60,320 bases of DNA, from contig JAFXZK010000084.1 of the NCBI GenBank assembly GCA_017541265.1, positions 68,217 through 128,536 of the forward strand, in the 5' to 3' direction. Origin of the DNA: Bacteroidaceae bacterium (GTDB lineage: Bacteria > Bacteroidota > Bacteroidia > Bacteroidales > Bacteroidaceae). Shown here one piece after another: positions 1 to 60,320 of the stretch; position 1 is the stretch's first letter, and every line of letters begins with the position of its first letter. The notes beneath the pieces are model-generated. The model searched no databases. It was not told the DNA's origin and saw only the letters and a list, made by a program, of their open reading frames with translations. The position numbers and the translations under genes are program-made.

Positions 1-98
1 CTACAATCTGGATTGACAATTCAAAACTACTTGTTCTGTTGCAGGTGTTGCGGTTGTTGCGGTTGCCTTCATTCCATATACTTCCATTGATTAACTCT

Positions 99-165
99 CA
101 ATTAGCCCTGTCTAATCGGGGTTTTAGACTTGCCTAATTGCGCACTTAGGCGTGCCTCCCTCGCG
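99..165. repeat. 22-bp-period degenerate palindromic array A
   Basis: About three units aligned at a 22-bp period share the pattern TTAG..TGCCTAATTGCGCAC..TTAGGCGTGCCT. The motif TAGGCGTGCC and its complement recur in the array at 42582-42659. No gene is seen in 1-321 apart from repeats and a promoter. Confidence 0.55.
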
Positions 166-202
166 GCGGCAGGTTTTAGGTCACGCTGAAAGCATTATTT
201 CC

Positions 203-268
203 TTGGATTTTGTCTGTTTTTGACGAATTATTTGTTTGGATTTTGTCTGTTTTTGACGAATTATTTGT
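203..268. repeat. 33-bp tandem duplication
   Basis: Two essentially identical 33-bp copies begin TTGGATTTTGTCTG at 203 and 236, with a 5-bp start of a third copy at 269. Each copy ends in ATTATTTG, which supplies the upstream TTTG box of the promoter for the ATPase gene. Confidence 0.85.
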
Positions 269-295
269 TTGGATAATATATTCTCCGTATCTTTG
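264..295 (+). promoter_or_regulatory. Bacteroidetes-type promoter of the AAA gene
   Basis: TTTG at 264-267, a 20-bp spacer, and TATCTTTG at 288-295 match the known Bacteroidetes consensus TTTG-N17-23-TAnnTTTG. Transcription would start near 302, which favours the ATG at 322 over the TTG at 313. Confidence 0.7.
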
Positions 296-321
296 CAACC
301 AGTTTCAAGAGTTTGACCATT

Positions 322-1707
322 ATGTATTATCCAAGACTCATAGACACATATTTGTCCGAATGGGCTTCGCGCACGACGCACAAGCCCCTGCTTCTTCGCG
401 GTGCCAGACAAGTGGGCAAGTCGTCTGCCGCACGTCACTTGGGAGAGAGTTTCGAAAGTTTTGTAGAGATAAACTTTGAGAAGCAGTATGCCTATGGCAA
501 CTTGTTTCAAAGCGGAGATATTGATGTGAAAAGGATTGTCTCGCAGATAGCCGCTCTGACAGGAAAGCAAATTAAGCCTGGCGAAACGCTTTTGTTTCTT
601 GACGAGATACAAATGTGTCCCGAAGCGATTATGTCCTTGCGCTTTTTCAAAGAGGATATGCCCGATTTGCACGTCATAGCCGCAGGCTCGCTTCTGGAGT
701 TTGCGCTTGAAGAACTTCCCACATTCGGTGTTGGGCGCATACATTCTATGTTCATCTTCCCAATGACCTTCGACGAGTTCCTTATGGCAAACGGTGAGAA
801 TCTTTTGTTGGCAGCTCGTAAGATGTCGTCTTCCTCCCATCCACTTCCTTTGTCCCTATACAACAAACTGACAGAACTGTTGAGAACTTATATGCTTGTC
901 GGAGGTATGCCGGAAGCCGTTAGCAAATGGGTGGAGACACACGACTATCTTGCCTGTCAGGAAGTTCAGGACGACATTGTGGTAACGTATGAAGACGACT
1001 TCCCAAAATACAGAAAGAAAGTTGACCCGACGCTGCTTCGGCTGACCATGCGGAGTGCAGCGGTGCAGGCTACCCGTAAATTTGTCTATTCAGAGGTTGG
1101 AGGCGGCTATAAGTCCACAGACGTTAAGGAAGCTCTGGAATTGCTCACCCAAGCAGGGATATTGATACCAGTAACACATACAGCCGCCAACGGATTGCCA
1201 TTAGGAAGCGAAGCCGATACGTCATACCGTAAGATGCTGCTTCTTGATACAGGACTGATGCTTCGTCTGCTGAACATGACGACTGGCGATATTTCCGAAT
1301 TGATGGAGCACATACTGACAAGCGATGTCTCAGACCTTGCCAACAAAGGACCTATGGCGGAAACGATTGCCGGACTTGAACTGCTGCATTATCGTACACC
1401 AAACATCCGACATGAACTATACTATTGGCAACGTCAGGCAAAAAACTCGCAGGCAGAGGTGGATTACATTTCAAGCTACCGCCAGACTGTGCTGCCCATA
1501 GAAGTGAAGGCTGGCACACAGGGCGGAATGAAAAGCCTCTGGATGTTCATGCGCGAGAAGAAGCTCACAAGCGCTGTTAGATGCTCCTTAGAGAACTTCG
1601 GGACTTTTGACTATGAGGACAAAGACGACGGCGGAACCATTCGCCATGTACAGATATGCCCCCTGTATGCCATTTCCCAATTGGAAGCACTGTTCAGAGT
1701 GCCATGA
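322..1707 (+). CDS. AAA ATPase with DUF4143 (AAA_14/DUF4143 family)
   Basis: The 461-residue protein has a Walker A motif GARQVGKS at residues 27-34 and a Walker B motif LLFLDEIQ at 90-97, followed by the DUF4143 region. Its C-terminus carries EVDYI and, a few residues on, PIEVKAG, resembling the PD-(D/E)xK-like nuclease core common in this family. Biological role in the family is not established; members are abundant, mobile accessory genes in Bacteroidetes and archaea. The ATG at 322 lies 26 bases after the TATCTTTG box, while the alternative TTG at 313 lies nearly at the expected transcript start. The gene stands alone and converges on the peptide-modification operon, whose last stop is 20 bp away. 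Confidence 0.9.
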   Translation: MYYPRLIDTYLSEWASRTTHKPLLLRGARQVGKSSAARHLGESFESFVEINFEKQYAYGNLFQSGDIDVKRIVSQIAALTGKQIKPGETLLFLDEIQMCPEAIMSLRFFKEDMPDLHVIAAGSLLEFALEELPTFGVGRIHSMFIFPMTFDEFLMANGENLLLAARKMSSSSHPLPLSLYNKLTELLRTYMLVGGMPEAVSKWVETHDYLACQEVQDDIVVTYEDDFPKYRKKVDPTLLRLTMRSAAVQATRKFVYSEVGGGYKSTDVKEALELLTQAGILIPVTHTAANGLPLGSEADTSYRKMLLLDTGLMLRLLNMTTGDISELMEHILTSDVSDLANKGPMAETIAGLELLHYRTPNIRHELYYWQRQAKNSQAEVDYISSYRQTVLPIEVKAGTQGGMKSLWMFMREKKLTSAVRCSLENFGTFDYEDKDDGGTIRHVQICPLYAISQLEALFRVP

Positions 1708-1727
1708 GGCAAATGCTAATCCAACTT

Positions 1728-2009
1728 TTAGGCTAGTACAAGCAGTATCTCGCAGGTGTCGAAGTTAATCTCCCAGTTGCCGCCTTCGGCAGATTCCCAT
1801 TTATATTTCTCTGCCATACGGTCCCACCAATTTTGGAACTTCCTGCCAGTTTCGCCCATGTCTTTCACAAGCTTCTCGTACAGCTCAGCATTATCTGCTG
1901 TCAGAATCTTTGCCAGTTCGTTCAGTCCGTTGCGACGTTCGAAAAGTGTCTGTATCTCTGCACGTTCTTCGGGTGTCACTTGCCCTACAGTTTTCTTTGT
2001 CATTGCCAT
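1728..2009 (-). CDS. CXXX repeat peptide modification system protein
   Basis: A 93-residue, signal-less protein beginning MAMTKKTVGQVTPEERAEIQ. I recognise the pattern (KTVGxVTPEER, LFERRNGL, KFQNWWDxMAEKYKW, GGNWEIxFDTCEI) as the small accessory family that accompanies CXXX-repeat peptide maturases in Bacteroidetes. Its biochemical role is unknown; size and charge would fit a peptide-binding or chaperone role, but that is inference. It starts inside the 3' end of the maturase gene (10-bp overlap), so it is the last gene of the four-gene minus-strand operon. A second in-frame ATG lies two codons downstream and could be the true start. Confidence 0.8.
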   Translation of the reverse strand: MAMTKKTVGQVTPEERAEIQTLFERRNGLNELAKILTADNAELYEKLVKDMGETGRKFQNWWDRMAEKYKWESAEGGNWEINFDTCEILLVLA

Positions 2010-2953
2010 GTGTCTCTTTTGTCAAAGGGATCTAAATAATCTATCTCTTTAATATCCTCCTGCTCAGGCAGGAAGGTTCCGTGCTTGCGAATGTTGTTGA
2101 GCAACTCTCGGCTGGCATTGCGCTCTAAGTGAGCCAACACACATTGCTCGTGCGACGGGGTGTTCACTTCAAGTGTCGTCTTGCGGTTGAGCCAGATGCA
2201 GCGTTTGCATTGGTAAGCATCACAATGGCGGCAGATGGGCGCATATTCCAGTTTGTAGAGTTGCTTGTTCTTGATATCGAGTCCGTTCTCAAGGTCGCCG
2301 ATGCTATCTGACTCGTCTTCATAGAAGAAGGCAGGGCAGACATAGAACTTCCCATTGGGCGCAAGCGTGATGGTCGTGTCACCAGCTCCGCAATTATTCA
2401 TCTTCTGGAGCATCATGCGGTCGGTGAGGAGGTTCAGTTGAGGAGCCTTCCCTTCGACATACAGCTTCTCTATATGTTTTGCAAGAGCACTTAGCAGTTG
2501 CTTGTACTTTTCGAAGTCCTCATCTGTAAATGTCTCTACATCTGTTAAAACGACATTCAGCCTTGGCACATTCTCCAAAGCACAAACGATGTCTGCTTCG
2601 CTATTGAAGAGGTTCTGCTTGTCGGTTCTCCACACGACAGGCACTTCTGCTTTGATGTCCTTGATGCTTTCTGTCACCCATACATCAGCATCCATTCTCC
2701 CCTCCTTCAGGAGGGACTGGGGGAGGCTCTTTATCTTCGAGTGGTCAATGCTTTCTATCACTTCCGCATATTCCTTGGAAAGTTCTTTGTCAGGATAAAC
2801 ATACTGAATCATCAGGTTCTCCATCATGCCGAAGCGGATGCCTTGCCTTAATGTTTCAAGCGGCATCAAGCCCCCTCCCCGCTCCCCCTTTGGGGGAGTG
2901 CTACAGAACGAAACACTCTCTTTGTCTAATAATATAATAAGGTATTGCAGCAT
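2000..2953 (-). CDS. CXXX repeat peptide maturase (SPASM-like, no radical SAM core)
   Basis: This 317-residue protein lacks the CxxxCxxC radical SAM motif but has a SPASM-like cysteine region in its second half: NNCGAG, then FYVCPAFF, then CRHCDAYQCKRC and a final HEQC. Such a layout suggests auxiliary Fe-S clusters. I recognise it as the partner maturase seen next to CXXX-repeat radical SAM enzymes; the exact reaction is unknown. It begins 5 bp after the radical SAM stop and overlaps the next gene by 10 bp, so translation is probably coupled. Two stretches look like in-frame insertions of G/C-rich palindromic repeats: residues 18-30 ([16 protein letters not shown] 2868-2902) and residues 76-87 (SLPQSLLKEGRM, DNA 2698-2726). 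Confidence 0.8.
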   Translation of the reverse strand: MLQYLIILLDKESVSFCSTPPKGERGGGLMPLETLRQGIRFGMMENLMIQYVYPDKELSKEYAEVIESIDHSKIKSLPQSLLKEGRMDADVWVTESIKDIKAEVPVVWRTDKQNLFNSEADIVCALENVPRLNVVLTDVETFTDEDFEKYKQLLSALAKHIEKLYVEGKAPQLNLLTDRMMLQKMNNCGAGDTTITLAPNGKFYVCPAFFYEDESDSIGDLENGLDIKNKQLYKLEYAPICRHCDAYQCKRCIWLNRKTTLEVNTPSHEQCVLAHLERNASRELLNNIRKHGTFLPEQEDIKEIDYLDPFDKRDTWQ

Positions 2954-2958
2954 GGCGG

Positions 2959-4164
2959 TCAGCAGATTTCAGGTTTAACTTCGCATTTATTCTTTTCGAA
3001 CTCTTCGCGCTCACCTTCCAATTCCAGTTTACGATAGAGCTTGTTCCAATAGTAGTTGTTGGCACGGACGCGAGCCTTGTGCATCTTGCAGATAGCTGTT
3101 GCACGCTGATAGATGGTGTTCGTCTCTGCTGCATCATAATTCTCCCCTTGACACCAGGCACAGCCGCTTGCCACCTCGCAGTCAATGCATTCCTTCGGGC
3201 TTTGTGTTATTCGGTCGAGTGTTAGGAAGGGACGTAGCTTATTCTTGTCAATGCCATCGTAGATGTTGCCAATAATGATAGGTTTCTTGCTTCGAAGCGA
3301 ATATCCTGCAAAACGCATACAAGGATAGAAATTACCTGTCGCATCAATAGCTAGCATTTGGCCTGCTCCGCACCAAGTAGTGTTTTGCGTTTTCGGATTA
3401 AGCGGTTTTCCTATTGTTTCGAGGAAGAAAGAACAATTATGATTTTTATAGTATCCTTTGCAAATAATTACATCTGCCAATGAAAGTAATTGTTCTTCAA
3501 AAAGTATATCATCTCCATCTTTCCATACATCTTCAAATACACAATTAATATGAATATCCTTTATCCCCAATTTATATAGATGTAATACACTTTCTATAAT
3601 ATATGGAATATCCGGACTACTTATCGTTACTTTCGTTCCTGCATTTTTGAATTGTTTAAGATAAAGAGGAATATTTTTTACTACGTCATCATAGGAACCT
3701 TTGCCATCTTTCCCTTTATAGATTCTATTTAAATCATGCTTCTTTTTAGTACCATCAATAGTGATACCTATACTTAGGTGTTCCTGATTCTTTTTAATGA
3801 AATTTTGCACCTTTTCTGTATGGTAATTTATGCCATTGGTAGAGAAAGAAAAACGATAAGAGTTAAACCAATGATGATTCCGTCGGTACATCTCTGTTTT
3901 TATATAGTCACAAATCTTATCAATTAGGTCTATCTCTAAAAAAGGCTCCCCTCCAATAAAATCCCAAGTTACACTTTCCTCACGAAACTCCTGTTCGTTA
4001 TTGAGAACATAGTCTATAGCCTGTTTCGCAATTTCCCAAGTCATTCGCTCTTTTGAGTTCTTCCCAACAAGATAACAATATTTGCAGGCTAATTGGCAAT
4101 CTTTCGTAACTATGAATATTATATTTTTGTTTTTCCCTGTTTGAACTTTAGTATTTTGATTCAT
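2959..4164 (-). CDS. Radical SAM/SPASM peptide maturase, CXXX-repeat target family
   Basis: A 401-residue radical SAM enzyme. C23, C27 and C30 form the CxxxCxxC motif (DCQLACKYC) that binds the SAM-cleaving 4Fe-4S cluster, followed by IGGEPFLE, the SAM-binding GGE motif. The C-terminal SPASM domain has CGAGQ, FYPCMRF, CIDCEVASGCAWCQGENY and a final C, consistent with auxiliary clusters. Family knowledge assigns such enzymes to modification of ribosomal peptides with CXXX repeats; thioether or C-C crosslinking is plausible but not shown. The ATG at 4164 is preferred, since the reading frame upstream offers only a TTG. The gene follows the precursor with a strong hairpin between, and is AT-richer in its first two thirds than its neighbours. 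Confidence 0.85.
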   Translation of the reverse strand: MNQNTKVQTGKNKNIIFIVTKDCQLACKYCYLVGKNSKERMTWEIAKQAIDYVLNNEQEFREESVTWDFIGGEPFLEIDLIDKICDYIKTEMYRRNHHWFNSYRFSFSTNGINYHTEKVQNFIKKNQEHLSIGITIDGTKKKHDLNRIYKGKDGKGSYDDVVKNIPLYLKQFKNAGTKVTISSPDIPYIIESVLHLYKLGIKDIHINCVFEDVWKDGDDILFEEQLLSLADVIICKGYYKNHNCSFFLETIGKPLNPKTQNTTWCGAGQMLAIDATGNFYPCMRFAGYSLRSKKPIIIGNIYDGIDKNKLRPFLTLDRITQSPKECIDCEVASGCAWCQGENYDAAETNTIYQRATAICKMHKARVRANNYYWNKLYRKLELEGEREEFEKNKCEVKPEIC

Positions 4165-4196
4165 AGAAATTACATAAAAAATGAGAAACAAGTGGT

Positions 4197-4222
4197 GTCA
4201 TTGAGGGAATTCCCTCAATGAC
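4197..4222 (-). promoter_or_regulatory. Perfect intercistronic palindrome between precursor and radical SAM genes
   Basis: A 26-bp perfect palindrome with half-site GTCATTGAGGGAA sits 8 bp after the precursor stop and 32 bp before the maturase ATG. It lacks a T-run, so it looks more like an mRNA stabiliser, processing site or partial terminator. Such a site would let the precursor be made in excess of the enzymes. Confidence 0.65.
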
Positions 4223-4230
4223 ATTCTAAC

Positions 4231-4494
4231 TTACCAAGCTCTCCACTTACATGCATCTACATAACAATCATCATCACATGTTCCTGAACATGAATTACGG
4301 CATGTCCCAGTGCATCCTGTAGAACAGCTACCAGAACAATCTCGACACCCGATATCATCGCCATCTTTTTTACATGAAGACAAGATCGTTAAGCCCAGCG
4401 ACGTGAATGCCAAAATAGGTAATGCCCCTTTTGCTGCATTCTTGAAAAACTCCCTTCGCGATTGGAGTCCTTCGTTCTTTTCGTTTTCCTTCAT
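4231..4494 (-). CDS. CXXX-repeat peptide precursor with Tat/lipobox leader
   Basis: An 87-residue precursor. Residues 12-17 (SRREFF) form a twin-arginine motif, followed by a hydrophobic stretch to residue 40 and a lipobox LSSC with Cys41. The core, residues 50-82, has Cys at 50, 53, 57, 61, 65, 69, 73, 77 and 82: seven of these are spaced exactly four apart, giving C-SGS-C-STG-C-TGT-C-RNS-C-SGT-C-DDD-C. The peptide ends in KWRAW. This matches the known target type of CXXX-repeat maturases, encoded directly downstream. The leader suggests export by Tat after cytoplasmic modification and lipid anchoring at Cys41; this is inference. The mature activity is unknown. Confidence 0.85.
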   Translation of the reverse strand: MKENEKNEGLQSRREFFKNAAKGALPILAFTSLGLTILSSCKKDGDDIGCRDCSGSCSTGCTGTCRNSCSGTCDDDCYVDACKWRAW

Positions 4495-4563
4495 AACATT
4501 AGAAGTTTTAGTACCTATGAACTCCCACAGTCGGCGTGAATAATGATGTTAAGGTCTGGAAAC

Positions 4564-4601
4564 AAAAAAGGCATGGGAGTTACTACTTCTCGCCCATCCC
4601 C
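4564..4601 (-). terminator. Intrinsic terminator at the end of the leader RNA, with a possible competing pairing
   Basis: On the minus strand GGGGATGGGC..GTAACTCCCATGCC forms a hairpin followed by six Ts (4564-4569). The hairpin segment AACTCCCA (complement of 4574-4581) can instead pair with TGGGAGTT encoded at 4520-4527 downstream, which is what a termination switch would need. Confidence 0.7.
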
Positions 4602-4904
4602 AACTTCAGGCTCTCGCATTGCCTCACTTCAAGGATAAGCAACGCAGCCAGCCCACGCCAAGTGATTATATAGGCAACATTACGCTATACATATATTATA
4701 TAGCTCATGCTGGGATATAATCCACCCACGCAGACGTCCCGTTGCATTATCTTCTGTGAAGTGATTCAAACTTGCGAGATTTGAAGTCGCAGAATGATAA
4801 CGTTCGTAAACGCCTTTTCCCTTTGGCTGTCCTTACAAACGGTGTTCTCAGCCGCAGAATTCCATTAAGATTTTGGCCCGCCTTGCCACAAAAGGCTAGC
4901 TTGG
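4564..4904 (-). ncRNA. Structured leader or small RNA upstream of the CXXX peptide operon
   Basis: No ORF explains this stretch, but read on the minus strand it has a promoter directly upstream, many local inverted repeats and a terminator at its end. Helices visible include GCCTT/AAGGC, GGCTG/CAGCC, CTTCAAA/TTTGAA, GCTATA/TATAGC and GCGTTGC/GGCAATGC nested in GGCT/AGCC. It lacks the hallmark sequences of tmRNA, RNase P RNA or the TPP and cobalamin riboswitches. It could be a free small RNA or a cis-acting leader controlling the peptide operon 70 bp downstream. I could not assign a family. Confidence 0.6.
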
Positions 4905-4910
4905 TCGATG

Positions 4911-4940
4911 CAAAGTTACAAAAAAATGTAATACGACAAA
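4911..4940 (-). promoter_or_regulatory. Promoter of the leader RNA and peptide operon
   Basis: Minus-strand TAACTTTG (4911-4918) with TTTG (4937-4940) 18 bp upstream. It is the only good Bacteroidetes-type promoter seen before the precursor gene, so the operon may depend on read-through of the 4564-4601 terminator. Confidence 0.65.
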
Positions 4941-5047
4941 AACTTTAGGGGAGAAAAATGTTTCCCCCCTTTGTTTTTCTTGTTTTTGAATAAGGATTGT
5001 AGATTATGCCATACCATGGAGATGGAACTGAACAAAGTTCCAAGCCA

Positions 5048-6052
5048 CTATTGGTCGAAGGCGTTCAGGAGGCGTTCTTTCTCGGCCTGGGTGATGGGAA
5101 TGATTGTGCCGTGGCGTGGGGTGAACTTGCCCTTTGTTTCCGTGTTCTGCACGAACTGGAAGGTCTTCAGGTCTTCCGAGCGACAGAACTGGTAGTGGTG
5201 GTTGCCGTAGCAGTCGTACATGATAATCCAGCTCTTGCCGTCGATGGTCTTGCACACGCCGACGCCCTCCACGGCCTCCTTCGTCTGCTCCACATTGCCC
5301 TCCAGCATCTGCCATTTGTCGGTCAGCTGCTTGGCGACAGCCTGGTAGATGCCACGACCGGACTCCTGCTTGTAGAAGAGGTGGTAGAGCTGGTCGGCCT
5401 CGTTAAAGACAATGTCGCCATCGATGGTGGCGTTGCCGGCATCAAAGAGCCACTTGGGTTCGCCCTCCAAGTCGGTGAAGTCCTTGTTGGCGTACTGGTA
5501 GTAGATTTTGTCGTATGAGTCGCTGTCGCTGGTACGCAGGGAATAGAACACCATGTATTTCTTTGCCTTGTGGTCGTAGATGGTCTCGGGTGCCCAGACG
5601 CGGATGACGTTCTTCCATGTCTTCGTGTAGCGCGTTGGGAAGTTGACGGTCGAGTGCTGCCAGTGGACGAGGTCGGTCGATTTCAGCAGCACGATGCCTC
5701 GGTTGCTGGCCCATCCCAGTGATGAGCGCATATCGGTGCAGACCATGTAGAACGTCTTGCCGTCCTCGCACCGCAGGATATGCGGGTCGCGCACGCATTG
5801 CGTCAGGGCGATGGTGTCGCTCTCGATGACAGGTCGCCCGCCGTTCAGTGGCGTGTAGTTGTAGCCGTCGTCGCTCAGGGCGTAACATATCTGCTCGTCC
5901 TCGGGGGCGTTGCTATTGAAATACGTGAACAGGTAGGCCACCATCTCGCCGGAGGGCTTGGCCTTGCCGGAGGCAGACTTCTTGCTGCCTGCCGCCATCG
6001 TAGTCGACAGCAAACACAGTGCTGTCAGAATCAGGAACAATTTAGATTTCAT
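5048..6052 (-). CDS. GH43-like glycoside hydrolase
   Basis: A 334-residue protein with a signal peptide (MKSKLFLILTALCLLSTTMAA) and a five-bladed beta-propeller look: repeated WxxxxxDLVHW/EDLKTF and IYDHKAKKYMVFYS type blade motifs. VRDPHIL offers the catalytic-base Asp pattern, RVWAPET a conserved second motif, and IDGDIV/EGVGVCK later acidic residues. GH43 and related clans remove arabinose, xylose or galactose side groups; the specificity here cannot be told. It starts 36 bp after the sulfatase stop, so both are probably one transcript acting on a sulfated or decorated glycan in the periplasm or outside. Confidence 0.7.
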   Translation of the reverse strand: MKSKLFLILTALCLLSTTMAAGSKKSASGKAKPSGEMVAYLFTYFNSNAPEDEQICYALSDDGYNYTPLNGGRPVIESDTIALTQCVRDPHILRCEDGKTFYMVCTDMRSSLGWASNRGIVLLKSTDLVHWQHSTVNFPTRYTKTWKNVIRVWAPETIYDHKAKKYMVFYSLRTSDSDSYDKIYYQYANKDFTDLEGEPKWLFDAGNATIDGDIVFNEADQLYHLFYKQESGRGIYQAVAKQLTDKWQMLEGNVEQTKEAVEGVGVCKTIDGKSWIIMYDCYGNHHYQFCRSEDLKTFQFVQNTETKGKFTPRHGTIIPITQAEKERLLNAFDQ

Positions 6053-6088
6053 ATCAAAGTAAGTAAAAAGGTTAAGTATTCTCGAATC

Positions 6089-7894
6089 CTATGGCAGGGT
6101 GATGGGGAAGAGGGGGCTGTCGGTATGTTCCCGATGGACGATGCCGATGAGTTCGGCGAGTTTGTCGGGGTACTTGTCCTTGAGGTCGTTGTCCTCGTGG
6201 ATGTCGGTCGAGAGGTCGTAGAGGAAGGGAGTGCCCTGGCTGACGACAAGCTTCCAGTCGCCCTTTCGTACGCCAATCACCTGTGTGCCGCCGTCGCTCA
6301 TCTCCCAATAGAGGAAGTCGTGCTGGCGCTGCTTGCGAGGCTTGCCAAGCATCGTTGGGCAGAAGGAGATGCCGTCGAAGAGCTGCCCAGACCCTCTCCC
6401 AGCCTCTCCCTTGTAGGGAGAGGAGTAGTTACTGTACCCCTGACATAAACCATCTGCCCCTCTCCCTACAAGGGAGAGGTTGGGAGAGGGTCTGGAGGCC
6501 GTGCTCCGGCTATGTTCCTTTATCTCTTTCTTCGAAAAGGCTCCGCTGTATTCCATAAAGGTGGACATGAGGTCGTAGAAGGCGAGCTGGTGGTCGCTGA
6601 CGGTTCCTTTCGGGATGCCTGCGCCCCAGCAGATGAAGGGGATGCGGATGCCGCCCTCGTAGGTGCTGCGCTTGATGCCGCGCAGCTTGCCGTCGCGCCC
6701 GAAGAAGCTCGGGTCTGCTCCGCCCTCCTCGTGCGGGCCGTTGTCGCTGGTGAAGATGACGAGCGTGTTCTTGTCAAGTCCCTTTGCTTTGAGTTTCTCC
6801 AATATCTCGCCGACGTAAGCATCGAGGCGCGTTATCATGGCCGCAAACTGGGCGTGCTTGTCCTCGCCGCCATAGTACCAGCTCCAAGCATCTGTCTTAT
6901 AGGCACGTTCCTCGCTGGCGGGAAAGACTCCGTGGTAGTGCTCCACGATACTGTCATTCAGCTGCCATAGCTCTGCATGAGGCAGGGTGTAGGTGAAGAT
7001 GCCGAGGAAAGGCTCGTCCTTCTCTTGACGGTCGAGCCATTCGAGCGCATAGCGATGAATGAGGTCGGCGGAGTATTGAGGACGGTCGGCATAAGAAGCT
7101 CCAGCCTCCTCCAAACCTCCCCCTGAAGGGAGAGGCTTAATTCCCCCCTTCCCTTTAGGGGAGGGGTTGGGGGAGAGGCTTGGATAGTGGATATTCTGCT
7201 CCATCACCTCTGCCACAAGATGCGTGTCGCCCCGGCCTTCGGGGTCGTAACGGTTCAGGAAGTTGGGATAGTAGGTATGCGCCTGGAACTGGCAGACAGG
7301 ACCATAGTAGCAGTCGATGCCCCGGAGGTTAGGCAGGGAGCAGGAAGAGCTTTCGCGGCTCTTGCTGGTGTCCGTGTTGCCGTCGGGCAGCTTTGCGTAT
7401 GTGTCGGGATAGTCATAGTTCCAATAGCCGCCGGCCCACTTGCCGAACATGCCTGTGCGGTAGCCCTTCGCCTTGAAGAGTTCGGGAATGATGGGGTGCG
7501 TCATGTCGTAAGGCTCCTGCCCAATGACGTAGTAGTCGGCATTCTCGCCAAACATGTTCTGCCTGAGCACCGAGCCGCCCCAATACTCTTTGTTGCCACG
7601 AATCTTGGCGTGGCCCGTGTGCTGACCTGTCATGAAGGAGCAGCGGCTGGGTGCACTCACGGGACAACCGGCGTAGGCTTGCGTGAAGCGCATCCCTTCT
7701 TCCGCCATGCGGTCGATGCAAGGCGTAGAGATGTACTTCTGCCCATAGCAGCCCAGGTCGCCATAACCCATGTCGTCACACATTATATATATTATATTAG
7801 GGTGACCCGACTTGGCGAACATCGCAAGAGGCAATGTGCCGAGCATAAGAGACCCCCCAATCCCCTTTAGGGGGAGTATTGGTTTATAGTTCAT
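6089..7894 (-). CDS. Secreted S1-family sulfatase (serine-type), carrying repeat-derived insertions
   Basis: A 601-residue arylsulfatase-like enzyme. The metal-binding Asp pair D40-D41 (MCDDMGYGD) and the modification motif SAPSR at 80-84 identify a serine-type sulfatase, in which S80 must be oxidised to formylglycine by an anSME enzyme not seen here. Later motifs TSDNGPHEEGG and LRGIKRSTYEGGIR are typical. At least three stretches look foreign and coincide with G/C-rich palindromes: near residues 5-16 (PILPLKGIGG), near 238-264 (LSPNPSPKGKGG) and near 467-502 (RPSPNLSLVGRG with SSPYKGEAGRG). They are in frame without stops, so the protein may still fold with extra loops. A TATCTTTG box at 7951-7958 lies upstream. 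Confidence 0.85.
   Translation of the reverse strand: MNYKPILPLKGIGGSLMLGTLPLAMFAKSGHPNIIYIMCDDMGYGDLGCYGQKYISTPCIDRMAEEGMRFTQAYAGCPVSAPSRCSFMTGQHTGHAKIRGNKEYWGGSVLRQNMFGENADYYVIGQEPYDMTHPIIPELFKAKGYRTGMFGKWAGGYWNYDYPDTYAKLPDGNTDTSKSRESSSCSLPNLRGIDCYYGPVCQFQAHTYYPNFLNRYDPEGRGDTHLVAEVMEQNIHYPSLSPNPSPKGKGGIKPLPSGGGLEEAGASYADRPQYSADLIHRYALEWLDRQEKDEPFLGIFTYTLPHAELWQLNDSIVEHYHGVFPASEERAYKTDAWSWYYGGEDKHAQFAAMITRLDAYVGEILEKLKAKGLDKNTLVIFTSDNGPHEEGGADPSFFGRDGKLRGIKRSTYEGGIRIPFICWGAGIPKGTVSDHQLAFYDLMSTFMEYSGAFSKKEIKEHSRSTASRPSPNLSLVGRGADGLCQGYSNYSSPYKGEAGRGSGQLFDGISFCPTMLGKPRKQRQHDFLYWEMSDGGTQVIGVRKGDWKLVVSQGTPFLYDLSTDIHEDNDLKDKYPDKLAELIGIVHREHTDSPLFPITLP
6389..6493. repeat. Inverted pair of G/C-rich REP-like elements inside the sulfatase gene
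   Basis: Two roughly 35-bp copies starting AGACCCTCTCCCAGCCTCTC face each other around a central 35-bp spacer, with almost perfect inverted symmetry. Each copy also contains its own small palindrome CTCCCTTGTAGGGAG. This doublet layout resembles REPIN elements. Confidence 0.8.
7103..7180. repeat. Second REP-like inverted pair inside the sulfatase gene
   Basis: AGCCTC..CTCCCCCTGAAGGGAG and CTTCCCTTTAGGGGAG..GAGAGGCT form an inverted doublet in frame. A related single element, CCAATCCCCTTTAGGGGGAG, lies at 7854-7874 in the signal-peptide region of the same gene. Confidence 0.75.
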
Positions 7895-7950
7895 AATTCA
7901 TAGTTCATGGTTGACACTACGTCGAGTGAAAACATCACGGTTTACCCGGG

Positions 7951-7958
7951 CAAAGATA
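7951..7958 (-). promoter_or_regulatory. Probable -7 box for the sulfatase-GH43 operon
   Basis: Minus-strand TATCTTTG about 57 bp before the sulfatase ATG. No clear TTTG box was found 20 bp further upstream. Confidence 0.45.
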
Positions 7959-8064
7959 CAAAAAGATTAAGGATTAGGGATTAGAGAATAGGGAAAAAGA
8001 ACAAAAAGAGCAAGAAAACATATAATTTTGAATTTAATAATTTTGAATTTTGAATTATATGTCG

Positions 8065-8072
8065 TACCTTTG
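8065..8072 (+). promoter_or_regulatory. -7 box of the tRNA-Leu gene
   Basis: TACCTTTG begins 20 bp before the tRNA 5' end. The region upstream is a run of GAATTTTGAATT-type AT repeats. Confidence 0.55.
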
Positions 8073-8084
8073 CACCCGTCTTAA

Positions 8085-8166
8085 GCCCCGATGGCGGAAT
8101 CGGTAGACGCGTCGGTCTCAAACACCGATAGGGAAACCTGTGCCGGTTCGACCCCGGCTCGGGGTA
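8085..8166 (+). tRNA. tRNA-Leu (anticodon CAA)
   Basis: The 82-nt sequence folds as a class II tRNA. The acceptor stem is GCCCCGA with TCGGGGT, the anticodon stem TCGGT/ACCGA encloses loop CTCAAAC with anticodon CAA at 8119-8121, a long variable arm follows, and the T-arm is GCCGGTTCGACCCCGGC. It decodes UUG. The 3' CCA is not encoded. The first pair would be G-U rather than G-C, a small oddity. Confidence 0.9.
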
Positions 8167-8167
8167 C

Positions 8168-8208
8168 GGAGCAGGCTGGTAGCCATGAGGCTATCGGCCT
8201 GCTTTGCT
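8168..8208 (+). terminator. Terminator after tRNA-Leu
   Basis: AGCAGG..AGCC-atga-GGCT..CCTGCT forms a long hairpin followed by TTGCTTTT. It lies 30 bp before the next ATG, so the downstream gene may be partly read through from the tRNA promoter. Confidence 0.65.
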
Positions 8209-8238
8209 TTTACGAAAAGAACAAAAAAAGAACGTACC

Positions 8239-9990
8239 ATGAAGACAAACATCCTCAAAACAATGGCCATGACGGTCATCCTGCTGTTCCTGACAGTCAG
8301 TGCCAGTGCTGCCGACTGGCTTTTCAAGGGCGGCAAAAGCAAGTATCAGATTGTCGTTTCTGCCGAAGCCTCAACGTCAGAACAGACGGCTGCACGAGAG
8401 TTGCAGCAGTATATCGGGCAGATGAGCGGCGTGCAGCTGCCCATTACGTCCGACCTGAAAGCAAGCAGGCGCAGCATCTTCGTGGGCTACAACGAGCGCG
8501 TGGCTGCCTTGACCGGCGCACAGCAACCAGAGGCCAACGACGAGAGCTTCACCTATCGAACCATCGGGCACGACCTGCTCATCTGGGGCGGCTCAGGACG
8601 CGGCACGATGTACGGTGTCTTCACTTTCCTGGAACGTGAGCTGGGCATCCACTGGCTCACACCCAAATGTACCGTTGTGCCGACGCTCAAAGAATGGAAG
8701 CTGCCTCGGCTCGACCATAGCGAAAGCCCCTTCATCGGCTACCGCTACAGCAACTACTTCGTGGCTTCTGGCGTGCCGGAATGGAGCGCCCACACGCGCG
8801 AGAACATGAAATGGAGTCCTGCAACCAGCAACTACGGCAACATAGAGGCTTATTGGGGAGCGCACACCATGGAGTGGCTCGTTCCCGCGAAGGAATTCTT
8901 CGACTCCCATCCCGAGTACTTCTGCCTGCGCGACGGCAAGCGCTACGGCGGCTACGGACAGCTCTGCCTCTCCAATCCCGATGTTCTGGAGATATGCAAG
9001 ACACGCCTTACACAGCGAATGCGCGAGAATCCTCAATACCGCATCTACAGCCTCTCGCAGAACGACAACTTCCGTTTCTGCCAATGCGAGAAGTGCGCAG
9101 CCATTGAGGAGCAGTATGGCGGACATGCCGGCATCATCGTTTGGTTCGTCAACCAAGTGGCAGATGCCGTTCGCGACGAGTTCCCCGACAAGTACGTCGG
9201 CACCTTTGCTTACCAATACTCTCGCCAGCCGCCCATGGGCATCAAGCCCCGCGAGAATGTCGTCATCCGCCTGTGCAGCATCGAGTGCTGCTTCGCCCAT
9301 CCCTTAGATGCCGGCTGTCCGCAGAACGAGGCATTCATGCGCGACCTCAAGGGCTGGGCAGAGCTGGCACCGCACCTGTTCATCTGGGACTACATCGTCG
9401 ATTACGCACAATACATGGCTCCGTGGCCTAACTTCCAAGTGCTGGGGCCGAACATCAAGGTCTTCGGCAAGCATAAAGCCATCGGCATCTTCGAGGAAGC
9501 ACAGTACCAATCGGCTGGAGCGGAGTTCGATGAGATGAAAGCCTGGACGGTCAACCAGCTGCTATGGAACCCCGAGCAGGACGTAGATTCGCTGGTCAGC
9601 ATCTTCATCAAGGGCTACTACGGCCAGGCAGCGCCCCGCATCAAGGACTACTACGACCTGTGCCAAAGCCTCGTGAAGCCCGACATACACTACGGCATCT
9701 ACATCCGCGAGAACCACGAGATATACAGCGACGAGTTCATACAGGAAGCCTTTGCCATATTGCGCGAAGCACTCGAAATGGCAGAAACGGATGAGATACG
9801 CGAACGTGTGGACCGCGTCCGTATGCAGCCGCTCTATCTGCATTGCATGCGCCACAAGGCCGAGTCCCTGAAGGACGGCACATGGGCTGACCTCCTCCGC
9901 CTGATGAAGCAGTACAAGGCCATGCACCGCGAAGGACACCCCCAAGACAAGTTCATCCAGGACTTCGAGGCAGAAGCCAAGGGGAAATAG
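8239..9990 (+). CDS. DUF4838 secreted protein (GH67 N-domain-like glycan-active protein)
   Basis: A 583-residue protein with a signal peptide (MKTNILKTMAMTVILLFLTVSASAA). Residues about 35-150 resemble the GH67 N-terminal-type domain (ASTSEQTAARELQQYI, TSDLKASRRSIFVGYN, LLIWGGSGRGTMYGVFTFLE). The rest is the DUF4838 region with FCLRDGKRYGGYGQLCLSNPD, SLSQNDNFRFCQCEKC and FIWDYIVDYAQYMAPWPNF. The family is widespread in Bacteroidetes glycan loci; no activity is assigned with certainty. An upstream in-frame start at 8140 lies inside the tRNA and is rejected. The gene ends at a 22-bp repeat array that acts as its likely terminator. Confidence 0.85.
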   Translation: MKTNILKTMAMTVILLFLTVSASAADWLFKGGKSKYQIVVSAEASTSEQTAARELQQYIGQMSGVQLPITSDLKASRRSIFVGYNERVAALTGAQQPEANDESFTYRTIGHDLLIWGGSGRGTMYGVFTFLERELGIHWLTPKCTVVPTLKEWKLPRLDHSESPFIGYRYSNYFVASGVPEWSAHTRENMKWSPATSNYGNIEAYWGAHTMEWLVPAKEFFDSHPEYFCLRDGKRYGGYGQLCLSNPDVLEICKTRLTQRMRENPQYRIYSLSQNDNFRFCQCEKCAAIEEQYGGHAGIIVWFVNQVADAVRDEFPDKYVGTFAYQYSRQPPMGIKPRENVVIRLCSIECCFAHPLDAGCPQNEAFMRDLKGWAELAPHLFIWDYIVDYAQYMAPWPNFQVLGPNIKVFGKHKAIGIFEEAQYQSAGAEFDEMKAWTVNQLLWNPEQDVDSLVSIFIKGYYGQAAPRIKDYYDLCQSLVKPDIHYGIYIRENHEIYSDEFIQEAFAILREALEMAETDEIRERVDRVRMQPLYLHCMRHKAESLKDGTWADLLRLMKQYKAMHREGHPQDKFIQDFEAEAKGK

Positions 9991-9991
9991 A

Positions 9992-10078
9992 CCATAAGTC
10001 CACGTTCTTATTGCCATAAGTCCACGTTCTTATTGTCATAAGTCCCTGTACTTATCGCCATAAGTACGGGGACTTTTT
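9992..10078. repeat. 22-bp-period palindromic array B, ending in a terminator-like hairpin
   Basis: Four units CATAAGTCCACGTTCTTATTGC are spaced exactly 22 bp. The last two units form an extended hairpin AAGTCCCTGTACTTAT-cgcc-ATAAGTACGGGGACTT followed by seven Ts, a convincing intrinsic terminator for the DUF4838 gene. A related array occurs at 34966-35070. Confidence 0.85.
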
Positions 10079-10239
10079 TTGCTATCTGCCAAGCATCTGG
10101 GAATCAGGCACGGTGGTGCGATAGCGGATAGTCATGTTATCTGTTGGTGTTACGCCCTGCGGATAATCGGTTTACTCTACATTTTTGCGGATAGTCAGTA
10201 TAATTTTTGATTCTTCTTTCTTAATTCTTAATTTCTTTG

Positions 10240-10247
10240 TATCTTTG
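10240..10247 (+). promoter_or_regulatory. -7 box of the miaB operon
   Basis: TATCTTTG followed 34 bp later by the ATG at 10281. This supports that start rather than the one 96 bp upstream, which lies before the promoter. Confidence 0.55.
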
Positions 10248-10280
10248 CACCGAAAATGGGGTAATGTGCCCTGTTATGTG

Positions 10281-11609
10281 ATGAAGAAACTGCTGATTGA
10301 GACATACGGATGCCAGATGAACGTGGCTGACAGCGAGGTCGTTGCCAGCGTGATGGGCATGGCTGGATATGAGGTGACCGAGAACATAGACGAGGCGGAT
10401 GCCGTCTTCCTGAACACTTGTTCTGTGCGCGACAATGCCGAGCAGAAGATTATTCACCGCTTGGAAGCGCTGAAAAGTGAAAAGGTTAAAAGGTTAAAAG
10501 GGAAAAAAGACGGGGCTGTCAATCCCCTCATCGTTGGCGTGCTTGGCTGCATGGCAGAGCGTGTGCGTGAACAGCTCATCGAGGAGCATCATGCCGACCT
10601 CGTGGCTGGTCCTGACGCTTATCTTTCGCTGCCTGACCTTATCGCACAGGCGGAATGCGGTCACAAAGCCATCAACGTGGAACTTTCCACGACAGAGACT
10701 TATCGCGACATCGTGCCTCAGCGCATCTGTGGGCCGCACATCTCGGGCTTCGTCAGCATCATGCGCGGCTGCAACAATTTCTGCCATTACTGCATCGTGC
10801 CTTACACAAGAGGCCGTGAGCGCAGCCGCGACGTGGAGAGCATCCTGCGCGAGTGCCGCGACTTGCAGGAGCGCGGCTACAAGGAGGTGACGCTGCTTGG
10901 GCAGAATGTTAATTCGTACAGCCCCTCTTTCCCTCTGTTGCTCCGCCTCGTGGCGCGTGAGGTGCCGCAGATGCGGGTGCGTTTCACAACGTCGCATCCC
11001 AAGGATATGAGCGACGAGACATTGCGCGTCATTGCCGAAGAGCCGAACATCTGTCATCATATTCATCTGCCTGTGCAGAGCGGCAGCGACCGCATCCTGA
11101 AGCTCATGAACCGCAAGTACACAAGGGAATGGTACTTGGAGCGCGTCAGTGCCATACGTCGCATCATTCCCGACTGCGCCATCTCGACAGACATCTTCGT
11201 CGGCTACTGCGGCGAGACGGAGGAAGACCATCAGCAGAGCCTCTCGCTGATGCGTGAAGTGGGCTACGACAGCGCATTCATGTTCAAGTACAGCGAACGG
11301 CCAGGCACTTACGCCAGCAAGCACCTCCCCGACGATGTGCCGGAGGAGGTGAAGATACGAAGGCTGAACGAAATCATCGCCTTGCAGAACGAACTCTCCG
11401 CCGAGTCCAACCGTCGCTGCATCGGCAAGCAGTACGATGTCCTCATCGAGGGCGTCAGCAAGCGCAGCCGTGAAGAGCTTTTCGGCAGAACAGGACAGAA
11501 CAAAGTGGTCATCGTGCCTCGTGGCGACCTCCGCATCGGGCAGACCATTCCTGTTGTCATTACAGAGAGCAGCAGCGCAACACTAAAAGGCGAAAAGGTG
11601 GAAAAGTGA
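10281..11609 (+). CDS. miaB: tRNA-2-methylthio-N6-dimethylallyladenosine synthase
   Basis: A 442-residue methylthiotransferase that adds a methylthio group to i6A37 of tRNAs. The N-terminal UPF0004 domain has ETYGCQMN, NTCSVRDNAE and GCMAER cysteines for the auxiliary cluster. The radical SAM motif is CNNFCHYC within MRGCNNFCHYCIVPYTRGRE, and the C-terminal TRAM domain ends near RIGQTIPVVITES. Length fits the family. A lysine-rich stretch (SEKVKRLKGKKDG), encoded by AAAAGGTTAAAAGG repeats near 10480-10510, looks like an in-frame low-complexity insertion in the N-domain, and similar repeats form the C-terminal GEKVEK. It heads a plus-strand run with ftsX 15 bp downstream. Confidence 0.95.
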   Translation: MKKLLIETYGCQMNVADSEVVASVMGMAGYEVTENIDEADAVFLNTCSVRDNAEQKIIHRLEALKSEKVKRLKGKKDGAVNPLIVGVLGCMAERVREQLIEEHHADLVAGPDAYLSLPDLIAQAECGHKAINVELSTTETYRDIVPQRICGPHISGFVSIMRGCNNFCHYCIVPYTRGRERSRDVESILRECRDLQERGYKEVTLLGQNVNSYSPSFPLLLRLVAREVPQMRVRFTTSHPKDMSDETLRVIAEEPNICHHIHLPVQSGSDRILKLMNRKYTREWYLERVSAIRRIIPDCAISTDIFVGYCGETEEDHQQSLSLMREVGYDSAFMFKYSERPGTYASKHLPDDVPEEVKIRRLNEIIALQNELSAESNRRCIGKQYDVLIEGVSKRSREELFGRTGQNKVVIVPRGDLRIGQTIPVVITESSSATLKGEKVEK

Positions 11610-11624
11610 AAAGGAGAAAAAGGA

Positions 11625-12494
11625 ATGACAAATAAACAAAAAAGGAAAAGTAAGATGGTATGGGCCATGCAGGCTTTTACCAGTACCGTCAGTGTAAGCC
11701 TGCTGCTCATCCTTTTGGGATTCGTTGTGCTGTTTTCGCTTACGGCCAGGGTTGTGGCGGATAGTGTTAGGGAGAACCTAACCGTCACGGTTGTGCTCGA
11801 AGACGATGCACAGTCGGCTGACGCAGAACAGTTGCAGGACTCCCTGAACACCAAGTGCTATGTCAGCAACATCGACTATATCAGCCGTGAGCAAGCCTTG
11901 CAGGAACAGATAGAGAGCATGGGCATCGACCCTACGGACTTCCTTGGTGCCAATCCTTTCTCCATCTCGATGGAGATAAAGGTCAAGCCCGAGTATTCCT
12001 GTAACGATAGTCTGCAGTGGATTAGCGCAGAGCTTCGCAATATGAAGTACGTTGCCGACGTCATGTACCAGAAGGATTTGGTGGAGAGCCTCAACCGTAA
12101 CCTCCATCGTGCCTCGTTCTTCCTGCTTGGCGTTGCGCTGCTGCTTGTCATCATCTCGCTGAGTCTCATCAACAACACCGTGCGGCTGAGTGTCTTTGCC
12201 CATCGTTTCGTGATACATACCATGAAGCTGGTCGGGGCGAAGTGGAGCTTCATTCGCCGCCCCTTCCTCGTGCGCGGTTTCTGGATAGGCGTTGTCTCTG
12301 CCCTTATTGCCGATGCTGTCATCTTCTTCTCCGTACACTGGGCAGCAGTCTATGATGCCAGCGTCCTGCACTATGTCACACAGCAGAATCTAATCATAAC
12401 GGCGTTGTCGGTGCTCGGCATAGGACTCTTGCTGTCCCTCGTCTGCACCTACTTCTCTGTGACGCATTGTCTGAAGATGCGTGGCGTATATTAA
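11625..12494 (+). CDS. ftsX: FtsX-like cell division ABC permease
   Basis: A 289-residue inner-membrane protein with one N-terminal helix (about residues 15-45), a periplasmic domain of about 120 residues, and three further helices near 170-190, 220-245 and 260-285. This is the FtsX layout. FtsX pairs with the FtsE ATPase to activate peptidoglycan hydrolases at division; ftsE is not in this window. An alternative start at 11655 (MVWAMQAF) would shorten the basic N-terminus. It lies 15 bp after miaB and 35 bp before the DUF3098 gene, an order I associate with Bacteroidetes. Confidence 0.85.
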   Translation: MTNKQKRKSKMVWAMQAFTSTVSVSLLLILLGFVVLFSLTARVVADSVRENLTVTVVLEDDAQSADAEQLQDSLNTKCYVSNIDYISREQALQEQIESMGIDPTDFLGANPFSISMEIKVKPEYSCNDSLQWISAELRNMKYVADVMYQKDLVESLNRNLHRASFFLLGVALLLVIISLSLINNTVRLSVFAHRFVIHTMKLVGAKWSFIRRPFLVRGFWIGVVSALIADAVIFFSVHWAAVYDASVLHYVTQQNLIITALSVLGIGLLLSLVCTYFSVTHCLKMRGVY

Positions 12495-12529
12495 ATAGTA
12501 AATTGTAAATCGTCAAATTGTAAACAGAT

Positions 12530-12754
12530 ATGGCTTTTAGTAAAAAGAACTACATCCTGTTAGCCATCGGAATGGCTATCGTCATTATTGGTCTTGTGTT
12601 GATGTCTGGCGAAGGCAGCGCAGAAGGCTTCTTCAACCCGGACATCTTCAGCGCGCGCCGCATCAAAGTGGCACCTCTGGTGAGCCTTTTTGGTTTCGTC
12701 TTCATCATGTTCGCCATTATGTACAAGCCAAAGGCTAAGAAGCAGGAAGTATAA
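12530..12754 (+). CDS. DUF3098 small membrane protein
   Basis: A 74-residue protein with two hydrophobic helices (residues 9-26 and 48-66), a conserved central FNPDIFSARRIKVAPLV segment, and a basic tail KPKAKK. This matches the DUF3098 family of Bacteroidetes, which typically sits between ftsX and uppP. Function is unknown; location suggests a role in envelope or division. It starts 35 bp after ftsX and ends 12 bp before uppP, so it is part of the same operon. Confidence 0.85.
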   Translation: MAFSKKNYILLAIGMAIVIIGLVLMSGEGSAEGFFNPDIFSARRIKVAPLVSLFGFVFIMFAIMYKPKAKKQEV

Positions 12755-12766
12755 GGAGGAACGTAC

Positions 12767-13630
12767 ATGACGGCTATCGAAACGATCATCATCGCTATCG
12801 TGGAGGGACTTACAGAGTTCCTGCCCGTGTCCTCGACGGGACACATGATTATCACGCAGAACCTGTTGGGTGTGGAGAGCACGCCCTTCGTGAAGGCATT
12901 CACCATCATCATCCAGTTCGGTGCCATTCTCTCTGTCGTGTGTCTTTACTGGAACCGCTTCTTCCGTCTGAACCACAAGCCTGCCCCGTACGGCAGCACG
13001 CCGCTGCAGGCCTTCCTTTACAAATGGGACTTCTATTGGAAACTGCTGGTGGCGTTCGTGCCTGCCATCGTCATTGGCTTCATCGGCAAGATGTCCGGCC
13101 TTATCGACCGCTTCCTCGAGAACGTCGAGGTTGTTGCTGTGATGCTGGTCGTTGGCGGTATCTTTATGCTCTTCTGCGACCGCCTGTTCAACAAGGGCAG
13201 CGAACGGACAGAGCTGACGGAGGCGCGTGCTTTCCGCATCGGCCTGTTCCAGTGCATTGCCATGATTCCTGGCGTGTCGCGCTCGATGGCAACCATCGTT
13301 GGCGGTATGGCGCAGAAGCTGACACGCCGTGCTGCGGCAGAGTTCTCGTTCTTCCTTGCCGTTCCTACAATGGCGGCAGCTACTGCCCTGGACGTGTTGC
13401 AGCTCTTATTTGGCGATGAGGCCGATGCTAGCTGGGCGACACGCGACAATCTGATGATGCTGGCGCTGGGCTGCGTGGTGGCATTCATCGTGGCGCTGCT
13501 TGCCATGAAGTGGTTCGTCAGCTTCCTCACCAAGTACGGCTTCAAGGCATTTGGCGTGTATCGCATCATCGTGGGCGTCATCATCCTTGCCCTTTTGTGG
13601 TCTGGACATTCACTCGTAATGGTTGACTGA
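12767..13630 (+). CDS. uppP: Undecaprenyl-diphosphatase
   Basis: A 287-residue polytopic membrane enzyme that dephosphorylates undecaprenyl pyrophosphate to recycle the lipid carrier for peptidoglycan and O-antigen synthesis. The two catalytic motifs are visible: [17 protein letters not shown] near the N-terminus and [14 protein letters not shown] in the middle, with several hydrophobic helices after. Length is usual for the family. A purine-rich AGGAGG lies 5-10 bp before the ATG, an unusually good ribosome site for this phylum. Its stop overlaps the truB start by one base, indicating coupling. Confidence 0.95.
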
Positions 13631-14340
13631 TGGACTTCATAGAAGGCGAAATACTCTGCTTCGACAAGCCGTACCGATGGACGAGCTTCGATGTGGTGCG
13701 GAAGATACGGCATCAGCTGTGCCAGCGTCTCGGCGTGAAGAAGCTCAAGGTGGGACATGCCGGCACACTCGACCCCTTGGCAACAGGCGTGATGGTTGTC
13801 TGCACAGGCCATGCCACAAAGCGCATCGACGAGCTGCAGGCGCACGTCAAGGAGTACGTTGCTACGCTTCAATTTGGCGCGACGACGCCTTGCTTCGACC
13901 TTGAGAAGCCCATCGACCAGACCTTCCCAACCGAGCACATCACCGAGACGCTGGTCAGAGAGACATTGAGCAAGTTCCTCGGACGTATTGAGCAGGTGCC
14001 GCCAGCTTTCTCTGCCTGTAAGATAGACGGCAAGCGTGCCTACGACCTCGCCCGCAAGGGAAAGGAGGTGGAGCTTAAGCCCAAGGTGCTTGTCATAGAC
14101 GAGATTGAACTTCTCGACTTCAATCAGGAGAAGATGCAAGCCACTATCCGTGTCGTATGCAGCAAAGGCACATACATCCGTGCTTTGGCGCGCGACATCG
14201 GGCAAGCCCTCGACAGCGGCGCACACCTCATCAGCCTGCGGCGCACCCGCGTCGGCGATGTCCGTGTGGAAGACTGTATGAAGGTGGAGGACTTCCCAGA
14301 GTGGCTGGACAGGCAAGAGCCTCTCGTAATGACGTCATAA
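13630..14340 (+). CDS. truB: tRNA pseudouridine(55) synthase
   Basis: A 236-residue pseudouridine synthase that converts U55 of tRNA T-loops. The catalytic Asp lies in GHAGTLDPLATGVM. Other TruB motifs are FDKPYRWTSFDVV at the N-terminus, YVATLQFGATT, PPAFSACKIDGKRAYDLAR, and the C-terminal CSKGTYIRALARDIG. The protein lacks a PUA extension, which is common in this phylum. It overlaps uppP by one base. The downstream 53 bp to queA is a CGTAATAACG repeat tract. Confidence 0.95.
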   Translation: MDFIEGEILCFDKPYRWTSFDVVRKIRHQLCQRLGVKKLKVGHAGTLDPLATGVMVVCTGHATKRIDELQAHVKEYVATLQFGATTPCFDLEKPIDQTFPTEHITETLVRETLSKFLGRIEQVPPAFSACKIDGKRAYDLARKGKEVELKPKVLVIDEIELLDFNQEKMQATIRVVCSKGTYIRALARDIGQALDSGAHLISLRRTRVGDVRVEDCMKVEDFPEWLDRQEPLVMTS

Positions 14341-14390
14341 CGTAATGACGAATCTTCGACATAACGTAATAACGAAATAACGCAATAACA
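14326..14390. repeat. CGTAATAACG-type short repeat tract
   Basis: Imperfect tandem copies of CGTAATAACGA/CGACATAACG fill the truB-queA gap and extend over the truB stop. Related tracts occur at 21866-21902 and 39255-39365. Confidence 0.7.
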
Positions 14391-14393
14391 TCA

Positions 14394-15476
14394 ATGAAAC
14401 TACAGCAATTCAAGTACAAGCTTCCCGAGGACCGCATCGCGCAGAACCCCACTCCCTTCCGCGACGACTGCCGCCTCATGGTCATTCATGCCAAGAAGGG
14501 TGTCATAGAGCATCACGAATCCTTCCGCGACGTGCTCAACTACTTCGACGAGAAGGATGTCTTCGTCTTCAACGACACCAAGGTCTTTCCTGCGCGTCTC
14601 TATGGCAACAAGGAGAAGACAGGTGCCAAGATAGAAGTCTTCCTCTTGCGCGAACTGAACAAGGAAATGCGCCTCTGGGACGTGCTGGTCGACCCTGCAC
14701 GCAAGATTCGCATCGGCAACAAACTCTACTTTGGTGAAGACGAGTCGATGGTGGCAGAGGTCATCGACAACACGACAAGTCGCGGACGCACTTTGCGCTT
14801 CCTCTTCGACGGCACGCACGACGAGTTCAAGCGTGCGCTCTTTGCCCTTGGCGAGTCGCCCATCCCGAAGCAAATCCTCAGGCGTGAGGTTCTGCCGGAA
14901 GATACAGAGAACTTCCAGACCATCTTCGCAGAGAAGGAGGGCGCTGTCACGGCTCCTACGGCGGGCCTGCATTTCTCGCCCCAGCTCATGAAGATGATGG
15001 AGATTAAGGGTGTGGAGTTTGCTTTCGTTACCCTGCACTGCGGTCTGAGCAACTTCCGTGAGATAGACGTGGAGGATCTGACCAAGCACAAGATGGACAG
15101 TGAGGAGATGCACTGTGAGCAGGCAGCCTGCGACATCATCAACAAGGCGCACCTGGAGCACCGCAAGATTGTAGCGGTAGGCACCACCGTGCAGCGCGTA
15201 CTCGAGACGGCAGTATCCACCGACGGCCTGCTCAAGGAGTACCACGGCTGGACGAACCGCTTCATCTTCCCGCCCTACGACTTCCACTTGGCCGACGCCA
15301 TGATTGCCAACTTCTATCTGCCCTACAGCACGCTGCTCATGCTCACCTGTGCCTTCGGCGGCTACGACCTCATCATGAAAGCTTACAAGGAGGCGCTCCG
15401 CTACAACGAGAACGACCCCGAACGCCGCTACCGCTTTGGAACCTACGGCGATGCCATGCTCATCCTCAATGACTAA
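14394..15476 (+). CDS. queA: S-adenosylmethionine:tRNA ribosyltransferase-isomerase
   Basis: A 360-residue QueA that transfers and isomerises the ribosyl moiety of SAM onto 7-aminomethyl-deazaguanine in tRNA, the penultimate step of queuosine synthesis. Typical motifs are [23 protein letters not shown] at the N-terminus, [12 protein letters not shown], the [10 protein letters not shown] motif, [11 protein letters not shown] and the C-terminal [10 protein letters not shown] and [21 protein letters not shown]. Length is as expected. Its stop TAA lies inside the folK start region (ATGACTAA), so the two are coupled. Confidence 0.97.
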
Positions 15477-16038
15477 AGAACCGCACCACAGCCCCCTTCC
15501 CGCTCCCCCTTTGGGGGAGTGCTACATTGTCGCTGTCTCGCCGCTTAAAAGCACTCCCCCAAAGGGGGAGCGGGGAGGGGGCTGTTCTCTTTACCTTTCT
15601 TTGGGAAGCAATCTTGGTAATCGTGAGCGGATGCTTCGTCAAGCGATAACATTAATTGATGAGCGTATCGGCACGGTGCAGCGTGTCTCGTCGTTTATTG
15701 AGACGGAGCCTTGGGGCTTCCAGAGCGAGCATCCTTTTCTCAATGCTGCCTGCATGGTGCTGACAACGCTTTCGCCCGAGCAATGCCTCTGGGAAACCCA
15801 GCGGATAGAGCGTGAGCTGGGGCGCACCACAAAGTCGGAGAACGGCATCTATCATGACCGTCCCATCGACATCGACCTGCTGATGTATGGCGACTTGAAG
15901 TTTTCCACCCCCACGCTCACCCTGCCTCATCCTCACATGCAGGAGCGTGACTTCGTGATGATTCCTTTGCGTGAAATCATGGAAAACGCGACGAATATAG
16001 AACAAAAAGAAGTGGAGCAGGGCAAAAACAGCGGTTAA
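15469..16038 (+). CDS. folK: 2-amino-4-hydroxy-6-hydroxymethyldihydropteridine pyrophosphokinase with repeat-derived N-terminus
   Basis: The 189-residue product has a complete HPPK core from about residue 39: [38 protein letters not shown], and [34 protein letters not shown]. It transfers pyrophosphate from ATP in folate synthesis. The ATG at 15469 overlaps the queA stop. Residues about 5-38 ([16 protein letters not shown] and [11 protein letters not shown]) are encoded by an inverted pair of G/C-rich repeats at 15489-15584. No ATG exists between them and the core, so a hairpin insertion has apparently been placed between start codon and enzyme. GTG codons inside the repeat are possible alternative starts. 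Confidence 0.9.
15489..15584. repeat. REP-like inverted doublet in the folK 5' end
   Basis: Two 35-bp arms (15489-15523 and 15550-15584) beginning CAGCCCCCTTCCCGCTCCCC are reverse complements with one mismatch, separated by 26 bp. Each arm contains CTCCCCCTTTGGGGGAG, itself a palindrome. Confidence 0.9.
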
Positions 16039-16084
16039 GCAAATAATTTTGAATTTTGAATTTTGATTTTTGAATTAATTGTCT

Positions 16085-16092
16085 TACCTTTG
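16085..16092 (+). promoter_or_regulatory. -7 box of rpsO
   Basis: TACCTTTG after a run of GAATTTTGAATT repeats, giving an rpsO leader of about 70 nt. Confidence 0.55.
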
Positions 16093-16103
16093 CACCCGCA
16101 TTT

Positions 16104-16135
16104 GCGAAACAGTGCCGACGAGAGGTGCTGTTCGA
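16104..16135 (+). promoter_or_regulatory. rpsO leader hairpin, possible S15 autoregulatory site
   Basis: GCGAAACAGTGCC-gacgaga-GGTGCTGTTCG forms a stem of 9 pairs with two adjacent G-U pairs and a bulged A below. S15 is known to bind G-U/G-C containing leader structures in other phyla. The match here is by eye only. Confidence 0.4.
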
Positions 16136-16167
16136 CAAACAAGTTCAACACATAACAAACATTTATT

Positions 16168-16437
16168 ATGTACTTAGATTCAGCTAAGAAAGAAGAGATT
16201 TTTGAACAGTATGGTCAGGGGAAAGCCGACACTGGCAGTGCAGAGAGCCAAATCGCCCTCTTCAGCTACCGCATCAAGCATCTGACCGAGCACATGAAGG
16301 TGAACCGCAAGGACCACAGCACCGAGCGTGCCCTGACGGGTCTGGTCGGCAAGCGTCGCGCCCTGCTCAATTACCTGAAGGCACGCGACATCAACCGCTA
16401 CCGTGCAATTGTCAAAGCTCTCGGCCTGCGTAAATAA
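16168..16437 (+). CDS. rpsO: 30S ribosomal protein S15
   Basis: An 89-residue S15, full length for the family, which binds the central domain of 16S rRNA early in small-subunit assembly. Conserved blocks are DTGSAESQIALFSYRIKHLTEHMKVNRKDHS and the C-terminal GKRRALLNYLKARDINRYRAIVKALGLRK. It is a single-gene transcript with its own promoter and a leader hairpin. Downstream, 16440-16520 is occupied by G/C-rich palindromes that may terminate transcription. Confidence 0.98.
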   Translation: MYLDSAKKEEIFEQYGQGKADTGSAESQIALFSYRIKHLTEHMKVNRKDHSTERALTGLVGKRRALLNYLKARDINRYRAIVKALGLRK

Positions 16438-16444
16438 ACAAACA

Positions 16445-16520
16445 GGCGGACCCCCTCTTACTCCCCCTTTAGGGGGAGAACACAATCCCCCCTTTAACTC
16501 CCCTTCAGGGGGAGGGCAAA
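16445..16520. repeat. Intergenic REP-like palindromes downstream of rpsO
   Basis: CTCCCCCTTTAGGGGGAG and CTCCCCTTCAGGGGGAG sit in tandem orientation with flanking GGACCCCC and AATCCCCC. They belong to the same G/C-rich family found inside folK and the sulfatase. Confidence 0.75.
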
Positions 16521-16539
16521 AGGGGGAATTGCTTTTTTG

Positions 16540-16660
16540 TTCTGGCGGATTTGTAATCCGACAGTATTGGGTATAAGCATTTGTAATGCGACAAGACATG
16601 AGTTGCGGGATTAAAAATCCCTATATTCCTTGCTGTCGGATTACAAATCCGACAGAACAG
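16540..16660. repeat. Dispersed palindromic element with CGGATTTGTAATCCG motifs
   Basis: TTCTGGCGGATTTGTAATCCG..GGGTATAAGCATTTGTAATGCGACAA spans 16540-16594 and is followed by a second palindrome GTCGGATTACAAATCCGAC near 16634-16655. A reverse-orientation copy of the first part lies at 26602-26661. It may be a miniature mobile element; no transposase is nearby. Confidence 0.7.
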
Positions 16661-16697
16661 ATGGAGGGGAACATTTATGAATTTTGAATTAAGAATC

Positions 16698-19235
16698 ATG
16701 AATTGGAAAAAGCTTCTTCCCGATGTGCTGGCTGTGCTGTTCTTTGTGGCGGTCAGCGTAGTGTATTTCGTTGTGCCTATCCGCGACGGGCTTGTCTTGA
16801 CGGGGCATGACCACACGGGCGGTGTGGGCAGCGGTGTAGAGATGGAGCAGTACCGCGCCACGCACAATGGTGAGCGTACGCGCTGGACCAACACGCTCTT
16901 CTGCGGTATGCCTACCTATCAGATGAGTCCCAGCTACTCCAGCACCGACACCCTCAGCAGCTTGGAGCGTGTCTATCAGCTTGGCTTGCCCGGTCTTTCG
17001 GCCTACGCAGCCTACGTCTTCATGATGTTGCTGGGCTTCTACATCATGCTCCGTGCTTTCGACTTCCGCGTCTGGATGGCAGCCCTCGGCGCAGTGCTTT
17101 GGGCGTTCAGTAGCTACTATTTCATCATCATTCAGGCAGGTCACATCTGGAAGCTCCTGACGCTTAGCTTCATTCCGCCAACCATCGGCGGCATGGTGTT
17201 GTGCTATCGTGGGCGTTACCTGCTGGGCGTCGTCGTGACTGGTTTCTTCGCAGCGATGCAGATTCACAGCAACCACGTCCAGATGAGCTATTACTTCCTC
17301 TTCGTCATCGGGCTGATGTCGCTTGCTTTCCTTATTGATGCCATTCGACAGAAGACGTTTGCCAAGTGGCTGAAAGCAACCCTCTGCTTCGCCATCGGCG
17401 GCATCCTGGGCGTTTGCATCAACTTGAGCAACCTCTATCATACATGGGAGTACAGCAAGGAGAGTATGCGCGGCAAGAGCGAACTGACGCAAAAAACGAA
17501 AGACCCTGCCGACCAAACCTCCAGCGGACTTGAGCGCAGCTACATCACAATGTGGTCGTACGGCATCGGAGAGACGTGGACGCTGCTCGTGCCAAATACC
17601 AAAGGCGGAGCGAGTCAAGTGCTTGCCGACAACGAGACGGCAATGAAGCATGCCAAGAACGACTTCATTCCCGTCTATCGTGCTTTCACGCAGTATTGGG
17701 GTGAACAGCCTGGAACGAGCGGCCCGGTCTATGTCGGAGCCTTCGTGCTGATGCTCTTCTGGCTCGGCTTCTTCGTCGTGAAGGGGCCGATGAAGTGGTG
17801 CCTGCTGGCTGCAACCGCGCTGAGCATCCTGCTCTCGTGGGGCAAGAACTTCATGGGCTTCACCGACTTCTTCCTCGACTATGTGCCGATGTACGACAAG
17901 TTCCGCACCGTTGCCAGCATCCTCGTCATTGCCGAGTTCACCATTCCCTTGCTTGCGATGCTGGCCTTGAAGAAGGTGATAGAAGACCCCGACTGCTTGC
18001 GTGGCAGGGAAGACCACCTCGCGCGCATACATTATATTACTATTAGTTTTGCGTTGACCGGAGGTATGGCTCTGCTCTTCTGGCTCATGCCCGACGTCTT
18101 CTTTGGCAATTATATCTCCACCTCCGACCAAATGTATATGCAGCAGTACGTCTCGGCTGGTTACATTCCGCAGGAAGTGGCTGGGCAGATAATGGCGAAC
18201 ATGAGCGAGATGCGTCAGGCGATGTTCACAGCAGACGCCTTGAGGAGCTTCATCGTCGTGGCTATCGGCACAGCGCTTCTGCTGGCCTATCGTTTCGGCA
18301 AACTGAAGGCGACACCGATGGTGGCAGGCATCATCCTGCTGTGCCTCGTCGATATGTGGGGCGTAAACAAGCGTTACCTCAACGACGGCATGTTCACCCG
18401 TCCGCAGAGCAACGAGCAGGCATTCCCGCAGACGGATGCCGACCGGCTCATCTGTCAGGACACGGACACATACTATCGTGTCCTGAACCTGAGCGTCAGC
18501 ACCTTCAACGACAACAGTACCTCGTTTTATCACAAGAGCATCGGCGGCTATCATCCCGCCAAGCTGCGTCGCTATCAGGAACTCATCGAGGAGCATTTGC
18601 AGAATGAAATGGGCAACATCAATCAGGCAGTCATAGACGGTGGCGGACATCTCGACGCTTGCAATGGCAACAGCCTCTTCCCCGTGCTCAACATGCTCAA
18701 CACGAAGTATGTTATCCTTGGCCTGAAGGACAACCGCAAGCTGCCTGTGCAGAATCCTTGGGCGCAGGGCAACGGCTGGTTTGTCAGCGAGATAAACTAT
18801 GTGCCTGATGCCGATGCCGAGATTGCAGCTTTGCACAACACCGACCTCAGGCATACGGCTGTCGTGGATGAGCAGTTCGCTGATGTCCTTGGCAAGGAAG
18901 CTTTGCAGAGCGACAGCACAGGGTCTGTCGAACTTACCAGCTACGAAGCCAACCGCCTTGCCTACAAGGTCAAGAGCCAGAAGGGTGGGGTGGTTGTTCT
19001 GAGCGAGATATACTATCCCGGCTGGACTTGTACCATCGACGGCGAGCCTGCTGACATCGCCCGTGCCAACTATGTGCTGCGTGCCATCAAGGTGCCTGCC
19101 GGTGAGCACGAGGTCATCATGACCTTTGACCCTCAAACGGTACACATCACGGAAGCCATCGCCTACAGCGCCCTCGCTCTGCTTGCTTTGATGCTCGTTG
19201 CCCTGCTTGCTTTCTGCATTTATAAGAAGCGATAG
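16698..19235 (+). CDS. YfhO-like multi-pass membrane protein
   Basis: An 845-residue protein with many hydrophobic helices in its first 650 residues and a final helix before the C-terminal KKR. A soluble segment near 690-800 includes LSEIYYPGWTCTIDGEPADI, a conserved YfhO-family feature. YfhO-type proteins resemble GT-C glycosyltransferases and are linked to glycosylation of envelope polymers in Firmicutes; the substrate here is unknown. A start at 16677 adds MNFELRI, encoded by a GAATTTTGAATT-type intergenic repeat, so the ATG at 16698 (MNWKKLLPDVLAVLFF) is preferred. The CotH gene follows 15 bp later. Confidence 0.85.
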   Translation: MNWKKLLPDVLAVLFFVAVSVVYFVVPIRDGLVLTGHDHTGGVGSGVEMEQYRATHNGERTRWTNTLFCGMPTYQMSPSYSSTDTLSSLERVYQLGLPGLSAYAAYVFMMLLGFYIMLRAFDFRVWMAALGAVLWAFSSYYFIIIQAGHIWKLLTLSFIPPTIGGMVLCYRGRYLLGVVVTGFFAAMQIHSNHVQMSYYFLFVIGLMSLAFLIDAIRQKTFAKWLKATLCFAIGGILGVCINLSNLYHTWEYSKESMRGKSELTQKTKDPADQTSSGLERSYITMWSYGIGETWTLLVPNTKGGASQVLADNETAMKHAKNDFIPVYRAFTQYWGEQPGTSGPVYVGAFVLMLFWLGFFVVKGPMKWCLLAATALSILLSWGKNFMGFTDFFLDYVPMYDKFRTVASILVIAEFTIPLLAMLALKKVIEDPDCLRGREDHLARIHYITISFALTGGMALLFWLMPDVFFGNYISTSDQMYMQQYVSAGYIPQEVAGQIMANMSEMRQAMFTADALRSFIVVAIGTALLLAYRFGKLKATPMVAGIILLCLVDMWGVNKRYLNDGMFTRPQSNEQAFPQTDADRLICQDTDTYYRVLNLSVSTFNDNSTSFYHKSIGGYHPAKLRRYQELIEEHLQNEMGNINQAVIDGGGHLDACNGNSLFPVLNMLNTKYVILGLKDNRKLPVQNPWAQGNGWFVSEINYVPDADAEIAALHNTDLRHTAVVDEQFADVLGKEALQSDSTGSVELTSYEANRLAYKVKSQKGGVVVLSEIYYPGWTCTIDGEPADIARANYVLRAIKVPAGEHEVIMTFDPQTVHITEAIAYSALALLALMLVALLAFCIYKKR

Positions 19236-19250
19236 AAGCAGGAGAGAGCC

Positions 19251-21299
19251 ATGAAACGCTTGCGCGCCATCCTTGTACTGTTTTCCTTGCTGCTACTTCT
19301 CGCAGCACGGGATGCCTATGCCCGGGACGTGGTGCAGCTCTCCAATCTTCCCACACTCTACATCGACACATACGATGGCGGAGCCATTACCAGCAAGAGC
19401 ACCTACAAGTGGGCGAAGATGTGGCGTGTCGATGGCGACAGCATCGCCTACTACGACTCCCTTCAGATACGCGGTCGGGGCAACTCGACATGGAACTTAA
19501 GCAAGAAGCCCTATCGCATCAAGTTCCCGAAAAAGCAGAAGTTCCTCGGAAAGCATTATGCGAATGCGAAGAACTGGACGCTCTTGGCAAACCATGTCGA
19601 TAAGACGCTGCTACGCAACGCCCTTGCCAGCTTTATCGCCAAACGGCTTGGACAGACCTTTGTGCCGGCCGCCTTCCATGTCGATGTTGTCCTCAACGGC
19701 GGGTACATCGGTAACTACCAGATAAGCGACCATGTGGATGTTCACAAGCGGCGTGTCGATATCTACGAGCAAGAGGATGTAGTGACGGACAATGAGGCAA
19801 ACATCACAGGAGGCTACCTCTTGCAATACGACGGCCTGTCAAGCAGAGACCCCGTCTATTTCCCGACAGAAATGACGCAGGGGGCTGTATCCATCAAGTC
19901 GCCCGACGAGAATGTCATCAACGAGCGCCAGAAGGACTACATTAAGAACTATGTGAACAGCTTCGAGCGTAAGCTCCTCGGCAACAGCTACAGAGACCCG
20001 GAGCAAGGCTACCGCGCCGTCATCGACAGCTTATCGATGGCTTCTTATTTTCTCACCGTGGAGTATTGCGCCAATGCCGACGGCTATTACAGCATCTATT
20101 TCTACAAGGATTGCGACGATCCAAAGCTCTATTTCGGGCCTTGCTGGGACTACGACATCGCCTTCAACAACTGTCATCGGTTGGGCGAGCTTACGGAGAA
20201 GATGATGATAAACAGCGCATACAGCGCAAGTCAAGGGCGGCGGTGGTTCTCTCGCGCTTATTCCGACCCGTGGTTCAAGCAGTTGAGCGGGCGCATCTGG
20301 CACCGTGCCATTGCCGACGGGCTGATGTATGATGCCTTGGCCTTTGTGGATAGTGTGGCACAACGTATCGACGAGAGCCAGCAGCTCAACTTCCAACGAT
20401 GGGACATCACGCAGCGCACATGGGACGAACTCATGCTTTTCAGCACCTATCAGGAGGGTGTTGACTACCTGAAGCAGTTCCTCGTGGACCGTGCTGCCTA
20501 CCTTTACTCCCAGCTCCCAAACCCCGAAGGTCTGCCCTTCCCAAATCGCGAACCAGGCAGAAACCCGTTGGGGATTGACCTCACACGCGCGTATTATATA
20601 TATAATGTAGGCACGAACTATCCCATCGACTTCCTTTCCGATGGCAGCAACCTCGTGTGCGGCTGGGAGTACGACGACAGCCGCAAGGCATCGCAGCAGT
20701 GGCGAATCGAGCCTGTCACGGGCGACTACTACCGCATCGTCTCGACGGACAGCAGGCTTGCCATTACAGATATGGCGCAGGAGGACGACGACGGCTATGC
20801 CATCGGTGCGCAGCTACAGCTGACAGAGACAGATGAGGCCGACGACCGGCAGCTCTGGAAGTTTGTGCCGACGGCGGGTAGCTATTGCATCGTCGGCAAG
20901 CAGACGCTGTTGGCGTGGAACAACTCGCACGGCGCGGCAGACAATGGCAATCCCATCCTCTCTTGGAAAAACGACGCAGACAATGCCGCCAAAACGACGC
21001 GCCAGTGGCGTCTCGTGGAGGGCGACGAGCTGCCCGACAGGATAGACCTCGCCCTCGCGGAAGACGACATAGACTATCGCATCACCTACAGCCCGGAGAG
21101 GGAGGAGGTCTTTATCCGCATCCCGAATGATGCGAAGAACCGCGAGGGCATCGTCCGCCTTTTCGACTTGCAGGGAAAGTGCCTCGCCACAGGCTCTGCA
21201 GACCAGCCTCTCAGCGTGGCAGGGCTGCCCCGTGGCGTCTATCTCCTCGGCTGGACGGTGCAAGGCCACAGCCGCAGCATCAAATTTGTCAAGCGTTAG
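19251..21299 (+). CDS. Secreted CotH-kinase-like protein with ricin-like domain and T9SS tail
   Basis: A 682-residue protein with a signal peptide (MKRLRAILVLFSLLLLLAARDAYA). Residues about 35-430 match the CotH kinase-like fold: IRGRGNSTWNLSKKPYRIKF, LLANHVDKTLLRNALA, GGYIGNYQISDHVDV and FGPCWDYDIAFNN. Residues about 455-600 hold QxW-type repeats (QQWRIEP, RQLWKFVP, RQWRLVEG), as in ricin-type carbohydrate-binding beta-trefoils. The last 65 residues (VRLFDLQGKCLATG, LPRGVYLLG, SRSIKFVKR) look like a T9SS type A sorting domain. CotH proteins phosphorylate proteins in spores; the target here is unknown. Export through the T9SS encoded at 27.8-34 kb is likely. Confidence 0.85.
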   Translation: MKRLRAILVLFSLLLLLAARDAYARDVVQLSNLPTLYIDTYDGGAITSKSTYKWAKMWRVDGDSIAYYDSLQIRGRGNSTWNLSKKPYRIKFPKKQKFLGKHYANAKNWTLLANHVDKTLLRNALASFIAKRLGQTFVPAAFHVDVVLNGGYIGNYQISDHVDVHKRRVDIYEQEDVVTDNEANITGGYLLQYDGLSSRDPVYFPTEMTQGAVSIKSPDENVINERQKDYIKNYVNSFERKLLGNSYRDPEQGYRAVIDSLSMASYFLTVEYCANADGYYSIYFYKDCDDPKLYFGPCWDYDIAFNNCHRLGELTEKMMINSAYSASQGRRWFSRAYSDPWFKQLSGRIWHRAIADGLMYDALAFVDSVAQRIDESQQLNFQRWDITQRTWDELMLFSTYQEGVDYLKQFLVDRAAYLYSQLPNPEGLPFPNREPGRNPLGIDLTRAYYIYNVGTNYPIDFLSDGSNLVCGWEYDDSRKASQQWRIEPVTGDYYRIVSTDSRLAITDMAQEDDDGYAIGAQLQLTETDEADDRQLWKFVPTAGSYCIVGKQTLLAWNNSHGAADNGNPILSWKNDADNAAKTTRQWRLVEGDELPDRIDLALAEDDIDYRITYSPEREEVFIRIPNDAKNREGIVRLFDLQGKCLATGSADQPLSVAGLPRGVYLLGWTVQGHSRSIKFVKR

Positions 21300-21314
21300 T
21301 TGAAAAACGTGCTG

Positions 21315-21427
21315 TCAGTCCTCCTCAGTCCCACCATGGGAGGACTGCAGTTTTTCTACGGTAGGACTCCAGTCCTCCCACGGTGGGACTGCAATCCTCC
21401 AATAATAAATTTTTAGGAGGACTGAGT
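21315..21427. repeat. 22-bp-period palindromic array C
   Basis: Units such as AGTCCCACCATGGGAGGACTGC and AGTCCTCCCACGGTGGGACTGC repeat at 22-bp spacing for about five units. Dyads occur both within units and at unit junctions (AGGACTccAGTCCT). The array follows the CotH stop and may terminate it. Confidence 0.8.
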
Positions 21428-21523
21428 TGTGAGTGCCAATTCGGAGCATTCCTGCCTGCAATTTTGTCAGTCGCATCTGTCAACTTTCAACTTTCAATTT
21501 TCAATTTTCAATTAAAGAATGGT

Positions 21524-21540
21524 TTGGCACGCACTTTGTA
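21524..21540 (+). promoter_or_regulatory. Sigma-54-like promoter before groES
   Basis: TTGGCACG-cact-TTGTA matches the -24/-12 sigma-54 consensus TGGCACG-N4-TTGC except for T in place of the final C. It lies 44 bp upstream of the groES ATG. No TAnnTTTG promoter or CIRCE element was seen. Confidence 0.4.
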
Positions 21541-21583
21541 TATATGAGAGTGGAATGTTTAACCAATTAACTAAATAAAGACA

Positions 21584-21856
21584 ATGAACGTAAAACCATT
21601 GGCAGATCGCGTGCTCATTGAGCCTGCACCTGCAGAGACAAAGACAGTAGGCGGCATCATCATCCCCGACACCGCAAAGGAGAAACCCCTGAAAGGCACA
21701 ATCGTAGCCGTAGGTAACGGCACCAAGGACGAAGAAATGGTCCTCAAAGAAGGCGACCAGGTGCTCTATGGCAAGTATGCCGGCACCGAGGTGGAGATTG
21801 AAGGCAACAAGTATCTCATCATGCGTCAGAGCGACGTGGTGGCAATCCTCTCTTAA
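21584..21856 (+). CDS. groES: Co-chaperonin GroES
   Basis: A 90-residue GroES, the lid of the GroEL folding chamber. [32 protein letters not shown] includes the mobile loop that contacts GroEL, and [33 protein letters not shown] is the conserved C-terminus. It is followed after 62 bp by groEL, the usual order, with a CGTAATAACG repeat tract (21866-21902) in the gap. Confidence 0.98.
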
Positions 21857-21882
21857 ATCAAAGGCTCGTAATAACGTAATAA

Positions 21883-23550
<1,668 letters not shown>

Positions 23551-23596
23551 AGAGGCCTCCCTCGTCCCTCTCCAAAAGAGAGGGTGACAAATAGCA

Positions 23597-23633
23597 AAGC
23601 CGCTTCGTCCACGAAAGGATGAAGCGGCTTTTT
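23597..23633 (+). terminator. Terminator of groES-groEL
   Basis: AAGCCGCTTC..GAAGCGGCTT with a 14-nt loop followed by TTT. It lies 47 bp after the groEL stop and just before the convergent serpin gene. Confidence 0.85.
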
Positions 23634-23654
23634 CTGTTATATAAAGCGGGGTCT

Positions 23655-26126
23655 TTATTTGACAGCGACCTTCTTGCCTCCGATGATGTTCAGGCCGCGC
23701 TGGGGCTTGCTTATGCGCTGGCCGGCAAGGTTATACATGACTCCGTCGCCTTTGGGAAGGGCTGCGGTGGGGCTGACGACAGGCGAGGCCGTGCCCGGGC
23801 CGGTGTATTGCCCGATGAAGAAGATGGCACCTGTACTCCGCTCGCTGATGGTGTAGAAGAACGGACGGTTGGCGTGGAAGGTCACATAGCGGGGCATACC
23901 TGTGGAATAATCTTCAATCACGGTGACAGCAGCTGCTTCTGTGCCCTCTTCATTAAGGTCGATGATGGCTTTCTGGAACATGTTGCTGATATAAATTTCG
24001 TCGTTGCAGAAGTACGGGAACTCGGCCTGCATCGTGAAAGCCTTCGGCATACCCAGCTCCTTCATGATGTCCTTGAGCTGGATGTTCGAACTGATACTGA
24101 GGCGTGGCAGCTTTAAATCCACATCATAGGTCGATGCTATGAACTTTATGTCCTTGCCGCTCATCCCGCTAAGGGCTTCGTCGATGGTTTTGCCTTCGCG
24201 TGGCAGGAAAACTGTCATCAGGTAGGCTTCGTTGCCATAGGGCAGGCGGACGGCTTGGTAGAGGTCGTTCTCTGTGTATTCATACATCTCCAATTGGTGC
24301 ATCATCGGCACGGTCAGTCCGCCATTGAACGGTTCCTCGCGTGTCTTTTCCTTGTCGAACGGATTCATCCAAGCCCCTTTGAAGTAGATGGCATTCAACA
24401 GGTAGCTGACGGCAGTGGGGCTGAATGAGTGTTCGTTGAGCACTTCAGGAATCATGCCGTGCGTGTGGTCGTTGGCCCACCCGTTGATGATGCCGAGGGT
24501 GTTCTGCTCGTCGTAGAAGTCGAGCGACTGGGGCTGTGCGTCGTAGAAAGCGTTTGCCTTTTCGATGAAACCCTGTTGAAGCTCATAGCCCAGCCCGCTG
24601 TTCACGAAGATGGTGTTGGCAATCTCGGCGGCTGTCGTCTCGTCGAGAGTCGGTGCCTCGGTGAGCATCTTGCGGCAGAAGGCGTTGATGGCATCAGCTC
24701 CAGCATCGCCGAAGCCCAGCACCTGGTTGATTTCCTGCTGTGTCTCTCCTGCGGCTCCGTTGTTCATCAGGCCGAGGGCATAGGTGATGCTCAAGGGCGA
24801 CATGATGCTGCTCTCTTCGCCTCTTGCCTTGCGGAACAGGTTGAAGGCGAAGTCGTTGTTGCTCTCCACGAGATTCCTTTCCTCTTCCGTGAGGTCGATG
24901 TCCTTGCGAACATTCTGCAATGGCTCGCCCAGATACTGTCCCATGAAGAAGATAGTGCCTGTGCTGCGCTCGGTGATGAGGTAGAGGAAGGGGTGGTCGG
25001 CAATGAACTCGGCAAAGCTTGGTGCACCGATACCATCAGAGTCCTCGATGATTGTTACAGCCGATGCCTCTGTGCCCTCCTCGTCGAGCTTTATCTTGGC
25101 CACTTGCTTCATCATGCTTATCCAAGTCGTCGCGTTGCAGAACTTATTGAAGCCATAGCCTCCCATGAAGGCGTTGGTCAGGCCCAAGGAATTCATGATG
25201 TCCTCAATGTGCAAGTCTGTGGTGGTCTCGAACTTGGGCAGGAAGAGGTTCACACTGCTTGTGCCGTACTGGTATATCCATTCGTCGTCGTTCATGCTGC
25301 CCAATGCGCTGAGCACGTCGTCGATGCTTTTGCCCCATTTAGGCAGGAAGACCATCATCTGATAAGCCATGTTGCCGTATGGCAGGATGACGGACTGATA
25401 GACATTGTTCTCGGCGTAGGAGAACTCGCTGTACTGATGCATCATCTGCGTCTCGGCGCGTCCCTCGTCGAACAGGCAGCGCTGTGTCTCGGCGGCATTG
25501 AATTTGTGCGTCCACTCGCCCTTGAAGTAGATGGCATTCAGCAGGTAGCTCACTACATCGTCGCGAAACTCGCTCTCGCTAAGGGCCTCCTGAATCATGC
25601 CCTCCGTATGGTCGCTGCACCATTGATTGATGGCGTCGCGTGTCTGCCCGTCGCTGAAATTGCGGACTTCGGGCGTTACATCGTAATACTGCTGGGCTGT
25701 CTCGACGAAGGCTGGCAGCAGTTCGTAGCCCTTCCACGAGTTGAAGTAGATGTTGTTGGCGATGGACACGCGTGTTTTCTCGTCGAGGGTACCGCTCTCC
25801 ATAAGCATTTTCTTGCAGAACTTATTGATGACCTCGGCACCGCCCACACCCTGACTGCCCAGGACTGCATCAATCTCGTCGCGGGTAATGCCGTCGGCAC
25901 CGTTGTTCAACATACCCAGGTCGATTGTGATGCTCAAAGGGGAGAGCACCATCGAGGACTGCTCCGTCTCCTGCGCCCTGGCCTTTTGGAAGAGGCTGAT
26001 AGCGAAGCGGTTGTTGTTCCTCACGAGTAGGTACTCGTTATCGGTCAACTCAATAGGATTAGGTTCGTCGGCATAGCTTAACAGGGAAGCTGCCAAGACT
26101 GACATAAACAGGACAAACTTTTTCAT
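23655..26126 (-). CDS. Secreted tandem double serpin
   Basis: An 823-residue protein with a signal peptide (MKKFVLFMSVLAASLLSYA) and two complete serpin domains, about residues 30-400 and 405-775. Each has its own SPLSIT helix, LLNAIYFKGxW block, and reactive-loop hinge: EEGTEASAVT near 352 and EEGTEAAAVT near 729, followed by RSTGTIFFMGQY and RSTGAIFFIGQY. The small-residue hinges predict inhibitory serpins that trap proteases. By counting, P1 would be near Gly in IIEDSDGIGAP and near Thr in VIEDYSTGMP, so targets may differ. The C-terminal VMYNLAGQRISKPQRGLNIIGGKKVAVK-type tail is T9SS-like. It probably guards against host or competitor proteases. It is convergent with groEL. Confidence 0.92.
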   Translation of the reverse strand: MKKFVLFMSVLAASLLSYADEPNPIELTDNEYLLVRNNNRFAISLFQKARAQETEQSSMVLSPLSITIDLGMLNNGADGITRDEIDAVLGSQGVGGAEVINKFCKKMLMESGTLDEKTRVSIANNIYFNSWKGYELLPAFVETAQQYYDVTPEVRNFSDGQTRDAINQWCSDHTEGMIQEALSESEFRDDVVSYLLNAIYFKGEWTHKFNAAETQRCLFDEGRAETQMMHQYSEFSYAENNVYQSVILPYGNMAYQMMVFLPKWGKSIDDVLSALGSMNDDEWIYQYGTSSVNLFLPKFETTTDLHIEDIMNSLGLTNAFMGGYGFNKFCNATTWISMMKQVAKIKLDEEGTEASAVTIIEDSDGIGAPSFAEFIADHPFLYLITERSTGTIFFMGQYLGEPLQNVRKDIDLTEEERNLVESNNDFAFNLFRKARGEESSIMSPLSITYALGLMNNGAAGETQQEINQVLGFGDAGADAINAFCRKMLTEAPTLDETTAAEIANTIFVNSGLGYELQQGFIEKANAFYDAQPQSLDFYDEQNTLGIINGWANDHTHGMIPEVLNEHSFSPTAVSYLLNAIYFKGAWMNPFDKEKTREEPFNGGLTVPMMHQLEMYEYTENDLYQAVRLPYGNEAYLMTVFLPREGKTIDEALSGMSGKDIKFIASTYDVDLKLPRLSISSNIQLKDIMKELGMPKAFTMQAEFPYFCNDEIYISNMFQKAIIDLNEEGTEAAAVTVIEDYSTGMPRYVTFHANRPFFYTISERSTGAIFFIGQYTGPGTASPVVSPTAALPKGDGVMYNLAGQRISKPQRGLNIIGGKKVAVK

Positions 26127-26234
26127 GGCTGTATCGTTTTGTGGTTGTAGGACTATTTATTTATGTCGTTCTCGTCTGCAAAGGTAGAAAAAAAATTTTA
26201 GATACAGAGCCTATTCCCCACTTTTTTCTCATCT

Positions 26235-26397
26235 CGTTGCATGTCTCAACGCATTGCGAAGCACATCTCTTCACGAGTCATCATTCAACGCAGCACGTCA
26301 CATCATTCAACGCAGCACGCCACGAGTAACTGTTTCACGCGGTGAAACAGTTTGTTTCGCCAGTGAAACAAATCGTTTCAGCCTTTGAAACAAACTA
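26235..26397. repeat. 22-bp-period repeat array D
   Basis: Two direct copies of CATCATTCAACGCAGCACG (22-bp spacing) are followed by three palindromic units GTTTCACGCGGTGAAAC, GTTTCGCCAGTGAAAC and GTTTCAGCCTTTGAAAC, again 22 bp apart. The junctions GAAACAgttTGTTTC are also dyads. Nothing here is coding. Confidence 0.8.
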
Positions 26398-26463
26398 AGC
26401 CGCGAAGCCGTATTTCAACCGAAACCACCTCAAAGGGTGTAGGTATGTAGGTAAGGGTGTATG

Positions 26464-26573
26464 TTAGACACGGTTAGTTTGCGAATTAGACACGGTTAGT
26501 TTGCGAATTAGACACGGTTAGTTTGCGAATTAGGCACGGCTAGTTTGCAAATTAGGCACGGCTGGTGCACCAA
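26464..26573. repeat. 22-bp-period repeat array E
   Basis: About five units GTTAGTTTGCGAATTAGACACG, drifting to CTAGTTTGCAAATTAGGCACGG at the right end. The unit resembles arrays A and G (TTAGGCACGCCTAGTTTG). Differences between arms are mostly transitions, so RNA pairing with G-U would be kept. Confidence 0.8.
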
Positions 26574-26601
26574 CAAAGCACGAGAGACCCGCAGCGCTTG
26601 T

Positions 26602-26661
26602 ATTGTCGCATTATAAATGCTTATACTCTGATGCTGACGGATTGCAAATCCGCCAGAACAG
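26602..26661. repeat. Inverted copy of the CGGATTTGTAATCCG element
   Basis: ATTGTCGCATTATAAATGCTTATAC..GACGGATTGCAAATCCGCCAGAACA is the reverse complement of 16540-16594 with a few changes. It lies in the gene-free stretch 26127-26900. Confidence 0.75.
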
Positions 26662-26710
26662 GGAAACAACGGAAACCACGGATAATTATATAACGATTAC
26701 ATGGGTTATT

Positions 26711-26832
26711 ACATGGCAATTACATGTTAAAGAAAAACACAAATTGCCATCAATGACCCACGAATTACCATGAACAATAATACATGCAATTCATGAACCA
26801 TCACATGGCAATTACATGTTAAAGATAAACAT
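26711..26832. repeat. 30-bp direct repeat pair
   Basis: ACATGGCAATTACATGTTAA plus ten further bases occurs at 26711-26740 and 26803-26832 with two changes. The segment between is AT-rich, and an antisense ORF across it has no protein-like features. Confidence 0.75.
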
Positions 26833-26899
26833 AAAGTACAATCAGAAATTAAAGAATCAGAGATTTCCCCGATATAAGCAAAAGAAAAACGCGAAAAAG

Positions 26900-26931
26900 T
26901 TTGGAGGATATAGTAAAAACACTTACCTTTG
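26900..26931 (+). promoter_or_regulatory. Plus-strand Bacteroidetes promoter with no ORF behind it
   Basis: TTTG at 26900-26903, 20-bp spacer, TACCTTTG at 26924-26931: an ideal match. The predicted start near 26938 coincides with the first arm of the RNA candidate at 26939-27078. Confidence 0.7.
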
Positions 26932-26938
26932 CAACAAA

Positions 26939-27078
26939 GAAATAAGTGTCGCCATAGGGTAAGAGCCCCGTTTGTATCGGCAAGCGACTTGCTAATGAGC
27001 ACACTCTTCGAGCTCCGTCTAGGACAAGAGCCCCGTTTGTATCGGCAAGTGACTTGTTAAGACGGAGTTACTTATTTC
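26939..27078 (+). ncRNA. Possible structured RNA with two 35-nt repeats
   Basis: GAAATAAGT at 26939-26947 pairs with ACTTATTTC at 27070-27078, closing about 140 nt. Inside, CTCCGTCT (27013-27020) pairs with AGACGGAG (27060-27067), and a 35-nt segment AAGAGCCCCGTTTGTATCGG.. occurs at 26961-26995 and 27026-27060 with two changes. Each copy contains a CAAG-nGA-CTTG hairpin. A strong promoter precedes it. The 3' closing arm overlaps the last codons of the convergent gene at 27072. No known RNA family was recognised. Confidence 0.5.
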
Positions 27079-27509
27079 CTGAGTTCACCCTCTGCTACAG
27101 CAAAAGTATGGTCATTTATGATGGCATAGGGCTTATAGATATCTCCATCTGTCATCCGACGCATACATAGAATGGTTCGGCATCCCAACTTGCGACTGAA
27201 ATAGGCAAAGTAGGCACTCTCAAAATGCTTGTCTTCCGCAATAGGCCTCCAACCCAGATATGTGGCTTTTGCCAGGTAGCCAGGGATGTCTTTTGCCAAT
27301 GCATTCTTGATGGCATTGAACTTGTCATCCCCCACATTCTTGCTGACAATGGTCTTAAGGTCGGACTTCGAGATTTCCACTCGCATCGTAATTACATTTG
27401 TTATGATAAAGTGCATGGGACGGTCTTTCAAAAGTTCTGCCTGCTTCAGGACTTCATCTCGAAGTCGCTTACTTTCTTTGTAATAATCCTTAGATGCAGC
27501 TTTTACCAT
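27072..27509 (-). CDS. Hypothetical protein, 145 aa
   Basis: A soluble, basic protein starting MVKAASKDYYKESKRLRDE, with no signal peptide or membrane segment. It ends FAYFSRKLGCRTILCMRRMTDGDIYKPYAIINDHTFAVAEGELRK. I do not recognise the family; a small nuclease-like or toxin-like fold is possible but not supported by motifs. The longer frame starting at 27533 uses a TTG that is part of the promoter box (minus-strand TATCTTTG, 27531-27538), so the ATG at 27509 is chosen. It is monocistronic and runs tail to tail into the structured RNA candidate. Confidence 0.65.
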   Translation of the reverse strand: MVKAASKDYYKESKRLRDEVLKQAELLKDRPMHFIITNVITMRVEISKSDLKTIVSKNVGDDKFNAIKNALAKDIPGYLAKATYLGWRPIAEDKHFESAYFAYFSRKLGCRTILCMRRMTDGDIYKPYAIINDHTFAVAEGELRK

Positions 27510-27687
27510 TTTGAGCTTTTTATTGAAATGCAAAGATACTATTTTCTATCTTTCGGACAAAGAAATAAGCGAATTATTTCTGCATCAGATACAAAAAAGC
27601 CTTCCCTATATGAGGAGAGGCAGAATCATATTTGGGTACAAAGATAACAGATATATTCCTAATGAAAGAAAAAAACAGCAGAAATTA

Positions 27688-27758
27688 GAGGAAATCAGAG
27701 GGGGATTTCCTCTATTCTTAATCAAGTAGGAGCATGAAGAAACTATCTCCATGCTCCT
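27688..27758. terminator. Two hairpins downstream of the T9SS operon
   Basis: GAGGAAATC..GATTTCCTC (27688-27712) and AGGAGCATG..CATGCTCCT (27728-27758) follow the gldN stop on the minus strand by 25 bp. They lack long T-runs, so they may stabilise or process the operon mRNA as much as end it. Apart from these, 27539-27782 holds nothing else that I can recognise. Confidence 0.55.
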
Positions 27759-27782
27759 ATTCAATTGAAAAAAATATGCTTG

Positions 27783-28883
27783 TTATCTTCTTTGGCGGCG
27801 GGCACTGACGCGGGGAGAGGCGGGTGCTTCGCTCTTCTCTTTCTTGGTGGCACTGCTCTTGGCTGCATCTGCTGTGCCACTCTTGGCTGTGGTGTCGGTG
27901 CTCTTGGGCTTCTTGCGGCCAAACAGCAGACCCTTCGAGGGCTTTTCTTCCTTGGCCGCCATCTCGGCATCGAGGCTGTCCTTCTTTGTGGTGTCGGGCA
28001 GGAAGCCGTTGCCCCAGACGTTCTTCTTGAAGTCGTTTATCTGCTTCTCGATGCGTGTCTGTTCTGCCACCATGTCGCTGTCGGTTTCGCAATAGTTGGC
28101 AAGCACTTTGCCCTGCATGTTGTTTGTCTTGTATATCTTGCCTTCGTAGCGGTTCATGACGAAGAAATCGTCAGCTGTCATGTTGGTCACGTTGTTGAGG
28201 TCGCTGGGCATCATGGGAAGTTTGGCAAGCCAGGGAGCCACATCGTCGTATTTTACCCAGAAGAGGGGGTAGGGTGTGGCGTCTGTGCTGAACTCGTCGG
28301 CGCCTCGCATGAGGATGGGGCATAGGGCTGTCACCTTGGTGGTGAAGGTGCCGGTGCGCTGGTCCATGTAGATGCTCTCCTTGATGTAGTAGCGTTTGGC
28401 CTCGGCGCTTGGCACGTCGCTGTCGGCGACGGTCAGCTTGCTGCCGCTCTCCTCGTAATAGATGCCGTAGCGCTCCAGCATGTCTTTCACGGCGAGCTTG
28501 TCCTTATCATCGAACGACTCATTGCCGTCAAGCTTGTAGGTGTAGGCTGTGATGCGACCTGTGAGGATGAGGCGGAAGAGGTAGGTGAAGAGGTTCACCT
28601 GCCTGCCCATCGGCTCTACGGGATAGTACATCGGAGCATTCTTGTCCTTCGTCAGGTCGAGCTGGCGATAGATGTCGCGTTTCCAAACCACATCCTCGGG
28701 CATGGCTGCCGTGGTGGGGAACATAAGCGATGCACGGTCGGTGGCAGACTTGGCTTTTGCTGTCGTCTGTTCGGTCGCAGTTGCGGCGGTGGGCGTGCTG
28801 GCGACACGACGCTTGGCTGGCTGTGCCTGTGCTGCACTTGCCACGAGGAGCGTGACCGTTATGAGAGAAAGTATGCGCTTCAT
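27783..28883 (-). CDS. gldN: T9SS ring component GldN/PorN
   Basis: A 366-residue periplasmic protein with a signal peptide (MKRILSLITVTLLVASAAQA). Core blocks include DVVWKRDIYRQLDLTKDKNAPMYYPVEP, NLFTYLFRLILTGRITAYTY, EDxxIYMDQRTG-like YIKESIYMDQRTGTFTTKV and MNRYEGKIYKTNNMQGKVLANYC, as in GldN/PorN, which forms periplasmic rings with GldK/PorK. The last 60 residues form a low-complexity basic tail (KKPKSTDTTAKSGTADAAKS, ending RRQRR). It is the last gene of the operon, 16 bp after gldM. Confidence 0.93.
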   Translation of the reverse strand: MKRILSLITVTLLVASAAQAQPAKRRVASTPTAATATEQTTAKAKSATDRASLMFPTTAAMPEDVVWKRDIYRQLDLTKDKNAPMYYPVEPMGRQVNLFTYLFRLILTGRITAYTYKLDGNESFDDKDKLAVKDMLERYGIYYEESGSKLTVADSDVPSAEAKRYYIKESIYMDQRTGTFTTKVTALCPILMRGADEFSTDATPYPLFWVKYDDVAPWLAKLPMMPSDLNNVTNMTADDFFVMNRYEGKIYKTNNMQGKVLANYCETDSDMVAEQTRIEKQINDFKKNVWGNGFLPDTTKKDSLDAEMAAKEEKPSKGLLFGRKKPKSTDTTAKSGTADAAKSSATKKEKSEAPASPRVSARRQRR

Positions 28884-28899
28884 AATCTTTAATCTTTAA

Positions 28900-30462
28900 T
28901 CATTTTATAATCACTTCCATGGCACCGTTGAGCGTACGCTCTATGCCGTCGGGGCCTGTGGCATGTATGTCTCTGATGTAAAACCGTTTGTTGCGTGCCA
29001 GACCGCGCATTTGCGCTTTCTGCTGGTCGGAGAATTTTGCGCCGTTGCTTTGGTAGGGTACGGCGTTGCCCATTGCATCGAAGAAGACTATCTCGAAGCT
29101 GTTCACGCGGAAGGCGATGTTGAGGAGTCCGTCGTCGATGGCTGCTCCGATGCCTTCGGTGCCCATAAGGATTTGCTTGGAAAGGGAGCCGCCTGTGAAG
29201 TGGTCCTCGCCGCCTTCTGTCTGGAAAGCAATAAAGGCAGTGGGGTCAGGCAACTTGCGTACGCGGAAGGTGAACTTGCCCATCTCCTGCATACGGCCTT
29301 CGCTCTCGGCAGCGACGGTGACGACAGCTTCTGTGCCGGGAGTCGTGGGACGTGCATTGTACTTGCCTTCGCCTTTCTGCTCGAAGGTGCCGCCCGTCAT
29401 GCTCACGCGGAGTTTGCTGCTGGATATGCCTGGCACGGAGACACTCATTGGGTTGTCATAGCCTGCATAGAGCACATTCATAATGTCTGCGCTGACCGTT
29501 GCGCTGGGTGCCACTACGGTGTACTTCTGCGAGAAGTCTCGGCGTACCTTTTCGCCTGTGCCGTTCAGCATCTCTATGTAGCCGTTGAAGGTGAAGTCGC
29601 CTGTCTTGCTGCAAATTGTCTCATAGTAACCTTTGTCGCTCTTTATCTCTCGACCGCCAATATAGATGGTCGGACGGCGTGTGGTATCGATGGCGGCCAT
29701 GATGATTTGTGCGCTGAATCGTCCGCCCTGAACAATAGTCTGGGCATTGGGGATGACGTAGGCGTTGAGTTGGTTGACGCGGATGTCCTTCACGTCGATG
29801 TTGCTCACAAGGTTGTGCAAGACCTCACCCTCGGCGTAGCGCACGTCGTTCTGCAGCTTGGTGAGTAGCGTCACGGCAGCTGCCGTAGGCATGTTCTCGA
29901 ACATGAATTCCTGCCAGTTCTTGCCGAGCACCTTTGCCTTGGCAGGCACCTCGGTGTCGAAGTTGCTGGTGATGATGTCCCTTCTTTCCTTGTCCGTCAC
30001 CATGCGCAAGATGCGGTCACGATAGCGGTTGATGGCGTCATAGAGTTCTTTGCCGCGACCTGTGCCCGGGGCAAGCATCACCTGTGTGCTGGCCTCCAAA
30101 TCCTCGCGGTTCTTAATGGCATTGATGTCGGCATCCTTGCCGTCGCTTTTGAATACGATGGCCTCTTTGAGCTCCTCTGCCAGATTGTAGAGCGAGTCGC
30201 TCATGCCGCGCACATACTGCGCCTTGTCGTACCACTCCTTCACCTTCGCAGGGTTGTTCTTCATCTGTTGGTCGAAGGTGCTGTAAATGCCTGCGTTGAC
30301 CTTGGTGGCATTTTGGGTACTCTTCATCAGTCCTTCAGACACAAGAGAGAAACCATTCAGTACGTCGCTCGACACATTGAGGGCGAGCATGGCCAGGAGG
30401 ACCAGGTACATCAGGTTAATCATCTTCTGACGTGGGGATATCCTTTTCTTCTTTATAGGCAT
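28900..30462 (-). CDS. gldM: T9SS motor-shaft component GldM/PorM
   Basis: A 520-residue protein with one N-terminal membrane helix (MINLMYLVLLAMLALNVSSDVLNGF) preceded by the basic segment KKKRISPRQK, then a long periplasmic part with four beta-rich domains, as in GldM/PorM. With GldL it forms the proton-driven rotary motor that powers T9SS export and gliding; the periplasmic shaft reaches the GldK-GldN ring. The start matches the family start MPIKKKRISPRQKMINLMYL. It lies 59 bp after gldL. Confidence 0.95.
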   Translation of the reverse strand: MPIKKKRISPRQKMINLMYLVLLAMLALNVSSDVLNGFSLVSEGLMKSTQNATKVNAGIYSTFDQQMKNNPAKVKEWYDKAQYVRGMSDSLYNLAEELKEAIVFKSDGKDADINAIKNREDLEASTQVMLAPGTGRGKELYDAINRYRDRILRMVTDKERRDIITSNFDTEVPAKAKVLGKNWQEFMFENMPTAAAVTLLTKLQNDVRYAEGEVLHNLVSNIDVKDIRVNQLNAYVIPNAQTIVQGGRFSAQIIMAAIDTTRRPTIYIGGREIKSDKGYYETICSKTGDFTFNGYIEMLNGTGEKVRRDFSQKYTVVAPSATVSADIMNVLYAGYDNPMSVSVPGISSSKLRVSMTGGTFEQKGEGKYNARPTTPGTEAVVTVAAESEGRMQEMGKFTFRVRKLPDPTAFIAFQTEGGEDHFTGGSLSKQILMGTEGIGAAIDDGLLNIAFRVNSFEIVFFDAMGNAVPYQSNGAKFSDQQKAQMRGLARNKRFYIRDIHATGPDGIERTLNGAMEVIIK

Positions 30463-30521
30463 TGCTTTATTGATTTCTGATTATTCAGAATACTCTGATT
30501 ATTCCGATTACTCAGAGTCTT

Positions 30522-31355
30522 TTACTTCTCGCTTGCTGCTGTGCCGCCGGCAACGCCCATGTTGATGGTGAGGGCGTTTATCATGCGTGCGTAGACATTG
30601 TTGAGTTCCTCAATCTGCTGCGCCATGCGGCGTGTCTGTTCGTCAATCTGCTCGATGGTGCTGACCTGCTTGCTGATGTTGCGCAGCTGCAACTCATAGA
30701 CAGTGGCAATGCCGGTAATAGAGCGGTTGAGGTTCTCCATCTCTTCGCTGTCGGTGGACATGCGCTCTGCCTGCTTCTTGACGCGAGAGAAGACATCGGT
30801 AAGCTCTTGAAGCACTTCGGCATAGTTCGTGACAGCCTCTTCGATGGCTGCGGGGTCTGTAGCCTTGATTTGGTTGGAATCGACAGACGGGCCGCCGTTC
30901 TGTATCTGCTCGAGGGCAAGCTGTGCCTGTGCTGCTGCCTGGCCTGCTGCTGCAAGGTTGGCTGCTGCTGCACTCAAACCTGTGCCTGCTGCCAAAGCGT
31001 CGGGGTCGATAGCTCCGCCACCGACTATGCCGGATGCACCTCCGCCGATGACAATTGGTCCTTCCGGCATTTCGGCGCCCTCGGGAAGCGACGAACCGCC
31101 AGCCACTACGATGGATGCACCTTCGCCTTCTGTGCGCGGTGTCTTTTCGTAGGTCTTTTCAAAGCCAGAGATAAAGAAGACAAACACCTCGGTTATCATA
31201 CTGATGAACAGTATCTCGTTGGCTCCGGGAATGTGCGTCAGTTTGAATAATGCACCTAAAACCACGACTGCAGCACCCCAGCTGTAGGCGTAATTCATAA
31301 ATACTTGTCCAGATGGAGAGTCCATCCATTTTTGCAATTTTGCTATAGGATTCAT
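30522..31355 (-). CDS. gldL: T9SS motor component GldL/PorL
   Basis: A 277-residue inner-membrane protein with two N-terminal helices (about residues 17-38 and 47-65; the second contains the conserved Glu of MITEVFVFFISGFE used for proton flow) and a cytoplasmic remainder with an Ala/Gly-rich linker (residues about 95-150) and a coiled coil (TEEMENLNRSITGIATVYELQ-type). GldL pentamers surround two GldM helices in the known structure. The alanine-rich linker AAAANLAAAGQAAAQAQLAL is typical of this clade. It lies 46 bp after gldK. Confidence 0.93.
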   Translation of the reverse strand: MNPIAKLQKWMDSPSGQVFMNYAYSWGAAVVVLGALFKLTHIPGANEILFISMITEVFVFFISGFEKTYEKTPRTEGEGASIVVAGGSSLPEGAEMPEGPIVIGGGASGIVGGGAIDPDALAAGTGLSAAAANLAAAGQAAAQAQLALEQIQNGGPSVDSNQIKATDPAAIEEAVTNYAEVLQELTDVFSRVKKQAERMSTDSEEMENLNRSITGIATVYELQLRNISKQVSTIEQIDEQTRRMAQQIEELNNVYARMINALTINMGVAGGTAASEK

Positions 31356-31401
31356 TGCTTTTATATCTTTATTTGGTGGTTGTTATGCTATTGGGGATTG
31401 T

Positions 31402-32925
31402 TTAGCGGCGTGTCTTGCGTGTGCTGAGTGTCTGTCCGGTGGAAGTGCCCTTTGAGCTTTTCTTGCCTCCTTTGGCGGAGCTGCCGCTAACTTTATTGCT
31501 GCCAGATTTGTCGTTGACCATTGTGCGGACGCAGCGGAAGCCGACGAAGCTGCGTGGCTGGTTCTGGTATTCATAAGAGCGCCAGGCACTGCGTATCATG
31601 CTTTCGGGGTCTTTCCACGAGCCGCCCCTTACGGATTTCTTCTTCAGGCGGTATGGGTCTTCCTTGGCTGCGTTATATGAGAGTTCGGGGTTCATGTCGG
31701 CCATGCTCTCCACGCCGGCTTCGGTATAGACGGTGCTTGTCCACTCTGCCACGTTGCCAGCCATGTCGTAGAGGCCGTTGCTGTTAGCACTGAAGATGCC
31801 GCACTTGCAGGTGATGAGTGAACCGTCTTTTGTGTAGTTGCCCCGGTCTGGCTTGAAGTTGGCATAGAAGCAGCCTTTGTCGCTCTTGACATCAAGGCTT
31901 TCCCACGGGAAGGGATTGCCTTCCTTGCCTCGGGCTGCATATTCCCATTCCACTTCACTGGGCAGGCGGTAGCGCTGTATCTGCTTGGCATAGCCGCCGA
32001 TACCTCTCATCAGGAAATTGGTGCGCCAGGCACAGAAGGCATTGGCCTGTTCCCAAGTCACACCCACAACAGGATAGTCGTCGAAGGCAGGGTTGGAGAA
32101 ATAAAGCTTCATGTACCGTTCGTTGTCGGCATTGCGGAAGTCGTTCACCCAGCAAGTCGTGTCGGGATATATATTGACAATGTATGTGTTGAGGAAGTCC
32201 CACGGGCCTGACAAGGGACGGGTGATGGTCTGTCGCTGGATTTTGCCGTCGTCGTCAATCCAGGCGGTGTCCTTGCTGATGATCACCTGCTCATTGCTAA
32301 TGGCGTGGTCTGTGTTGAGGTCACGCTCCTCGGGGTTGAGACGGTACTTGCGCTGCGCTGCGGTTACATAGTCGTAGATTTCGTAGCGATAGTTCATCTG
32401 GCTGGCATCGAGCATCTTTGTGCCATCGATGGGATGGATGATATAGACGCTTTGGATGGCACGGTCCTCATCCTCGTTTGCTTTGCGCCAGGGGATGTTC
32501 TTGCTCCAGTCGAGATGAGGCGTGATGGGGTTGCCCTCCTTGTCCTCTTCGATTTTGTACGTTTCGTCGCCACCGTATGCGGGGTCAGCGAGTCGTTCGC
32601 GGATAATGCTGTCGCGCACCCAGTTGACGAACTGGCGGTACTTGGCATTGCTTATCTCATGCTGGTCCATCCAGAATCCGTCCACACTGATGTCGCGCAA
32701 AGGGAACTCGGTGCCCCAGAGCGTGTCGTTCTTCTCAAGGCCGATCTTGAGAGAGCCTTTGTGTATGGGCACCATGCCAAAGGGGGTAGGCTCCGAGAAG
32801 GAGGAGCCTTTGACGCCAGTCAGTTCGCCTCCCGTGGCATTTGCCGAGGATCTGCCACCAAAACAGGAGGCTAAAATCATGCAGCTGATGGCTGCACCTG
32901 CTAAAAGCAGACTTTTTGTCTTCAT
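31402..32925 (-). CDS. gldK: T9SS lipoprotein GldK/PorK
   Basis: A 507-residue lipoprotein: lipobox LASC in MILASCFGG. The body is a formylglycine-generating-enzyme-like (sulfatase-modifying factor) fold with VPIHKGSLKIG, DGFWMDQHEISNAKYRQF, PVVGVTWEQANAFCAWR, RLPSEVEWEYAARG, DMAGNVAEWTSTVY and RGGSWKDP, SFVGFRCVR. In GldK/PorK this fold is structural rather than catalytic, forming outer-membrane-associated rings with GldN. It sits between porP and gldL, and 75 bp before it is a tract of CTTATAGGA repeats. Confidence 0.95.
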   Translation of the reverse strand: MKTKSLLLAGAAISCMILASCFGGRSSANATGGELTGVKGSSFSEPTPFGMVPIHKGSLKIGLEKNDTLWGTEFPLRDISVDGFWMDQHEISNAKYRQFVNWVRDSIIRERLADPAYGGDETYKIEEDKEGNPITPHLDWSKNIPWRKANEDEDRAIQSVYIIHPIDGTKMLDASQMNYRYEIYDYVTAAQRKYRLNPEERDLNTDHAISNEQVIISKDTAWIDDDGKIQRQTITRPLSGPWDFLNTYIVNIYPDTTCWVNDFRNADNERYMKLYFSNPAFDDYPVVGVTWEQANAFCAWRTNFLMRGIGGYAKQIQRYRLPSEVEWEYAARGKEGNPFPWESLDVKSDKGCFYANFKPDRGNYTKDGSLITCKCGIFSANSNGLYDMAGNVAEWTSTVYTEAGVESMADMNPELSYNAAKEDPYRLKKKSVRGGSWKDPESMIRSAWRSYEYQNQPRSFVGFRCVRTMVNDKSGSNKVSGSSAKGGKKSSKGTSTGQTLSTRKTRR

Positions 32926-33000
32926 ATTAAATTTTTATTTTGGGTCTTATAGGTCTTATGAGTGTATAGGACTTATAGGACTTATAGGTCTGTGTTTTCT

Positions 33001-33939
33001 CTATAGCAGCCGGACAGCCTTGTGGAGGTTCTTTCCCTTTTTGGAGAAGTCCAGGTCGTGCTGGTAGCCGATGAGTATCTCGTGTGTTCCGTTGAGTGCA
33101 CCCACACCGCCTGTATAGACTTCGTACGAGTAGCCGATGTTGATGCCGTGGAAGTCGAATCCCAAGAGCAATCCGACACTGATGGTGGGGCTGTACATCA
33201 GACCACCGTAGAGCTTGTGTTTCTCGCCGTCGTACATGAGGCGTGCGTTGATGTCGCCTCGCCAGAACAGGAGGTCGGAGCGCACCATGGCATCCATTGC
33301 CAGTTTGTAGCGGGGATGCCGGAACACAAGGTTATATCCGCCTTGCACATAGAACGTCGGCTCAACTGTCACTTCGCGTGTCTTGTCGTCGCCCAGCTTG
33401 ACTGTGGGGCCAAGCAGGTGAACGGCACTGATGCCAACGTACCAGAGTTTCTTGTAGGTGTAGCGCAAGCCAAGGTCGAGGTCGAAGGCGTTGCCTTTGA
33501 CGTCGTTCTGCACGAAGGCCGGGTCGTTTTTGTCGACATAGTCGAGCTTGGAGCCGTTGAGTCCAACCATGAGTAGCGCCGGACGAACGCCGATACTGAT
33601 GCGACCTTTCAGGAACTTCTGGTGGAAGGCATATTGGAGCTGAATCTTCTTGTTGCTGAAGGCTCCGATGGCGTCGTTGAGGAAAGCCGCACCCACGCCG
33701 TGCTTCGGCCCGATGAACCAGAGCGGCATGTCGGCATTGATAACCATTGTCTTCGGCGCTCCCTCGTATCCGACCATCTGCATGCTGTAGACACCCTGTA
33801 CATTCAATTTGCTGTCCAGCCCTGCCGCTGCAGGGTTGTAGTAAGACTGCAGCGCCCAGGTATTGGTAAACGCTGCATCAAACTGTGCCCTTGCTCCAAG
33901 GGACACAATGAGCATACCTGTCCAGAGCAGTCTTTTCAT
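33001..33939 (-). CDS. porP: PorP/SprF-family T9SS outer-membrane protein
   Basis: A 312-residue protein with a signal peptide (MKRLLWTGMLIVSLGARA) and alternating beta-strand character, typical of PorP/SprF: FTNTWALQSYYNPAAAG near the N-terminus, YAFHQKFLKGRISIGVRPALL, and GINIGYSYEVYTGGVGALNGTHEILIGYQ at the end. PorP/SprF is an outer-membrane partner of the T9SS and precedes gldK in most genomes. The ATG at 33939 begins the signal peptide; the longer frame adds 32 residues without membrane character. The gap to gldK is 75 bp. Confidence 0.92.
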   Translation of the reverse strand: MKRLLWTGMLIVSLGARAQFDAAFTNTWALQSYYNPAAAGLDSKLNVQGVYSMQMVGYEGAPKTMVINADMPLWFIGPKHGVGAAFLNDAIGAFSNKKIQLQYAFHQKFLKGRISIGVRPALLMVGLNGSKLDYVDKNDPAFVQNDVKGNAFDLDLGLRYTYKKLWYVGISAVHLLGPTVKLGDDKTREVTVEPTFYVQGGYNLVFRHPRYKLAMDAMVRSDLLFWRGDINARLMYDGEKHKLYGGLMYSPTISVGLLLGFDFHGINIGYSYEVYTGGVGALNGTHEILIGYQHDLDFSKKGKNLHKAVRLL

Positions 33940-34010
33940 CCTGTCTATAATAACGATGCTAAGTGCCAATTTATTGTGTCTGCCGACACATAATTTTATA
34001 CAAAGTCTTC

Positions 34011-34703
34011 CTATGGCTTGCGGAAGTCTTCCCAACCGTCAATGTCTTCGAGGAAAGTGCCGTCATGTTCTGGTGCCACTTTCAGGAATTCTTCTTTGCT
34101 GACTTCGACCAAAGAAGAGTCGTTCTGCAGCAAATACCGAGTGCCGTCGGAAACCATGGCGTTGTCCTGAATGGCGAAAGTCTCGAGAATGGCTCCGGAG
34201 GCAATAACCTGGCTGTCTTTCAGCTTGATGAACTCAGAAATGGAGGCACCATTGTGGCCTGTGCCGTTTCGCAGGATGATGCCGTTCTGCGTAATGGCCA
34301 ACCCCATCTTTATGTTGTCAACGAAGGTGAGCAGTTGTAGCGAATCCTTGTTGAAGGTGAAGATGGCAGCGTAAGGCTGTTCGCCGCGCAGCAGGATTTC
34401 GGGCTTGCCGTCCTTGTCCAAGTCTGTAGATAAAAAGAGGACGGGAGTGTGTTGCTTGTAGTCAAGTGCTTCCTTCCTGCGTGTCTCAACGACACCTATT
34501 TGTTTCCAAGCCGTATAAAGCAGTTCCTTGGAACAAGGCAGCGGTAACTTTGTAAGCTCTGTGTACTCCGGGACTTCTTCGGTCATGATGTTTGCCTCGG
34601 TGTCGTTTTCGCTCTTTTGGCTGTCATTTGTTTCAGAAGAGCTGCATCCTGCCAGAAAAAGAGTTGCGGATGCCAGAAATATGGTTGAAAGATTTAGTTT
34701 CAT
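34011..34703 (-). CDS. Uncharacterised lipoprotein at the head of the T9SS operon
   Basis: A 230-residue protein starting MKLNLSTIFLASATLFLAGC, a lipoprotein signal with lipobox LAGC. After a Ser/Asp/Glu-rich linker comes a segment with LFLSTDLDKDGKPEILLRGEQPYAAIFTFNKD, which resembles an FG-GAP/VCBS-like Ca-binding repeat (DLDKDGKPE). I do not recognise a named family. A strong promoter at 34738-34769 precedes it, and it stops 71 bp before porP without an obvious terminator, so it is probably the first gene of the T9SS transcript. The upstream start at 34730 lies at the predicted transcript start and is disfavoured. Confidence 0.7.
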   Translation of the reverse strand: MKLNLSTIFLASATLFLAGCSSSETNDSQKSENDTEANIMTEEVPEYTELTKLPLPCSKELLYTAWKQIGVVETRRKEALDYKQHTPVLFLSTDLDKDGKPEILLRGEQPYAAIFTFNKDSLQLLTFVDNIKMGLAITQNGIILRNGTGHNGASISEFIKLKDSQVIASGAILETFAIQDNAMVSDGTRYLLQNDSSLVEVSKEEFLKVAPEHDGTFLEDIDGWEDFRKP

Positions 34704-34737
34704 GTTAGGTTTGCTTTGTTTTTGCTTCATCGGAAGG

Positions 34738-34769
34738 CAAAATTACAACATCTTTTATTTATGACCAAA
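34738..34769 (-). promoter_or_regulatory. Promoter of the lipoprotein-T9SS operon
   Basis: Minus-strand TTTG (34766-34769), 20-bp spacer, TAATTTTG (34738-34745). This is the only strong promoter seen upstream of the six-gene run down to 27783. Confidence 0.7.
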
Positions 34770-34850
34770 GAATACGAGGTTTTTTTTGCCACACAGCCCT
34801 ATTAAATAAGAAAAATGGTGCAAAATGTGCTCACTTTCGGCTTTTTTAGC

Positions 34851-34858
34851 TATCTTTG
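34851..34858 (+). promoter_or_regulatory. -7 box upstream of glyS
   Basis: TATCTTTG gives a 5' untranslated region of about 240 nt containing a short ORF and repeat array F before glyS. Confidence 0.55.
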
Positions 34859-34889
34859 CAGCCAAATTTACTGACATATATAGCAAGAA

Positions 34890-35012
34890 ATGTCTATCCG
34901 CAAAGACACCACCAAGACGAAGCGCAGAAAGCTCCTGATTTTCAGGATGCTGCCAGGTGTCCCAAAAAGTCCCTGTACTTATGGCGATAAGTACACGCTT
35001 TTGTGGCAATAA
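34890..35012 (+). CDS. Possible 40-aa basic small protein in the glyS leader
   Basis: ATG at 34890, 31 bp after the TATCTTTG box, opens a 40-residue frame beginning MSIRKDTTKTKRRKLLIF. The last dozen residues are encoded by the 22-bp repeat array, which also supplies the TAA stop. It could be a real small protein, a leader ORF acting on glyS, or a chance frame. No family is recognised. Confidence 0.25.
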   Translation: MSIRKDTTKTKRRKLLIFRMLPGVPKSPCTYGDKYTLLWQ

Positions 35013-35070
35013 GTACACGTTCTTATGGTGATAAGTACACGGACTTATGGCGATAAGTACACGCACTTAA
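34966..35070. repeat. 22-bp-period palindromic array F in the glyS 5' region
   Basis: Five units GATAAGTACACGxxCTTATGGC, same family as array B. Dyads GTACTTATggcgATAAGTAC occur at unit junctions. There is no T-run, so unlike array B it need not terminate transcription before glyS. Confidence 0.85.
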
Positions 35071-35108
35071 AATAAACACATAATGTTATTATAATAAAGA
35101 TATAAGAA

Positions 35109-36662
35109 ATGGCACAGCAAGAAGATGTTTTCAAAAAGATAGTGTCGCACTGCAAAGAGTACGGCTTCGTGTTTCCCTCAAGTGATATCTACGACGGGCT
35201 TGGCGCTGTCTATGACTATGGGCAGAACGGTGTTGAGCTGAAGAACAATATAAAGCAATACTGGTGGCAGTCGATGGTGCTCCTGCATGAGAACATCGTG
35301 GGCATTGATGCTGCTATCTTCATGCACCCGACGACCTGGAAGGCCAGCGGACATGTGGACGCCTTCAACGACCCCCTTATCGACAACCGCGACTCGAAGA
35401 AGCGCTACCGCGCCGACGTGCTCATCGAAGAGCAAATGGCAAAGTACGAAGACAAGATTCAGAAGGAGATAGAGAAGGCACAGAAGCGCTTTGGCGATGC
35501 CTTCGACGAGGCTCAGTTCCGCGCCACGAACCAGCGTGTCCTCGAGAACCAGGCAAAATACGACAACCTGCACCACCGCTACCAGGAGGTGATGAACGCC
35601 CCTGGTGGCATTGACCTCGAGGGCATGAAGCAGATTATCCTCGACGAAGAGATTGTCTGCCCCATCAGCGGAACCCGCAACTGGACGGATGTGCGCCAGT
35701 TCAACCTCATGTTCAAGACCGAGATGGGCAGCACCGCCGACGGCGCAAGTACCATCTATCTGCGTCCTGAAACGGCTCAGGGCATCTTCGTCAACTATCT
35801 TAATGTCCAGAAGACAGGCCGCATGAAGCTTCCCTTCGGCATCGCACAGATAGGCAAGGCGTTCCGCAACGAGATTGTCGCACGCCAGTTCATCTTCCGT
35901 ATGCGTGAGTTCGAGCAGATGGAGATGCAGTTCTTCATCCAGCCCGGCACGGAGCTTGACTGGTTCGAGAAATGGAAGCAGTTCCGTATGAAGTGGCACC
36001 AGAACCTTGGCTTCGGTGCAGAGAACTACCGCTTCCACGACCATGACAAGCTTGCCCACTATGCCAACGCCGCTACGGACATCGAGTTCCACATGCCGTT
36101 CGGCTTCAAGGAAGTGGAAGGCATACACAGCCGCACGAACTTCGACCTCTCCCAGCACGCCAAGTACAGCGGCAAGAAGATAGAATACTTCGACCCCGAG
36201 ACCAACGAAAGCTACACGCCGTATGTCATCGAGACCTCCATAGGCGTTGACCGCATGTTCCTCTCCATCATGTGCCACAGCTATGAGGAGCAGTTGCTGC
36301 CCGACGGACAGACGCGCACCGTGCTGCACCTGCCCGCAGCCCTCGCCCCTGTCAAGCTTGCCGTCTTCCCGCTCACCAAGAAGGACGGAATGCCCGAGAA
36401 GGCACAGGAAATCATCAACGAGCTGCGCTTCCATTTCAACTGCAAGTACGAGGAGAAGGACCAGATAGGCAAACGCTACCGCCGCATGGACGCCATCGGA
36501 TGCCCCTACTGCGTCACCGTCGACCAGCAGACGATGGAGGACAACACCGTCACTCTGCGCGACCGCGACACAATGGAGCAGAGGCGCGTGGCCATCAGTG
36601 ACCTTCGCAGCATCATCGAGGACGAGGTGAGCATCACCTCACTCCTCAAGAAACTTCTTTGA
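35109..36662 (+). CDS. glyS: Glycyl-tRNA synthetase, dimeric class II type
   Basis: A 517-residue enzyme that charges tRNA-Gly. It is the single-chain alpha2 type: the N-terminal FKKIVSHCKEYGFVFPSSDIYDGLGAVYDYG, TSA-like TMFKTEMG..YLRPETAQGIFVNY, motif 2 FGIAQIGKAFRNEIVARQFIFRMREFEQMEMQFF, and motif 3 IGVDRMFL; the anticodon domain begins near LAPVKLAVFPLTKK. Length matches the family in Bacteroidetes. It is followed after 6 bp by an FKBP-like lipoprotein gene. Confidence 0.97.
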   Translation: MAQQEDVFKKIVSHCKEYGFVFPSSDIYDGLGAVYDYGQNGVELKNNIKQYWWQSMVLLHENIVGIDAAIFMHPTTWKASGHVDAFNDPLIDNRDSKKRYRADVLIEEQMAKYEDKIQKEIEKAQKRFGDAFDEAQFRATNQRVLENQAKYDNLHHRYQEVMNAPGGIDLEGMKQIILDEEIVCPISGTRNWTDVRQFNLMFKTEMGSTADGASTIYLRPETAQGIFVNYLNVQKTGRMKLPFGIAQIGKAFRNEIVARQFIFRMREFEQMEMQFFIQPGTELDWFEKWKQFRMKWHQNLGFGAENYRFHDHDKLAHYANAATDIEFHMPFGFKEVEGIHSRTNFDLSQHAKYSGKKIEYFDPETNESYTPYVIETSIGVDRMFLSIMCHSYEEQLLPDGQTRTVLHLPAALAPVKLAVFPLTKKDGMPEKAQEIINELRFHFNCKYEEKDQIGKRYRRMDAIGCPYCVTVDQQTMEDNTVTLRDRDTMEQRRVAISDLRSIIEDEVSITSLLKKLL

Positions 36663-36668
36663 TAAAAG

Positions 36669-37346
36669 ATGAACTATAGGTTGAAAACGAAAGTAATTCT
36701 TTTATTCTCGTTGCTGTTACTTGCCTCCTGCAAGAACAGCGACGAGACTTACGATGCACGTCATGACTGGCCGGCACGCAATGCCCAGTGGTTTGCCGAG
36801 GTTTACGATATGGCTCAGGCAGAAATCGCTGCTGCCAAGGCACAGTACCCAAACGACAACGAATGGGAAGATCACTGTGACTGGCGTGTCTATCGGACGC
36901 TTCTCAAGAGCCAGGACATCCAAGGTCCTGCCACCGACTATATTGTCTGTAAGATAAACGAAAGTGGCAAGGACAAATACCCTGGAGAAGATTTGTGGAG
37001 TCCTGCCTATACCGACAGCGTCCGCCTGTACTATCGAGGCTGGCTCATGGATGACAATTACCCGGTAAGCAAGACCAATCTCACAGTCTTCAGCCAGTCT
37101 TATTACGGAGAATTTGACGAGAAGACGGCAGCACCTATCGCAATGCCTGTCCTCAGCACAGTGGAAGGCTTTATGACGGCCGTCCAGTATATGGTCAAGG
37201 GCGATGACTGGGATGTCTATATCCCGCAGCAATTGGCCTACAAAGGAAGTTCTTCCGATGCTGTTCCTGCCTATAGCACACTGCTCTACCATTTACGGGT
37301 AGAACTTGTGCACAAGAGTGGCACCGGCATCTCTGAATGGCGATAA
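36669..37346 (+). CDS. FKBP-type peptidyl-prolyl isomerase-like lipoprotein
   Basis: A 225-residue lipoprotein (lipobox LASC at residues about 18-21). The C-terminal half has the FKBP outline: DSVRLYYRGWLMD, VEGFMTAVQYMVKGDDWDVYIPQQLAY, and LLYHLRVELV, with the family's hydrophobic pocket Trp replaced in this degenerate version. Lipoproteins of this type are presumed periplasmic or outer-membrane folding helpers. It starts 6 bp after glyS and probably shares its transcript, a pairing I associate with Bacteroidales. It converges with the tyrA-like gene 3 bp away, leaving no room for a terminator between them. Confidence 0.8.
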   Translation: MNYRLKTKVILLFSLLLLASCKNSDETYDARHDWPARNAQWFAEVYDMAQAEIAAAKAQYPNDNEWEDHCDWRVYRTLLKSQDIQGPATDYIVCKINESGKDKYPGEDLWSPAYTDSVRLYYRGWLMDDNYPVSKTNLTVFSQSYYGEFDEKTAAPIAMPVLSTVEGFMTAVQYMVKGDDWDVYIPQQLAYKGSSSDAVPAYSTLLYHLRVELVHKSGTGISEWR

Positions 37347-37349
37347 AGC

Positions 37350-38123
37350 CTAACGTATGTTGCCGCGAATCTTTGTGAGGTAGGCATTGAGTGCCTCCTC
37401 GTCGCGGTTGTCAATAATCTGTATCAGTTCTTTCAGTTCGGAACGAATGCCTTCGACGTGCGCCTTGGTGCGTGGGTTGAAGAGTATCTCGCGCAGCAGT
37501 GTGTCGTCCTCGCCCAAGACACCTTTCGCTATCTTCAGATGTCTTTTGAACGTCGTGCCTGGTGCGTCCTGATGCTTCATCACGGCAGAGAACACGAAGG
37601 TGCTGACGAAGGGCACCGACAGACTGTAGGCCATCGCTTCGTCGTGTTCGTCAAAGCAGTATTCGTGGACGTTCAGACCCAGCCGCCTGTATAGGTCAAG
37701 GAAGAAGATGCGCCCCATGTAGTCGCCTTCGTTGATGACGATGGCATTCTCCGAAGAGAGTGCGCCGAGGTTGGCAAACGTGGGGCCGAACATCGGGTGG
37801 GTCGAGACGTAGCGTAGGCCTGTCCCTTCGTAGAAGTCCTTCAGCCCTGTCTTGACCGAGGCAATGTCCGATATGATGCAATCCTTGGGCAGGCACGGGA
37901 TGACCTGCTGGAAGACATCGGTGGTGTACTTCAATGTCACGGCATTGATGACGAGTTCGGGCTTGAAGTCGCGTATCTCGTCGAGCGTCGTGAAGCGCTG
38001 TGTGTTGTAGAGGAAGCGCATACGGCGCGCGTCAATCTCATAGACGGCGCATTCGTGGTCGAAGGACAGGACGTCCGTAAAGAAGCTGCCCATCTTGCCT
38101 GCGCCAAGTATAAGAATCTTCAT
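37350..38123 (-). CDS. tyrA: Prephenate dehydrogenase-like protein
   Basis: A 257-residue protein with an N-terminal Rossmann motif MKILILGAGKMGSFFTDVL and TyrA-family blocks: VTLKYTTDVFQQVIPCLPKDCIISDIASVKTGLKDFY, YVSTHPMFGPTFANL (His in STHPMFGP is catalytic) and MAYSLSVPFVSTF. It oxidises prephenate to 4-hydroxyphenylpyruvate for tyrosine. The ATG at 38123 fits the nucleotide-binding strand; upstream residues come from repeats. It ends the aromatic operon. A G/C-rich REP-like element (38141-38174) separates it from the DAHP synthase. Confidence 0.9.
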   Translation of the reverse strand: MKILILGAGKMGSFFTDVLSFDHECAVYEIDARRMRFLYNTQRFTTLDEIRDFKPELVINAVTLKYTTDVFQQVIPCLPKDCIISDIASVKTGLKDFYEGTGLRYVSTHPMFGPTFANLGALSSENAIVINEGDYMGRIFFLDLYRRLGLNVHEYCFDEHDEAMAYSLSVPFVSTFVFSAVMKHQDAPGTTFKRHLKIAKGVLGEDDTLLREILFNPRTKAHVEGIRSELKELIQIIDNRDEEALNAYLTKIRGNIR

Positions 38124-38140
38124 GTTATTTGCTGTTTGAG

Positions 38141-38174
38141 GCACTCCCCCAAAGGGGGAGCGGGGAGGGGGCTT
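38141..38174. repeat. REP-like element between the DAHP synthase and tyrA genes
   Basis: GCACTCCCCCAAAGGGGGAGCGGGGAGGGGGCTT, identical in type to the arms in folK. It sits in the short intercistronic gap and overlaps the end of the upstream gene. Confidence 0.85.
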
Positions 38175-39238
38175 TATTTGTTAATTATCTCCATTTGCTG
38201 GCGTACGCTCTCTTCGTGGATGTTCTCGAAGATGTTCTTGATGCATATCCTGTCGATGCCAAGCAGGGAACCTTGTGCGCCGCGCTTGTCGAGAATCTCG
38301 CTGTAGCGGCGGGTCTGCAAGATGGTTATGCCATTGTCTTTCTTGTATTCTCCGATTTCGCGACATATCTTCATGCGCTTGGCAAGCAGGTCGATAAGGT
38401 CGTTGTCTATCTCATCTATTTCCTTGCGCAGGTCTTTGAGCGTGTCGGCGTGTTCTGCCGTGTCGCGGAAGATGAGGCGCGAAATGATGAAGTCCAGCAC
38501 ATCGGGTGTCACTTGCTGCGATGCGTCGCTCCAAGCATTGTCGGGGTTGCAGTGGCTCTCCACGATAAGTCCGTCGAAGCCGAGGTCCATTGCTTGTTGG
38601 CAAAGCGGAGCAATCAGGTCGCGCCGTCCGCTGATGTGGCTGGGGTCGCAAACGACAGGCAGCTGCGGCAGGCGACGCTTCAGCTCAATGGGAATCTGCC
38701 ACATCGGTTCGTTGCGGTACAGCTTTTTCTCGTAGCTGCTGAAGCCTCTGTGGATGGCTCCCAGCTTTCGTATGCCTGCGCCGTTGATGCGTTCCAGGGC
38801 ACCAATCCACAGCTCAAGGTCAGGATTGACAGGGTTCTTGACAAGCACCAGCGCATCGGTGCCTTTCAGAGCATTGGCAATGTCTTGCACGGCAAAAGGA
38901 TTGGCCGTGGTGCGTGCCCCTATCCAAAGGATGTCGATGCCATACTTGAGGGCCAGTTCCACATGCTTGGGCGTAGCCACTTCCGTAGCGACGAGCATCC
39001 CGGTCTCCTTCTTGACGTCCGCCATCCAGGGGAGGGCAGGCTCGCCATGTCCCTCGAAGCCTCCGGGCTTAGTGCGCGGCTTCCATACACCAGCGCGAAA
39101 GATGTGGCAGCCTTTACCTGCCAACTGCTTGGCAGTTGTCATCACTTGTTCTTCTGTCTCTGCGCTGCACGGACCGGCGATGATGAAGGCTCGCTCCTGG
39201 TCGCTTGGCAGATTGAGGGGGGTTAAGTCTAATTCCAT
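38174..39238 (-). CDS. Bifunctional DAHP synthase/chorismate mutase
   Basis: A 354-residue fusion. Residues 1-260 are a type I-beta DAHP synthase: FIIAGPCSAETEEQV, FRAGVWKPRTKPGGFEG, LWIGARTTANPFAVQ, CDPSHISGRRDLI and GLIVESHCNPDNAWSDASQQ. Residues about 265-354 are an AroQ chorismate mutase (LRKEIDEIDNDLIDLLAKRM, EYKKDNG, RRYSEILDKR). It joins the first step of the shikimate pathway with the branch point to prephenate, and the mutase domain may serve feedback inhibition. It lies within the attenuated aromatic operon. Confidence 0.95.
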   Translation of the reverse strand: MELDLTPLNLPSDQERAFIIAGPCSAETEEQVMTTAKQLAGKGCHIFRAGVWKPRTKPGGFEGHGEPALPWMADVKKETGMLVATEVATPKHVELALKYGIDILWIGARTTANPFAVQDIANALKGTDALVLVKNPVNPDLELWIGALERINGAGIRKLGAIHRGFSSYEKKLYRNEPMWQIPIELKRRLPQLPVVCDPSHISGRRDLIAPLCQQAMDLGFDGLIVESHCNPDNAWSDASQQVTPDVLDFIISRLIFRDTAEHADTLKDLRKEIDEIDNDLIDLLAKRMKICREIGEYKKDNGITILQTRRYSEILDKRGAQGSLLGIDRICIKNIFENIHEESVRQQMEIINK

Positions 39239-39254
39239 ATTGTTTGTCCTTTTT

Positions 39255-39365
39255 CTTTCTTCCTTTTTTCGTTATGACGTTATAACGGTATTTCGTTATG
39301 ACGACAATCATCGTTATTACGTTATAACGTCATTTCGTTATCACGGGCGTTCTTTCGTTATGACG
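39255..39365. repeat. CGTTATGACG/CGTTATAACG repeat tract
   Basis: At least seven CGTTAT cores in about 110 bp, many as CGTTATAACG palindromes, fill the gap between the aminotransferase and DAHP synthase genes and extend into the aminotransferase 3' end. Same family as 14326-14390 and 21866-21902. Confidence 0.75.
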
Positions 39366-40558
39366 GGGCTGATGCCCGCCTCTTTGATTCTTTGCAAAGC
39401 TTCTACAAACTTCTCTTCTTTGGCGCAGAGGCTGATGCGGATGTAGCGCTGACCGTTCGAGCCGAAGATGAAGCCGGGCGTGATGAACACCCTTGCCTCA
39501 TGCAGGACGCGCTCCGTCAGCTCCTCTACATTATTATATATGTCGGGGATGCGTCCCCAGAGGAACATTCCCGTTTGCTCCGGGTCGTACTGACAACCGA
39601 GCACTTGCATGATTTCCTCTGCATAGCGGCGGCGACGGGCGTAGGTCTCGACGTTAGCCTGCTGGTGCCAGAGGTCGCTGTTGTCGTAGGCTTTGGCAGC
39701 GGCATGCTGCAAGGCGCGGAACGTCCCGCTGTCGATGTTGCTCTTCACCTTGAGAATCCACTGGACGAACTGTGCGTTGGTGGCAAGCAAGCCCACACGC
39801 CAACCAGGCATGTTGTGGCTCTTCGACATCGAATTGAACTCGATGCAGCACTCCTTGGCACGAGGTATTTGCAGGATGGAGAGGTGTTCGCCTTCGTTTA
39901 AGATGAAGCTGTACGGATTATCATTTACCACGATGATGCCGTGCCGCAGGGCGAAATCGACAAGCTTCTCGTAGGTCTCGCGTCTGGCTCTTGCTCCTGT
40001 CGGCATATTTGGATAGTTCGTCCACATGAGCTTGACGCGAGAAAGGTCCATCTTCTCCAGTTGCTCGAAGTCCGGCTGCCAGCCGTTCTCTGGCAAAAGG
40101 TCGTAGTTGACAATCTTTGCGCCCAGCAGCTTGCTCAGACTCGTGTAGGTCGGGTAGCCGGGATTGGGCACGAGCACCTCGTCGCCGACATTAACAAAGG
40201 CCAGTGTGACGTGCAGGATGCCTTCCTTGCTGCCTATCAGAGGCTGAATCTCAGTCTTCGGGTCAAGCTCCACACCGTACCATCGTTTGTAGAAACGGGC
40301 CATTGCCAGTCGCAGTTCGGGAATGCCTACGGTGGGTTGGTAGCCGTGAGCCGTGGGCTTACGGGCTTCCTCGCAGAGCGTCTCGATAGTCTCTGGCGAG
40401 GGCGGCATATCGGGGCTTCCGATGGCGAGGCTGATGATGTCCTTGCCTTCTGCGTTCATGGCGGCAACCTCCTTGAGCTTGCGGCTGAAATAATACTCTG
40501 TCACGTCGGCCAGCCTGTCTGCCGGAGTGATGTTAAATGCTTTGCTTTCCATTGCCAT
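39341..40558 (-). CDS. PLP-dependent aminotransferase of the aromatic operon
   Basis: A 405-residue fold-type I aminotransferase. Blocks: SLAIGSPDMPPSPE, ANPGYPTY-like LVPNPGYPTYTSLSKLLGA, NYPNMPTGARA, VVNDNPYSFI, and the PLP lysine in EFNSMSKSHNMPGWRVG; IRISLCAKEEKF closes the fold. Position between pheA and DAHP synthase suggests it converts prephenate, phenylpyruvate or hydroxyphenylpyruvate with glutamate or aspartate. The ATG at 40558 or 40552 lies inside the pheA end; an earlier start would add repeat-free but unconserved residues. The last residues (VITKERP) come from the CGTTAT repeat tract. Confidence 0.88.
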   Translation of the reverse strand: MAMESKAFNITPADRLADVTEYYFSRKLKEVAAMNAEGKDIISLAIGSPDMPPSPETIETLCEEARKPTAHGYQPTVGIPELRLAMARFYKRWYGVELDPKTEIQPLIGSKEGILHVTLAFVNVGDEVLVPNPGYPTYTSLSKLLGAKIVNYDLLPENGWQPDFEQLEKMDLSRVKLMWTNYPNMPTGARARRETYEKLVDFALRHGIIVVNDNPYSFILNEGEHLSILQIPRAKECCIEFNSMSKSHNMPGWRVGLLATNAQFVQWILKVKSNIDSGTFRALQHAAAKAYDNSDLWHQQANVETYARRRRYAEEIMQVLGCQYDPEQTGMFLWGRIPDIYNNVEELTERVLHEARVFITPGFIFGSNGQRYIRISLCAKEEKFVEALQRIKEAGISPVITKERP

Positions 40559-41375
40559 AGATGCCAAGTTGTTTGAGTTCGCGTGTAAGTGGAGAGATGG
40601 CGTTGAGCGCTTGGCGGTAGCGGCGCTCCTCGCCAAAGGAGAGGTCGATGTAGAACATGTACTGCCATTCCTGCCCGATGATGGGCAGCGACTGTATCTT
40701 TGTCAGGTTCAGCTTGTAGAATGAAAGGACGGAGAGGATGGCGCTGAGGCTGCCTTCCTCGTGGGGCAGGGTAAAGACAAGGCTTGCCTTGTCGATAGGC
40801 CTGGTGTTGCGGATGGCTGTGGCCCGCTCGGGATGGGCGAGGACGAGGAAGCGCGTGAAGTTGTGCTTGTTGGTCTCTATACCTTCCTGCAGCACTTTCA
40901 TGCCGTAGATATCGGCTGCGTCGCGGTGGCAGATGGCAGCGTGTCCGTGCCTGCGCTCACGGCTGATGTCGGCGGCGGCACCTGCTGTGTCGGCCACTTC
41001 GACTACCTTGAGGCTCGGATGTTGCGAGAGGAACTTACGGCATTGCATCAGGGCGACGGGATGTGAATTTACCTCTGTCAGGTCTTCCCAACTCTCGCCG
41101 GGCAGGCACATGATGCTGTGGCTGATGCGTAGCTTGTGCTCGCCCACGATGGTCATGCCGCTGTCGCGCAGCAGCTCGTAATTGTGGAGCAGACTGCCGG
41201 CAATGGTGTTCTCAATTGCCATAAGCCCCAAGAGGTCGCGCTCCGCTTTGAGTCGGGCGAACATCTCCTCGAAGGTGTTGCAGCAGACCAACTCCACCTC
41301 CTCGCCTTCGAAGAAGCGGTGGGCGGCAATGTCGTGGAAGCTGCCCTCAATGCCCTGTATTGCTATCCGTTTCAT
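40533..41375 (-). CDS. pheA: Prephenate dehydratase
   Basis: A 280-residue prephenate dehydratase that makes phenylpyruvate. IQGIEGSFHDIAAHRFF opens the catalytic domain, AIENTIAGSLLHNYELL and the NFTRFLVL motif (Thr-Arg-Phe, catalytic Thr) follow, and a C-terminal ACT domain (KASLVFTLPHEEGSLSAIL, LNLTKIQSLPI) offers phenylalanine feedback. It starts 9 bp after the methyltransferase and overlaps the aminotransferase. It is the first clearly biosynthetic gene behind the Phe/Tyr leader. Confidence 0.95.
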   Translation of the reverse strand: MKRIAIQGIEGSFHDIAAHRFFEGEEVELVCCNTFEEMFARLKAERDLLGLMAIENTIAGSLLHNYELLRDSGMTIVGEHKLRISHSIMCLPGESWEDLTEVNSHPVALMQCRKFLSQHPSLKVVEVADTAGAAADISRERRHGHAAICHRDAADIYGMKVLQEGIETNKHNFTRFLVLAHPERATAIRNTRPIDKASLVFTLPHEEGSLSAILSVLSFYKLNLTKIQSLPIIGQEWQYMFYIDLSFGEERRYRQALNAISPLTRELKQLGIYGNGKQSI

Positions 41376-41384
41376 CTTGTTGAT

Positions 41385-42299
41385 TTACTCCGGTTTCCTT
41401 ATTATCCATTCATGGTAAGTGCCTGTTTCGGCATTTCCCAAATCGTAGCCAAGGTAGCCAAGGATAATGTTCGAGACGAACTGTTCGGGCAAAAATAGGA
41501 ACATCATCTTTGCCAGCCACGGGCGTTCCAAAACTTTTGCCGCCTTGCGTTCCAGTCGCTTCAGGTCTGGCAGAACCTCCTTTGTGTGGTCAACACTCTT
41601 TTCGAGAGTCAAGCCGCAGTTGGCGTAATGCCCGTTCAACTCTTCCAAGGATTCTATCATTGCTGCTGCTCCGCCTTTCGAAATCAGGGCGATGGCTTTC
41701 TGAATCTTTTCGTCGTAGGTCTCGTATCTTGCGCGAAGGGCATAGTCGAAGACAATGATGACGCCGCCAGGCTTGAGGACACGATGGACTTCACGATAAA
41801 TCTTCTCCTTGTCGGTGTTGTGGACGATGGTCTCGAAGGCGTACATTACGTCCACGGAATTATCTTCGAACTGCGACAGGTCGCTGTAGTCCAACTGGTA
41901 TGTGGTGACGTTCTCGGGGCAGACCTTGTTTTTCTTCAATGGGGAAAGGTCCACGCCGATGAAACGCGCATCGGGGTGACAATGGGCCAGATACAGGAGG
42001 TTGGCTCCCTGACCGAAGCCCAACTCCATGACCACGTCGCCCGGCTTGATATATTGGGAAACGGTGTCGGGCTGGTAATAAACATCGTTGTCGCTGAAGA
42101 ATCCGTTGGGAGAGATTCTGAAGTGCATGAAGCCGTCCTGCGAATGATAGTGCCTGTAGGCCCAGTCGTTTATCTTAAAATAGGAACGGATTTGTGCCAC
42201 TGAGTTCTTTTCGCCTTGAGTGATCTTGTCAAGGTTCAGGAACTTCGCCATAGAGTCAATTTTCTTGTGCAGAAGGTAATAGCTGTATTTTTTGTTCAT
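41385..42299 (-). CDS. Class I SAM-dependent methyltransferase, first gene of the attenuated aromatic operon
   Basis: A 304-residue methyltransferase: VVMELGFGQGANLLYLAHCHPDARFIGVDLS is the SAM-binding motif I, YQLDYSDLSQFEDNSVDVMYAFETIVH holds motifs II-III, and VLKPGGVIIVFDYALR motif IV. The layout resembles sterol or small-molecule C-methyltransferases. Substrate is unknown. It lies between the attenuator and pheA (9-bp gap), so its expression should respond to Phe/Tyr supply. Whether it acts on an aromatic compound or is a passenger cannot be told. Confidence 0.85.
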   Translation of the reverse strand: MNKKYSYYLLHKKIDSMAKFLNLDKITQGEKNSVAQIRSYFKINDWAYRHYHSQDGFMHFRISPNGFFSDNDVYYQPDTVSQYIKPGDVVMELGFGQGANLLYLAHCHPDARFIGVDLSPLKKNKVCPENVTTYQLDYSDLSQFEDNSVDVMYAFETIVHNTDKEKIYREVHRVLKPGGVIIVFDYALRARYETYDEKIQKAIALISKGGAAAMIESLEELNGHYANCGLTLEKSVDHTKEVLPDLKRLERKAAKVLERPWLAKMMFLFLPEQFVSNIILGYLGYDLGNAETGTYHEWIIRKPE

Positions 42300-42321
42300 G
42301 TTGTATGATGTTTAGTTCATT

Positions 42322-42359
42322 AAAAAACATCCCGCTTCACTTAGGTGAGCGGGATGTTT
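42322..42359 (-). terminator. Attenuator terminator of the aromatic operon
   Basis: Minus-strand AAACATCCCGCT..AGCGGGATGTTT forms a 12-bp stem followed by a run of Ts (42322-42327). The loop region contains CACCTAAGTGA. The segment AAGTGAAGCGGG of the 3' arm (42331-42342) occurs again at 42403-42414 just behind the leader-peptide stop, so the early copy can compete for the CCCGCT arm and form an antiterminator. Confidence 0.85.
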
Positions 42360-42413
42360 CTATATTTGTTATCTTCCTATACCTTTTATATATATACGAC
42401 GACCCGCTTCACT

Positions 42414-42473
42414 TCATTTGCTAAAGTAAAAGTAATAGTAAAAGCCGAAGTAGCTGTTGCCGTTCTGAGTCAT
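42414..42473 (-). CDS. Phe/Tyr-rich leader peptide
   Basis: The minus strand reads MTQNGNSYFGFYYYFYFSK and stop: 19 residues with five Tyr and four Phe. Its ATG is about 14 nt after the predicted transcript start, and it is followed by an antiterminator copy and a terminator before the first structural gene. This is the arrangement of classical transcription attenuation (as in enterobacterial pheA and trp operons): stalling at Phe or Tyr codons should leave the segment behind the stop codon (42403-42414) free to pair and allow read-through, while a ribosome reaching the stop codon would cover it. It is too short for ordinary gene finders. Confidence 0.88.
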   Translation of the reverse strand: MTQNGNSYFGFYYYFYFSK

Positions 42474-42493
42474 CTTATCTTTGTTTTGTGCTG

Positions 42494-42525
42494 CAAAGAT
42501 ACACCATTTCTGCCATTCTGCCAAG
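42494..42525 (-). promoter_or_regulatory. Promoter of the aromatic operon leader
   Basis: Minus-strand CTTG (42522-42525), 20-bp spacer, TATCTTTG (42494-42501). Transcription would start near 42487, just before the leader peptide. Confidence 0.75.
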
Positions 42526-42581
42526 AGAAATTCGAATTATTTTCCTTTTTAACAGATAAAAAAGTATTGGAGCGTCGGAAA

Positions 42582-42659
42582 ACACGGCACGCCTAATTGC
42601 CCAACTAGGCACACCTAATTGCCCAATTAGGCACGCCTAGTTTGTGATTTAGGCGTGTT
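42582..42659. repeat. 22-bp-period palindromic array G overlapping a gene end
   Basis: Units CACGCCTAATTGCCCAACTAGG, CACACCTAATTGCCCAATTAGG and CACGCCTAGTTTGTGATTTAGG are exactly 22 bp apart. CCTAATTGccCAATTAGG and TAGGCacGCCTA are both dyads. The array provides the last codons and stop of the downstream-lying minus-strand transporter gene. Confidence 0.9.
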
Positions 42660-43592
42660 ATGCCTGTAGAGTTGCCAAGCGTTGAAGACGTTGTGCCAGA
42701 TGGTATAGAAGCCTCCGGCCAGCGAGGTCAGGGGGTCGAGGAATGTGCTGCCCACCCAGATGGCGAGAACGGTGTTCTTCTGTCCGCAAGCCTGTCCGGC
42801 GCTGACGGCATCGTCGTAGCGTCGGCCTGTAAGCCGTCCCATAGCAAACTGCATAATGCAGGTCGCGAGTGAACCTGCCAGAATCGACAGGCAAAGCAGC
42901 GGCGACACGTCGGCTTGGACGAGAATGCGTGTCGTGACGGCAATGGCGAGCGACGACGAGACGAGCCAGAGATAGAAGGCCAGGTCGGGAATGGAGGTGA
43001 GAAGGCGTTGCAGGGCAGGGGAGATGCGGCGGATGAGGAAACCCAGCAGCATGGGACCGGTGAGCAGAGGGAACACCTTGCGGACAATCATCCAGAAGGA
43101 AAGCCAGAAATCCAGCCCGCCAGTCGGGTTGACGAGGGGCGCGAAAGCCGGGATGAGGACTGCCGCCATGAGGTTGACCAGCATAGTGTAAGCCGCCAAG
43201 GAGCCTACGTTGCCGCCCAGCTTGGCAGTCATCACCGCCGCAGCCGTCGCGGTGGGGCAGAGGAAGCAGAGCATCGTGCTTTGCAGGAAAATCCGCGTGT
43301 CGGCATCTTCTGCCGTCTGATGCAGCAGGCAAAGCAATGTTGCGAGGCCTGCCTGGAAAGTCAGCAGCCACCATTGCCAGCCTCGAAGCCGCATGTCTTG
43401 GGGGCGGATGCGGCAAAACGTCAGCATCAGCATGAGGAAGATGAGTGTCGGCTGGATGTAGTCAACCGCTTCTGTCAACGTGTCCCGGACAGTCGATGAA
43501 AGCGGCAGGCTGCGGCAGACGAAGTAGCCCGAAGCACCCGCCGCCAAACTCAACGGCAACGACCAGTCCTTGAGAAACCTTCTGATGTTCAT
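42627..43592 (-). CDS. Bile acid:sodium symporter-family transporter (BASS/SBF-like)
   Basis: A 321-residue protein with about ten hydrophobic helices, starting MNIRRFLKDWSLPLSLAAG. TATAAAVMTAKLGGNVGSLAAYTMLVNLMAAVLIPAF and SAGQACGQKNTVLAIWVGSTFLDPLTSLAGGFYTIWHN correspond to the two unwound-helix motifs of the SBF fold. The substrate is unknown. The last ten residues (NTPKSQTRRA) and the stop codon are encoded within the 22-bp array G, so the original end has probably been replaced. The ATG at 43592 removes 18 unlikely residues. Confidence 0.85.
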   Translation of the reverse strand: MNIRRFLKDWSLPLSLAAGASGYFVCRSLPLSSTVRDTLTEAVDYIQPTLIFLMLMLTFCRIRPQDMRLRGWQWWLLTFQAGLATLLCLLHQTAEDADTRIFLQSTMLCFLCPTATAAAVMTAKLGGNVGSLAAYTMLVNLMAAVLIPAFAPLVNPTGGLDFWLSFWMIVRKVFPLLTGPMLLGFLIRRISPALQRLLTSIPDLAFYLWLVSSSLAIAVTTRILVQADVSPLLCLSILAGSLATCIMQFAMGRLTGRRYDDAVSAGQACGQKNTVLAIWVGSTFLDPLTSLAGGFYTIWHNVFNAWQLYRHNTPKSQTRRA

Positions 43593-43747
43593 CCTACCCT
43601 TTATCTTTTTGTGGCACAAAATTATACAAAAACTTCCACTTAACATGTTTTTGTGGAGTGAAAATTTCGCTATGTGCCGTCTTTTTCCTACTTTTGCGCC
43701 GCAATAAGAAATTGAAGATTGTAAATTGTAAAATTGTAAATTATTCG

Positions 43748-44281
43748 ATGAACCTATACATCAGATACTTCGACGACGAGGCGCTCGTCCATAGCGTGGA
43801 AGAGGCATTGAACTTCCTTTCGTCCCTGGACGACGTGGAACTCAACGATGAGATAGCGACAGAACTGCAGAAGTTCATGAGCAGCAGCGCCATGTATCCC
43901 AAACACATCAAGGTGCGTGCACGTTCCTTCTTCATCGCCATCAAGACGACGGCCAAGACAATGGAGGAGTTCAAGTCCAAGGGCGCAACCCAGGGCAAGG
44001 AAGAGAAGGTGGCCCAGAAGGAAGCTTTGGCCAATTACACCAAGCCCCAGCCCGGATGGTACGCGGCAAAGATGACCTTCAAGCGCGTCATCCTGCTGCC
44101 CGAAACGCAGAAGTCGCAATATGTGGATACGCCTTTTGTCTGCAAGGTATGGTCAAACAGCATCCAAGAGTGCTACGACAAAGTTATCGACCACTTGCGC
44201 GGCCGTCAGGATGTTGACCCGCGTAGCCAGTTCCCCAGCATCAAAAGCCCGAACTTCGAGTTTGACTATCTGGGAGAGTAG
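43748..44281 (+). CDS. Conserved Bacteroidales hypothetical protein, 177 aa
   Basis: A soluble protein beginning MNLYIRYFDDEALVHSVEEALNFLSSLDD, with a central Lys/Ala-rich linker (KGATQGKEEKVAQKEAL) and a C-terminal half containing YAAKMTFKRVILLPETQKSQYVDTPFVCKVWSNSIQECYDKVIDHLRGR. I have seen this pattern as an uncharacterised Bacteroidetes family but cannot name a function. The ATG at 43748 follows a GTAAATTGTAAA repeat; an earlier start at 43658 lies before the TACTTTTG box at 43689-43696 and is rejected. The lysozyme gene follows 30 bp later. Confidence 0.75.
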   Translation: MNLYIRYFDDEALVHSVEEALNFLSSLDDVELNDEIATELQKFMSSSAMYPKHIKVRARSFFIAIKTTAKTMEEFKSKGATQGKEEKVAQKEALANYTKPQPGWYAAKMTFKRVILLPETQKSQYVDTPFVCKVWSNSIQECYDKVIDHLRGRQDVDPRSQFPSIKSPNFEFDYLGE

Positions 44282-44311
44282 CCATTGAAGATTGGGGATT
44301 GAGGATTGAAG

Positions 44312-45118
44312 ATGGGACGTAAGGCCTTGCTTCTTTGTCTGTTGTCTGTAGCTTGCAGCCTGCCGTTAGTCAGCAAGAACGACAAGAAGAAGAGTGCTAC
44401 GATAGTGCCCATGTATGCCTTGCCGGAGCCGGAGCCTCTGCTGCCAGCTCCGCAGCCAGACCGCCCTTTACCTCCCATTGGCGAGCTTCGTCCCGTCATT
44501 CGCCATACTGTCGCCCAGGGACAGGGCATCGACGTGTCGCACTACCAAGGTTATATCAACTGGGAGGAAGTGGCACGGGCGGACAATGTGCAGTTCGTCT
44601 ATGTCAAGGCAACGGAGGGTGCTGGCTATGTGGACGACCTGTACCTGCGCAACCTCTACGGCGCCAAGCGCGTCGGCATACCCGTCGGTGTCTATCACTT
44701 CTTCAGCCCTACGGTAAGTGCGCTGGTGCAACTGGAGAACTTCCGCGACAATGTTGACCCGCGTCAGCAGGACCTCATTCCAATTGTCGACGTCGAGAAA
44801 CGCGGCAGGAAAGGTTCGCTTGCGCAGTTCCAGGGGAGGTTGAAGGCTTTCCTCGACGGTGTGGAGCGCATGTTCGGCGTCAAGCCCATCATCTATACGG
44901 GCGTCAACTTCTACGCCAAGTACCTCGAAGGTCGCTTCACAGGCTACCGCTTCATGGTGGCTCGCTATGCCGACGAGTTCCCCGGACTGAGTGAAGATGT
45001 GCCCATCGTCCTGTGGCAATACAGCTGCACCAGCTATGTCGACGGAATCGACGGACATGTTGACCGCAGCGTCTTCCTCGACCGCTACACCGTCGCCGAC
45101 ATCATGCTCCCGCGTTAG
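44312..45118 (+). CDS. GH25 lysozyme-like peptidoglycan muramidase
   Basis: A 268-residue protein with an N-terminal hydrophobic signal (MGRKALLLCLLSVACSLPLV) and a Pro-rich linker, then a GH25 domain: GQGIDVSHYQGYINWEEVA carries the first catalytic-site Asp, FVYVKATEGAGYVD, IPVGVYHFFSP, IPIVDVEKRG the DxE pair, KPIIYTGVNFYAKYL, and VLWQYS near the end. It cleaves the MurNAc-GlcNAc bond, presumably in the periplasm or outside. It is probably cotranscribed with the preceding hypothetical gene and converges on the MFS gene. Start at 44312 or 44306 cannot be separated. Confidence 0.92.
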   Translation: MGRKALLLCLLSVACSLPLVSKNDKKKSATIVPMYALPEPEPLLPAPQPDRPLPPIGELRPVIRHTVAQGQGIDVSHYQGYINWEEVARADNVQFVYVKATEGAGYVDDLYLRNLYGAKRVGIPVGVYHFFSPTVSALVQLENFRDNVDPRQQDLIPIVDVEKRGRKGSLAQFQGRLKAFLDGVERMFGVKPIIYTGVNFYAKYLEGRFTGYRFMVARYADEFPGLSEDVPIVLWQYSCTSYVDGIDGHVDRSVFLDRYTVADIMLPR

Positions 45119-45171
45119 CTGTCAATTTCTCACAGAAAGCACAGAAAAGGGAAGCGATAGAGCTGTCCCTC

Positions 45172-46593
45172 TCACCCCTCACCCCGGGCTTCTTTCAGTT
45201 GTCGGTTGATGTCAGCCATGCGTTCGGCTGTCAGGGGGTAAAAGTGACAGGTAATGATGGCCATGAGCGCTACGATGGCGGGGATGAAGGACATGAGCAT
45301 TCGGAGGCAGAGGAGGGCGGATTCCGGCTGGGAGATGAGGACCTGATTGACCATTTGTTCATCGCTGCGCGGCATGTAGCCACAGGCCGATAGTAGCCAC
45401 AGGACAGCAGCACCGCCGATGGCACCGCCAAACTTCTGTGCCATAGAACTGGAAGAGAAAATGAGGCCTGTGGACGCTGTCTTGTATCGCAATTCGGCGT
45501 AGTCGCTGACATCGGCATACATCGACCAGACGAGGGGCGACATCATGCCCGTGAGGATGCTGATGAGGACTTGGAACAGGAGCATGAGCCAGAAGCCTGT
45601 GGGCGAAACAGGGATGAAAAAGAAGGCGACACTCAACACCAAGAGGACGGCATTGACGGCCATGAACAGCGACTTCTTGCCAAGGCGACGGGCGAGGGGA
45701 ACGGTGAGGGCCACACCCACCATGTTCGAGACTTCTCCTACGCTGAGGAAAAGCCCTGCATAGAAGAGAAAGCCTACCTCCAGCCCCTTCCCAAAGGAGG
45801 GGAAATGAAGCCTTGCGTCAAAGCCGATGATGTCGGCAAAGTAATAGGCGACTGTGGCTCCCCGGACGGTACAGAAGAGATTAAAGCAGAGGGCAGCACC
45901 GATGAGTAGCCACCACGGACGGTTGGAGAGGAGCGAACGGAAGTCCCCTGCGATGCTGACAGTAGAGACGGTCTTCAGCCGCTCGCGCGTGAGGGCGAAG
46001 GTCAGCAGAAATAGCACGAAGCAGGCGGCAGCAATGACCATCATGGCGTGCTGCCAGGCGAGGGAGGTAGCCCCACCGCTGGCCTTGAAGAAATTCACCA
46101 GTGGTTCCCATGCTGCCAAGGCGACGAACGAACCGCCGTAGGCAAAGAACATACGGAAGGAAGAAAAGACGGTCTTCTCCTGCGAGTCGTCGGTCATTAC
46201 GCCCAGCATCGCTCCGTACGGCACGTTGATGGCTGTGTAGATGGTCATCATGAAGATGTAGGTGGCGTATGCATAGATGAGCTTGGCGCCATACGTCCAG
46301 TCGGGTGTGGTGAACAGCAGGATGCCAGCGATGCTGAACAGCGGTGCCACCCAGAGCAGATAGGGACGGTACTTTCCCCAGCGGGTCTGTGTGCGGTCGG
46401 CAATGATGCCCATCATGGGGTCGCTGACGGCATCCCAGATACGGGTGACAAGTACCAGCACACCTGCATCTACAAGGCTCAGTCCAAAGACATTGGAGTA
46501 GAAGAAGGGCAGATAGTACGAGAATACCTTCCAGAACATCGACGACGACATATCGCCGAAGCCGTAGCCAATCTTTTCACTTAAGCGTGCCAT
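45172..46593 (-). CDS. MFS/GPH-family sugar transporter of the mannan locus
   Basis: A 473-residue, twelve-helix sugar:cation symporter of the glycoside-pentoside-hexuronide type: [61 protein letters not shown] and the central [14 protein letters not shown] are typical. In Bacteroides-type mannan clusters this transporter brings beta-1,4-mannobiose through the inner membrane. A stretch [13 protein letters not shown] between helices is encoded by a REP-like palindrome (45779-45805) and looks inserted. Its start overlaps the GH130 end by 17 bp, so both are translated together. Confidence 0.88.
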
Positions 46594-47767
46594 GATTTTT
46601 GCGGATGAGTTGCTTGATGGTTTCCACGCTGGCTCCTGTTGTCAGTCCGTCTTTCGGGGTGTTCATGCAATAGTCAACGAGGCGGTCAAGTGAGCTGACA
46701 GCCACATGGAGGCGGGTGTCGGCGGTGGCGTAGTAGATGAGGACGCGGCCGTCGTCGTCGAGAATCCAGCCGTTGGAGAAAGCCACGTTCATCACGTCGC
46801 CCACATATTCCTTTCCCTCGGGTACAAGGAACCAGCCGCCCGGTTGTGCCGTGACGCGCGTGGGGTCATCAAGGGCTGTCATATACATATATAATACATA
46901 GCGCAGTCCGTCGGCAGTACCACGCACCCCATGAGCCAGATGCAGCCAGCCTCTTTGCGTCTTCAGCGGTGCCGGTCCTTCTCCGTTCTTCACCTCTTGG
47001 ATGGTGTGGTAGTGGCGCGGGTTGATGATGATTTCCTCCCTGACCTCGGCATGTGTGATGTCTTCCACCAGTGTCCAACCAATACCTCCACCGCTGCCGG
47101 TGTCGATGAATCCATCCTGCGGGCGGGTGTAGAAAGCATAAAGCCCCCTCCCAACCTCCCCCTTGGGGGAGGAGATGAATTCAGGATGAAGCACAACATT
47201 GCGTTGCTGGCTACGGCTTTTGAGGTCGGGCAGACGTTCCCATTTGACGAGGTCCTTCGTGCGAGCAATGGCGGCAGTGGCTGTGGCGGCACTGAGGTTG
47301 CCGGGCTGTGAGTCGTCGTGACGCTCGGCACAGAACACGCCGTAGATCCAGCCGTCCTCATGCTGTGTCAGACGCATATCATAGATATTGGTGGCGGGGA
47401 TGAGGTCTTCGGGCATCGTGATGGGTTCGTCCCAAAAGCGGAAGTTGTCGATGCCATTGGGACTCTCTGCCACGGCAAAGAAACTCTTGCGGTCTGCACC
47501 CTCAACACGGCATACCAACAGGTAGCGCCCTCCCAACTTTATGGCACCGGCATTCAGCACGGCGTTCATCATGATGCGCTGCATCAGATAGGGGTTGTCC
47601 TTTTCCGAGAAATCATAACGCCACTCCAAAGGCGTATGCTCGGCTGTCAGTATGGGATGCTGATAGCGTTCGTAGATACCGTTTCCCCACTCCTCGGGTT
47701 CATTCTTCATTGCAAGCAACGCTTCATGCCGTTCAATCAGCTGCTGCTTTCGTAGTTCGTATGTCAT
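46577..47767 (-). CDS. 4-O-beta-D-mannosyl-D-glucose phosphorylase (GH130)
   Basis: A 396-residue cytoplasmic GH130 enzyme: NPxAE-like [87 protein letters not shown], and [18 protein letters not shown] are characteristic of the mannosylglucose phosphorylase group. It would split Man-beta-1,4-Glc into mannose-1-phosphate and glucose. [27 protein letters not shown] shows an in-frame REP-like insertion (47141-47173) where relatives have a tight turn. No signal peptide is present. Its gene follows GH36 by 38 bp and overlaps the transporter. Confidence 0.92.
47141..47173. repeat. REP-like element inside the GH130 gene
   Basis: AAGCCCCCTCCCAACCTCCC..TTGGGGGAGGA, in frame and without a stop. It is of the same type as the elements in folK, the CXXX maturase and the sulfatase. 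Confidence 0.8.
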
Positions 47768-47805
47768 AGTTCAATTTTCAACATTCAATACTCAATGCTC
47801 AATCT

Positions 47806-49989
47806 TCAATCTTCAATAAAAAACACGCGGCTGGCATATTCCTCCCGGAGGGGGACTTCGAGGCCGACCTCCATGAGGAAGCGACCGGTAAACCGTTTAC
47901 CTGAAAGCGAACAGGGCTTCTGGCCTACGCGGACGTTCTTCTCCGTCAAGGTGTATGTGGCATCGGGATTGAGTCCGGCCAATCGGATGCGAGGAAGCGG
48001 CTGGTCGTAGTAGTTGTCAATCTTATACACGAAAAGAACCCCTTGACGGCAGGCATCATCGACATACATCAGCGAGGAAACGCCCTTGCGGTCATAAGGT
48101 GAGATGAGGCGATAGAGGTTACCAGTCTGCACGACCTGGCGCAACTGTTTGTAGTCGGCCATACAAGTGGACGTCTGCTGACGCTCCTCGTCGGTCATAT
48201 CCTTGGGTTGCAGCTCGATACCCAGACGCCCGGACATGGCAACATCGCAGCGGAACTTGATGGGAATGACCCTGCCGCCTGTGTTCCAATACGGGCAATG
48301 ATTGATGTGACAAGCCATTGCATTTGCAGGGAAGAACATCGACGTTCCCCATTGGATATAGACGCGCTGCAAGGCATCGGTGTTGTCTGAAGTCCAGAAC
48401 TCGTCGAAATAGGGCAGCAGACCGTAGTTGGCGCGTCCGCCACCCGAGGCACAATCCTGAATCGCGATGTCGGGATATTTGGCGCGGATGCGCTGCAACG
48501 TCTTGAGCAAACCGAGGTGGTAATCGACGTAGAGGTTCTGCTGACGGTCCTTGGGCAGATAGAGCGAGCCGAAGTTCTGGATGGAGGCATTGGCATCCCA
48601 CTTGATGTATGCTATTTCAGGATTTTGAGTGAGCAGGTCATCTACAATCTTGAACACGAAGTCCTGCACCTCGGGATTGGTCATGTCGAGCACCAACTGT
48701 GTGCCACCGCGCCCCAGTTTCAGCTCGCGTCCCTTTGTCTGCAAGACCCATTCGGGATGCTGCTCATAGAGTTCGCTTTTTGTGTTCACCATCTCAGGTT
48801 CTATCCAAATGCCGAACTTGATGCCCCGTTCACGGGCTGCCTTTGTCAGTACACCGAGTCCACCCGGCAGCTTGTTCTTATCTACGACCCAATCGCCCAG
48901 ACTGGAGGTGTCGTCCTTACGTGGATACTTGTCGCCAAACCATCCGTCGTCCATTACGAAGAGTTCGCCTCCGAACTTGCTGATATCGTCCATCATGGCA
49001 ATCATGCGAGCCTCGTCGATGTCGAAGTAGAGGCCTTCCCACGAATTGAGCAGGATGTCGCCTGTCTTCATCCCTCTGTGCAGCATTCCCTCAGTACGTG
49101 CCCAGCGGTGGAAGTTACGGCTGGCTCCGCTCAAGCCTTCATTTGAGAAGGTGAGGGCGAGATGCGGCGTCTCGAACTTCTGTTTCGGGTCAAGGATGTA
49201 TTCGCTGGATTGAGGGTCGATGCCGGCATAGAAGTGGTGCTCCCTATGTGAAATGGTATTGAAGCGGAGTTCAAAGTTTCCGCTCCAGCACAAGGCAGCA
49301 CCTATGACGCGACCGCTATTCTCCTGTGGCTGTCCGTCAAGAGAGAGCATAACCTCTGGCGCATCAAGATGAGCGTTTCGCGTTCCGTCGGTATTGCGGA
49401 TGGTTTTCACGCCGCCGGTTAACGGCTCAGATGTCGGTTCTGTTTCTGCTGCCCAGTTGCCGTGCATGTGGGTAATCCACACATCACCCTGACGCAAGAC
49501 CAAATGCCCAGAATCGTAACGCTTCAGGGTGATGGCCTTCTTTTCCGCGTTTTCTATTTCCGTCCACGTCTCGATGATGTCCACACGGTCGTATGCCTTG
49601 TAGAACACCTTAACCGTGACAGGTTGCAATTTGTCCTGCATCGTGAAGATGTGAGTCTTTGAAGCAGGCTCTGCCTTCACCTCATAATCCTCCACCTTCA
49701 ACTCCAGGTTCAAATCCCCGTCGGCATGAAGCACCTGCAGGGCTGGCAGCCAGACCATATCCACCGTTCCAAAGGCAGGCAAAGCCGATGCGTTGAGGTC
49801 GACACCAGCATCGCACAGCTCTTGCAAACTGGTAACACGCGGGCCATAGTAGGCCATGCGGAGGTCCTGACCTTCTCCTGCATGCAGAATAAGCATGGTG
49901 TTTGGAGTCTCTATGCTCACATCGCCACTCCAAGCAGCGGCGCTCAATGTTCCCATTAATGGGAGCAGAAGCAGAAATAACCTTTTCAT
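47806..49989 (-). CDS. Exported GH36 alpha-galactosidase
   Basis: A 727-residue enzyme with a signal peptide (MKRLFLLLLPLMGTLSAAAWS). The N-terminal beta-supersandwich is followed by a TIM barrel with LFVMDDGWFG, FGIWIEPEMVN, the nucleophile in YIKWDANAS (D465), CASGGGRANYG and the acid/base region FWTSDNTDAL (D535). It removes alpha-1,6-galactose from galactomannan or raffinose-type sugars. The family member and its neighbours point to galactomannan. It lies 12 bp after the GH59-GH26 gene. A short repeat of CAATNTTCAATN type marks the gap to GH130. Confidence 0.93.
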   Translation of the reverse strand: MKRLFLLLLPLMGTLSAAAWSGDVSIETPNTMLILHAGEGQDLRMAYYGPRVTSLQELCDAGVDLNASALPAFGTVDMVWLPALQVLHADGDLNLELKVEDYEVKAEPASKTHIFTMQDKLQPVTVKVFYKAYDRVDIIETWTEIENAEKKAITLKRYDSGHLVLRQGDVWITHMHGNWAAETEPTSEPLTGGVKTIRNTDGTRNAHLDAPEVMLSLDGQPQENSGRVIGAALCWSGNFELRFNTISHREHHFYAGIDPQSSEYILDPKQKFETPHLALTFSNEGLSGASRNFHRWARTEGMLHRGMKTGDILLNSWEGLYFDIDEARMIAMMDDISKFGGELFVMDDGWFGDKYPRKDDTSSLGDWVVDKNKLPGGLGVLTKAARERGIKFGIWIEPEMVNTKSELYEQHPEWVLQTKGRELKLGRGGTQLVLDMTNPEVQDFVFKIVDDLLTQNPEIAYIKWDANASIQNFGSLYLPKDRQQNLYVDYHLGLLKTLQRIRAKYPDIAIQDCASGGGRANYGLLPYFDEFWTSDNTDALQRVYIQWGTSMFFPANAMACHINHCPYWNTGGRVIPIKFRCDVAMSGRLGIELQPKDMTDEERQQTSTCMADYKQLRQVVQTGNLYRLISPYDRKGVSSLMYVDDACRQGVLFVYKIDNYYDQPLPRIRLAGLNPDATYTLTEKNVRVGQKPCSLSGKRFTGRFLMEVGLEVPLREEYASRVFFIED

Positions 49990-50001
49990 GTTGCTATTTG
50001 C

Positions 50002-53000
50002 TTATTTTATTGTTTCAATGTCTTTAAGCATGAGAATCCTCTTGTCCTCGACCATCTTGCGGAAGTCGGGAGCATCCTTGGTCGATGGTGCAGGGGCAAA
50101 GTACTGATGGTGGTCGGCGTTGCGCCAGACAAGGAAGTAGCAGAGGGGATACTTCTCGATTTGCGGTTTCAACACGCGTGTCCACCAAGTTGGGTCGGGA
50201 AGATTCTGATAACCACATTCCGTGAGGGCGACAAGGCGTCCTCTCTTCTTGGCAAACTCGCAGAGCATGGTGAGGTCTTTATTGAGCGTACTGATGAAGG
50301 CACTCTCGTCACTGGACTGCTGATAGGCATCAAGGCCGATGATATCCACACGGTCATCGCCTGGATAGGAATTCATATCATCGTCTTTCATGCCGAAGTT
50401 GGGGCTCCAGCTCCATACGATGTTCGTCAAGCCGTCGGCCAGCAGTTTATCCTGCAAGCAGTTCCACAGCGCTTTGTATTCCTCGACCGTGCAGAGTCCC
50501 TTGCCCCACCAGAACCAACTGCCGCTATCCTCGTGCCAGGGACGGAAGATAAAAGGAATAGGATGGCCGTGTTCGTCTTTCAACGACTGGAGGAAAGTGG
50601 AGAGGCGCTGCATCCACATTTGGAACTTTTGATGCTGACTGCCGCCGGGTAGAATACTGCGAACGGTGCCACCATCCTTGTTGTCCCATGCAGTCCCACC
50701 CGTTAGTGGATTGCGAGGATGCCACGAGATAGTAGCGATGCCACCGCGACGCACATGTGCCAGCAACTCTTCTCGGATTCGAGCGAAGGGAACACTATCC
50801 AGACTCTTGGCGTCTCCCATCTCAATGCCGCCAAGTTCAAAGCCCATCACGGCGGGGTAGTCGTCGCATGTCGCCAATACGTCGGAATGTCCTCCAGAAG
50901 CAGAGCGGTCGTTCCAACCGAGACCATAGAAAGGATCGTCCTGATGTCCGAACATGATACCACGGGTGTTGAGGCTTTGCAGACGTTGGAGCAGCATTTC
51001 ACGACCTATACTGTGCGAGCTCACCGGGTAAAGCGGCTGTATCGTAGAAACTTTGGTTTGCGTGGCCTTTGTGCGGCCGAGGGGCACTATCTTCAAGTTA
51101 TCGAAATATGGAGTTGAGACGCGGCGCTCTTTCAAAGGAGCTATCAAGCCTGCCATGCCCCTGCTGTAATGATCCGAAGCGGCCTTTACCACTTCGATTC
51201 CATCAACGTAGCCCGTAATCTGGTCGCCCTCGAAACGCAGCTTGAGGTTATGCCATTCGAGGGCAGAGATATTGCTAAGCATAGCCTCTGCCAACGTGTA
51301 TTCTCCGCCAATCTCCACGTCCTTTCGGGCGAGGATAATGGCTTGCTGTTCCTTGTCGCCAATAAGTTCTTTCTTGTCGAGCTTTCCTCGGGTGAGGATG
51401 AGTGTTACCTTCCCCTGGTCGTCCATCTTCAGATAGTAACCCTTGGCCCAAATGCCATAGCCGGAACCCACATCACAGAGGCGACCCATTACGCCGGCCT
51501 CGTCGCCGGGATTGAGATACACGTCGGCACTTATTTCGTAGTCCTGCCAGTCGGCATCGCCCAGAATGGTGTAGTGGTGCCATTCGGGTGCCCAGCTGAG
51601 AGTATGAGAACCGACTACCTGCTGGATGCAGGTATTATCATTGAACATTGAGCATTGAACATTGAACATTGGTGCTTTAACCAGTTCGAAGCATCCTATC
51701 AAATCTGCCAAATAATGAGGCAGATAGCCCCACTCGGAGGTATTCTTGTACTGCTCGAAGTTGTCCTCGTAGGGGATGGGGAAGGGTAGGGAGGCAGGAA
51801 TGTTGTCAAACGTCCCCTTTTGTTGCCCTGTTGTTGTGGAAAGGGAATAGACGGCATTGGGCTTCAAGGTAATAGAGAAGCTACGGTTCTTGGGAGTGAT
51901 GTCCTTCAAGCGCACAAACTGTTGCAGCGAGTCGCTATACCATACACAGAGCTTACCTGTGGCAAGTCCGTCGGTCACCTCTATCTTAATCTTCTGTGCT
52001 TTCTTCGCCCCTTTCGTTTCGGCAATGATGCTGTAGTCGCCCGTCTGTGGGTCGCGTATCGTCACCATCGAACCACCATCAGGCAGATTCAGACAACCAT
52101 CGTCAATGTAGCGCCATCCTACTTTTGTGAACTGGCCGTAATGAGCATAGCCCCACAGCGCCTCGCGAACGTGGTAGTGCCCACTCCATGGCTCCTGAGC
52201 AAGGAGCATCGGTGGTTCCTTGCTATAAGGCTCCAACGGATATGTGGCACCGATGTCATACCAGTTGACGACCTTGGTTGCTCCGCTGATGATGTAGTTT
52301 TGGTTGAAGCAGTGGACGATGCTGATGAGGCAATCAAATCCCGGGAGATACACATGGTCTTCGCTGTTCCAAATGGGCTTGCCCATGTCTTCTGCCATTT
52401 TGCGTTGCTCTGGGGTAAGTTGTATTTCGCTGAACGTGTGGGCACAAACGGCGTCGAGCGCATCCTTAAGTTCCGAGTCCTCCTGCATCCGCTTGAGAAA
52501 GTCCATCTTCTGACCGCCCCAGTTACCGAAGCCATGTAGCTTTACGTCGCGAAAGCCACGTTCGTTCATGGCTCTGCGCAGATGCTTGGCGAAGTCGGCG
52601 TTCCATCCCTTCTCGTTGTGGCAGCCTAAAGCATCCAGTTCCAGGCCGTGCACCTCACGCAGTCCCTGAAGCCAATCCACGTAGTAACCCACCATATTGT
52701 CTGACCAGTAATTGCCCACCCAGGCTGGGGCACTCCACGAAGTAGCGTCAAGGGTAAGAGCCGGATTACGTCGTTTCGCCTCCTGCATCACCCACCACAT
52801 ATAGCCGCGCAGGTAGTTGTGGTCGCCCTGATAGTGGCTATGGGAGGGCATCGAACCCTGCGTACTGTTGCCGTCACCTGGCACTTCGACGAGGATTGTG
52901 CTGACGCTGGCCCCAAACATAGGCTTATAAACCATGTCCATGATCTGTGAGCGCTGAGGCTCAGGATAATCCTTCAATAATACAGAAGTGGCACCACCAC

Positions 53001-53127
53001 CATTCACAGCTCCAATGCCATCGAATTGCTTGCCTTTGGCACTGGCGCTCAACTGAATGGTCTGTGCATTGGCGTCACCAAAGAAAAGGCTCAATACTGC
53101 TCCAATAAGTAGATACCTTCTTTTCAT
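50002..53127 (-). CDS. GH59-like/LamG-like/GH26 fusion glycosidase
   Basis: A 1041-residue secreted protein. After a signal peptide, residues about 22-440 resemble GH59 galactocerebrosidase-type beta-galactosidases: FDGIGAVNGGGATSVLL, LDALGCHNEKGWN with acid/base E172, and KPIWNSEDHVY with nucleophile E256. Residues about 480-690 look like a concanavalin/LamG-like domain (YEISADVYLNPGDEAGVMGR, WHNLKLRFEGDQITGYVDG). Residues about 705-1030 are a GH26 beta-mannanase: GIMFGHQDDPFYGLGW, FRPWHEDSGSWFWWG (E866) and VALTECGYQN (E970). A short insert MFNVQCSMFN near residue 492 is encoded by ATTGAACATTGAGCATTG repeats. Two catalytic domains on one chain suggest combined attack on a mannan with beta-galactosyl or related decorations; this is inference. 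Confidence 0.85.
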   Translation of the reverse strand: MKRRYLLIGAVLSLFFGDANAQTIQLSASAKGKQFDGIGAVNGGGATSVLLKDYPEPQRSQIMDMVYKPMFGASVSTILVEVPGDGNSTQGSMPSHSHYQGDHNYLRGYMWWVMQEAKRRNPALTLDATSWSAPAWVGNYWSDNMVGYYVDWLQGLREVHGLELDALGCHNEKGWNADFAKHLRRAMNERGFRDVKLHGFGNWGGQKMDFLKRMQEDSELKDALDAVCAHTFSEIQLTPEQRKMAEDMGKPIWNSEDHVYLPGFDCLISIVHCFNQNYIISGATKVVNWYDIGATYPLEPYSKEPPMLLAQEPWSGHYHVREALWGYAHYGQFTKVGWRYIDDGCLNLPDGGSMVTIRDPQTGDYSIIAETKGAKKAQKIKIEVTDGLATGKLCVWYSDSLQQFVRLKDITPKNRSFSITLKPNAVYSLSTTTGQQKGTFDNIPASLPFPIPYEDNFEQYKNTSEWGYLPHYLADLIGCFELVKAPMFNVQCSMFNDNTCIQQVVGSHTLSWAPEWHHYTILGDADWQDYEISADVYLNPGDEAGVMGRLCDVGSGYGIWAKGYYLKMDDQGKVTLILTRGKLDKKELIGDKEQQAIILARKDVEIGGEYTLAEAMLSNISALEWHNLKLRFEGDQITGYVDGIEVVKAASDHYSRGMAGLIAPLKERRVSTPYFDNLKIVPLGRTKATQTKVSTIQPLYPVSSHSIGREMLLQRLQSLNTRGIMFGHQDDPFYGLGWNDRSASGGHSDVLATCDDYPAVMGFELGGIEMGDAKSLDSVPFARIREELLAHVRRGGIATISWHPRNPLTGGTAWDNKDGGTVRSILPGGSQHQKFQMWMQRLSTFLQSLKDEHGHPIPFIFRPWHEDSGSWFWWGKGLCTVEEYKALWNCLQDKLLADGLTNIVWSWSPNFGMKDDDMNSYPGDDRVDIIGLDAYQQSSDESAFISTLNKDLTMLCEFAKKRGRLVALTECGYQNLPDPTWWTRVLKPQIEKYPLCYFLVWRNADHHQYFAPAPSTKDAPDFRKMVEDKRILMLKDIETIK

Positions 53128-54305
53128 TTCCTTATATATTTTTTTCCATTCTTAATAAAGATTCCACGTCGGCCGTCCGTCCATGGGCACCCAAAGAGGT
53201 CATAGCTGCCAGATGGTGCGAATGTTTGCTCAGTCCGAACAGCATTTATACTTGTCTGCAACTCCTGTTTGAAGTCCTCGCGCGAGAGGACATAGTCGTT
53301 GGAGAAAGCCTCCGTCCACCAGGCGGCATTACAGTTGTTGTGGTCGGTACTTTGGAAGTCCTCGCTGTTGGGGTCTTTAGTGCGGTCGTAGTCGTACCAG
53401 GGAACGAAGAAAAGCCATTTGCTGCCAGCTTGCCACTGCTTGCTGATGGTTGGCACGCTGCCGCACTCCGTGAGTGCCACCAGCTTGTCTGGAGAGGAAT
53501 TCTTAAGAAATTTGTAACAGGTACGATAGATAGTCGCGGCGTTGCTCTTGTTATAGACATCGATGCTGACGATATCCACATACTCGTCGCCAGGATACCA
53601 CTTGTAGCCGTCGCTGTAGGGCTTGTTCCAGGCTGCTGCTGTAGTCCACACCCAGATGAGGTTGTTGAGTCCTGCATCCTGAAATCGCTGATACATCACA
53701 CGCCACAGCTCATTGCAGGCCTCGGCATTCATGCCCCACCAGAACCATTGGCCTCCCGCCTCGTGCAGAGGGCGCCACAACACGGGAATCTTGCGCTGCT
53801 TGAGCAGTTTCAGGTATGAGATGATCGTGTCCAAGTCCTTCATCATCAGCTTATATTCATCGGACTCGGGTTCAAATATCTTTCGCACGTCGAAGCTCGT
53901 CTCTCCCGCCCCTGTCCCAGGGGTACAGGTATAGTCATTGCCGTCGTTTGTTGGTACGTTCCAATGCCACATGATGGCCACGACACCTCCCTGACGGTGC
54001 CAGTTATAGACCTCCGTGACGTTCGTGTAGTCTATCCATCCGCCTTTCTTCGAGAAAGGATGGTGGATGTAGTCGAAGCAGTTCAGCGCCGGCCATTTGC
54101 CTGTATGCTGATGTACCCACTTCGCCTCATTGATGTTCCAGTTGACGTTGGCCATCGTGCCGGAGAGCGTTTTCACGCCCTCGATGTCTTTCAGGCACTG
54201 CAGTAACGCCTCTGCCTCTGCCGACAGTTGGCGGGTTTCCTGTGCTGAAATGCCACTCACAAGGAACAGCATCAGCAGGACATGCAAGAATCTCTGGCTT
54301 CGCAT
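53124..54305 (-). CDS. GH26 beta-mannanase with T9SS-like tail
   Basis: A 393-residue secreted enzyme with a signal peptide (MRSQRFLHVLLMLFLVSGISA). GH26 signatures: VAIMWHWNVP, acid/base E182 in WRPLHEAGGQWFWWG, YPGDEYVDIVSIDVY, and nucleophile E280 in LVALTECGS. It cuts internal beta-1,4-mannosidic bonds, often releasing mannobiose. The final 30 residues (GCPWTDGRRGIFIKNGKKYIRK) look like a short T9SS-type tail. Its stop overlaps the ATG of the fusion gene by 4 bp. The -7 box TATCTTTG at 54342-54349 supports the start at 54305 rather than 54368. Confidence 0.92.
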   Translation of the reverse strand: MRSQRFLHVLLMLFLVSGISAQETRQLSAEAEALLQCLKDIEGVKTLSGTMANVNWNINEAKWVHQHTGKWPALNCFDYIHHPFSKKGGWIDYTNVTEVYNWHRQGGVVAIMWHWNVPTNDGNDYTCTPGTGAGETSFDVRKIFEPESDEYKLMMKDLDTIISYLKLLKQRKIPVLWRPLHEAGGQWFWWGMNAEACNELWRVMYQRFQDAGLNNLIWVWTTAAAWNKPYSDGYKWYPGDEYVDIVSIDVYNKSNAATIYRTCYKFLKNSSPDKLVALTECGSVPTISKQWQAGSKWLFFVPWYDYDRTKDPNSEDFQSTDHNNCNAAWWTEAFSNDYVLSREDFKQELQTSINAVRTEQTFAPSGSYDLFGCPWTDGRRGIFIKNGKKYIRK

Positions 54306-54341
54306 AGTTCTATGATGTATATGATAAACAAAAAACGACAG

Positions 54342-54349
54342 CAAAGATA
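54342..54349 (-). promoter_or_regulatory. -7 box of the mannan operon
   Basis: Minus-strand TATCTTTG, 37 bp before the GH26 ATG. Five genes follow in the same direction without an evident terminator. Confidence 0.5.
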
Positions 54350-54403
54350 AGCTCTTTTCCAAATTCATGCCGACACAATTTTAACCATTGATGACACACC
54401 AGG

Positions 54404-55303
54404 TCAAATGATAATCTTTTTCTTCTGATAGTTTTCCCGGAACTCTGTCGGAGAACATCCCTTTCGTTTGCGGAACAGACGATTGAAGTTCGACAGTGTA
54501 TTGAATCCACAGTCATAGCAGATGCCCTGCACCGTGTCGGTTGAATCCACAAGTTGACGGGCTGCCATACCGATTCGCACATCCACGATGTAGTCTGACA
54601 ATGTTCGTCCTGTACGTTTATGGAAAAAGCGAGAAAAGGCAACTGGTGTCATTCCTGTTAAATCCGCTAGTGTCTCCAGACGCACGTCCTCATGGAAATG
54701 ACTGGAAATATACTCTTGTACTTTTGCTACGCGACGGCTCTCGCTGCGTGTTTCAATGCGGGCAAAAGAAGAGCTGGATAGGGTTCGTGCGTCCTCGGAC
54801 AGTGACAGGTCATAGAGTAGTTCCAAGAAATCCAGCACGGCACGGAAACCGTGTTGCTGATGTGTCAGCGCATCCAATTGTCGGTTAACCTTCATAATGG
54901 TAGGCAATGAAAAGGCAAGACCGCACTGGGCACGCTCTATCATCTTACGGATAGAGTGGAACTGGTTCTTGCCCAGTAAACTTTCCGGCAGCACATCGGA
55001 GGTGAACTGTATCGTTATTTCGCGTACATTCGTGCTGGTACACGTCCCCTGCTCCCATACATGTTCCAGGTTCGGACTGGTTATGAGCACCAGGTCGTAG
55101 TCGTTGATTACTTCGCTATGGTCACCAACCGTACGCTGTACACCTGCGGCATTAGTTAGAAAGTTAAGTTCATACTCTGGGTGACTGTGAATTGGGAAAT
55201 CAAAGGACGACTTGTGTCGGTCTGCCAAGTAGAAGCAGTCGCTGTCAGACAGAGGTGTAATCTCTCGCATCACAGGTGTTGTAGTAGAGTCTTGCTGAGT
55301 CAT
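54404..55303 (-). CDS. AraC-family transcriptional regulator
   Basis: A 299-residue regulator. The N-terminal half is a cupin-like sensing domain (FDFPIHSHPEYELNFLTNAAG, DYDLVLITSPNLEHVWEQG), and the C-terminal 100 residues carry the two AraC helix-turn-helix motifs: VRLETLADLTGMTPVAFSRFFHKRTGRTLSDYI and GICYDCGFNTLSNFNRLFRKRKGCSPTEFREN. It probably senses a mannan-derived sugar and controls the neighbouring operon. It follows the epimerase by 21 bp and ends 98 bp before the GH26 start. The ATG at 55303 is preferred to an upstream TTG. Confidence 0.92.
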   Translation of the reverse strand: MTQQDSTTTPVMREITPLSDSDCFYLADRHKSSFDFPIHSHPEYELNFLTNAAGVQRTVGDHSEVINDYDLVLITSPNLEHVWEQGTCTSTNVREITIQFTSDVLPESLLGKNQFHSIRKMIERAQCGLAFSLPTIMKVNRQLDALTHQQHGFRAVLDFLELLYDLSLSEDARTLSSSSFARIETRSESRRVAKVQEYISSHFHEDVRLETLADLTGMTPVAFSRFFHKRTGRTLSDYIVDVRIGMAARQLVDSTDTVQGICYDCGFNTLSNFNRLFRKRKGCSPTEFRENYQKKKIII

Positions 55304-55324
55304 AATGATTTGACAATTCAAAAT

Positions 55325-56605
55325 TCAAAGTTCAAAATTATCCTGCCCGTCGTACATTGTTCCTATGCGCTCTATGATTTCCAGGCACATGCGGCCATTA
55401 TGGTATGGGCATTTCCAGAAGCCGGCATGGTCATCGTCGAGGTTCACTCTGCCATCCTCGTGAATGCTCCAATACCATTCGCCATGCTCGTGGTCGATGA
55501 GTCGGTCCTTGATGTACTCCCATAATCGCAATGTCTTGTCGAAAGCCGACTTGTCGCCAAAATGCTGATAGAGATTGAAGAATCCCACGACGGCCTCTGC
55601 CTGCACCCACCAATGGCGGTCGCGGTCGAAATGCGAGCCGTCTGGCTCTCCTTCATATATCATGGAGCCGTCTGGTTGCAGCCCTTTCTCGCTCGCCAAT
55701 GCCACCTCTCTCACTATCGGCTCTACCTTATTTAATATGGCTTTGTCTCCCAGCACGAGCGCGGCTTCGTGCAAGAGCCACGAACATTCTATGTCGTGGC
55801 CGTAGCTTTCGGTGGTGCTGCGGCGCGTCCAGTCCATATCGAAGAAGAGGTCGAGGTGATGTGTCTCGGGGTTAAGAATGTGGTCGGTGAAGAGGGAAAC
55901 CAACCGTTCGACTGCGGCTGAGACCTTTCCGGCATACGCGCTTTCCGGGTTTGTTTCGCGTAACAAACGAAGCAAGTTCGTGTATGGCTCAATGACGTGC
56001 AGATGCGTGTTCTGGCTCTTCGGATAGTTCTCGTCCTTGACGGAGAGACGCATGTCCGCGATGGGTTGCCAGTCTCGAGTGCAGGCCTCGATATAGCCTC
56101 CGTAATCGTTGTCCCAAGCGTGATGCTCAATGATGTCGAAGAGTTGGACGGCCATCTGCAAAGCCTCCTCGTCTCCTGTCGCTCGGGCGTATTCCGAGAA
56201 GCCGTAAAGCATAAAGCCCTGAGCATAGAATTGTTTCTTGGTGTCAAGTGGCTGACCATCCGCCGTGACACTCCAAAACGTACCGCCAAATTCCTTGTCT
56301 ATGAAATGTGCGAGGATATAATCCTTGGTCAGCCGGGCCGCCTCAAGGCAGGCTCTGTCGTCAAGTACACGGCAGGCTGCACTGAATGTCCATAGCAAGC
56401 GGGCATAGAGGATGGCACCGCGCGGAGCATCCGCCTCTATCCGGCCCTCTCCCGTCATCCGTCCAAACCAGCCGCCCCGCTTTGTGTCAAGCATATTGTT
56501 GAGCCAGAACGGAAGGATGTTTTGAGTAAGACACTCGTGGACTTCACGACAAAGTGTTCGCAATAAAGTCTCATTTGAAGGAAAAAGGTGACTCTTTTCG
56601 GGCAT
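55325..56605 (-). CDS. Cellobiose/mannobiose 2-epimerase (AGE family)
   Basis: A 426-residue (alpha/alpha)6-barrel epimerase without a signal peptide. Blocks: LPFWLNNMLDTKRGGWFGRMTGEG, RLLWTFSAACR, FGGTFWSVTADGQPLDTKKQFYAQGFMLYGFSEYARATGD, TRRSTTESYGHDIECSWLLHEAA and RHWWVQAEAVVGFFNLY, with the conserved histidines of cellobiose 2-epimerase. It would convert beta-1,4-mannobiose to mannosylglucose, the GH130 substrate. A TATCTTTG box (56635-56642) lies 30 bp upstream. It forms a two-gene unit with the AraC regulator. Confidence 0.92.
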   Translation of the reverse strand: MPEKSHLFPSNETLLRTLCREVHECLTQNILPFWLNNMLDTKRGGWFGRMTGEGRIEADAPRGAILYARLLWTFSAACRVLDDRACLEAARLTKDYILAHFIDKEFGGTFWSVTADGQPLDTKKQFYAQGFMLYGFSEYARATGDEEALQMAVQLFDIIEHHAWDNDYGGYIEACTRDWQPIADMRLSVKDENYPKSQNTHLHVIEPYTNLLRLLRETNPESAYAGKVSAAVERLVSLFTDHILNPETHHLDLFFDMDWTRRSTTESYGHDIECSWLLHEAALVLGDKAILNKVEPIVREVALASEKGLQPDGSMIYEGEPDGSHFDRDRHWWVQAEAVVGFFNLYQHFGDKSAFDKTLRLWEYIKDRLIDHEHGEWYWSIHEDGRVNLDDDHAGFWKCPYHNGRMCLEIIERIGTMYDGQDNFEL

Positions 56606-56634
56606 AGTGAAGCGATTTCTATGTTTTCAGGGGA

Positions 56635-56642
56635 CAAAGATA
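56635..56642 (-). promoter_or_regulatory. -7 box of the epimerase-araC unit
   Basis: Minus-strand TATCTTTG 30 bp before the epimerase ATG, in the gap after the GH29 stop. Confidence 0.5.
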
Positions 56643-56663
56643 GGAATAGCACGGACTTCGACT

Positions 56664-58127
56664 TCACTTCATGGGCTGTAGGAATAGCTGCACCTCGCTT
56701 AGCAGGGGACAGCAGGCGGAACTGCTGACCTTGACCCTGAGAGCCTGGGCTTCTCTCTCTGGCAAACGGAGCAAACGCCGGGGACCGATGGTGGTGCCGG
56801 TGGCGACGACCTCCCATTCCCCCTCTCGTGTGAGGGCTTCGACAGAGAGGCTGTCTATGCGCTGTCCCAATTGGATGGGTTCGCAAAGGCGAAGGCGGTA
56901 GAGGGGAACAGGCTCCCGGAACGTCATTGTCAAAGCTGCCTCGCGGACACTGTCGTCCGTCGCCCAATAGGTCTGATTGTCGCCATCCGTCACATTGCGC
57001 GCGGCAAAGCCTTTCCGCTCGTTCGTTGCCTCCCACGACTTGATGTCCTTTGCCTCCAACGGCCGACGGAACTCCTTCTGCAGCGCCTCGCCAAAGGCAA
57101 CCATTCGGGCAGAGTCGATAGGGTGGATGAGCCCTTCCTTCGTCGGCGGGACATTAAGGATGAGGTTCGACCCTCTGCCTACAGAAGTATAATAGATGTC
57201 CATCAGTTGCTCGACGGTCTTCACCCTGTCGTCCTCGCTTTCGTGGTAGAACCATCCCGGACGAATGGAGACATCCACCTCGGCAGGCACCCAGTGTGTA
57301 CCGCCCACGTCGCCGTGCTGGAGGCTGTTCTTGTTGGCGTGTCCGGGGGCAAAGTTGTCGCGGTTGAGGGTCGCCCAGTTGGGGTCGCCCACAAAACCCT
57401 TTTCGTTGCCGCACCAGCGGGTGTCGGGACCTCCGTCGCTGAAAATGCAGGCCATCGGTTGCAGCTCGCGAATCAGGCTGTCGGTCGTTGCCCAGTCATA
57501 ATAGGTGCGGTTGTCGATGGTACGCTTTTCGCGCAAGCCGCCATAGTAGCCGTCGCCGCCGTTCGCCCCGTCCTGCCAGACCTCGAAGATGGGGCCGTAC
57601 CGGGTAAGCAGTTCCTTCAGCTGGCCTCGGAAGTAGTCGATATAGTCGGGCGAACCGTAGCGCATATCGTGGCGGTCCCAAGGCGAGAGATAGATGCCGA
57701 ACTTCAAGCCAGCCCTGTTTGCCTCCGCAGCCAGCTCGCCCACGACATCGCCTTTGCCGTCGCGCCATGAGCTTTGAGCCACGCTATAGTCCGTCAGCTG
57801 GCTTGGCCAGAGGCTGAAGCCGTCGTGGTGCTTGGCCGTCAGGACGACACCCTTCATGCCCGCAGCCTTCAGCACCTCCACCCACTGGCGGGGGTTGAAC
57901 TTTGTGGGTTGGAACTCATCGGGCGAAGCATCGCCATAGCCCCATTCCACATCGCGATAAGTGGTTGTGGTGAAGTGGATGAAGGCATACATTTCCATGT
58001 CGTGCCAAGCCAACTGGCGCTCCGTCGGCACAGGCCCGTAAGGCGCAGGAGCGATGGATTTCTTTCCGGCACAGCCCGCGTTAAGAAGCGTCAAAGCGGA
58101 TAGTAAAAGAATAGTTGTCGTTTTCAT
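56664..58127 (-). CDS. GH29 alpha-L-fucosidase lipoprotein with C-terminal F5/8-type domain
   Basis: A 487-residue protein. MKTTTILLLSALTLLNAGC is a lipoprotein signal. The GH29 barrel has WHDMEMYAFIHFTTTTYRDVEWG, LTAKHHDGFSLWPS, FGIYLSPWDRHD and the nucleophile D186 in FEVWQDGANGG; PPTKEGLIHP ends the domain. The last 130 residues (DGDNQTYWATDDSVREAALTM, LCEPIQLGQRIDSL) match an F5/8-type C (discoidin) binding domain. It removes alpha-fucose, or alpha-galactose in some relatives with this architecture, so a galactomannan role is possible. A CTTG-N20-TACCTTTG promoter at 58146-58177 fixes the start. Confidence 0.9.
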   Translation of the reverse strand: MKTTTILLLSALTLLNAGCAGKKSIAPAPYGPVPTERQLAWHDMEMYAFIHFTTTTYRDVEWGYGDASPDEFQPTKFNPRQWVEVLKAAGMKGVVLTAKHHDGFSLWPSQLTDYSVAQSSWRDGKGDVVGELAAEANRAGLKFGIYLSPWDRHDMRYGSPDYIDYFRGQLKELLTRYGPIFEVWQDGANGGDGYYGGLREKRTIDNRTYYDWATTDSLIRELQPMACIFSDGGPDTRWCGNEKGFVGDPNWATLNRDNFAPGHANKNSLQHGDVGGTHWVPAEVDVSIRPGWFYHESEDDRVKTVEQLMDIYYTSVGRGSNLILNVPPTKEGLIHPIDSARMVAFGEALQKEFRRPLEAKDIKSWEATNERKGFAARNVTDGDNQTYWATDDSVREAALTMTFREPVPLYRLRLCEPIQLGQRIDSLSVEALTREGEWEVVATGTTIGPRRLLRLPEREAQALRVKVSSSACCPLLSEVQLFLQPMK

Positions 58128-58145
58128 AATAATGTGTTCTTGCTG

Positions 58146-58177
58146 CAAAGGTACGCATTTCCGTGCGACTACCCAAG
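58146..58177 (-). promoter_or_regulatory. Promoter of the GH29 gene
   Basis: Minus-strand CTTG (58174-58177), 20-bp spacer, TACCTTTG (58146-58153), 18 bp before the ATG at 58127. Confidence 0.65.
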
Positions 58178-58289
58178 CAAAAGACAGGAAAAGTTTTCGC
58201 TTTTGCTTGCGAGGAACAAGATTTTTCCGTAACTTTGCCATCGATATTGATTGAAAATCGAGAGTGCTACTTTTGATTTTGATTGAAAA

Positions 58290-58886
58290 TCACCAGTAGA
58301 GGACATCATATTTCGTGGTCTTCTCGATGGTCAGTCGCTCGTAGTCGTAGTTGTCGAGCGTGTCGAGGGCGTAGGTGTAGTCCGTCACCACTTCGAAGAG
58401 GGCATTCGTTTCGTCGGTGGAGAGCAGGGGCTGGCTTTGTACGGTACGTCCAAGCATTCCGACCAACTGACGCAGCTCGCCAATCTGCTCCTTTCGCATG
58501 CGCTCGTTGACAGCATAACCCTTGATGAGGTAGTCCTTCAGAATCTTACGAGCCCAGATGCAGAAAGCTGTGCCGCGCTTGCTCTTTACACGATAGCCAA
58601 CGGAAATGACAACATCAAGGTTGTATAGAACAGTCTCTTGCATTTGTGTTTTACCCGTCAAAGCTCCATGTCGAGTGGTGTGTGCAAATTTTGCACATAC
58701 CTCTTCTTTCTTCAATTCTCCTTCCTTAAATACATTGTTAATATGACGAGTTATCACTGTTCTGTCCTTCTGAAACAGTTCAGCCATCTGAGCTTGCGTA
58801 AGCCATACAGTCTCATTCTCCATCCGGACATCAATCTGCGTCTGTCCGTCCTCAGTCTGATAGATTATTATCTTATTCTCCTCCAT
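58290..58886 (-). pseudogene. Truncated RhuM-family virulence-like protein
   Basis: The frame encodes 198 residues: MEENKIIIYQTEDGQTQIDVRMENETVWLTQAQMAELF is the RhuM start and AFCIWARKILKDYLIKGYAVNERM and the ALDTLDNYDYERLTIEKTTK block follow. Full-length members I know continue for roughly 130 residues into a Fic/Doc-like domain, which is missing: the frame ends KYDVLYW and stop. Short repeats of TTGATTGAAAATC at 58246-58288 sit at the break. The N-terminal part may still be made (TAACTTTG box at 58904-58911). The ATG at 58886 is preferred to 58925. Role of the family is unclear; it is often carried on mobile DNA. Confidence 0.75.
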
Positions 58887-58991
58887 AGTTCTTGAACTTT
58901 CTGCAAAGTTACGACTTTTTCCCATATCTCCGACATCATCTGCAATTTATTTGCAATCGGTACTACAGATGAAACTGCCGCCACACAAACA

Positions 58992-59026
58992 GAGCCTTGG
59001 AAGTCATTCAAAAACTTCCAAGGCTC
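58992..59026 (-). terminator. Hairpin terminator after the short peptide gene
   Basis: GAGCCTTGGAAG..CTTCCAAGGCTC is a perfect 12-bp stem with an 11-nt loop. It lies 33 bp downstream of the peptide stop on the minus strand; T-rich sequence follows on that side. Confidence 0.75.
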
Positions 59027-59058
59027 ATATCAATTATTAATTGGGAGCTTCACTCCCC

Positions 59059-59253
59059 TCACCATTCGTCGTCCCAGACGCTCTGTTCCTTCACGCGGAT
59101 ATCGCCGCCACCTTCGACGTATGAGGCATCATCACCGCCGAGACTCATGCTGCTATTACCACCGAGACTTTGCACGCTGGCATCCATCAAATGCGTCTGG
59201 TGTTGCAGCTCCACCACCAGCATTGTGGGACTCATATATGTTTTCTTCTCCAT
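59059..59253 (-). CDS. Short peptide with WDDEW C-terminus, Bacteroidetes surface-locus type
   Basis: A 64-residue peptide starting MEKKTYMSPTMLVVELQHQTHLMDASV and ending EQSVWDDEW, with a Gly/Ser-rich middle (LGGNSSMSLGGDDASYVEGGGD). I recognise this as a recurrent uncharacterised Bacteroidetes small-protein type found next to large surface proteins; the conserved head and aromatic-acidic tail suggest a precursor or a signal read by a partner. Function is unknown. It is 103 bp downstream of the large surface protein gene in the same direction and is followed by a strong terminator. Confidence 0.65.
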   Translation of the reverse strand: MEKKTYMSPTMLVVELQHQTHLMDASVQSLGGNSSMSLGGDDASYVEGGGDIRVKEQSVWDDEW

Positions 59254-59356
59254 GATTATAATTTACAATTTGACTATTTACAATTTCTTTGATTCTTTAG
59301 AACAAAGGCGCGATTGTAGTCGCGGACTCCAATTTATTTATAATTTAGTAGTTTTG

Positions 59357-60320
59357 CTATTTGAGGACGACTTTGCGGCCATTATTCACATATATTCCCT
59401 TCTGGCTGGGCTTTCCACTCAACTTTTTACCATCGAGGGAATACCAGGTGTCATCTTGCTCCCCTCTCCCCGGAGAGGGGTTGGGGGTGAGGCTGTCCGG
59501 GTCGTCCTCGTCTCCGAAGTTCAGGACGAAGGCCTTGATTTCGCTAGGGCCGATCGCGGGGCCGCCAACCGTGAGACCGTTGAGCTGGAAGTATGCGCGG
59601 CAGGCGTTGATGATCCTGTTGGCAGCAGGATAGTAGAGTTGGTTGTGAGTGCCGAGGTAGAGCACAGACTTGTCGCCGCCAGTGAGTATCACAGATGAGA
59701 AGTTGCCGATGAAGTCGGCGTAGGTGGTCGAGACGTTGGCGGTGACATCGCTGATGAGGACGTTAGAGAATACGGGGTTGACGATATTATCTACACTGTT
59801 TATCATCTTCGGAACAACTTGGTCGTTGCTTATCTCCCAGCCAGAGCCGAGATAGCCTACAAGAGTTTCGTTGCTCATGCCGTTGGCATTGGTGCCCTGC
59901 GCCGTGCCGATAGCCTGCGTGTAGTAGGCACCGTTCAATGTTGCTGTGCCGTTGCGGTAGAAGGTGGCACATCCGCCTCTTACATTGGCGCTGGCGGGCG
60001 CATACAGACAGTTGTTGAAGGTGAAGTGCGTGTTGTCGTTGCCCATCGACCATGCAGCGAACGGACACCAGTTGTCGGTGTTGGAGCCGTCGAACGTGCC
60101 GTTGAACTTACAGTCGGTGAAGGTGAACGTCTTGCAGTCGCTTTCGATGCGGCCCACGAAGCCGCCGTGCGTGCCGTCACCTACCTTGGTGGCATGGATG
60201 GTCACGCTGCTCACGCAGTTTTCGATGGCGTTGTCACCGTATGCACGAGCCACGAATCCTGCGGCGAACATCTGGCTTGACCTAATCTCGCCCATCACCT
60301 TCAGGTTCTTGATGACGGCG
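59357..60320 (-). CDS. Surface protein, 3' part only (GLUG-like repeats, T9SS-like tail)
   Basis: The gene runs off the right edge, so only the last 320 residues are seen; no true start is in the window. The visible part has repeat-like segments (VIKNLKVMGEI, SSQMFAAGFVARAYGDNAIENC, GGFVGRIES, GTFDGSNTDNWCPF) of the GLUG or adhesin-like kind, and ends in TWYSLDGKKLSGKPSQKGIYVNNGRKVVLK-type sequence, the usual short T9SS tail in Prevotella. Just before the tail, DSLTPNPSPGRGEQDD is encoded by a REP-like palindrome (59455-59493). Probably a large exported adhesin or glycan-binding protein. Confidence 0.75.
   Translation of the reverse strand, partial: AVIKNLKVMGEIRSSQMFAAGFVARAYGDNAIENCVSSVTIHATKVGDGTHGGFVGRIESDCKTFTFTDCKFNGTFDGSNTDNWCPFAAWSMGNDNTHFTFNNCLYAPASANVRGGCATFYRNGTATLNGAYYTQAIGTAQGTNANGMSNETLVGYLGSGWEISNDQVVPKMINSVDNIVNPVFSNVLISDVTANVSTTYADFIGNFSSVILTGGDKSVLYLGTHNQLYYPAANRIINACRAYFQLNGLTVGGPAIGPSEIKAFVLNFGDEDDPDSLTPNPSPGRGEQDDTWYSLDGKKLSGKPSQKGIYVNNGRKVVLK

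Follow-up and report, generated by a model that had tools for sequence, protein, structure and literature searches.

The window, a 60,320-nucleotide stretch of contig JAFXZK010000084.1 from a Bacteroidaceae bacterium, carries a CXXX-repeat peptide locus at 1728-4494 on the minus strand. Re-reading of the open reading frames (ORFs) and comparison with NCBIfam profiles bore out all four components that the sequence-only reading had named there, namely a precursor, a maturase, a SPASM-only partner, and a small protein. The genes and adjoining features are as follows:

4911..4940, minus strand: Bacteroidales-type promoter-like site TTTG-N18-TAACTTTG, a consensus match
4492..4930, minus strand: structured RNA leader, conserved, preceding the precursor gene, a two-state candidate with a terminator-like stem and U-run
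4231..4494, minus strand: precursor, 87 aa, with a Tat motif at residues 12-17, an LP motif at 25-26, a lipobox at 38-41, and nine core cysteines
2959..4164, minus strand: radical SAM/SPASM maturase, 401 aa (TIGR04115, 624.9 bits versus a cut-off of 350)
2000..2953, minus strand: SPASM-only partner, 'CXXX repeat peptide maturase', 317 aa (TIGR04119, 251.9 bits versus a cut-off of 150)
1728..2009, minus strand: small accessory protein, 93 aa (TIGR04116, 103.6 bits versus a cut-off of 50)
313..1707, plus strand: AAA_14/DUF4143 ATPase gene, a convergent neighbor outside the system that occupies the tatA-tatC position of most relatives

The four genes of the system lie on the same strand, with gaps of 66 nt and 5 nt followed by a 10-nt overlap, and thus probably constitute one operon; an alternative open TTG start for the maturase ORF is present at 4191. 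Because the maturase, the partner, and the small protein exceed their CXXX-repeat cut-offs, the system itself is already catalogued in NCBIfam (TIGR04114, TIGR04115, TIGR04116, TIGR04117, and TIGR04119). The window locus agrees with the catalogued system in that three of four genes score above the cut-offs and cysteines recur at every fourth residue, but differs in its precursor, which does not reach the TIGR04117 cut-off of 50 (40.3 bits with E = 2.6e-10 in one comparison, 41.3 bits in another); this cut-off was passed by three of 10 relatives scanned (L034, L119, and L054). No paper on the CXXX-repeat system was found by accession or phrase, nor any publication linking it to a Tat pair or a leader RNA. 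Judging from the sequences compared, what is new here is the conservation of the Tat signal together with the operon tatA-tatC genes in relatives of the system.

Relatives were taken as the best 80 of 371 loci by maturase similarity, nearly all of them labeled Bacteroidales, so the conservation figures describe near relatives, and the presence of the maturase in these loci is not independent evidence. Similar CXXX ORFs on the operon strand were found in 79 of the 81 sources formed by these loci and the window (146 ORFs), which argues against a chance origin of the precursor. In the window peptide, SRREFF occupies residues 12-17, LSSC ends at Cys41, and seven cysteines follow at an exact spacing of four (53, 57, 61, 65, 69, 73, and 77), flanked by Cys50 three residues before the array and Cys82 five residues after it. 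The Tat consensus is S/T-R-R-x-F-L/F-K before a hydrophobic stretch, and the SRREFFK of the window precursor, likewise ahead of such a stretch, fits it. The pattern RRxF/L[FLIM] was present in 136 of 137 unique precursors, the window included, all of them preselected for any RR. This preselection kept 141 of the 146 ORFs, dropping the spurious L043, L068 cut by a contig end, and the leaderless fragments L057, L089, and L104, and four duplicates were then removed. An LP-type motif was likewise found in 136 of the 137 precursors, at 12 residues after the RR in 128 of them; it was absent from the three other Tat-like ORFs of the window's own genome, which are too few to serve as a control.

In the maturase, the CX3CX2C motif spans residues 23-30, and seven further cysteines are conserved in a six-row alignment. 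The TIGR04119 protein has SPASM-type cysteines and no radical SAM CX3CX2C motif; seven of these cysteines and Cys17 are invariant in all 44 aligned rows. In sequence searches against solved structures, it gave a weak match over its SPASM part to 5wgg (E = 0.018; listed there as 'Radical SAM domain protein' and referred to as CteB by PMC10352776), and the TIGR04116 protein gave nothing convincing (best E = 0.11). Fusions of TIGR04115 with TIGR04119 in L137 and of TIGR04119 with TIGR04116 in L119 argue that the three proteins form one complex. Among other maturase models, the window enzyme scored best against the PapB model NF047865 (204.9 bits, under its cut-off of 340), and it also scored, again under the cut-off, against the SCIFF thioether-forming model. 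In PapB chemistry, Cys is joined to Asp/Glu within C-X3-D/E (PMC9413430). The window system shares the Cys-X3 periodicity of the PapB/freyrasin ranthipeptides but differs from them in that none of the ten precursor cysteines has Asp or Glu at +4, where Cys, Gly, Ser, or Ala stands instead, and in that the 12 residues preceding the radical SAM match of its maturase leave scant room for a recognition domain. Since the model score is below cut-off and the C-X3-D/E acceptor is absent, the PapB cross-link type cannot be carried over to this peptide.

Cross-linking or cluster loading ahead of export, as suggested by the sequence-only reading, is plausible. If the cysteine ladder were loaded with metal or Fe-S clusters and not cross-linked, a folded holo-protein would need Tat, and the product would be a metal-binding lipoprotein. 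Proteins that carry cofactors classically travel by Tat, and both the 7 to 73 cysteines of the precursor repeat regions and the eight invariant cysteines of the TIGR04119 protein would suit such loading; the scores of the maturase against the PapB and SCIFF thioether models, though under their cut-offs, speak against it. We regard metal or cluster loading in place of cross-linking as unlikely.

Of the 77 loci with TIGR04116, 57 have a tatC gene downstream of it in the same orientation; four of the remaining 20 loci have 1,003 bases or fewer left and 16 have enough DNA. The tatA gene was recognized in 56 of the 57 tatC-bearing loci, no more than 80 nt from TIGR04116 in 53, with a median TIGR04116-tatA gap of 2.5 nt and a 4-nt overlap in 22 cases, and the one tatA and two tatC tested exceeded their NCBIfam cut-offs. 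Tat export, which had been proposed for the window peptide, is therefore a strongly supported prediction, given the near-invariant Tat signal and the adjoining tatA-tatC genes in most loci. Since TatC occurs in 328 of 392 genomes of the order, its presence alone is weak evidence, and its co-occurrence with the system, detected in 10 of the 392 genomes, all ten with TatC, was uninformative.

The window operon has no tatA-tatC pair in the fetched neighborhood (L124), and it would have to make use of the single other TatC detected in its genome, which is 87% complete; this TatC falls outside the main clade of operon copies. Both observations would fit a decaying copy that has lost its exporter and yields no exported product. 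However, all four genes are open, the RR motif and the lipobox are retained, neither the leader RNA nor the promoter-like site is missing, and decay thus appears rather improbable. The leader is a covarying, pseudoknotted RNA of ~400 nt found in 53 of 80 loci. No Rfam 15 match was obtained over 4492-4930 (E up to 1), with matches in window positions 1-9000 confined to 6386-8207, and the leader RNAs of eight loci had no Rfam 15 match at the gathering threshold. It was also not found in viral contigs (one exact pattern) or plasmids (blastn). The pattern TTTG-N18-TAACTTTG, which we take to be the Bacteroidales-type promoter consensus, matched seven times in the window versus 0.74 expected.

When homologous precursors were compared, as the sequence-only reading had advised, the RR motif proved conserved and the lipobox did not, being assigned in only 34 of the 137 precursors (20 strict and 14 by eye). 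Surface anchoring is thus not a family rule, and most family members should, from their sequences, be released from the inner membrane. An xxA cleavage-like (signal-peptidase-I-like) site, sought 22-36 residues after the RR, was present in 100 of the 103 non-lipobox precursors, with 70 sites at residue 31. For the window peptide itself, the predicted lipid anchoring is supported by LSSC, which fits the lipobox pattern [LVI][ASTVI][GAS]C, the acidic residues after the cysteine, and an Lgt in the same genome (152.9 bits). Acidic residues averaged 2.6 of 7 after the lipobox cysteine, compared with 1.2 behind the cleavage-like site in the other precursors (p = 5e-10), a comparison in which the L050 count is wrong because the script took an earlier cysteine. 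Bacteroidetes surface lipoproteins have an acidic stretch after the lipobox cysteine with an optimal C-X-K-(D/E)2-X (PMC5080379). The window peptide is similar in its acidic stretch but reads CKKDGDD, which departs from this optimum, when compared with the surface-lipoprotein (LES) pattern X-K-(D/E)2 after the +1 Cys, and would differ further in being exported by Tat. Across 68 loci, lipobox-only status showed no significant association with the lack of an operon tatC (Fisher p = 0.20).

Precursors with neither RR nor lipobox were found only in the distant relatives L121-L123 and, tentatively, L137; tatC was not found in the fetched stretches of these loci. The RR-less precursors of L121-L123 keep the LP core in an alignment by eye and have weak whole-precursor similarity to that of the window (E = 0.0012 for L123 and 0.0065 for L121), and they suggest that the enzymes do not require a Tat signal. 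Alternatively, the RR segment might be only a RiPP leader, its hydrophobic stretch a recognition element, and export might take another route. We consider this very unlikely in view of the tatA-tatC genes that follow in most loci and the cleavage-like site of nearly all non-lipobox precursors.

In a TatC tree with long branches, 54 of 64 operon TatCs (seven of the 64 from further genomes) formed an exclusive clade (support 100/99) containing no other copies, and ten fell outside it. A single lineage of operon TatCs was rejected, since the tree requires the operon label to change five times. An accidental linkage of housekeeping tatAC to the system, with no functional tie, would accord with these ten copies and with G726 and G439, where the operon TatC is the sole copy found, but is made most improbable by the exclusive clade, the second TatC elsewhere in five of 10 genomes, and the tight spacing and overlaps with TIGR04116.

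On the sequence evidence, we consider it probable that the locus encodes a CXXX-repeat radical SAM peptide that is assembled in the cytoplasm and leaves it already folded, through Tat. The TIGR04115 maturase, in complex with the cluster-bearing TIGR04119 partner and the small TIGR04116 protein, would install cross-links, most likely thioethers, along the cysteine ladder. The N-terminal segment would serve twice, as a leader recognized by the enzymes through its LP core and as a Tat signal through its RR, and the modified, rigid peptide would pass through Tat. In the window, the lipobox would lead to a peptide lipidated on Cys41 and anchored, possibly on the cell surface, with dependence on the genome's other TatC; in most relatives, the product would be released at the signal-peptidase-I-like site after export by the dedicated downstream tatA-tatC. 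More tentatively, the family may represent a class of radical SAM-cross-linked cysteine-ladder peptides whose operon supplies its own tatA-tatC and is controlled by a new, large, two-state structured leader RNA, the members being either set free or presented by gut Bacteroidales as lipoproteins.

Bacillus TatAdCd and TatAyCy are TatA-TatC pairs reserved for particular substrates. The operon tatA-tatC of the relatives resembles them as a dedicated pair, but differs in that it comes after genes for a precursor and its maturation, within a system for peptide modification. In about 5% of species, tatC occurs at more than one locus (PMC3827258). Among the titles listed for Tat with RiPPs or radical SAM, none pointed to a natural Tat-exported RiPP. 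In the usual picture of RiPP export, ABC transporters move small peptides. The use of Tat for modified peptides has come up in work on engineered lanthipeptide display, in which preliminary attempts were unsuccessful (PMC5686179). A natural case may exist here. If our reading is correct, a radical SAM peptide system equipped with a Tat pair of its own would imply a cross-linked product folded enough to need a folded-protein exporter, and would give access to an unstudied product made by rumen and gut Bacteroidales, as well as to a structured RNA that is not yet catalogued.

The four closely packed ORFs described in the sequence-only reading were found as claimed, all on the minus strand, and each was compared with its NCBIfam profile:

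4231-4494, minus strand: CXXX-repeat precursor (TIGR04117, 40.3 bits, sub-threshold; cut-off 50)
2959-4164, minus strand: maturase (TIGR04115, 624.9 bits; cut-off 350)
2000-2953, minus strand: SPASM-like partner (TIGR04119, 251.9 bits; cut-off 150)
1728-2009, minus strand: small protein (TIGR04116, 103.6 bits; cut-off 50)

The 87-residue precursor likewise carries the described features: SRREFF at residues 12-17, an LSSC motif whose Cys is residue 41, and a ladder of Cys at 53, 57, 61, 65, 69, 73, and 77. Cys50 and Cys82 flank this ladder. Judged by the profile comparisons, the system is an NCBIfam-catalogued CXXX-repeat system whose parts already have names. Searches of open-licence literature by accessions or phrases found no paper on it, and the main text of a survey of RiPP clusters in Bacteroidales, published in 2023, lacks the words Tat and lipoprotein (PMC10352776).

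Relatives were collected in one scan of named genomes with a six-maturase alignment, and the best 80 of 371 found were analyzed. Of these loci, 77 are labelled as Bacteroidales taxa, for the most part gut or rumen MAGs; the maturase exceeded the cut-off in 6 of 395 sampled genomes of the phylum and 10 of 392 of the order, the window's genome counted. Three records (L051, L052, and L100) are labelled Lachnospiraceae, Clostridia, and Clostridium; their loci resemble those of Bacteroidales, and the contigs are probably misbinned.

We searched the operon strand of 81 sources, the window and the 80 loci, for ORFs with at least three overlapping CxxxCxxxC motifs and observed 146 such CXXX ORFs, spread over 79 of the sources. 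A loose twin-arginine (RR) pattern matched 141 of them, which without duplicates gave 137 unique precursors. The pairing of Tat motif and lipobox in the sequence-only reading held in part among these homologs: RRxF/L[FLIM] is conserved in 136 of 137, but a lipobox occurs in only 34 (20 strict and 14 more judged by eye). An LP-type motif (a Leu-Pro core after RR) is present in 136, and in 128 RR precedes its first occurrence by 12 residues. A search restricted to the stretch 22-36 residues beyond RR found an xxA cleavage-like site in 100 of the other 103 precursors, with 70 sites at residue 31. Both kinds occur together in 19 sources, by automatic classes that over-call lipoboxes. The repeat part contains 7 to 73 Cys (median 15), and 2,289 of 2,573 neighboring pairs are spaced by four residues. 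At the positions between, Gly, Ser, Thr, Asn, and Lys predominate and acids make up 7-8% at each, unlike the C-X3-D/E motif reported for PapB substrates (PMC9413430). Thioether chemistry on the Cys ladder would have roughly an even chance. Some lipobox precursors (L035, L057, L077, L097, and L112) have long non-repeat segments; a Pfam scan of these five gave no match in four and a weak Lcl_C match in L057.

Of the 80 loci, 77 have a recognized TIGR04116 gene, and a tatC ORF follows it on the same strand in 57 of these, or in 57 of 73 once four unjudgeable loci (17 to 1,003 bases left) are set aside. The tatA gene was recognized in 56 of the 57, the exception, L080, having a frameshift there; it starts at most 80 nt from the TIGR04116 stop in 53 and at 490-748 nt in three (median gap 2.5 nt, with a 4-nt overlap in 22), and tatA overlaps tatC in most loci when tatC is taken to start at the first Met of its ORF. 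The one tatA and two tatC tested exceeded NCBIfam cut-offs. In the order sample, TatC is present in 328 of 392 genomes and in all ten with the maturase, within the operon stretch in seven, five of which have a second TatC elsewhere. In a phylogeny of 77 TatC sequences, one clade (100/99) gathers 54 of the 64 operon copies and no other TatC; because ten fall outside it, the operon label requires five changes, and the program issued a long-branch warning, linkage or exchange probably happened more than once. G000:C34, the TatC found in the window's genome, is not part of the main operon clade. The window operon adjoins an AAA_14/DUF4143 gene (313-1707, plus strand), and tatC was not found in its fetched neighborhood; at 87% genome completeness, a second copy may have been missed. 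The conserved RR motif and the tatA-tatC linkage in relatives point to Tat export, which we consider very probable for the CXXX-repeat family and probable for the window peptide.

Locus L119 encodes a TIGR04119-TIGR04116 fusion, and L120 seems similar; L137 encodes a fusion of TIGR04115 with TIGR04119. These fusions argue that the three proteins act as one unit. Since the maturase has only 12 residues ahead of its TIGR04115 match, the leader is likely bound by a partner protein. All 44 aligned rows of TIGR04119 retain Cys17 and seven SPASM-type Cys, and CX3CX2C is absent from the protein. In the distant relatives L121-L123, whose loci yielded no TIGR04116, precursors have neither RR nor the hydrophobic stretch and keep RKTLPG or KKTLPG, aligned by eye with AKGALPI. 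The LP core may be the part recognized by the enzymes, with RR as an export part superimposed on it in the leader. Maturation would precede export.

The TIGR04119 protein also has a short PPKGERGGG segment (residues 20-28; 2870-2896, minus strand), and similar Pro/Gly/Arg-rich segments occur there in some relatives (L037, L068, L084, and L095). It may be a palindromic in-frame element like an inverted repeat at 6387-6495 (42 nt, spacer 25 nt, 93% complementary). That repeat is in frame with the ORF around it, 6089-7894, judged sulfatase-like by eye, and produces spurious microRNA matches. Direct copies of part of this repeat occur at 7143 and 7855 (75% similar). A 33-nt sequence is present as two tandem copies at 194-259, just upstream of the AAA_14/DUF4143 gene.

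Two further features lie ahead of the operon:

4911-4940, minus strand: promoter-like site of Bacteroidales type
4492-4930, minus strand: leader RNA of ~400 nt

The DNA from the promoter-like site to the precursor start is conserved between genera. A 33-leader profile matched 53 of the 80 named loci, 3 of 9 order loci, and the window, whose own locus is L124, with no match in the relative loci L119-L123 or L125. In the 53 loci, the leader RNA shares the operon's strand and precedes the first recognized precursor, ending within 12 nt of its start in 32 and 76 nt to 4.9 kb upstream in 21, where other ORFs, many of them encoding exported proteins, usually intervene. A family of apparently secreted proteins (~170-230 aa) lies in this interval in 6 of 18 loci compared (L040, L084, L089, L103, L109, and L110). 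Rfam gave no match over the leader in the window, nor at gathering scores in eight loci, and no second full copy was found in 1,836,257 of 3,240,122 genome bases (best other match partial, E 0.08). In an alignment of 45 leaders, a pseudoknotted four-helix structure pairs 94.6% of 1,395 cells, with both-sided changes in 19 of 31 pairs. On four of five measures none of 500 shuffles reached the observed value, whereas for pair types 11 of 500 did; slid versions were 36-52% paired. Three further helices are also supported (91.2% of 662 cells paired; 12 of 16 pairs), each of which uses some columns of a helix in the first structure, and a U-run follows one of the stems. The helices were chosen from the same alignment, which biases these counts in their favor. 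We read this covariation as suggesting a two-state attenuator or riboswitch-like leader.

Lgt is present in the window's genome, and lipidation at Cys41 is quite likely. The seven residues after the lipobox Cys contain a mean of 2.6 acidic residues in the 34 lipobox precursors versus 1.2 following the cleavage-like site in the other precursors (p 5e-10), an enrichment like that of the Bacteroidetes lipoprotein export signal, in which acidic residues follow the lipobox Cys (PMC5080379). The window sequence, CKKDGDD, is near, not at, the optimum of this signal. Because acidic residues follow the lipobox Cys, surface display, which we put forward tentatively, is possible for the window peptide and a minority of its relatives.
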